IMG/VR virus record: IMGVR_UViG_3300021168_000078 | Location: 1 to 27,101 of that record | From: a virus | Direction: 5' to 3' (one strand) | DNA length: 27,101 bases | Shown: piece after piece, positions 1-27,101 of the stretch | Numbering within the stretch: the first letter of the stretch is position 1 | How the letters are laid out: each line of letters starts with the position of its first letter | Position numbers and translations under genes: made by a program | The notes under the pieces: model-generated | Told to the model about the DNA's origin: nothing | The model's database searches: none | The model's input: only the letters and a program-made list of their open reading frames with translations

Positions 1-127
1 GCGGGACCGCTGTCGACACGAATTCCGGCACCAAGTCCGCGGGCACGCAGCGCGTGGTTCTCGCCACGGATCAGCCAGCGCTCACAAACGCGCTGAAAGT
101 AGATCCCTCCGGCGTTACGTCTCCCGT
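1..127 (+). repeat. 127-bp perfect direct repeat, copy 1
   Basis: Bases 1-127 are identical to 442-568, an offset of 441 nt (147 codons, so in frame). Identity stops after TCTCCCGT, where copy 1 continues TTCGG and copy 2 continues CTCTC. The left boundary of copy 1 is outside the window, so the repeat may be longer. Confidence 0.95.
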
Positions 128-977
128 TTCGGCGGCATCTCTCCCACTTCCCGCGGGCGCGGCGACGGAAGCGAGTCTAGGAACTGACGGCGCGGCGCCG
201 CCAGTGATTGCAGGAACGGGCATACGTGGATGGCTCCGGGCGATCTACGACAAACTGGTCGCAGGCCTCACTGTCACCGGCACGTTCTGGCAAGCGACGC
301 AGCCTGTGAGCGGCACGGTCACGGCGAATGCCGGAACAAACCTCAACACGTCGGCTCTCGCGCTAGAAGCGGGAGGAAATCTCGCGACGGTTGCGGGCGC
401 GGTCACGGCGGCGAAAGTTCAGGTAAATCAATCTCAGGTTGGCGGGACCGCTGTCGACACGAATTCCGGCACCAAGTCCGCGGGCACGCAGCGCGTGGTT
501 CTCGCCACGGATCAGCCAGCGCTCACAAACGCGCTGAAAGTAGATCCCTCCGGCGTTACGTCTCCCGTCTCTCTCGCATCGCTCCCGGCGATCCCGGCCG
601 GAACGAACCTCATCGGCGAGACGTCGAGTCCGCAGGAAACGAGCACGATCTTCAACGGCACGACGGCGCTCACGCCGAAGTTCGCGACCATCGTCGCCTC
701 TTCATCGGGAGTCACCAACGTAGTGGCGGCGGTCGGTGGAAAGAGAATCCGCGTCCTTCGCCTATCGCTCGTGGCAAACGGTGCGGTGAACGTGAAGTTT
801 CAGTCGCACGTCACGCCAACCGACTTAACGGGCTTGTTCTACCTCGCGGCGAACGGCGGATGGGTCGAGTCGTTTTGCCCGGTCGGAATTTTTCAAACGG
901 TGTCCGGCGAAGCACTGGACATCAATCTCTCGGGAGCCGTCGCCGTCGGCGGCTGCCTGACGTACGTGGAAGTCTGA
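1..977 (+). CDS. Tail-fibre/appendage-like repeat protein, 5' truncated
   Basis: The frame is already open at base 3 and runs to a TGA at 975-977, giving 324 visible residues; the true start lies left of the window. The protein is rich in Gly, Ala, Thr and Val and contains the segment SAGTQRVVLATDQPAL twice, 147 residues apart, within a perfect DNA repeat. From memory, this TDQPAL-type segment recurs in virion proteins of many environmental phages. The last ~120 residues are not repeated and look like a compact beta domain (KRIRVLRLSLVANGAVNVKF and onward). It lies upstream of the tail genes and overlaps the next gene by one base (TGATG). It is probably a virion decoration or fibre component; receptor binding is only a guess. 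Confidence 0.75.
   Translation, partial: GTAVDTNSGTKSAGTQRVVLATDQPALTNALKVDPSGVTSPVSAASLPLPAGAATEASLGTDGAAPPVIAGTGIRGWLRAIYDKLVAGLTVTGTFWQATQPVSGTVTANAGTNLNTSALALEAGGNLATVAGAVTAAKVQVNQSQVGGTAVDTNSGTKSAGTQRVVLATDQPALTNALKVDPSGVTSPVSLASLPAIPAGTNLIGETSSPQETSTIFNGTTALTPKFATIVASSSGVTNVVAAVGGKRIRVLRLSLVANGAVNVKFQSHVTPTDLTGLFYLAANGGWVESFCPVGIFQTVSGEALDINLSGAVAVGGCLTYVEV
442..568 (+). repeat. 127-bp perfect direct repeat, copy 2
   Basis: This is the second copy, identical to bases 1-127 including third codon positions. Conservation at synonymous sites points to recent duplication or gene conversion rather than selection on the protein alone. Confidence 0.95.
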
Positions 978-1636
978 TGATCTCGCACGTTCAACAATTC
1001 GGGGCGAACGGTACGAATTCATCCGCTTTTGCGAACGTCACCAAGGGGAATCTGCTTTTGTGCTCATTCTCTTTTGGCACCAATCTAGCCGGGGCTAGCA
1101 GTGAAACCTGCACTATTTCTGACACTTTAGGGAATGTCTGGTCAACAGCGATTGGACCGTTCTACGCCAACATAGGTGGCAATCACACGGTGATGTACCT
1201 TTGGTACGTCAAGAACTTGAACGCCACTGGATCGACCCAAGCGTTGATTGCGTATGCTGGTCCAGGTACGGCCGCTTTTCAGAGAATTCTTCTTCATGAG
1301 TTTTCTGGTCTTGATCCGATAGCCCCACTAGACCAGGCTCCAGCGGCCACCAACGGAACGGGGGCATCCATCGCCAGCAACCCCGCCACGACCCTTTCTG
1401 CTAACGAACTTCTCTACGCCTACGGCGTCAACAACTCAGGCAACCCAGTGGTTGGCAGTGGATGGACTGCGGGTATTTCCGAAGGCAGCGAGCACGACGA
1501 ATACAAAATCGTTTCTTCAAGCGGGACATACACGGCCACCTATACCGGAGACACAAGCGATTGGGCCATTGTGTACGCCACGTTCAAGGGAGCGGGCGGT
1601 GCGGGGCCGCGGGCTTTGGTAGGAGCAGGAGCGTAA
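977..1636 (+). CDS. Virion accessory protein, beta-rich (219 aa)
   Basis: The ATG at 977 overlaps the upstream TGA (TGATG). The product, MISHVQQFGANGTNSS..., has no signal peptide or membrane helix and is rich in Ser, Thr, Gly and Ala. The pattern of a 'KGNLLLCSF' strand, then 'TISDTLGNVWS', then 'LLHEFSGLDP' recurs loosely in the N-terminal half of the protein at 14835-16223 ('HGLLAAVTW', 'TITVADTAHGAWS', 'SIHEISP'). The two probably share a jelly-roll-like virion domain. The gene has fewer GC-ending codons than its neighbours, which may indicate separate acquisition. Its role is likely a tail or capsid appendage; no enzyme motif is seen. Confidence 0.7.
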   Translation: MISHVQQFGANGTNSSAFANVTKGNLLLCSFSFGTNLAGASSETCTISDTLGNVWSTAIGPFYANIGGNHTVMYLWYVKNLNATGSTQALIAYAGPGTAAFQRILLHEFSGLDPIAPLDQAPAATNGTGASIASNPATTLSANELLYAYGVNNSGNPVVGSGWTAGISEGSEHDEYKIVSSSGTYTATYTGDTSDWAIVYATFKGAGGAGPRALVGAGA

Positions 1637-1639
1637 AAA

Positions 1640-1972
1640 ATGGCGAAGCAAATCATCATCCTCGGCGCAGCCGCAGAGAACATCATGCTGAACGTGTCCT
1701 GCGCGTTCTGGTTTCCCATCACCAGCGGAGCGAAAGCGCAGGTCAGCGGCAGCGTCTGGGCGAGTGCGAGCGTGGCCGAGAATACGGCCATTCAAAACGG
1801 CAGTGTGCAGGAAGAGCAGGCCACGTTTTCCTTTCCCGTGGGCTTGGCGACGGCCAACATCAAGGCGTTTCTCCTGCAGTACTGGACGAATCGAAACGCG
1901 CGAATCAACGGAGTGGGCCAGGCTCTGTATGCAGGAGTCTTCGACGATTCGGTCTCGTCGTGGAGCGCTTAG
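1640..1972 (+). CDS. Small virion-associated protein (110 aa)
   Basis: The ORF begins MAKQIIILGAAAENIMLNV three bases after the preceding stop. AGGAGCAGGAGCG at 1620-1632 is the likely ribosome site. It has no membrane segment or catalytic motif that I recognise. The sequence alternates hydrophobic and polar residues and looks like a compact beta protein. It sits between virion accessory genes and is probably structural; the family is not recognised. Confidence 0.65.
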   Translation: MAKQIIILGAAAENIMLNVSCAFWFPITSGAKAQVSGSVWASASVAENTAIQNGSVQEEQATFSFPVGLATANIKAFLLQYWTNRNARINGVGQALYAGVFDDSVSSWSA

Positions 1973-2006
1973 GTTTTGTTTTTTTGATTCGAAGAGGAGG
2001 AAAGAA

Positions 2007-2468
2007 ATGGCGAAAACAGCAGTGATCGGTTTGACGAAAACGGCCTATGGCACGAACGTTCAGGACGGAGCGGTGGGCGGACAGCCGACTGAAGACGACA
2101 ATCTCGACAAGATCGATGCGGCCATAGCGGCTCTGCAGCAGGGCGAGCGCGACAAGATCGAAGTCGAAGCGGCATCGGGCGCTATCGGAATCGTCGAAGG
2201 CCTCGCGATCATCACCATGGGTTCCGCGGCGGCACTGACCCTCGCCGCTCCCACGCCGGGCGGACCCGGAGTCGGAGACGACGGAAAGCATCTGGCGATT
2301 TTGTCGACGACCGCTTTCGCTCACGTGGTCACCACGCCGGCCAACAAAATCAACGGCTCGAAGTTGACCGCCACGTTCGCGGCGGCCGTGGCCAGCAGCA
2401 TCGAGTTCATCGCCTACAACGGTGTCTGGTACCAACAGAACACCCCGCAAGGCGTGACGCTCACTTAA
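2007..2468 (+). CDS. Virion protein with C-terminal fibre-like domain (153 aa)
   Basis: The ATG at 2007 is chosen because GAGGAGGAAAG lies just upstream at 1994-2004. The frame stays open far upstream, but that part overlaps the preceding gene. The N-terminal ~55 residues are acidic and helical (EDDNLDKIDAAIAALQQGER). After this come Gly/Ala-rich strands ending AYNGVWYQQNTPQGVTLT, a pattern common at the C-termini of small phage appendage proteins. It is probably a structural component ahead of the tail module; no enzymatic motif is seen. Confidence 0.65.
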   Translation: MAKTAVIGLTKTAYGTNVQDGAVGGQPTEDDNLDKIDAAIAALQQGERDKIEVEAASGAIGIVEGLAIITMGSAAALTLAAPTPGGPGVGDDGKHLAILSTTAFAHVVTTPANKINGSKLTATFAAAVASSIEFIAYNGVWYQQNTPQGVTLT

Positions 2469-2483
2469 TTCTGAAGGACGGCG

Positions 2484-2945
2484 ATGACCTCGATTCGCGA
2501 ACAAATCATGGTTGCGCTCGTGACGGCTCTCTCCGCCGGCGGCTCCGGGAGTCCCGCGGGACTCACTGTTCACCGGGAACGAACTCGGCCCATCGAGGTC
2601 GATTCGCTGCCGGCCATCATGGTCTACGCGGACGACGAAGCCCCGAAACCTCTTGCAGGTCAGACCTACAAGGCTCCGCTCACCGAGCGGCAGTTATCTG
2701 TGGCGCTGGAATGCCGGGCGCAGGGCTCGACCAGCGTCCCACCGGATGCGGCGCTAGATCCCGTGCTCGTGTGGGCCGCGGCCGCGGTGAGAGCGGACGA
2801 GCAGTTCGGCGGTCTCGCGAGCGGTGTAGAGGAAGGCAGAACGGTGTGGGCCTCGAAAGAGGGAACGACTCCGGTCGCCGCGGCGAAGTGGAGCATCACC
2901 ATCAGGTACCGGACGAGCAGGCTCGATCCGACTTCAAAGTCTTAG
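2484..2945 (+). CDS. Tail completion / tail terminator-like protein
   Basis: The 153-residue product begins MTSIREQIMVALVTALSAG. It then shows an 'LPAIMVYADDEAP' strand, a 'LTERQLSVALECRAQG' strand and an AKWSITIRYRTSRLDP strand near the C-terminus. This alpha-beta order and length match lambda gpU-type tail completion proteins, which cap the tail tube and help join it to the head. The position immediately before the tail tube gene fits. The assignment rests on pattern and synteny rather than a detected motif; a neck protein is the main alternative. Confidence 0.6.
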   Translation: MTSIREQIMVALVTALSAGGSGSPAGLTVHRERTRPIEVDSLPAIMVYADDEAPKPLAGQTYKAPLTERQLSVALECRAQGSTSVPPDAALDPVLVWAAAAVRADEQFGGLASGVEEGRTVWASKEGTTPVAAAKWSITIRYRTSRLDPTSKS

Positions 2946-2954
2946 GAGGACACA

Positions 2955-3752
2955 ATGCCAGGACTCAAATATCCGATTCCCCATGTCCCCATGCTCGGAA
3001 AGGGTTCGATCCTGTTAGATATTTTTGACGCGAACGGACTCCCCACGGGCCTGCGGCATCTCGGGAACTGCACCAAGTTCGAGCTCGACGTGAAGGACGA
3101 CATCGCCGAGCTCTACCAGTCGCTGAACAAAAGCGTCTCGCTGATTGCCACGGCGGTGAAGAAACGCGTTCCGAAAATCAGCATCACGGGCACGGACTTT
3201 TCTTCCGACCACATGGCCATCGTCGCGATGTCCGCGGGGAAGACGTCTCTTGCGACGACCGTCTCCACGTTCACGCTGGAGACGCTCATCAGCGTCGCGC
3301 AGGCCGCGAACGCGAAGGGGCGGTATTTCCGTACCGCGAATCCGAACATCGACAACTCGGGGACTCTGCCAGTGCTGGTGCAGAACGCCGTCACCCTCGT
3401 GGCCGGCACCGATTACATTGTGTCCGACCCTGTGACCGGAACGATTTATATTCCATCGACCTCCGGCGTGGTGGCGGGTTTCATCGTCACGATCACCTAT
3501 CACACGCTCTTGGGCGCTTTCGATCAGGTCGCCGGCATTACCGTTCCGCACCAGCAGGGGCATGTTGTTTTCATACCGGGCCCGGTGGACGGTCAAAAAA
3601 TCGGCTGCGATATCTGGCGCGCCAATCTGAACCCGAACGGCCAGATCGGTCTCATCGCGGACGACTACGGGAACTGGACGCTCGACGGGCAGATCCTCGA
3701 CGACACTGCGAACCACCCGGCGGCGCCGTACTACCTGTACACGTTCTTCTAG
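2955..3752 (+). CDS. Major tail (tube) protein
   Basis: The 265-residue product starts at ATG 2955 after AGGAGGA at 2944-2950. It has the expected position, between a tail completion gene and a frameshifted chaperone pair ahead of the tape measure. The sequence is beta-rich with few Cys, and a central portion (about residues 120-190, 'LVAGTDYIVSDPVTGTIYI') may be an inserted or surface domain. The strong ribosome site suits a highly expressed protein that forms hexameric rings around the tape measure. The function is inferred mainly from synteny. Confidence 0.7.
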   Translation: MPGLKYPIPHVPMLGKGSILLDIFDANGLPTGLRHLGNCTKFELDVKDDIAELYQSLNKSVSLIATAVKKRVPKISITGTDFSSDHMAIVAMSAGKTSLATTVSTFTLETLISVAQAANAKGRYFRTANPNIDNSGTLPVLVQNAVTLVAGTDYIVSDPVTGTIYIPSTSGVVAGFIVTITYHTLLGAFDQVAGITVPHQQGHVVFIPGPVDGQKIGCDIWRANLNPNGQIGLIADDYGNWTLDGQILDDTANHPAAPYYLYTFF

Positions 3753-3761
3753 CGCTTGGCG

Positions 3762-3776
3762 CCCCGGCGACCGGGG
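3762..3776 (+). other. Short GC hairpin after the tail tube gene
   Basis: CCCCGG, CGA, CCGGGG form a 6-bp perfect stem with a 3-nt loop ten bases after the tail tube stop codon. There is no T-run after it, so it is not a typical intrinsic terminator. It may protect the tail tube mRNA 3' end or attenuate reading into the chaperone gene. Confidence 0.45.
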
Positions 3777-3798
3777 AAGAAGGGGTGCTAGAGGTGCA

Positions 3799-3827
3799 GA
3801 GGGGGAGTCTGTTGCCAGCTCCCCTTC
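3799..3827 (+). other. Second hairpin ahead of the tail chaperone gene
   Basis: GAGGGGGAG (3799-3807) can pair with CTCCCCTTC (3819-3827): nine pairs including one G-T, with an 11-nt loop. With the hairpin at 3762-3776 it occupies most of the 114-nt gap between the tail tube gene and the chaperone start. There is no U-tract. Confidence 0.4.
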
Positions 3828-3866
3828 ATCGCAGTTAGCGGGCGGCGATCCCGTCCCGGAGGATAA

Positions 3867-4331
3867 ATGCTAGAAACCATCACGCTCGACGGAAGGAAGT
3901 TCCACAGCATCACAGAAACTCTCACCGCAAGCCAAGACGACTACATCCTCGCGCACATCCGGGCCTCAGGCGCGGTCGAGATCCTCGGCGAACTCGACGG
4001 TGTCAAACGCTCGCCGGAAAAGCGCGCCGAAGAACTCCTCACTAAAATCCTGCTCGCCGGCAGAAAGCACCACATCCTGGCAGGCTGTCTCACCGAGGAA
4101 GGAAAGGTGTGGAGCCGCAAGGACGCCGACGACAACGCGGCGCGCTTCGCGGCGATCACCGACATCGTCGAGAAGACCGCAATGCAGAAAGAAATCGTCG
4201 GGTTCGTCATCGGTTTTTTTTCGTTCGGGGCACCATCATCGGAGACTTCCCAGAAATCTTCGAGCCGGAGCGCAAAGGTCCCCCTTACAAAGAACGTGGC
4301 TCCGTCGACCTCGGAGACTTCGCGCCGATGA
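3867..4331 (+). CDS. Tail assembly chaperone, gpG-like (zero-frame product)
   Basis: This 154-residue product begins MLETITLDGRKFHSITETL, with CGGAGGA just upstream of the ATG. It lies directly before the tape measure gene, the invariant place for lambda G-type chaperones, which coat the tape measure during tail assembly. The first ~118 residues look like a folded helical domain. After the run of T at 4214-4221 the zero-frame sequence becomes a low-complexity Ser/Lys tail (SSETSQKSSSRSAKV) ending in TGA at 4329-4331. This suggests that the useful coding information switches to the -1 frame here. Confidence 0.8.
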   Translation: MLETITLDGRKFHSITETLTASQDDYILAHIRASGAVEILGELDGVKRSPEKRAEELLTKILLAGRKHHILAGCLTEEGKVWSRKDADDNAARFAAITDIVEKTAMQKEIVGFVIGFFSFGAPSSETSQKSSSRSAKVPLTKNVAPSTSETSRR

Positions 4332-4537
4332 TTCGCGAGGTCGCTCGCCACGACGCCGGCCGGGTTCGCGAAATCTTCGAGTGGCCGCTGCGGGATCTCT
4401 TGCTCGCGTTTCTCGAGTATTTGAGAGCCGGCGCGCGGCGGAACTACGAAATGGAATTGCTCGTGTGGAGCGCGCTGGCTCCGCACCAACGAAAGAAGAC
4501 AGATCCGCCGGCGCTCCCGCGGATTCTACGGAGTTAA
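3867..4537 (+). CDS. Tail assembly chaperone fusion, gpGT-like (-1 frameshift product)
   Basis: Reading 3867-4220 in frame zero and continuing in the -1 frame from 4220 to the TAA at 4535-4537 gives a 223-residue fusion (118 + 105). The -1 portion reads FVRGTIIGDFPEIFEPE..., has normal composition for this genome and fills the gap up to the tape measure start at 4541, so it is very likely translated. In lambda the GT extension recruits tail tube protein to the tape measure-chaperone complex. The -1 frame has no good independent ribosome site at its beginning, which favours frameshifting over a separate gene. Confidence 0.8.
4214..4220 (+). promoter_or_regulatory. -1 ribosomal slippery heptamer T TTT TTT
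   Basis: The zero-frame codons GGT TTT TTT TCG contain eight consecutive T (4214-4221). The X XXY YYZ heptamer T TTT TTT lets both tRNA-Phe re-pair perfectly after a -1 slip, and the next codon becomes TTC at 4220-4222. The site sits where the zero frame loses protein-like composition and the -1 frame gains it. A downstream stimulatory stem is possible in the GC-rich 4225-4290 stretch but I could not establish one. Confidence 0.8.
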
Positions 4538-4540
4538 CCG

Positions 4541-7252
4541 ATGGCCGATGCTCCTGAAATCAAAGTAAAACTGACCGCCGAAGACACCGGCGTGTCTGCC
4601 GCCATCAAGGAGCTCACCAGCCAACTTAAGAACCTGAAGAAGCAGCAGGACGAGACGGCCGGCTCCGGTCTCTCTCTCAAGAAGGCCTTCGAGGGCATCG
4701 TCCTGGCCGCCGGCGCGCTCGAGCTCGGCCGAATCGGGAAGGAGGCGTTCGACTCCGCTATCGACATCGGGAAGATGGCGGACAAGACCGGCCTGTCCAC
4801 GCAGACGCTCTCTGTGTTCCATCACGTCGCCGAAGAAGTAGCCGTCTCCACCGAGGGTGTCGACAAGGCGCTCATCAAAGCCGCGCGCTCTATCACCGAG
4901 TTCCAGCAGGGGTCCGGGAAAGCGGCGCTCAGTTTTAAAGCGCTCGGGATCTCGCAGAAGGATTTTATCGGCCTGAAGCCGGACGCGATGCTCGCGCTCG
5001 TGACCACGCGGCTCGGGCAGATGGAGAAGGGGTTCCAGAAAACCACGGTGACGGCCGCGATCTTCGGGCAGAAGGCCGGCACCGACATCATCCCCGTGGC
5101 GAACGCGATAGCTGGCGAGGGGTTCGACAAGATCACCGCCTCGGTCAGGAAGCTCGGACTGCTCCTCGACCAGGACACCACCGATTCCTTCCGTGCAGCG
5201 AAGGCCTCGCTGCAGGAACTGAGCGACGCCGGTAAAGGGATGGCGACGCAGTTCGAAGCTGGCATGCTGCCGGCGATCTCCGATGTCGGTGATGCGTTGT
5301 TAGAAGCTCTCGGCGATGACGGCGCCGGCGGCGCGTTCAAAGATATGGGAAAGACCGCGGGGACGGCGATCAAAGCCGTAGCGTTCGGCCTGCTCTCCGT
5401 CGGCGCAACCGCGGGCCACGCCGCGGCCGAAGTCGAGGAAGTCTTCGATTTCGCGTTCAACCACACGAAGGAGTTCGCGAAGACCACGTTCGCCGCCATC
5501 GGCGGGTACATCACCGGCGGGACCGCGGGGGCGGCCGGCGCCGCCAGTGTGCAGCTCGCGACCGCTACCGACAACGCGACGAAGGAGTTCGTCGCTCGGC
5601 TCGCGGCCATCGACGACGATGCCAAGGCACAGCAGAAGAAAATCTACGATTCTCTCTTCCCGTCAGACGAAGAAGAGAAAAAAAGGCAGCAGGAGCGAAT
5701 CAAGCGGCTCCGCGGGGACCAGAAACCCGCTCCGCCGATCGACTCCTCCGCGCCGACCGACGCCGCGGCGAAGGCTGCGCTCTCGCTGCTCGAGAAACAA
5801 CTCCAGGACGAGCTCGCCGTCCACCGCGCCTACGCGAAACAGACCGAGCAAGTCGACAAGGAAATGTATGACGCCGGCGAGATGTCGCTCCACGAGTACT
5901 TCGAGCGGAAACGTGCCGCGGTCCTGTCCGACAGCGAGGAAGAGATTGCCATCGTCCAGCGCGGTCTCGAGGCCGCGAAGGGAGCGGTCGCGAAGGCTGC
6001 GGAAGCCAAAACAAAAGCCGCCACACCAAAGGACGCCGACAAGCAAGAGGGAGCCCGGCTGAACGCTCTCGCGAAAGTCGACGAACTCGAAACGAAGATC
6101 ACCGAGCTCCGCGTCAATTCCGGGACGAAAATCCAGGCGCTGAACGACGAGCAGTTCAAAGCGCAGAACGAGAACCAGCTCAAAATTCTGGAGTTCCACA
6201 AGCTCATCGATACCGCGCAGCACGACACTCTCGCGGTCGCGAAGCAGGAAATCGCCATCGAGCAGCAGAAGCTCCGGCTCATCCTGGAACAGTCCGGCGC
6301 GTCGAAGGAGCAAATCGACGCGGAGCTCGCGCACTACGCTGCGGTGAAAACGGCCGAGGCCACGTTCACTCAGGAGAAGACGGCCAGCTCCGCGGGCCTG
6401 AAGCTCCTCGAGGACAAGAAAGCCGCCATCGAGGACAAGGTTCAAAACGGGAAACTCTTCCAGCTCCAGGCGGACCAACAGATCCTCGATCTCTACCGTG
6501 AGCAGCTCCCCGCTCTGCAGCAAATTGCCGACCAGATGAAGGCAAACGCGACGACGGAAGAACAGCAGGCGCAGGCCGAGGACTACCAGAAAGGCCTCGA
6601 CAAAGTAAAGTCGGCGACCAACACCGCAGGGCAGCAAATGAAAACTCTGAGAGCCGGCGTGCAGGACGCGCTCACTACCGGGCTGTCGGGGGCCTTCGAC
6701 ATGCTCTTCCAGGGAACGCAGAACGTCGGCCTGGCGTTCAGGAACCTGGCCTCGAGCGTGGTGTCCTCCATCGCGAAAATCATCGCGCAGATGTACATCC
6801 AACTCCTTGTCACAAAACTGTTGAAGGCTGCGGGCGGGTTCTCCGGCGGCGGCTCCGTGGGCGGGATGAATACGTTCGGCGCGGCCGAGGGCGGACTCAT
6901 CAGGGGGCCTGGCGGTCCAAAGTCCGACTCGATTCCGGCGCGCGTTTCTCCTGGCGAGTACATCGTGAAGGCCGACGCGGTCTCCTCATTCGGCGTTCAC
7001 AATCTCGAGGCCATCAACCGCGGACTGACGATCCCCTCGTTCGAGCACCTGGCTCTTCCGAAATTCGCCGAGGGCGGTCTCGTGGGAACCGGCGGCGGCG
7101 GTGGAGGCGACTCGAACATCAACCTCGGTATCGGTCTCGACGAGGGTCTGATTCTGAAGCATCTCTCGAGCAAGGCGGCGGGGAACATCATCCTCACCCA
7201 CCTCGCGAACAATCCGAAGGCCGCGGGAAAAGCACTTTCGAGGAGCTCATAG
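4541..7252 (+). CDS. Tail tape measure protein
   Basis: This is the largest gene of the tail module apart from the tail-tip gene (903 aa), placed directly after the chaperone pair. The N-terminal ~60 residues are helical (IKELTSQLKNLKKQQDE). Ala/Gly-rich amphipathic segments follow (about 265-325), then long charged coiled coils (about 370-740). Near residues 784-815 comes 'GGLIRGPGGPKSDSIPARV' then 'SPGEYIVKADAV', a C-terminal signature typical of lambda-like tape measures. A Gly run (GTGGGGGGD) lies close to the end. The protein sets tail length and is ejected with the DNA. By the usual ~0.15 nm per residue rule it predicts a tail of roughly 130 nm. No lytic transglycosylase or peptidase motif was recognised. 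Confidence 0.9.
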   Translation: MADAPEIKVKLTAEDTGVSAAIKELTSQLKNLKKQQDETAGSGLSLKKAFEGIVLAAGALELGRIGKEAFDSAIDIGKMADKTGLSTQTLSVFHHVAEEVAVSTEGVDKALIKAARSITEFQQGSGKAALSFKALGISQKDFIGLKPDAMLALVTTRLGQMEKGFQKTTVTAAIFGQKAGTDIIPVANAIAGEGFDKITASVRKLGLLLDQDTTDSFRAAKASLQELSDAGKGMATQFEAGMLPAISDVGDALLEALGDDGAGGAFKDMGKTAGTAIKAVAFGLLSVGATAGHAAAEVEEVFDFAFNHTKEFAKTTFAAIGGYITGGTAGAAGAASVQLATATDNATKEFVARLAAIDDDAKAQQKKIYDSLFPSDEEEKKRQQERIKRLRGDQKPAPPIDSSAPTDAAAKAALSLLEKQLQDELAVHRAYAKQTEQVDKEMYDAGEMSLHEYFERKRAAVLSDSEEEIAIVQRGLEAAKGAVAKAAEAKTKAATPKDADKQEGARLNALAKVDELETKITELRVNSGTKIQALNDEQFKAQNENQLKILEFHKLIDTAQHDTLAVAKQEIAIEQQKLRLILEQSGASKEQIDAELAHYAAVKTAEATFTQEKTASSAGLKLLEDKKAAIEDKVQNGKLFQLQADQQILDLYREQLPALQQIADQMKANATTEEQQAQAEDYQKGLDKVKSATNTAGQQMKTLRAGVQDALTTGLSGAFDMLFQGTQNVGLAFRNLASSVVSSIAKIIAQMYIQLLVTKLLKAAGGFSGGGSVGGMNTFGAAEGGLIRGPGGPKSDSIPARVSPGEYIVKADAVSSFGVHNLEAINRGLTIPSFEHLALPKFAEGGLVGTGGGGGGDSNINLGIGLDEGLILKHLSSKAAGNIILTHLANNPKAAGKALSRSS

Positions 7253-8428
7253 ATGAGCGTCAAAATTGGAACCGCGACCGACTACGCCGACCTGTTGAAC
7301 GTTCTCGACACGTTTCTGACGACGACCGGGATGGCGCTCACTCCATCTTTCGTCGGCACGGGTAATGGAACCATCGCCGCGCTCGGCGGGTCCGCCGGCG
7401 TCGCAGAAGTCATCACCGTCACGTTCACCGACGCGACGCATTTCGGTGTGGTGGGGTCCGTCTCCGGCTCGCTCGGGACCGGCACGGTCGGAGTGGCGTT
7501 CGCTTCGACGAAGGCGAATCTGACCATCACCGCCGGCGGGACCGCGTTCATCGCCGGGGACGTCTTCACGTTCGCGGTCTGTCCGCCATGGACCTCAGAA
7601 CGGCGGGTAGCGGGAAGCGAAATGATTTGGGAAGCTCCGGGCAACGGCGGACTCGATGAAATCTTCGTGGGAGCGAAAGTTTTCTCAGACGTCGGCACCG
7701 ACTACTACAACTGGCGGCTCGGCGGATTCAGCGCGTACAACTCCGCACTGGCTTTCAATGCACAGCCAGGTTACGTCGGCGGCGCGTCGCAGGCTCACCC
7801 TTCTCCTGTCCTCACGCTCTGGAACTCTTCGATCCCCTACTGGATCGTCGCCAACGGCCGGCGCGTGATTATCGTCGCGAAGGTCTCGACGGTCTACGTC
7901 GCGGCCTACCTCGGGCTCATGAACAGCTACATGGCTCCGGGTTCCTTTCCCTACCCGCTCATCGTCGGAGGGAACCTGGCGTTTCAGACCGAGCCCGTGA
8001 CGACGAGTCCATCGTGGCGCTGGAGCTACACAGGAAACGACATGCGAAACTTCGCGATCCCCTACGCGGCCGCGATGGGTTTCGACTATCGAAGTTCGCT
8101 CCAGCTCCGGCTCGATGGACTCGCGTGGCGCGGGTTCGACATCGCCAACACCGAGACGGTTTTTGGGCAGGTGTGGCCGTTCGCGTATGTCGACCAGAGC
8201 ACGAACTACGACTGGCGCCCGAATCTGGACGGCGGCTACCCGCTGCTCCCCGTCGTTCTCTTTGACAACACTCCGAACATGTACGGTGAACTCGACGGCG
8301 TCCACGCGACCAGCGGATTCTCACAGGGGTCCGAGAACACCATCACCATCAAGGGAATTCCTTACCTCGTGGTGCAAAACGTCTTCCGCAACACGAAGGC
8401 GGATTTTTTCGCAGTTCGACTGAGTTAG
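7253..8428 (+). CDS. Phage virion protein of the 'YWIVANGRRVIIVAKVS' family (391 aa)
   Basis: The ATG at 7253 directly follows the tape measure stop, with GAGGAGC at 7240-7246 as the ribosome site. The N-terminus (TDYADLLNVLDTFLTTTGM) is followed by a Gly/Thr-rich beta segment (about 35-105). The central portion has 'YWIVANGRRVIIVAKVS' near residues 200-216, and the C-terminus reads 'IPYLVVQNVFRNTKADFFAV'. I recall the same central pattern from uncharacterised virion proteins encoded after tape measures in other tailed phages. The next gene is a divergent relative. It is probably a tail-tip or fibre component; its function is not established. Confidence 0.7.
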   Translation: MSVKIGTATDYADLLNVLDTFLTTTGMALTPSFVGTGNGTIAALGGSAGVAEVITVTFTDATHFGVVGSVSGSLGTGTVGVAFASTKANLTITAGGTAFIAGDVFTFAVCPPWTSERRVAGSEMIWEAPGNGGLDEIFVGAKVFSDVGTDYYNWRLGGFSAYNSALAFNAQPGYVGGASQAHPSPVLTLWNSSIPYWIVANGRRVIIVAKVSTVYVAAYLGLMNSYMAPGSFPYPLIVGGNLAFQTEPVTTSPSWRWSYTGNDMRNFAIPYAAAMGFDYRSSLQLRLDGLAWRGFDIANTETVFGQVWPFAYVDQSTNYDWRPNLDGGYPLLPVVLFDNTPNMYGELDGVHATSGFSQGSENTITIKGIPYLVVQNVFRNTKADFFAVRLS

Positions 8429-8437
8429 AGGAGCGCC

Positions 8438-9439
8438 ATGAGCTATCAGACAGGGAGCGCGACTTCGTCGACCGATCTGGTAAAGCAGATCGTGACCTGG
8501 CTCGTGAGTCTGGGCTGGACGCAGGACCGCAGCGCGATCGAAGGCTCAGGATGGACAGCGTCGCTTCACCACAATGCGAACTACGTCCATCTCCGCGCCG
8601 TGGAGAACGAAAGCAGCGTCCCCTGGCACGCCGGCTACGGAACCGCGCATTACGGCGTGCACATGTACACCGGCACGGCGTACGACTCGGGCCAGCCATT
8701 CAACAATCAGGTCACGGGCGCTCCGATAGGGAGTTCCACGTTTCCGATTGGCGTGGGGATGCATCTCTCCGCCGGCCCTTTCCCGAACTACTATTTTTTC
8801 GCAGACTCGACCGCCGACAACATTGTGGTGGTGGTGGAGAAGACTTCCGGCCTCTACGTGCACATCGGATGGGGTCTCTCGATTCAAAAGGAGGGGAGCT
8901 ACACTGGAGGTCCGTATTTTTTCGGCTCTACTTCTGGCTACTACACCAGCTTAACCGGCGCGCCCGCCAACACTCCAGGCTTCACGAGCACTTCCGATTG
9001 TCCTTTCGTGAATGTCGACCCTGAAGGCGGAGGGTGTGGGTTTGTCCGCGCCGACGTGGACTCGTGGACTGGAAAATGGGTCGGGATATACAACGCCACA
9101 GCCGGGCCGGATTTCGGGTTCACGGGGAAGCAAGGCGACACTTCGGTTTGCGGCGCGAGCTCAGCCGTGAAGTTGAATTTCCCGGTCTACGCCTACAGCC
9201 CCGTGACCTCCTACTTCCAGTACGAGCAAACCAGCGTGCAGGACGGCCGGGCGAACCTGCTCCCGCTCATCTTGTGGGTGCTGCGCGATGGCACGACCAC
9301 GGGCTTCTCGATGCTCGGGACGGTGCCGAACATTTTTGCGACGAACGCTGTCGGGAACGGGTTCTCGAACGCCTCCGAATACGTGCTCGGCGGCACGACG
9401 TACAAAATCTTTCCGAACTTCGCGGTCGTGAAGCAGTAG
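8438..9439 (+). CDS. Phage virion protein, divergent paralogue of the preceding gene (333 aa)
   Basis: The product begins MSYQTGSATSSTDLVKQIVT after GAGGAGC at 8427-8433. It shares an architecture with the upstream 391-residue protein. Both open with a short 'TDL(L)..' helix and contain a 'PNYYFFADSTADNIVVVVE' element (compare 'PYWIVANGRRVIIVAKVS'). Both then have a Gly-Pro turn region (GSYTGGPYFFGS against APGSFPYPLIVGG) and end in a 'Y-x-I-F-P-N-F-A-V' type strand. The Gly-rich first third of the upstream protein is missing here. It is probably another tail-tip or fibre subunit; no catalytic motif is seen. Confidence 0.65.
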   Translation: MSYQTGSATSSTDLVKQIVTWLVSLGWTQDRSAIEGSGWTASLHHNANYVHLRAVENESSVPWHAGYGTAHYGVHMYTGTAYDSGQPFNNQVTGAPIGSSTFPIGVGMHLSAGPFPNYYFFADSTADNIVVVVEKTSGLYVHIGWGLSIQKEGSYTGGPYFFGSTSGYYTSLTGAPANTPGFTSTSDCPFVNVDPEGGGCGFVRADVDSWTGKWVGIYNATAGPDFGFTGKQGDTSVCGASSAVKLNFPVYAYSPVTSYFQYEQTSVQDGRANLLPLILWVLRDGTTTGFSMLGTVPNIFATNAVGNGFSNASEYVLGGTTYKIFPNFAVVKQ

Positions 9440-9446
9440 GAGTCCG

Positions 9447-11162
9447 ATGGCTGATTTCGCAGGACAGAAGATTTTATTTCCCGGCGGGCTGGACCCGACG
9501 AACCGCTCTTCGAACATCACGGCAGCGGCGTTCGCCGGCACTCTACTCTTGAGTCTTGCTTCCTCCCCGCTGGCTGCGAACGCCGGCGTTCGCCAGCCCG
9601 TGGTTGCCATCTCTCATCACAATCTCGCCGGCCAGCGTGTCGAGACGTTCGGCGGCCAGCTCTTCGAGAAGATCATCGTCATTCCGCGCGTGAAGGCGCT
9701 AGGGTTCGTTCTCTCGGCGACGCAGTTCCCTGTCGAGGTGTGGAACACTTTCCGCGATTCGGATCAGACGCTCGAATCCATCACCATCACCGGCTCCGGC
9801 GGTCTCACGCTCGCAGACATCTACGGCGAGCCGCTGGTCTTCGCGGCGCTTGGCTCCTATATCTACCAGGCGACCATCCCGAGCGTGGGTCCAGCACAGA
9901 TCAGCCAGGATGTGGTGTTCGCTTTTCTCAGCGGCATCGCCGGCGCTGACGTTCAAGTAACAGGCTCCCGCATCGTGCTCTTCTCTATCGCTCCTGAGTG
10001 GGGCGAGGGAATGGAGGAGACGCTCGAGTACCTGACGGACGTCCTCCGCTCCTATTCCGACAACGAGCAGCGGCGCGCCTTGCGTCAACTGCCACGCCGC
10101 GCGATGCGCTACCGCGCGCTCACGCTCAACGCTCGCGACGCAGCCGGGATGGAGTCGCTGATCTGGGGATGGCAGAACCAGCCGTTTGGCGTCCCCTGGT
10201 GGCCGGACGCGCAGCCACTGCTCTCCGACATAGCGCCCGGCACGTTTGTGATCCCCGTGTCCACGACGGACCGCCAGTTCGCCGCGGGCGGTCTTGCAGC
10301 GATCTGGGTCGATGAGTTCACGTTCGAAGCGCTTTCCATCGTGAGCGTGGCTTCTAATTCGGTGACGGTCTCTTCTCCGACACTGTTCGCATGGAAGGGC
10401 GGACCTCAGACGCGCGTCATTCCGATTTTTCTCTGCCGGCTGCCGGCAGCCGTCGACGTCTCGAGGCATAGCAGCGAAATCGATCACGTGGACTTGAACT
10501 TCATCGGCGAGGCCGGCCAGCCAGCTCCGGCGCCGGCAACGTCGCCGACGCAGTTCAAAGGGTTCGACGTTCTGGAGATCCCGCCGAATTGGGAGAAGTC
10601 GCCGCTGAAGCGCAGCTACAAACGGTCGATGGTCACCATCGATCCGAAAGTGGGGCCGATTCAGATCATCGACAAAGGAGGCACGGCTATCGTCGGTCAG
10701 GAGTTTCCGTGGTGGCTCGACACTCATCCGAACGTGACCGCATTCCGCGCATTCATCCTGAGGCGGTTCGGGCAACTAAATCCGTTCTGGCTTCCGACGT
10801 GGGACCAGGATCTCGTGCTCTACCAGGATGTGCTCTCGACGGACTTGGGCATCAGGATCAAGTCGGAGTTTTACTCGCGGTTTCTCTTCCCCTCGCCGGC
10901 GCGCAGGTTCATCGCCTTCATTCCGACGGATGGCTCCGGGAACGTCTACGGAAAAATCACCGCAGCGGTCGACAACGGCGACGGCACCGAGACTCTCACG
11001 CTGGAGGCGCTGACAGGGAAGAACTTCCCTCGAGCTACCACGATGATCTCGTTTCTCACGCTCGCGCGGCTCGAGTCTGACCGCGTCTCGATCAAGTGGG
11101 ACAGCACGGAGCATGCCGAGTCATTGCTCTCGCTCGAGGAAGTCCCGAGAGAACTTCCATGA
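9447..11162 (+). CDS. Distal tail / minor tail protein (571 aa)
   Basis: The start ATG at 9447 follows AGGAGTCCG. The N-terminal third is beta-rich (for example PVEVWNTFRDSDQTL, then SITITGSGGLTL), like an immunoglobulin-fold domain. Around residues 190-235 comes 'YSDNEQRRALRQLPRRAM' and then 'WQNQPFGVPWWPDAQ'. I associate this NEQR-ALR-PR and FGVPWW combination with distal tail proteins of siphoviruses. Between the two virion paralogues and the DUF2163-like gene, a role in the tail-tip hub is likely. The C-terminal ~200 residues are further beta domains of unknown role. It overlaps the next gene by four bases. Confidence 0.65.
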   Translation: MADFAGQKILFPGGLDPTNRSSNITAAAFAGTLLLSLASSPLAANAGVRQPVVAISHHNLAGQRVETFGGQLFEKIIVIPRVKALGFVLSATQFPVEVWNTFRDSDQTLESITITGSGGLTLADIYGEPLVFAALGSYIYQATIPSVGPAQISQDVVFAFLSGIAGADVQVTGSRIVLFSIAPEWGEGMEETLEYLTDVLRSYSDNEQRRALRQLPRRAMRYRALTLNARDAAGMESLIWGWQNQPFGVPWWPDAQPLLSDIAPGTFVIPVSTTDRQFAAGGLAAIWVDEFTFEALSIVSVASNSVTVSSPTLFAWKGGPQTRVIPIFLCRLPAAVDVSRHSSEIDHVDLNFIGEAGQPAPAPATSPTQFKGFDVLEIPPNWEKSPLKRSYKRSMVTIDPKVGPIQIIDKGGTAIVGQEFPWWLDTHPNVTAFRAFILRRFGQLNPFWLPTWDQDLVLYQDVLSTDLGIRIKSEFYSRFLFPSPARRFIAFIPTDGSGNVYGKITAAVDNGDGTETLTLEALTGKNFPRATTMISFLTLARLESDRVSIKWDSTEHAESLLSLEEVPRELP

Positions 11163-11956
11163 GTTTCGACGCTCTCGAAAAATCCGGGTTCGGCGCAAAA
11201 CCTTACGAGCTCTATTTATTCCAGGGCACGGGCATCTCGTTCGCTCTGACGAGTTCCGAGATTGCGATCACCTACCTGGGCCAGGTGTACGCGCCGGAGA
11301 CGATCACGCGCACCGGCGTCGAGCAGTCGAACGAAGTCGTCTCTGGCCAGATCAAAGTGTTCATCCCTAAGGATCACGCGCTGGCCAGACTGATGCTTCC
11401 CTACCTGCCGTCTTCGCCGATTGCCATCACTGTCTTCGGCTCTCACTACGCGGACACCGAGACCGTGGTGCTCTTCACCGGAGTTATCGCCTCGGCGCGG
11501 TTCACGGACCAGTGCGAGCTCACCTGCAACTCCGCGCAGTACTTGCTCCAACGGAAGATTCCGCAGCAGCTCTACCAGGCGCCGTGTTCCCACATTTTCG
11601 GCGACGCGGGATGCGGCGCGAACCTCGCGGCGCACACCTACGTCGGCACGGTCACCGCGATTGATTCGACCGGGACGGTGCTGACGATCCCCGCGTTCGC
11701 TGCGCTGCCGGACACGCTCCAGGCTGGATACCTGCAATTCGGCGGCGAGTTCCGGATGATCGTCGGCCACTCCGGGGCCACGGTGACGCTTATTTCGCCG
11801 ATCACCGATCTCGCCGTCGGCGCGTCAGTCAGCGGAACGGCCGGCTGCGCTTTGACCTTTTCCGCGTGCGCGCATTACGGGCGGACGATCAGTTTTCTCG
11901 GGTTCGATTTGATTCCGACGGTGAACCCGTTCGATGGCTCGGCGAGCGTAGGTTAA
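11159..11956 (+). CDS. Tail-tip protein of the DUF2163 / phage BR0599 type (265 aa)
   Basis: The ATG at 11159 overlaps the upstream TGA (ATGA). The N-terminal half has the pattern 'FALTSSEIAITYLGQVYAP' followed by an ETITRTGVEQSNEV strand, typical of DUF2163. The C-terminal half has a Cys-containing segment (APCSHIFGDAGCGANLA) and ends with 'GCALTFSACAHYGRTI' and 'FDLIPTVNPF', close to the Phage_BR0599 ending in which GC..T...C is followed by an NFGGFP-IP-like stretch. In gene-transfer-agent and siphophage tails, proteins of this type form hub subunits, often with an NlpC/P60 peptidase. No such peptidase is seen next to it here. Confidence 0.75.
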   Translation: MSFDALEKSGFGAKPYELYLFQGTGISFALTSSEIAITYLGQVYAPETITRTGVEQSNEVVSGQIKVFIPKDHALARLMLPYLPSSPIAITVFGSHYADTETVVLFTGVIASARFTDQCELTCNSAQYLLQRKIPQQLYQAPCSHIFGDAGCGANLAAHTYVGTVTAIDSTGTVLTIPAFAALPDTLQAGYLQFGGEFRMIVGHSGATVTLISPITDLAVGASVSGTAGCALTFSACAHYGRTISFLGFDLIPTVNPFDGSASVG

Positions 11957-11991
11957 CTCGCAGAATGTGAGGTGACGTCTTCTTCTGGCTT

Positions 11992-14838
11992 TTGCTACTG
12001 CTTTTCGTCGCAACGACCGTAGTGGGTGCTTTGCTCGCTCCGCATCCCGTGGGGCCGCAGCCGTCCGCGCTCGGGGACTTCTCCGTCCCGACGGCGCAGG
12101 AAGGCCGCGCGATCCCCGTGGTGTTCGGCACCTGCATGATCAAAGGCGGGAACACGGTGTGGTGGGGCGATCTCAAAAGCATTGCGATTAAGACTGGCGG
12201 AGGAATCCTCGCGTTAGGGCGGACGCAGATCACCGGGTTCAAGTACTACCTAGGCTGCCAGTTCATGCTGTGCCACGGTCCAGTCGACGCGCTGGTCGAG
12301 ATTCAAGCGGATGCGAAGAACATCCCGAACACCACGGCGGTCATCGCCAACGGCGACGCGACCGAGAACTACATCGAGGTCACGGCGGCCGGGAAGAATC
12401 TCTTCGGCGGTACCGCTCCGGGCGGCGGCGGCGGCATCTCCGGGATCATAAATTTCTACCGCGGCCTCGCCACGCAGCAGCCGGACGACTATCTCAGCGC
12501 GAAGCAGAACCGTATCGTCACGGACCAGTCTGGAATCGGCAGCGTCTTCCACGGCGTGGGCAACGGCCTGATCACTTCGCTCGCCGCCGGCAGCAACTCC
12601 CTCGATGAAACGATCACGGTCACCGCCATCGGTATCGACGCGAACGCGCTCCACAGCACGTTCCAGAAGATGAAGTTTTCGGTCGTGGGGTCGAGGTCTG
12701 GCGCGCAAAGCAACACCACTCACAACGCGGAGAACTCGACCGCCTGTTGGGCGGACCAGGCCTTCTCCTGCTCGCGGATCAATCTCCTCATTGCCACGGG
12801 CGCGACGCAGTTCGCCATTGGGGACCAGTTCGTCATCGTGACGCAGCACTCGCACACCGCCTCCGCGTACCACGGGAAGTGCTACGCGGTCTTCAAGCAG
12901 CTTTATGTCGGGACCTCGAATTATCTGAAGCCGCTCGCATTCGTTGTGCGGCGCTGCCCCGATCCGCTGTCGCAGGGGCCGAGCATCGCCAACATCGCCG
13001 GCGACGCGAACCCGGCGCTGGCCGTCTACGAATGCCTCACCAACGTCGACTACGGTCTGGGCATCCCGACGGCGCGGATGGATGCGACAAGTTTCGCAGC
13101 CGCGGCCGTCACGCTGGCAGCCGAGGGTCTCGGCATATCGATGCAGTTCGACACGCAGGCGAGCGCGGACCAGCTCGTCGGCGAGATCCTCCGCCACTGC
13201 GATGGCCTGGTTTACACCGACCCGGCGACGGGTCTCTTCACTATCGTGCTCGCTCGCGGCGGCTACGACCCGTCGACTCTTCCAGTCCTGACCGTCGACA
13301 ACATCCCCGGGACGCCGGACTTTTCGCGCGGCTCGTGGAGCGAGACGAGCAATCTCCTCAACGTTCGCTATTCGTCGCGTGCGGCGAACTTCGAAGACCG
13401 CACCATTCGCGCCTACGATCCGGCGAACATCGCCGTCACGGGCGAGGTCCGTCCGCAAATCATCGACTTCAAGGGGATCAGTTCCGAGGCCGCCGCGGCG
13501 CTCGTGGCGATGCGTGTCCTGAAGACGCTCACCTATCCCCTGGCGAAGATCAAGCTCGTGGCGAACCGGAGCGCATGGCAGTTCCGGCCAGGCGGCCTCT
13601 TCCGTTTCACGTGGGTTCCGCTCGGCGTGGTGAACCAGGTGTTTCGCATCACGCGCATCAGCTACGGCGAGCTCACCGACGGGAAGATCAGCATCGACGC
13701 TGTCGAGGATATCTTCGGGATCAACAGCGTGGCGTTCGTCGCGCCTCCGGGCTCAGGTTGGGCGAATCCTGCCGGCGCCGCGACGCCGTGCTCTGCGGCG
13801 CAGCTCGTGGAACTTCCCTACTTGTTGCAGCAGAGCGAGTCGCTCCCGCTCGGCATCTACGCGCTCGCGATGGCCGGGCGCGATCCGGCGGTCAACGAGA
13901 AGTCTTTCGAGATCTGGCTCAACCCCGGCAGCGGCTTCGCCGACTCGGGGATTGCATCGAGTTTCTGTCCCGTCGGCGTGCTTAACGCCGCGTATGCGTC
14001 CGGTCTCGCAGCGTTCGATTCCACCGGGTTCGTTCTATCTGCCACGGGCGGCGTCGATCTCGACCAGCTTGCGGCCGCGTCATCCACCGACTTCGCGAAT
14101 GGCGTCAATCTCTGCATGATCGACAACGAAATCATGGCGTGGACTACACCGACGCTGAATTCGGACGGCACCTACACCATCGCAGGCGTCGCGCGCGGTC
14201 TGCTCGACACGGTCCCCGCGAACCACGCGCTGGGCGCGAAGGTGTTTTTCTTTTCGCTCGGGGCGAACGTGACGAAGCCGACGCCGTATGCCGCGGACCT
14301 CACCGTGACGGCGCGCTTTACTCCGAACTCCTCCGTCGACCAGCTCCTGTTCTCCGCAGCGTCCGACGTGACGCTCACCACGCGCTCGCGGCACTTGCGG
14401 CCGTACCCGCCAGGAAACATCAGCGTGAACGGACACGCCTACGGAGTTCGGCCGGCGACCGTCGCCGGCGATCTCACGGTCACGTGGAGCTCGCGGAACC
14501 GGCTCACGCAAGTTCTCACCGTCCAGCAGGACGCGGCCGACGTCGCCGGGGAGGTCGGACAGTTCTTCACCGTCCAGAAGAAAATCGCGGGGGCTGCCGT
14601 CGGAGCTCCGATCAGCACCGGCGCGGGGGAGTCCTTCACCTACACCGCGGCGCAGCGGGCCATCGACGACGCCGACTTCACGAAGCTCACGACTCTCGAG
14701 ATCTCTTCGAACGTTGGGCTGCTCTCGAGCTATTTCCCTCAGGTAGTCTCGACGACGATGTTCGGGACGGCCACAACACTCCCGTCGCCAGGGCGCTATG
14801 AATTCAGCGCGACCTCGGTTGGAGGCCTGCTGCTGTGA
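11992..14838 (+). CDS. Tail-tip host-specificity protein, J-like (Phage-tail_3 type, 948 aa)
   Basis: The product shows 'TAQEGRAIPVVFGTCMI' near the N-terminus, the usual start of J-like tail-tip proteins. The middle has typical Phage-tail_3 stretches ('YECLTNVDYGLGIP', then 'GEILRHCDGLVYTDP', then 'LRYSS'-like and 'TRISYGELTDGKISIDAVED'). FnIII-like beta segments follow to the C-terminus. It should form the tail tip and contact the host surface. The start is problematic: the first in-frame initiator after the stop at 11968-11970 is TTG at 11992, 15 nt beyond GAGGTGA (11970-11976). The N-terminal stretch from this TTG is hydrophobic (LLLFVATTVVGALLAP), as in relatives. An in-frame ATG at 11965 is followed at once by TGA. 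Confidence 0.85.
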   Translation: MLLLFVATTVVGALLAPHPVGPQPSALGDFSVPTAQEGRAIPVVFGTCMIKGGNTVWWGDLKSIAIKTGGGILALGRTQITGFKYYLGCQFMLCHGPVDALVEIQADAKNIPNTTAVIANGDATENYIEVTAAGKNLFGGTAPGGGGGISGIINFYRGLATQQPDDYLSAKQNRIVTDQSGIGSVFHGVGNGLITSLAAGSNSLDETITVTAIGIDANALHSTFQKMKFSVVGSRSGAQSNTTHNAENSTACWADQAFSCSRINLLIATGATQFAIGDQFVIVTQHSHTASAYHGKCYAVFKQLYVGTSNYLKPLAFVVRRCPDPLSQGPSIANIAGDANPALAVYECLTNVDYGLGIPTARMDATSFAAAAVTLAAEGLGISMQFDTQASADQLVGEILRHCDGLVYTDPATGLFTIVLARGGYDPSTLPVLTVDNIPGTPDFSRGSWSETSNLLNVRYSSRAANFEDRTIRAYDPANIAVTGEVRPQIIDFKGISSEAAAALVAMRVLKTLTYPLAKIKLVANRSAWQFRPGGLFRFTWVPLGVVNQVFRITRISYGELTDGKISIDAVEDIFGINSVAFVAPPGSGWANPAGAATPCSAAQLVELPYLLQQSESLPLGIYALAMAGRDPAVNEKSFEIWLNPGSGFADSGIASSFCPVGVLNAAYASGLAAFDSTGFVLSATGGVDLDQLAAASSTDFANGVNLCMIDNEIMAWTTPTLNSDGTYTIAGVARGLLDTVPANHALGAKVFFFSLGANVTKPTPYAADLTVTARFTPNSSVDQLLFSAASDVTLTTRSRHLRPYPPGNISVNGHAYGVRPATVAGDLTVTWSSRNRLTQVLTVQQDAADVAGEVGQFFTVQKKIAGAAVGAPISTGAGESFTYTAAQRAIDDADFTKLTTLEISSNVGLLSSYFPQVVSTTMFGTATTLPSPGRYEFSATSVGGLLL

Positions 14839-16223
14839 GCGTGTCTTTCGTTCAGTCGAAGAGCAATCACGCGAGCTCCGGGACGACCGTCTCAGCGACG
14901 TTCACTTCGAACATCGCCGCGGGACACGGACTGCTCGCGGCGGTGACGTGGATCGATCCGAACAGCAACTCGACTCCGTACCCGACGATCACCGTGGCGG
15001 ACACGGCTCACGGCGCGTGGAGTCCGAAGAGGCAGTCGACCGTTGGACTCGGCGGGGACATCCTCACGCAGGTCTTTTTCATTCCCTACTCCAAAGTCGG
15101 ACCGAACGGCGCGGTCGTCGCGACGTCGACGGCTCCCGGCCTTATGTTCATTTCGATCCACGAGATTTCCCCGAACGCAGGGGAACTTTTTGTCGTCGAC
15201 GTGGACGGCATCAACTCGGGAATCGGATGGACCTCGGACTTTTCCTTTCCGTTCGGGACGCTCATCCAGACGAGTTCCGTCACGCGCAACGTCACCGAAT
15301 ACGCGCTGCTGGTGTTCGCGACGCGGTCCGGGAACATCAACCCCACCTGTGCTGGGATGACCAATCGGGAGTACGAAGCAAACACCACGGCGGTCGGAAG
15401 TCTCGGCGTTTTAGGTTCGCAGGCGACGTTCGATGAAATCGGGAATTTCTTCGGCTCGGCGTTCGCGGAGAATCCGGTCTGGAGCTATTCGTCGTCCATC
15501 GTTAACGCAGTCATCGTCACGGTTGCTTCGATCCCGGCGGTCGCGGACGCGCCGACGGGCATGGGCGGCGGCGAATATCCCGCGCACCAGACGGTGACGC
15601 TCGCACAGGACCAGGGGTTCGATATCCGGTATACCACCGACGGCTCGACGCCGACCGGGGCCTCGACGCTGTATACCACGCCGATCTCCGTCATCGCGTC
15701 GACGACGGTGAAGGCCATCGCGATCCAGCCGTCTGGCGGCGGAGGCTGGCCTCCGGGGTTCTGGGCGAACAGCGCCGTCGTCACGGGTGTTTACGACATC
15801 TACACCGGGGTTTGCCTCAATCCGGGAAACATCATCGACGGCGACGACACGACGTTCGCGACGCTCACTTGCGGCGGCGCCGCGGGGGACGTGGTCGCCG
15901 TGAAAGCCAACCTGATGAACGGGACGACCGGCGGCACGGGTCACATCAAGGTCGATTTCGAGGTGACGCAGAACGACCTCGTGGCTCCGTCGCAAACACT
16001 CCCCGCGTGGAAAGTCAGCGCGTTCGTCGGCGTGACCGAGACCGTGCTCGCTTCAGCGATACCGGGCGCCGGAACTGTGGCGAGGAACACCGTTTCGCTG
16101 GCAGTTTCAGCAGGCGTGTCGGCGCCGACGCTCGCGGTGAAGGTTTCGGCGATCTGTCAGATTCCGGGAAGCACGGGCGGCGTGCAGGTGAAAGTGTACG
16201 CGGCCTATTTGCAGGAGCCATGA
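14835..16223 (+). CDS. Tail-tip/fibre protein with chitobiase C-terminal-like domain (462 aa)
   Basis: The GTG at 14835 overlaps the J-like stop (GTGA). Residues ~1-220 form a beta-rich virion domain with the same spaced elements as the protein at 977-1636. Residues ~238-315 match the chitobiase/beta-hexosaminidase C-terminal fold (PF13290 type): 'GGEYPAHQTVTLAQDQG' then 'IRYTTDGSTPTGASTLYT' then 'STTVKAIAIQPSG'. In enzymes and surface proteins this Ig-like module accompanies carbohydrate-binding parts. The last ~130 residues are another beta domain. The position after the J-like gene suggests an accessory receptor-binding or glycan-contacting subunit; no hydrolase catalytic domain is present. 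Confidence 0.7.
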   Translation: MSVSFVQSKSNHASSGTTVSATFTSNIAAGHGLLAAVTWIDPNSNSTPYPTITVADTAHGAWSPKRQSTVGLGGDILTQVFFIPYSKVGPNGAVVATSTAPGLMFISIHEISPNAGELFVVDVDGINSGIGWTSDFSFPFGTLIQTSSVTRNVTEYALLVFATRSGNINPTCAGMTNREYEANTTAVGSLGVLGSQATFDEIGNFFGSAFAENPVWSYSSSIVNAVIVTVASIPAVADAPTGMGGGEYPAHQTVTLAQDQGFDIRYTTDGSTPTGASTLYTTPISVIASTTVKAIAIQPSGGGGWPPGFWANSAVVTGVYDIYTGVCLNPGNIIDGDDTTFATLTCGGAAGDVVAVKANLMNGTTGGTGHIKVDFEVTQNDLVAPSQTLPAWKVSAFVGVTETVLASAIPGAGTVARNTVSLAVSAGVSAPTLAVKVSAICQIPGSTGGVQVKVYAAYLQEP

Positions 16224-16516
16224 ACGGACGCACCACCAACTACGAAGACACTCCAGAGGGCCGCATCGCTTCGGTCGCGCGGTCGCTCGCGATGAAGATG
16301 GAGGCGCACTTCGAGAAGACCGGCGAGGGTCCGCGAGACCCCGACTATGCCGACTACCGCAGGGCAATCGCGCCGTACCTGCGGAGGGAATTGCTGCTCG
16401 CGAGAATCGACGAAGCCCGGAAGACCGCGGCGACGGCTCTCACCACGCGCATGAAGGAACTCGCCGGCGAGCTCTTCGAGTGCGACGCGGCGATTGCGAA
16501 AGCGGACCGCATATGA
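16220..16516 (+). CDS. Small helical protein of unknown function (98 aa)
   Basis: The start ATG at 16220 overlaps the preceding stop (ATGA) and its own TGA overlaps the next start (ATATGA). The sequence is charged and almost wholly helical (IASVARSLAMKMEAHFEKT, RRELLLARIDEARKTAATAL). It has no membrane segment. I do not recognise the family. Its location between the fibre gene and the lysis genes suggests a late gene, perhaps a fibre assembly chaperone, but that is a guess. Confidence 0.65.
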   Translation: MNGRTTNYEDTPEGRIASVARSLAMKMEAHFEKTGEGPRDPDYADYRRAIAPYLRRELLLARIDEARKTAATALTTRMKELAGELFECDAAIAKADRI

Positions 16517-16800
16517 GTCCTGTCGACACATCCGGCGAGTGGCGCGACGAGCGGCTCTACGTTCTGAAAACGCTCGAGGCGATGCAGCGGGAACAGCGCA
16601 GGCAAGCGGACCAGGCCGCGATCCTGTCCCAGACGCAGATGGTAAAAGCGAATCAGGATATCCAGGCGGCCCACAACAAGATCCGCATCCTCGAAAGCGC
16701 GGGGTCGACTCTGAAAATAAAGAACTGGATCATGACCGCCGTGCTCTCGGGGCTCGTGACGATGCTCTACGAACTGGTGAAGGGGTACCTGCACAAATGA
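16513..16800 (+). CDS. XhlA-like membrane protein, candidate holin component (95 aa)
   Basis: The product begins MSPVDTSGEWRDERLYVLKT. Residues ~15-70 form an amphipathic coiled coil (EAMQREQRRQADQAAIL). One transmembrane helix follows at ~72-92 (NWIMTAVLSGLVTMLYELV), and the protein ends in a short Lys/His tail. This layout matches XhlA-type phage proteins, which cooperate with holins. It overlaps the endolysin gene by four bases, which fits a role in releasing the endolysin or permeabilising the inner membrane. A signal-anchor accessory protein is an alternative. Confidence 0.65.
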   Translation: MSPVDTSGEWRDERLYVLKTLEAMQREQRRQADQAAILSQTQMVKANQDIQAAHNKIRILESAGSTLKIKNWIMTAVLSGLVTMLYELVKGYLHK

Positions 16801-17381
16801 ACTTCCCGCTCTCGCCGGAAATCATCGCGGCGATCCTCGGACCCTACGGTCCGTTCGTGAACGTCAGCGCGAACTGGCCGCTGCTCGAGGCGGCTCTCGA
16901 CCGGCGCGGCATCTACTCATCGCTGTGCGCTGTCGCGGCGATCTCGACCGTGGCCATCGAGACGGGGAAGTTTGGTCCAATCAAAGAGCAGGGCGGTCCT
17001 ACGTACCTCACAAATCTGTACGAGAACAGGAAGGACCTCGGCAACACGAATCCCGGCGACGGCGTGCGGTTCCGCGGCCGCGGGTTCGTGCAAATCACCG
17101 GCCGGTCGAACTACGCGCACTTCGGCGCGGAAATCGGGCGGGACCTCGTGGCGAATCCCGATCTCGCGCTCGACCCGGCCGTCGCCGCGGACATCCTGGC
17201 GCTGTTCTTTCACGAGCGCGGCGTCCAGGCGGCCGCGAATCAGGAGAACTGGGAAATGGTCCGGCGCAAAGTGAACGGCGGCCTCACCGGATGGGTCCGC
17301 TTTATCGACACCGTCACGCGGCTCGTGACCGCGGTCAGAAATCCCCCGCCAGCGGCGGGCACTTCACAGGAGGTAACGTAA
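16797..17381 (+). CDS. Endolysin, glycoside hydrolase family 19 (chitinase-like muramidase)
   Basis: The 194-residue single-domain protein has the GH19 hallmarks: 'AAISTVAIETGKF' with the likely general acid Glu55, 'YENRKDLGNTNPGDG' with the second catalytic Glu76, and 'FRGRGFVQITGRSNY' at about 97-110. Phage members of GH19 cut the glycan backbone of peptidoglycan to release virions. No signal peptide or SAR-type N-terminal helix is visible, so export should depend on a holin, and several small membrane proteins are encoded alongside. The last ~10 residues are Pro/Ala-rich. The length is typical of compact phage GH19 endolysins. Confidence 0.9.
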   Translation: MNFPLSPEIIAAILGPYGPFVNVSANWPLLEAALDRRGIYSSLCAVAAISTVAIETGKFGPIKEQGGPTYLTNLYENRKDLGNTNPGDGVRFRGRGFVQITGRSNYAHFGAEIGRDLVANPDLALDPAVAADILALFFHERGVQAAANQENWEMVRRKVNGGLTGWVRFIDTVTRLVTAVRNPPPAAGTSQEVT

Positions 17382-17591
17382 ATGTACATGTTCGTTGTGG
17401 CAGTTCTCTGCCTACTCATTGGAATTGTTGTCGGTTCGGTCTTCCACGCGATCTTGGCGGCCAAGGCGACGGCATCGAAGCAAGAGCTCGAGGCGTTCTC
17501 AGGGCGGCTCAGGGCTGCTTTCGACTCCGATACTCAAACGGCGAAGAACAAGGTCGCCGCAGTCATCGCCGACATCGAAAAGAAACTATGA
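17382..17591 (+). CDS. Small single-pass membrane protein in the lysis cassette (69 aa)
   Basis: The ATG at 17382 follows AGGAGG at 17368-17373 with good spacing and immediately follows the endolysin stop. Residues ~3-25 form a transmembrane helix or signal anchor (MFVVAVLCLLIGIVVGSVF). A charged amphipathic helix to the C-terminus (ASKQELEAFSGRLRAAFD, then KNKVAAVIADIEKKL) follows. It could be a holin-like or antiholin-like protein or a small membrane-anchored spanin partner. There is no lipobox. The family is not recognised. Confidence 0.65.
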   Translation: MYMFVVAVLCLLIGIVVGSVFHAILAAKATASKQELEAFSGRLRAAFDSDTQTAKNKVAAVIADIEKKL

Positions 17592-17848
17592 GCCGCATGG
17601 AGTGGCTCCGAAATATCTCGCACAAGATCCTCCAGGTCACTCACGGGAGATCGACTGCGTTCTTCATCGCGTTCTTCATCTCGGGGCACGTGATGGTTTT
17701 TCTCGGGAAGATGACGCCGGCCTACATCGGGTTCATGGGAACGCTCGGCGGTCTCGTACTCGGGCATTCGATCCAAGAGAACGTGCTCGCGGCGAACTTG
17801 CCAGCGCAGCCAGGAGGACCGGATGCTGACCCTAAGACACAAGCTTGA
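17588..17848 (+). CDS. Candidate holin, two hydrophobic segments (86 aa)
   Basis: The ATG at 17588 overlaps the upstream stop (ATGA). The N-terminus is basic (MSRMEWLRNISHKILQVTHG). Two hydrophobic stretches follow at about residues 24-41 (AFFIAFFISGHVMVFLG) and 45-60 (AYIGFMGTLGGLVLGHS), then a Pro-rich hydrophilic tail. Two-helix topology, small size and adjacency to the endolysin are typical of class II holins. Its 3' end overlaps the next gene by 26 nt. Holin function is inferred; assignment between this and the other small membrane proteins is open. Confidence 0.65.
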   Translation: MSRMEWLRNISHKILQVTHGRSTAFFIAFFISGHVMVFLGKMTPAYIGFMGTLGGLVLGHSIQENVLAANLPAQPGGPDADPKTQA

Positions 17849-18443
17849 AATTGCGGGCGCGCTCATCGCGCTCGTGGTGATCGGCATCATCGGCGGTTCG
17901 TGGATTGGGGCGCGCGAGGAGGGCATCCGTCTGAAGGCGACTCTCGACGCACAGAACTCCGTCATCGCCGAGGCCGGCAAACGGGAGGACGCTCGTGCGG
18001 CGGTTCTCCGGGATTCGCTGGCGCAGCTCGAGGACCTCAAAAAACGCACACAGACGCCGACACAGGTGATTCAGGCGTTGCCTCAGGTACTTCCCCTTCC
18101 CCAACCCATTACGCTCAATCTCCCGGCGGCGCTGGCGCAGGGCAACCCCAATGTCGCGGGGGTCCAACCCGGACAGACCGCCACAATCCCGGCGGCGGAT
18201 TTAAAGCCGCTCTTCGACTTCGCGGCGTCCTGCAAGGAATGCCAGCAGAAAGTTCTGGTACTCCAACAGGACAAAGCCGACGACACGGTGAAGATCGTCG
18301 CACTCACGAAGGAACGCAACGAGGCTGTCACCGCGGCGAAGGGCGGGAGCAAATTGCAGCGGATCAAGAAGGCTGCGGAGTGGCTCGGGATCGGCATCCT
18401 GGCCGGCGCGGCCGCTGTCTGCGGCTCGGGGCACTGCAAGTGA
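17823..18443 (+). CDS. Spanin-like coiled-coil membrane protein (206 aa)
   Basis: The ATG at 17823 has AGGAGG at 17812-17817, inside the preceding gene. One transmembrane helix lies near the N-terminus (about 9-28, EIAGALIALVVIGIIGGSW), followed by a coiled coil (about 30-75). A Pro-rich linker (about 80-105) leads to a Cys-containing helical region (AASCKECQQKVLVLQQDK). A second weakly hydrophobic helix precedes the end (WLGIGILAGAAAVCG). An N-terminal anchor plus periplasmic coiled coil downstream of the endolysin resembles Rz-type inner-membrane spanins. The Pro-rich linker and C-terminal hydrophobic segment are not classic for Rz, so it may be a unimolecular variant or another lysis accessory. 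No nested lipoprotein Rz1 was found. Confidence 0.6.
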   Translation: MLTLRHKLEIAGALIALVVIGIIGGSWIGAREEGIRLKATLDAQNSVIAEAGKREDARAAVLRDSLAQLEDLKKRTQTPTQVIQALPQVLPLPQPITLNLPAALAQGNPNVAGVQPGQTATIPAADLKPLFDFAASCKECQQKVLVLQQDKADDTVKIVALTKERNEAVTAAKGGSKLQRIKKAAEWLGIGILAGAAAVCGSGHCK

Positions 18444-18457
18444 CGTTACCCTCTGGT

Positions 18458-18654
18458 CAACGGTACCTCAGGAGTGACTTAAAGAAGTTAAACTACTGTA
18501 ACTACATGGGTTACGGTACCGACCCTGTACTATTTCTCTTGACACGTCTTCCTGAGTAATAGTAACGTCGGCGACCCTTTCGAAAGAAAGTAGAAAAACT
18601 CAGTAGAAACCGCTGCCCCCTCTTCTCACTTTTCCAGCAACGGTTCCTCTTGAG
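18458..18654 (+). repeat. ACGGTWCC words and imperfect 17-nt direct repeat
   Basis: ACGGTACC occurs at 18460-18467 and 18513-18520, and ACGGTTCC at 18640-18647. The outer two lie in a longer imperfect repeat, CAACGGTACCTCAGGAG (18458-18474) and CAACGGTTCCTCTTGAG (18638-18654), matching at 14 of 17 positions with an offset of 180 nt. Two copies contain the palindrome GGTACC. Recurrence in a short non-coding stretch suggests protein-binding sites. Confidence 0.5.
18539..18566 (+). promoter_or_regulatory. Putative promoter upstream of the recombinase operon
   Basis: A perfect TTGACA (18539-18544) is followed after 16 nt by AGTAAC (18561-18566). The -10 match is poor against the E. coli consensus, but the same TTGAC-N16-NGTAACG layout occurs at 25421-25449. 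Transcription would begin around 18573 and enter the 62-residue ORF and the serine recombinase. Confidence 0.35.
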
Positions 18655-18673
18655 AACAAAGGAGTCAAGGCGA

Positions 18674-18862
18674 ATGGCTTCTCAAACTCAGTCCGGTCTC
18701 ATCGATGCTCTCGTCGAAATCGGCAGAGAGCGGCAGCGAATCCTCACGAACCTGCGAACAGCGTACGAAGCGCACGACCTCGACGGGGTCCTACACTTCG
18801 TGGCGGAAATTGTGGGAGTCGAAGAAAAAATCGAGGAGGCGCCGCGTGAAAAAAGTCATTGA
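18674..18862 (+). CDS. Small helical protein preceding the serine recombinase (62 aa)
   Basis: The ATG at 18674 is chosen over the in-frame TTG at 18650 because AAAGGAG (18658-18664) lies nine bases upstream. The product is a short charged helical protein (GLIDALVEIGRERQRILTNL, then HFVAEIVGVEEKIEEAP). Its 3' end overlaps the recombinase by 17 nt in a different frame, so the two are probably translationally coupled. I do not recognise the family. A small partner such as a recombination directionality factor is possible but unsupported by any motif. Confidence 0.65.
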   Translation: MASQTQSGLIDALVEIGRERQRILTNLRTAYEAHDLDGVLHFVAEIVGVEEKIEEAPREKSH

Positions 18863-20447
18863 GCTCATCCGGGTCTCGACGTCCGAGCAGGCTGCCGAGG
18901 ACCGTGCGAGCATCCCGGCGCAGCGCGCGGTGAACCGCAAGACCGCGGCGGCCTACGGTCTCACGATCTCGAAGTCCATCGAGATGTCGGACGTCTCCGG
19001 GACCGCGGTGCTGCGGACTCCCGAGATGCAGGAACTGCTCCGGCTCATCGAGGCTCCCGATATCAAAGGCGTGGTGGTGCGCGAGTTCTCCCGCGTCATG
19101 CGTCCCGATAACTTCGGCGACTACGTGCTGTTCCAAGTTTTCCAGGACACCGGCACTTTGCTGTATCTTCCAGATGGGCCGCTGGACTTCAACAGCAAAA
19201 CCGGAAAACTTGTGGCAGGTCTCCGCGCGATCATCTCGGGCAACGAACTTTCGGAAATTCGGGAGCGTGTCTGGACCGCGAAAGAAGAGATGCGCCGCGA
19301 CGGAAAGCACGTGCAGGGCGGCGTCGCGCTCCCGTTCGGCGTGGGCTACTCGAAGGAGCAGGGGTTCTTCTTCAAGCCGGAATCCGAGATGGTCCGCGAC
19401 GCATTCCGCCGGCTGCTCTCCGGCGAAACCAGCTACACGCAACTCGCGAAGCCGCTCGGGTTCACTCCGCAGGGCATGCGGACGCTGTTCACCAATCCCA
19501 TCTACATGGGCTGGCGCGTCTACGACAAAAAACGGAACATGGCGCCGAGTGCGAAGCGCTACTCCGCCGGCGGCCGCCAGGGCGACCGGCCGAAGATCCT
19601 CCGCGATCCCGACGAGGTCATTCGCGTGAAGGTCATCGACACTCCGCTCGTGACCGAGGCGGAATTCCGGCGCGTGCAGGAAATCGTCATGCTGAAGGAC
19701 TCGCACCACTGGCGTCACCGCTCGGGCGTGAAGCACAACTTCACCTACAACGGGTTCCTGCTCTGCAGCGAGTGCGGGTCGACGCTCTACGGGAAGAACG
19801 CCAGCGGCGGCAGCGGGAAGAGACGGCGCATCGCTACCGCTTTCTACTACGGCTGCCGGCGGCGCTTCTGGCACAAAGAGGGGCAGTGCCTGACGCCGTA
19901 CATGCAGCGAGACCGGCTCGAGGAAAAGCTCGACGGCATTTTCACCGAGCGGCTCACGAACCAGGAGTTCCTCACCGGGCTGCTCCGCGATCTCGACGCC
20001 AAGTCCGAGACGGACACGTCGCGCACGCGCATCGCGCGGCTGCAGGCGGAGCTCACGAATCTCCGCGCGAAGCGCAGCCGGGTCCTGGACGCGTTCTTCG
20101 AGGCGGTCCTCACCAAGGCAGAACGCGACCTGCGGCTCGCCGAAATCGACGTGCGACTGAAGAGCACGGAGGAGCTCCTGCTCCGCGAGGCGCCGGTCCA
20201 GAAGGTGTCGCTGCGGTCGCTCATGACCGCGCTGGCTCCGCTGTTTGAGTGGCGGTTCATGAACCGGGAAAGCAAGAGGCGGATTCTGGCGGTGACGGTG
20301 CCCGAGATCCGGGTGTCGAACTACCAGGTGCAGGGGGTCGCGGTGACCTCGCCTAATTTGTGTGGCTATGTTGAAAGCCGCTCCCTAGCGGGTTTCGATT
20401 TAACCACAGGTAGTCCTGCGCGTCTCTGGCTTCCCTTAAATCTCTGA
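18846..20447 (+). CDS. Large serine recombinase (phage integrase, 533 aa)
   Basis: The GTG at 18846 is the start: GAGGAGG lies at 18833-18839 and the protein opens KKVIELIRVSTSEQ with the catalytic Ser at residue 11. The resolvase-type domain continues through 'VVVREFSRVMRPDNFG' to about residue 145. The recombinase domain follows (GVALPFGVGYSKEQGF... LFTNPIYMGWRVYDKK), then a zinc ribbon with C307, C310, C337 and C348. A coiled coil comes next (about 385-440, RIARLQAELTNLRAKRS). This is the domain order of large serine integrases that recombine attP with attB without host factors. Length and motifs look intact. The last ~40 codons are lower in GC than the rest, suggesting a recently acquired or recombined 3' end. 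Confidence 0.92.
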   Translation: MKKVIELIRVSTSEQAAEDRASIPAQRAVNRKTAAAYGLTISKSIEMSDVSGTAVLRTPEMQELLRLIEAPDIKGVVVREFSRVMRPDNFGDYVLFQVFQDTGTLLYLPDGPLDFNSKTGKLVAGLRAIISGNELSEIRERVWTAKEEMRRDGKHVQGGVALPFGVGYSKEQGFFFKPESEMVRDAFRRLLSGETSYTQLAKPLGFTPQGMRTLFTNPIYMGWRVYDKKRNMAPSAKRYSAGGRQGDRPKILRDPDEVIRVKVIDTPLVTEAEFRRVQEIVMLKDSHHWRHRSGVKHNFTYNGFLLCSECGSTLYGKNASGGSGKRRRIATAFYYGCRRRFWHKEGQCLTPYMQRDRLEEKLDGIFTERLTNQEFLTGLLRDLDAKSETDTSRTRIARLQAELTNLRAKRSRVLDAFFEAVLTKAERDLRLAEIDVRLKSTEELLLREAPVQKVSLRSLMTALAPLFEWRFMNRESKRRILAVTVPEIRVSNYQVQGVAVTSPNLCGYVESRSLAGFDLTTGSPARLWLPLNL

Positions 20448-20498
20448 AAACACGCGACTTTGTTGCAGTTAAATCCATGCTCGAAAGGAGAAGTCCCC

Positions 20499-20747
20499 AT
20501 GAAGGAAATCGATGATCTGGTCGCTCAGGTGAAGGCCAGCGATGACGCCGTGGATTCCGCCACGCTTTTGGTGAACGGAGTCGCAGCGCGCATCGATGCG
20601 GCGGTCGCAGCGGCAGCCAGCCTCTCGCCCGCTGACAAGGCGAAACTCGTAGCGCTGTCCGCTGACCTGAAGGCGCACGCCGATCCGCTCGCGGCCGCAG
20701 TAGTCGCGAACACTCCGGCGGCGTCCGGCGCGGCAGCCGGCGCCTAA
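20499..20747 (+). CDS. Small Ala-rich helical protein (82 aa)
   Basis: The ATG at 20499 has AAAGGAG at 20484-20490, so it is preferred over an upstream in-frame TTG at 20460. The product begins MKEIDDLVAQVKASDDAVDS and continues in Ala-rich helices (VAARIDAAVAAAASL), ending in a low-complexity Ala/Gly tail. It resembles small helical phage proteins of unknown role. It has no membrane helix and no DNA-binding motif. It may be transcribed with the recombinase. Confidence 0.7.
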   Translation: MKEIDDLVAQVKASDDAVDSATLLVNGVAARIDAAVAAAASLSPADKAKLVALSADLKAHADPLAAAVVANTPAASGAAAGA

Positions 20748-20770
20748 GTAACCCCCACGAGTGGGCCGCT

Positions 20771-20799
20771 GGCAGACCGTCCCCGAAAAACCGTCTGCC
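20771..20799 (+). other. Hairpin in the leader of the HTH gene
   Basis: GGCAGAC (20771-20777) and GTCTGCC (20793-20799) form a perfect 7-bp stem with a 15-nt loop, nine bases before AGGAGG at 20808-20813. A smaller stem CCCAC/GTGGG lies just upstream (about 20755-20764). There is no T-run, so a translational control or mRNA-stability role is more likely than termination. Confidence 0.4.
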
Positions 20800-20818
20800 G
20801 AAATTTCAGGAGGTCCCC

Positions 20819-21097
20819 ATGCCCAAGAAACTGGAAGGCCAGACGAAGTTCGATCAGTTCGTTCGCGGCTTCGTCGTGGAGGAGCTCGCGCGCCGGCTCG
20901 GCATTCACTCCTCCGCGATCTGGCATTGGATCGACGGCTCCACGTCCCCGCACCCCTCGAACGCGATCAAGATTCAGGCGCTCGCCAAAGAGCGCGGCGT
21001 CGAGCTCTCCCTCGAGGACATCTACGAGCACTCCCGCGCGGTCGGGAGCAAACGGTACCGGCCGCGCTCCCTGAAACCCAAACTCGCGCGCGCCTAA
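20819..21097 (+). CDS. Helix-turn-helix DNA-binding protein (92 aa)
   Basis: The product opens MPKKLEGQTKFDQFVRGFVV. Its core, 'VEELARRLGIHSSAIWHWID', has the spacing of a Cro/CI-family helix-turn-helix (about residues 20-40), followed by a supporting helix (NAIKIQALAKERGVELS) and a basic tail (KRYRPRSLKPKLARA). The small size suits a Cro-like repressor or activator. The gene has a strong AGGAGG with a leader hairpin and its own 71-bp upstream gap, so separate regulation is plausible. Which promoter it controls is not known. Confidence 0.7.
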   Translation: MPKKLEGQTKFDQFVRGFVVEELARRLGIHSSAIWHWIDGSTSPHPSNAIKIQALAKERGVELSLEDIYEHSRAVGSKRYRPRSLKPKLARA

Positions 21098-21147
21098 ACG
21101 CGCTGCGGTCCACCAACACCACTAGTCCGATTCGATGAGGAGGTTAC

Positions 21148-21489
21148 ATGGATACCGAGAAAGTCACTCTCAGCAATTTGTGCGGCGGCGCCGTCGAGGA
21201 ACGCTTTCAGCGGGAGTTCGCTGAGGTCCTCGAGAACATCGGCGACGTCAACACCGACCCGGAAGCGAAGCGGAAAATCACGCTCGAGTTCACGCTCGAG
21301 CCGTTCGAAGACCGCTCCGGCGCGCAGGTGACGTTCGCCTGCAAATCGAAAACGGTTCCGACCACCGCGGTGAAGGGCACGGTCTTCCTGCACCGGCGAG
21401 GCACGGTGCTCGTGGCCATCGCGCACGACCCGCAGCAGATCCGGCTGTTCGACGGGACGTCCGCAAGTGAAAAACCTAAAGCGAACTAG
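21148..21489 (+). CDS. Phage protein resembling 'replication terminator protein' family (113 aa)
   Basis: ATG 21148 follows GAGGAGG at 21136-21142. The product begins MDTEKVTLSNLCGGAVEERF, continues 'EVLENIGDVNTDPEAKRKI' and then TLEFTLEPFEDRSGAQVTFA. From memory this 'N-TDP-AKRK-TLE' pattern is found in small phage proteins that databases label replication terminator proteins, most often in Firmicutes phages. The label has weak experimental support in phages. No catalytic residues are apparent. The gene after it may be its usual partner. Confidence 0.6.
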   Translation: MDTEKVTLSNLCGGAVEERFQREFAEVLENIGDVNTDPEAKRKITLEFTLEPFEDRSGAQVTFACKSKTVPTTAVKGTVFLHRRGTVLVAIAHDPQQIRLFDGTSASEKPKAN

Positions 21490-21541
21490 GGCCTCGGAGG
21501 CCATGTTGAAGCGGTTCGAATCTCTGAAGGAGGGCACAGCA

Positions 21542-22294
21542 ATGAGCACGGATTCCGACTCGATCAATAAAATTCTCTCTCTCTCTCCGCCGAACACTCC
21601 CAAGTTCGGCGATCTCGATTACACCGACAAGCCGCTCACCCTCATCATCCCGCCGGCACCGCAGCCGGTCGCATGCTCGACGCTCGAGGGCCTCGTGGAC
21701 TTGTGGGCCGGGGATCTCGACGACGCGAAGACGAAGGGCGATCTGTTCGTTCACATCACGTCGCCGACCGAGGTCGATCTCATCGCTCGCGAGGCCGACG
21801 AGTACGGCCGGCGCCGCGTGTGGGCGAAAGCGAAGTACCCGGAACTGAAGGGGTTCGCGTTCGGCACCTGGCTGGATCCGGAGACGTTCATCATCACGGC
21901 GCAGCAGCACTTTCAGCGGGTGAAAGTCCAGGCCGACGACGGGTCCTACGTGAAGGACCTCGATTACGTCCTCGACCTCGCCTCGCACATCACCGCGGAG
22001 AACGCCGTGTCGAACGTGGACGACGGGTTCGCGCAGCGCGTCGCCGTGAAGCAGGGCATCGCGCTGAAGGGCGAGGTGACGGTGCGGCCGCTCGTGAACC
22101 TGGCGCCATACCGGACGTTCGCCGAAATCGACCAGGTGCTCTCGATGTTCGTGTTCCGCGCGCGCATCGAGAACGGCAGCGCTCGGCTCGCACTATACGA
22201 AGGCGACGGCGGCCGCTGGAAACTCGGGGCGGTCGCTGCTATCGCGGCCTGGCTCCGGGGGCGAAGTTTCACGGACGTTCCGATCATCGGCTAG
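21542..22294 (+). CDS. Conserved phage protein of unknown function (250 aa)
   Basis: The ATG at 21542 is chosen because AAGGAGGG (21527-21534) is ideally spaced. In-frame starts at 21503 and 21467 have poorer sites and would add an unsupported basic leader. Near the C-terminus is 'RPLVNLAPYRTFAEIDQVLS', then 'VFRARIENGSARLALYEGDG' and 'GRWKLGAVAAIAAWL'. I recall the LAPYRTF...LFEADGG-W-L pattern from uncharacterised phage proteins encoded next to the replication-terminator-like gene, as here. No DNA-binding or enzymatic motif is seen. It probably acts in early or lysogenic phage physiology. Confidence 0.65.
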   Translation: MSTDSDSINKILSLSPPNTPKFGDLDYTDKPLTLIIPPAPQPVACSTLEGLVDLWAGDLDDAKTKGDLFVHITSPTEVDLIAREADEYGRRRVWAKAKYPELKGFAFGTWLDPETFIITAQQHFQRVKVQADDGSYVKDLDYVLDLASHITAENAVSNVDDGFAQRVAVKQGIALKGEVTVRPLVNLAPYRTFAEIDQVLSMFVFRARIENGSARLALYEGDGGRWKLGAVAAIAAWLRGRSFTDVPIIG

Positions 22295-22302
22295 GTCCCC
22301 CC

Positions 22303-23475
22303 ATGGAGAAGATCCGCGGCATCTTCGAGCGGCCGCCCGAGAGCGGCGTGCATTGGATTTCCTACTTCGACACCGAAGGCAAACGCCGGCGGGAGAAGGC
22401 AGGAAAGCTGACGGCGGCGCTCGACATGCTGGCGCAACGCCGGCAGCAGATCAAGAAGGGCGAGTACATCCCTCCGCGGCAAATGCGCGCATGGACGTTC
22501 AAGCAACTAGCCGAGAAAGCGATCAAGCGGAAGGCGCAACGCCTCGCTGAGGGGACCATCGAGACGGACACGATCCGGCTCGGCCAGCTCACGCCGCTCA
22601 TCGGGCACGTGCGCTTTGACCGGCTCACGCCGGAGCGCATCGAGCAAACGCTCGCGACGCTGAAGGAATCCGGTCTCACGAATTCCACGCTGAACCGCTA
22701 CCGCTCGTTCATCTCGAGTGTGTTCAGCTACGCGGAGAAGGCCAACCTGGTGGCCACGAATCCGGTCCGGCGCGTGGAGCGCTACGAGGAGAACGACGCG
22801 CGGACCAGGTGGCTCACGGCGGAAGAAGAGGCGGCGATCAGGAAGGAGCTCGTCGCCGACCAGCACGAGTGGGAGTTCGATCTCGCGCTGCACACCGGAA
22901 TGCGCCGCGGCGAACAGTTTTCCCTGCGCTGGAAAGATGTGGACCTCGAGCACGGGAACCTCACGGTCAAAGGGAAAACAGGTACGCGCGACGTTTCGGC
23001 GAACCCGATCGCGATCGCCGCGCTGAGGAAACTACATGCGATGTCTGGCGAGCGAGAGTTCGTCTGTCCCGACAATGACGGCTCGCAGAAGCGGGACTGG
23101 CGGCAGTGGTTTGAGGACGCCGTGAAAGCCGCCGGCGTGAAGAACGTCCGCCGGCATGATCTTCGCCACACATTTGCTACGCGCCTGGTCGTCGACGAAC
23201 ACGTTGACCTTCGCGTCGTGCAGGAGCTCCTCGGCCATGCGGACATCAGGCAGACCATGAAGTACTCGCATCCGTCGGCCGACCATCGGGCCGCGGCGAC
23301 GGAGAAACTGGCTTTGGCAGTGAACAAAAAGGAGGCAGCGCGTGAAGAGAAAAAAAGGCAAGACCGGGAACCCGGCCAAGAAAAAGAAGCCGGGCAAGAA
23401 GAAACCAGCAGCGAGGAAAGAGCCGCCGGACGCGGACCGCGTCGACGCTCACATCCTAGCTGGCGAGGACGCTGA
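22303..23475 (+). CDS. Tyrosine recombinase / phage integrase (390 aa)
   Basis: ATG 22303 lies eight bases after the preceding stop. The N-terminal ~60 residues form an arm-type binding region (GVHWISYFDTEGKRRREKAG). A SAM-like core-binding domain follows (about 65-165). The catalytic domain has R201 (TGMRRGEQ), K223/K225 in 'LTVKGKTGTRDV', H285 and R288 in 'RRHDLRHTFATR', H312 in 'LLGHADI' and the nucleophile Y321 in 'TMKYSH'. All key residues are present, so it should be active. The segment after ~345 is a long charged low-complexity tail (EEKKRQDREPGQEKEAGQEE) that overlaps another reading frame; part of it may be non-essential. Confidence 0.93.
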   Translation: MEKIRGIFERPPESGVHWISYFDTEGKRRREKAGKLTAALDMLAQRRQQIKKGEYIPPRQMRAWTFKQLAEKAIKRKAQRLAEGTIETDTIRLGQLTPLIGHVRFDRLTPERIEQTLATLKESGLTNSTLNRYRSFISSVFSYAEKANLVATNPVRRVERYEENDARTRWLTAEEEAAIRKELVADQHEWEFDLALHTGMRRGEQFSLRWKDVDLEHGNLTVKGKTGTRDVSANPIAIAALRKLHAMSGEREFVCPDNDGSQKRDWRQWFEDAVKAAGVKNVRRHDLRHTFATRLVVDEHVDLRVVQELLGHADIRQTMKYSHPSADHRAAATEKLALAVNKKEAAREEKKRQDREPGQEKEAGQEETSSEERAAGRGPRRRSHPSWRGR

Positions 23476-23491
23476 GGTCGCGGAGGGCTGA
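23342..23491 (+). CDS. Lys-rich small basic protein overlapping the integrase 3' end (49 aa)
   Basis: The GTG at 23342 has an excellent ribosome site, AAAAAGGAGG (23325-23334), seven bases upstream. The frame differs from the integrase and runs to TGA 23489-23491, which abuts the next gene. The N-terminal half is strongly basic (VKRKKGKTGNPAKKKKPGKK), resembling histone H1-like or nucleic-acid-binding tails. The C-terminal half is acidic (EPPDADRVDAHILAGEDAEV). It has no folded domain that I recognise. It may bind DNA or RNA; the alternative is that only the integrase frame is used. Confidence 0.55.
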   Translation: MKRKKGKTGNPAKKKKPGKKKPAARKEPPDADRVDAHILAGEDAEVAEG

Positions 23492-23755
23492 GTGGCGAAG
23501 TGGGTCAGTTTCAATCTCGAGGAGCGCCGGCGTGGCGCGAGGACCGACGTGTGGCACGTCTGGAATCTGCGAAATCCGCCGTCGCATCTCGGGGTTGTGA
23601 AGTGGTGGACGCCGTGGCGCCGGTACTGTTTTTTCGCCGAGGCGCTCACGGTCTTCGAACAGGACTGTCTGCGGGATCTCGCGCAGTTCGTCGAGCAGCA
23701 GACGGTGCAGCACCGGAAGGGCAAGCGGGCATTCCCGCCGGAAGTGCCGGCATGA
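23492..23755 (+). CDS. Small conserved phage protein (87 aa)
   Basis: The GTG at 23492 directly follows the preceding stop, and its own TGA overlaps the next ATG. The sequence is Trp- and Arg-rich: 'DVWHVWNLRNPPSHLGVVKW', 'WTPWRRYCFFAEALTVFEQD', 'CLRDLAQFVEQQT'. I recall a W-GRWRKYAFFP...VFEQDCLRDIA pattern in small uncharacterised phage proteins, so it is very likely a real gene. The function is unknown. Confidence 0.75.
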   Translation: MAKWVSFNLEERRRGARTDVWHVWNLRNPPSHLGVVKWWTPWRRYCFFAEALTVFEQDCLRDLAQFVEQQTVQHRKGKRAFPPEVPA

Positions 23756-24594
23756 GGGCCGGTTGGGCAAAACCGAAAAAGTGGAAGGCGAAAGATGAAG
23801 CGTACCTGCGTCGATTCTACGCTCGGTTCCCGCTCGACCGGCTCGCGAGGGCCCTCCGACGAACGCCAACGTCGGTGAAGTCCCGAGCGAGCAAGCTGCA
23901 CCTGGACAAGGGCTACAAGCATCGTTTCACGCCGGAGGAAGATGCTCTCATTCGAAGGCTGTACCCGGAACGAGTGACGAAAGATATCGCGAAAGCTCTG
24001 CGGCTGCCGGTCTACTGCATCTACAACCGCGCGCGGCGGCTCGGTCTGAAGAAAGGCGCGGAGCTCATGAGCACGCTGCGCGCGATGTGGAAACAAAAAC
24101 TGCTCGAGAGCGGCGCCGCGTTTCGATTCCGGCCCGGGCTGGTGCCGGCGAACAAGGGACTGCGCCGACCAGGCTATTCAATCGGACGCGGACGGATGCG
24201 CGAGACGCAGTTCAAGAAAGGCCAGCGTTCGCGAAACTACCTGCCCGTCGGAACGATAAGGCCGGATGCAGACGGCTACCTGCGGAAGAAAATCGCGGAC
24301 GGCCCGGGCGGGTTCGGCGCTCCGAAGGTGTGGGAGCTGATACACCGGCGAACGTGGATCGACGCGAACGGTCCCGTGCCGGCGGGGCACGCGGTCGTGT
24401 TCAGGGATTGCAACAAACGAAACTGCGCGCTCGAGAACCTGGAGCTGATCACACGGCGGGAGCTGCGGATCAGGAACAGCATCCACCGGATGTATCCGAG
24501 GGAACTGGCGTCGACGATCCTCGAGGCCGGCGTGCTCAAGAGGCGAATACGGGAGGCGGAGCGTGGCAAAAAACAAAATCGCAGATCTTCGTGA
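23752..24594 (+). CDS. HNH endonuclease with two N-terminal HTH/SANT-like repeats (280 aa)
   Basis: The ATG at 23752 overlaps the upstream stop (ATGA). Residues ~10-52 and ~57-100 are two similar modules (WKAKDEAYLRRFYARFPLDR with TPTSVKSRASKL; FTPEEDALIRRLYPERVTKD with LPVYCIYNRARRLGL). They look like tandem Myb/SANT or sigma-type DNA-binding helices. The C-terminal half carries an HNH_3-type nuclease: H198 in 'VWELIHRRTW', H213 in 'VPAGHAVVF', and 'NCALENLELITR' with N224 and N229. The layout resembles phage-encoded homing or packaging-associated HNH enzymes. It is embedded in an operon of small genes with no intron evident. Confidence 0.85.
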   Translation: MRAGWAKPKKWKAKDEAYLRRFYARFPLDRLARALRRTPTSVKSRASKLHLDKGYKHRFTPEEDALIRRLYPERVTKDIAKALRLPVYCIYNRARRLGLKKGAELMSTLRAMWKQKLLESGAAFRFRPGLVPANKGLRRPGYSIGRGRMRETQFKKGQRSRNYLPVGTIRPDADGYLRKKIADGPGGFGAPKVWELIHRRTWIDANGPVPAGHAVVFRDCNKRNCALENLELITRRELRIRNSIHRMYPRELASTILEAGVLKRRIREAERGKKQNRRSS

Positions 24595-24865
24595 TCATCT
24601 CTTCGAAACGCTCGAAGCGCTGAAAGACCCGGACAAACCGATGGACGTCAAGCGCGCGCAGGCGATCAGCTCGGTCGCGCAAGCCATCATCGGCTCGGCG
24701 AAATTGGAAGTGCAGTACCTGAAGTTAATGCAGGACGAAGACGGCAGGACTGGCAGCAGCGAGTTCCTGGCGCCTGCGACGAATGGCAAGCACCTCACTG
24801 CACCCGAGCCAGCTCCGAAGGGACTCTCGACAGGGAAAGTCATTGGCGGAGGGAAAGCGGCGTGA
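24563..24865 (+). CDS. Small conserved phage protein after HNH (100 aa)
   Basis: The GTG at 24563 lies inside the HNH gene's 3' end (32-nt overlap) with GGAGGCGGAG just upstream. The product begins MAKNKIADLRDHLFETLEAL and continues 'DKPMDVKRAQAISSVAQAII' and GSAKLEVQYLKLMQ. I recall this LRDHLF-TLE-L-D--PMD--RA-AI--VAQ-II pattern from small uncharacterised phage proteins, often near HNH genes. It is helical in the first 65 residues, then a flexible Pro/Gly tail. The function is unknown. Confidence 0.75.
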   Translation: MAKNKIADLRDHLFETLEALKDPDKPMDVKRAQAISSVAQAIIGSAKLEVQYLKLMQDEDGRTGSSEFLAPATNGKHLTAPEPAPKGLSTGKVIGGGKAA

Positions 24866-25092
24866 TCTACAACATCGCCAACGTGAAGATGACGCCGCCG
24901 TCGACGCGCACATCACCGTGGGGGTTCCAGTCACTCGGAGAAGCGCGGACGTTCGCGGTGATTTCGTACCGGCCGATCTGGGCGGTGTGCGCCTTCGATC
25001 CGAATCTCTACCACGTATTTCCAGGCGGCCGCTGCGAGAGCTATCCGCCAGAGATCCGGGACAAGTGGGCGGCCGAGAAGGTGCCGGCATGA
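24862..25092 (+). CDS. Small hypothetical protein (76 aa)
   Basis: The GTG at 24862 overlaps the upstream stop (GTGA). The sequence (MIYNIANVKMTPPSTRTSPW, then GEARTFAVISYRPIWAVCAF) is mixed alpha-beta with many Trp/Tyr and no recognised motif. GC-ending codons dominate as in neighbouring genes, which supports coding. It is the last clear + strand gene before the minus-strand gene that ends three bases beyond it. Confidence 0.65.
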   Translation: MIYNIANVKMTPPSTRTSPWGFQSLGEARTFAVISYRPIWAVCAFDPNLYHVFPGGRCESYPPEIRDKWAAEKVPA

Positions 25093-25094
25093 GT

Positions 25095-25355
25095 CTACTT
25101 CCAGGGATTCGGCGGCGCACTGGCCTGCAGGCGGAGTTCCTTGATGCACTCTTCGATTGGTCGACCGCTGGCGCGGGCCATTCTGTCGGCTGCGTAAAGC
25201 TGTTCCGGCGAATCGCCAAGAAGATCTGCCGGGAACGCGGGGCCGCATGGGGTCGAGGTCCAGATGACCTTCGACGGGAGCGGAGTGCACCGCGGCATGT
25301 CCTCGAAGAACTCCGTTTGCTCGGGCGTTTCGCCGGGACGTTTTTCGTTTTCCAT
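25095..25355 (-). CDS. Probable minus-strand small gene (86 aa)
   Basis: Read on the minus strand, ATG at 25355-25353 gives MENEKRPGETPEQTEFFEDM... ending 'CIKELRLQASAPPNPWK'. The stop (25097-25095) is tail to tail with the TGA of the upstream operon at 25092. I count about 72% G/C at third codon positions, closer to neighbouring genes than the competing + frame (25089-25424, about 61%). The middle, 'SPEQLYAADRMARASGRPIE', looks like folded helices. Against it: there is no good ribosome site, and the whole window is otherwise + strand. A GTG at 25406 would extend it by 17 residues. The family is not recognised. Confidence 0.45.
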   Translation of the reverse strand: MENEKRPGETPEQTEFFEDMPRCTPLPSKVIWTSTPCGPAFPADLLGDSPEQLYAADRMARASGRPIEECIKELRLQASAPPNPWK

Positions 25356-25420
25356 GCACGGAGCGTGCCAGAAATTTTCGCGGAAAGCGAGATTTATCCG
25401 TGGCACCAGACGGCACTCGA

Positions 25421-25449
25421 TTGACGCGGAATTTTCGCTGTCTGTAACG
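25421..25449 (+). promoter_or_regulatory. Putative + strand promoter for the right-hand genes
   Basis: TTGACG (25421-25426), a 16-nt spacer and TGTAAC (25443-25448), followed by G, lie upstream of the gene at 25524. The arrangement matches the element at 18539-18567. The 100-bp gap to 25524 would be its leader; the minus-strand gene would start divergently from the same region. Confidence 0.4.
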
Positions 25450-25523
25450 CGGTGAGGGTGTGCGGTTTAGGTAGTGGCATTTGCTAACAAAAGGACTGCG
25501 TGTCCTGTGGTTTAGGAGGCCAA

Positions 25524-26297
25524 ATGGGGCTAGAACGTGAAGGCACGAAGCCGGAGAAGCCGGCAAATCTTATCCGTCCCGCGGGGGTCGCGGTACCTCC
25601 TCCTCCGGCTCCCACGCCGGCTCCTGGCGCGGTCAGCGTGGTTCCTGCGGGGTCTCGCTTTATATGCGCGTATTGCATGAAACCGTTGGCCATCGGCGCC
25701 GCGTGCGAGTGCGACGGCTGGAAGGCCGCAACCGCCAAACTGCAGGCGATGGCTGCAGGAAACGTGGCACCGGAACCCGCGAAGGAAGCCGGGCCTTGCG
25801 GGTACTGCGGCAAACCGCCTAGCTCACACTCCGGCGCGGAACTCTCGTGTCCGGGGTTCGAGACGCTCGGGCATGTTTACCTGGCGCCGGCGATCTCGCT
25901 CCCGCCGGTCGAAGTCTCGGCGATCGAGGAGTGGACTACGTGGGTTACGTGCGATGGCCTCCGCGCCCCTCACCTGTATTCGAGCTCTTGTTGCGGCGTG
26001 GTCAGGTCCGTGCCGGCGCCGGAAGAGCCGCGCGGGATCATGACCGCCTTGCGGGAGGTCGCGGATCTCCGCGGTTCTGTACCGCCGGTCATCGAGCGAT
26101 GGCTGGCTCTCGGAAAGGCCGGCGTGACCGTCTCGATCTGCTACGGGCCGGCGAAGCGCGGAGTCCTTGGCTTCTCGGTCGATGCGATGTCCGGCACTGG
26201 TCAGACTTTCGAGCAGCCGTTCGCTGCGGAATCCTTCGAGCACGCTGTCGCGATTGCCGAGCGAGAATCGCTCGCGCGTGGCTGGCTCGCGAACTGA
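25524..26297 (+). CDS. Zinc-ribbon-like protein of unknown function (257 aa)
   Basis: The ATG at 25524 with AGGAGG (25514-25519) is preferred to an in-frame GTG at 25500. After a Pro-rich linker (about 22-42) come two Cys clusters: C48-C51-C61-C63 ('CAYCMKPLAIGAACEC') and C92-C95 with C109 ('CGYCGKPPSSHSGAELSC'). Both look like small zinc-binding modules. The C-terminal ~120 residues are mixed alpha-beta and end in a helix (HAVAIAERESLARGWLAN). It may bind nucleic acid or act as a scaffold, but no enzyme motif is evident. It begins a + strand operon with two more genes. Confidence 0.7.
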   Translation: MGLEREGTKPEKPANLIRPAGVAVPPPPAPTPAPGAVSVVPAGSRFICAYCMKPLAIGAACECDGWKAATAKLQAMAAGNVAPEPAKEAGPCGYCGKPPSSHSGAELSCPGFETLGHVYLAPAISLPPVEVSAIEEWTTWVTCDGLRAPHLYSSSCCGVVRSVPAPEEPRGIMTALREVADLRGSVPPVIERWLALGKAGVTVSICYGPAKRGVLGFSVDAMSGTGQTFEQPFAAESFEHAVAIAERESLARGWLAN

Positions 26298-26312
26298 GGA
26301 GGCGGAGATGAA
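26297..26312 (+). other. Repeated ribosome-site cassette, copy 1
   Basis: AGGAGGCGGAGATGAA at 26297-26312 is identical to 26604-26619. In both, the first A is the last base of the preceding stop codon and the cassette supplies the ribosome site and ATG of the next gene. It tightly couples consecutive genes. Confidence 0.7.
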
Positions 26313-26604
26313 ATCGATTTCACCAGTCGTTCCAGCGTTCCAGCACCTGGAGATCGTGCTCGCGAAAGACCAGCCGGAGTACGCGCCGCTGCCGGCGCTT
26401 CCGGTCGACGACGGACAAAAAATCATCACGCGCTGGCGGTTCTCCTGGCGTGAACGGCTGCAGGTGCTCTTCCGCGGCGATCTGTACTTGTGGATCTGGA
26501 CGTTCCGCCGGGCGGTCCAGCCGGTCGCTCTGGAAGTTCAGAGGCCGGACGTTGCGGAGATCCATGGCGTCGTCGGTTCCGGCGCCGATAAGAACGTCAA
26601 CTAA
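26308..26604 (+). CDS. Small conserved phage protein (98 aa)
   Basis: ATG 26308 follows an AGGAGGCGGAG leader that begins within the previous stop codon. The sequence contains 'IITRWRFSWRERLQVLFRGD' then LYLWIWTFRRAVQPVALEVQ. I recognise this W-RLS--ERL-VLF-G---L---TFG-P-QP pattern as a widespread small uncharacterised phage protein. The N-terminal part (HLEIVLAKDQPEYAPLPALP) is acidic and extended. The function is unknown. Confidence 0.75.
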   Translation: MKSISPVVPAFQHLEIVLAKDQPEYAPLPALPVDDGQKIITRWRFSWRERLQVLFRGDLYLWIWTFRRAVQPVALEVQRPDVAEIHGVVGSGADKNVN

Positions 26605-26619
26605 GGAGGCGGAGATGAA
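26604..26619 (+). other. Repeated ribosome-site cassette, copy 2
   Basis: This is the second perfect copy of the 16-nt stop-to-start cassette, here joining the 98-residue gene to the partial gene at 26615. Confidence 0.7.
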
Positions 26620-27101
26620 CTACCAGGTGATCGAAGAACGGTGGAAGCAGATCCAGGAGCTCTCACTAAAGTACGGTTCTCATCAACCGGACTCGCAATT
26701 CTGCGTGATGGAGGCGGTGGCCTACGTCGCCGGCGAGCCGTGGTCCGATCATCCGCGGTGCGCCTGCCCGATCATTTCCGCCTTTCTGCGTAACTGGAAC
26801 GACCGGCTTCCGAGCGACGCGGACCGCGACCGTCTCCTGAAGCCGCTCGTGCCGCGGCTCGTCGGAACGTTCAATCCATCCGCTGAAGTAAAGCGCGTGA
26901 TCATGGTCGGAGACTGGACGGTCCGCACTGTCGTGCCCGAGCTCCTACGGGTTTTCGAAAATGAAAAAGCAGCCGACGAACTGGCGAACCTACCTGAAAT
27001 CACAACTGCCAAGCAGTTAGCGGAAGGTCTCGCCCTCGACCTCGACCTCGACCTCGCCCTCGCCCGCGACCTCGCCCTCGCCCGCGACCTCGCCCTGGCC
27101 C
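26615..27101 (+). CDS. Conserved hypothetical protein with Asp/Ala-Leu repeats, 3' truncated by window
   Basis: The ATG at 26615 opens a frame with no stop to the window end (162 codons). It begins MNYQVIEERWKQIQELSLKY and contains 'SQFCVMEAVAYVAGEPWSDH', then CACPIISAFLRNWNDRLPSD and 'LLKPLVPRLVGT'. I recall this MEA-AY-AGEPWSDHP-C--P-I--F--WND pattern from an uncharacterised family in phages and GC-rich bacteria. From residue ~139 the protein is a simple repeat (LALDLDLDLALARDLALARD) coded by hexanucleotides. Length and end of the repeat are unknown. No enzyme motif is recognised. Confidence 0.75.
   Translation, partial: MNYQVIEERWKQIQELSLKYGSHQPDSQFCVMEAVAYVAGEPWSDHPRCACPIISAFLRNWNDRLPSDADRDRLLKPLVPRLVGTFNPSAEVKRVIMVGDWTVRTVVPELLRVFENEKAADELANLPEITTAKQLAEGLALDLDLDLALARDLALARDLALA
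27029..27101 (+). repeat. Hexanucleotide tandem repeat (CTCGCC / CTCGAC / CGCGAC) in coding frame
   Basis: Consecutive 6-nt units from 27029 read CTCGCC, CTCGAC x3, CTCGCC x2, CGCGAC, CTCGCC x2, CGCGAC, CTCGCC, CTGGCC, then the window ends. An 18-nt higher-order unit appears twice. As units are 6 nt, expansion or contraction keeps the frame. Confidence 0.9.

Follow-up and report, generated by a model that had tools for sequence, protein, structure and literature searches.

The window analysed here, a 27,101-base IMG/VR fragment, is part of the genome of a temperate siphophage of Acidobacteriota, a soil phage. Two site-specific recombinase genes lie on its + strand with a gap of 1,855 bp between them: a large serine recombinase (LSR, 18846..20447), the phage integrase, and a tyrosine recombinase here named TyrE (22303..23475). 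Upstream of the LSR are tail genes and a lysis module, the latter named from a sequence motif and from its position. A putative promoter-like element, TTGACA ... CTGAGTAATAGTAACGTC (18537..18571, + strand), is conserved 5' of the LSR cassette in an alignment with four relatives, and a similar pattern is present also in G001, G028 and G029 (G numbers denote related records). Next comes a small ORF, p18650 (18650..18862, + strand; likely start ATG 18674), which overlaps the start of the LSR gene. This ORF was located by tblastn directly 5' of the LSR across the phage family (G001, G002, G003, G005, G014, G026, G028, G029 and G033) and gave no match in Pfam and PHROG searches; by its position alone it could be a directionality factor. 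The LSR gene itself contains, close to its 3' end, an imperfect palindrome that forms the attP core (20373..20396, unstranded).

The interval between the two recombinase genes is occupied, all on the + strand, by a small alanine-rich protein (20500..20747; an ORF for which Pfam and PHROG searches gave no family match), a small HTH protein of Cro/YdaS-like type that is conserved beside the integrase position (20819..21097; PHROG 35 repressor, 7.6e-6), a PHROG 997 'replication terminator' early protein (21148..21489; 8.7e-23) and a PHROG 1029 early protein (21543..22294; 1.2e-44; ORF open from GTG 21467). A PHROG 1029 homologue also comes after a replication terminator protein in the early gene cluster of Paenibacillus phage Hayley. 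TyrE is tightly packed: 8 bp separate it from the gene upstream and 16 bp from the next ORF. Reading of the sequence also gave a probable small basic ORF (23342-23491), which overlaps the end of the TyrE gene out of frame. Further downstream lies an early gene for an HNH endonuclease (23752..24594, + strand; HNH_3 3.6e-14, PHROG 1891 7e-53). A PADLOC search returned no match.

A first-pass annotation of this DNA had pointed to two intact recombinases less than 2 kb apart, and both genes are indeed intact at the positions given above. The 533 aa LSR has all the domains claimed for it, each scoring over the cut-off (Pfam Resolvase PF00239 1.2e-12, Recombinase PF07508 5.4e-8 and Zn_ribbon_recom PF13408 1.7e-6), and matches the PHROG 95 integrase family (3e-53). 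Its resolvase N-terminal domain carries the serine nucleophile in an RVST motif, with R9, S11 and R83 invariant in 8 sequences. The 390 aa TyrE matches Pfam Phage_integrase (1.2e-27), Phage_int_M (1.3e-8) and PHROG 1 integrase (8e-69), and the full R-K-H-R-H-Y set is present as R201, K225, H285, R288, H312 and Y321. As judged from its sequence TyrE is a catalytically complete, separate enzyme in the early operon that adjoins the LSR. Values of dN/dS were 0.20-0.36 for the LSR, 0.23-0.37 for TyrE in LSR phages and 0.20-0.37 for TyrE in other phages; the TyrE values are rough, as synonymous sites are close to saturation. These values point to purifying selection on both genes and, with the intact reading frames, argue against the idea that one member of the pair is a decaying remnant.

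Scans of IMG/VR and GTDB contigs provided about 30 related records, which were oriented and searched with the proteins of the window. The order in the oriented records is tail genes, lysis module, an exchangeable slot, HTH protein, PHROG 997, PHROG 1029 and TyrE. The slot is filled by an LSR in the window and in G001, G002, G003, G005, G014, G026, G028 and G029, all with TyrE, so that eight related Acidobacteriota phages carry both enzymes in the order of the window; among these G003 is without the two PHROG genes, and the records of G003, G026 and G028 cover TyrE only in part (a further record, G033, ends within the LSR). A second tyrosine recombinase on the opposite strand takes the slot in G015, G019 and G020, and the slot is without a recombinase in G011, G017, G022 and G023. 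An LSR without TyrE was seen in G004 and G030. TyrE is thus kept with an LSR or another tyrosine integrase in the slot, and also with the slot empty. In a search of 396 Acidobacteriota genomes a TyrE prophage was found only in G005 and an LSR in three, and no relative of either enzyme above 60% identity was found among isolated phages.

This comparison bears on two readings raised in the first-pass annotation. The first was that a switch of integration system is in progress. Relatives with one enzyme do exist, but possession of both is the common state in the close kin of the window with no sign of a transition, and the proposed switch is contradicted by the stability of the pair over divergent relatives and by the low dN/dS of both genes. 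The second was that a nested or remnant element is present, whose edge would be sought from 20340 to 22303. This is half right, as a border does exist in that interval, but it is the phage's own attP and the genes on both flanks belong to one phage. In favour of a chimeric contig of two elements, or of a decaying gene, it may be said that two recombinases per phage are uncommon. Against this, the same gene order occurs in separately assembled records from several sources, with LSRs 55-84% identical, both genes are intact and under selection, and G+C is even across the recombinase region. A chimera, a nested element and decay were ruled out on the grounds of synteny, selection and even G+C, and the probability that remains for a chimeric contig or a decaying gene is negligible.

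Evidence for the role of the LSR came from relatives caught as integrated prophages, namely G002 (41,368 bp), G014 (42,441 bp) and G005 (39,565 bp, in a Terriglobia MAG). Insertion sites could be mapped through these relatives, and the ends of all three prophages fall at the 3' end of the LSR gene. By blastn, window positions 17001-20392 correspond to the right end of G002 and 20375-20450 to its left end; similarly, 17596-20383 and 20378-23755 match the two ends of G014. The attL/attR breakpoints of G002 and G014 coincide with the palindrome GAAAGCCGCTCCCTAGCGGGTTTC, where G005 ends as well; the site is intact and rejoined in the window, which thus derives from phage DNA in its free or excised state. 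G001, G003 and G026 have an equivalent palindrome at the LSR 3' end, and G028 a weaker one. When the host flanks were joined, reading frames were recovered across the insertion: an aldo/keto reductase frame around an SPLGxGF motif in both G014 (172 aa; Pfam 6e-50) and G002 (64 aa; Pfam 1.5e-8), and in G005 the full 513-aa frame of a Mg-chelatase-like YifB/ComM protein (1e-96). All of these att sites derive from metagenome-derived contigs and MAGs. At the inferred centre of the att site G002 has CC and G014 has GG, in keeping with their opposite orientations in the same kind of gene, as the mechanism of a serine integrase predicts.

All the LSR-phage junctions that were found lie at the LSR, and they indicate that this enzyme integrates the phages that carry it. 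It would recombine the attP palindrome of about 24 bp with a site in a host protein-coding gene, using a short core. The central dinucleotide of the window appears to be CC (20384-20385). The relatives did not include an integrated copy of the phage in the window, and we therefore infer its attB: by analogy with G002, insertion would be predicted in an aldo/keto reductase gene, in the same orientation as G002.

The position of attP has a consequence for the integrase itself. The attP centre (20384/20385) is within the LSR gene and the crossover is about 20 codons before the stop, which means that integration cuts the LSR reading frame at that point and that host-encoded residues take the place of the C-terminal codons beyond it (20386..20444, + strand). 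As encoded by the free phage genome, the integrase ends in a conserved R[IL][FYW][IL]PLNL motif, and as encoded by the prophage in unrelated, host-derived residues. The free-form tails are ...AGFDLTTGSPARLWLPLNL in the window, HAGSLIAEKPDRIFIPLNL in G001, SADFFTAETRSSIFIPLLL in G003, LAGFVVADSLPGRIFIPLNL in G029 and TAHFIAETPSRVYIPLNL in G030; the prophage-form ends are PAG in G002, GEVF in G014 and GRDSWPRPA in G005. In the last eight LSR codons the per-position differences are 0.26/0.13/0.51, falling mostly at third positions, and the bases after the stop give 0.65/0.65/0.68 with no codon pattern. The pN/pS of the tail in a divergent subset is 0.29, a value as low as which was reached in none of 1,000 column shuffles. 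This third-position bias and low pN/pS indicate that the tail, despite its loss on integration, is translated and selected at the protein level. The same result was obtained in G004 (LSR 50% identical), in which the rejoined ends restore the frame ...TTAFNLAEPSPSLIYLPI; the LSRs of G004 and G007 are near-identical as far as the breakpoint and abruptly become unrelated beyond it.

Such a tail swap would be expected to make the lysogen's integrase differ in activity or stability, and a common evolved function for it, as a built-in toggle, is plausible but unproven. A more specific proposal, which we regard as rather doubtful, is that the LSR switches itself: the C-terminal peptide would be needed for attP x attB recombination (or would block excision) and would be lost through integration, so that the lysogen makes only the other form, with TyrE providing an early second recombination (resolution or alternative integration) that is needed whichever integrase is present. 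The tail could also matter solely for folding or stability. In the open-access literature no description was found of a large serine integrase with attP in its own coding end.

The suggestion that one enzyme is used for another task is the best supported of the three readings in the first-pass annotation, as applied to the tyrosine enzyme. TyrE probably does not integrate the phages that have an LSR; its role may instead be, for example, to resolve the products of replication or to provide a second or ancestral route of integration. No prophage junction attributable to TyrE was found among the integrated copies. The TyrE clade is distinct from the slot-type tyrosine integrases (support 97/93), one of which, in G021, adjoins a tRNA-Leu gene. 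LSR carriage is scattered over the TyrE clade, requiring 7 changes, with 345 of 500 shuffles as low.

In G011, G017, G022, G023 and G012 the searches brought up no recombinase other than TyrE, which may therefore integrate these TyrE-only phages. This raises the possibility that TyrE is the ancestral integrase, still working as a second route, and that a cassette of p18650, LSR and attP was added in the adjoining slot and is now the main system. The AlphaFold model of TyrE (pLDDT 83, pTM 0.55; residues 364-390 are of low confidence) has a predicted arm-binding-like N-terminal domain of three strands and a helix, and its best Foldseek match, N-domain included, is full-length lambda Int (1z1b, TM 0.56-0.62). 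DNA identity between the window and G002 is about 0.9 upstream and drops to about 0.6 at TyrE, showing that TyrE alleles diverged or were replaced separately from their neighbours; this greater variation of the TyrE body between close relatives could reflect changing target sites. Against an ancestral integrase, an attP-sized gap beside TyrE is absent in most of the phages (in G011 and G023 TyrE even overlaps a downstream methyltransferase-like gene), the junctions of LSR phages are all at the LSR, and no convincing tRNA-type attP near TyrE was found in the window, nor convincing clusters of arm-type repeats. A tRNA-like GGTTCGAATCT at 21513 was considered as a TyrE attP and rejected as it is without a T-stem; good tRNA-like sequences near recombinases were seen in G010 and G021, where the neighbouring genes are other tyrosine integrases. 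We hold this reading tentatively, with the odds somewhat against it.

Retention of TyrE whichever integrase the phage has, and its position among early genes of one operon, together with a replication-terminator-like protein and a PHROG 1029 protein of a kind seen in early gene clusters of other phages, would also be expected of a Cre-like, replication-linked resolvase acting on circular phage genomes joined as dimers or concatemers. The predicted arm-binding-like N-domain is however absent from Cre and Xer, and in the Foldseek ranking Cre comes after lambda Int and Tn1549 Int. No ParA-like partition gene was found in the ten viral records searched, where AAA_31 was unmatched and a phage-plasmid with ParA was rejected, and no lox-like site was identified. 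A resolvase function is possible, with the odds against it.

In SPbeta, too, a serine integrase is paired with a protein of tyrosine-recombinase fold whose operon is regulatory or early (PMC8612738, PMC10516654), and TyrE might by this parallel be a DNA-binding regulator like MrpR (YopR), which acts alongside SprA, the serine integrase. In MrpR most of the catalytic residues are gone, whereas TyrE keeps all six in every covering row of 20 TyrE sequences (two truncated). We consider a regulator quite improbable, and less likely than either a second integration route or a replication-linked resolvase. Taken as a whole, the data favour the view, to which we assign a probability of about 0.8, that the LSR integrates the phage at an attP within its own gene and that TyrE is a separate conserved early enzyme with another job.

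The one-way control of serine integrases is an open question with practical weight for genome engineering, and the phages described here are a natural family in which integration rewrites the C-terminus of the integrase, with att sites mapped for several members. They also indicate that the integrase cassette of a phage can be exchanged while a second recombinase, a tyrosine enzyme with an intact active site, persists in the genome, and are a warning against naming 'the integrase' from annotation alone. The presence of a recombinase-fold protein beside a serine integrase, in SPbeta, and the exchange of cassettes at one place, in cluster A, were already known.

The LSR shares with the large serine integrases of phages phiC31, A118, TP901-1 and SPbeta (SprA/YokA) its domain order, its carriage by a phage, short attP and attB sites and a small core. 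The solved relatives found by sequence were A118 integrase, TP901-1 integrase and YokA, and the isolated-phage integrases listed are only 20-25% identical to the LSR. It differs from phiC31, A118, TP901-1 and SprA in that its attP is inside its own 3' coding end, so that integration swaps the C-terminal tail. The Int protein of Myxococcus phage Mx8 is a tyrosine integrase. In this phage attP is inside the coding sequence of the integrase (IntP) and integration creates a new 3' end for the gene (PMC6070905). The LSR is similar in both respects, but it is a large serine integrase and its tail is a family-wide conserved motif; it works alike without being a member of the same group. In SPbeta, SprA carries out both integration and excision, and the tyrosine-recombinase-like YopP and MrpR/YopR belong to another operon, which also includes an XRE regulator (PMC8612738). 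MrpR is a catalytically dead repressor (PMC10516654), and the likeness to the present pair, a serine integrase with a recombinase-fold protein, is limited by the active site that TyrE keeps and MrpR has lost. A paper on SprA, as cited in PMC10516654, names an 'extreme C-terminal element' as a potential toggle. Streptomyces phage Nanodon was considered and is not a two-integrase case. In cluster A mycobacteriophages one position holds alternative cassettes, a tyrosine integrase, a serine integrase or parABS (PMC7157519). This is comparable to the exchangeable slot described here, with the difference that in the present family a second tyrosine recombinase is kept beside the slot.

Identity between the window and G002, a related integrated prophage, falls sharply at the start of TyrE, the tyrosine recombinase in the early operon (window 22150-22300), and this suggests replacement of the TyrE allele. 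A probable small ORF, lysine-rich and equipped with a Shine-Dalgarno sequence (23342-23491), lies out of frame over the 3' end of the same gene, and the C-terminal extension of TyrE may be an effect of this overlap. At the end of the contig there is a short tandem repeat of LALARD codons (27029-27101) that is likely to represent an assembly break.

Across the phage family of the window the large serine recombinase (LSR) is preceded by a small ORF, p18650 (window 18650-18862), which was found in none of the related phage records compared that are without LSR, and which is a candidate directionality factor. The related record G009 contains two ORF pieces (L065-L066; 413-682 and 970-1137 in oriented coordinates) whose C-termini read RIYIPLNL and RIFIPLNL, and which look as though the right arm of attP in the LSR cassette had been duplicated.

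What looks like a further variant of the slot between the lysis module and the HTH gene is present in G010 (L067-L069), with a fragment resembling a tRNA 3' end ahead of the HTH gene (about 5518) and the start of another apparent integrase in the last 230 bases at the right end. In G021 (L089-L090; oriented positions 38297-39415) a tRNA-Leu gene immediately adjoins a slot-type tyrosine integrase, and besides this integrase the contig carries more TyrE-related sequences.
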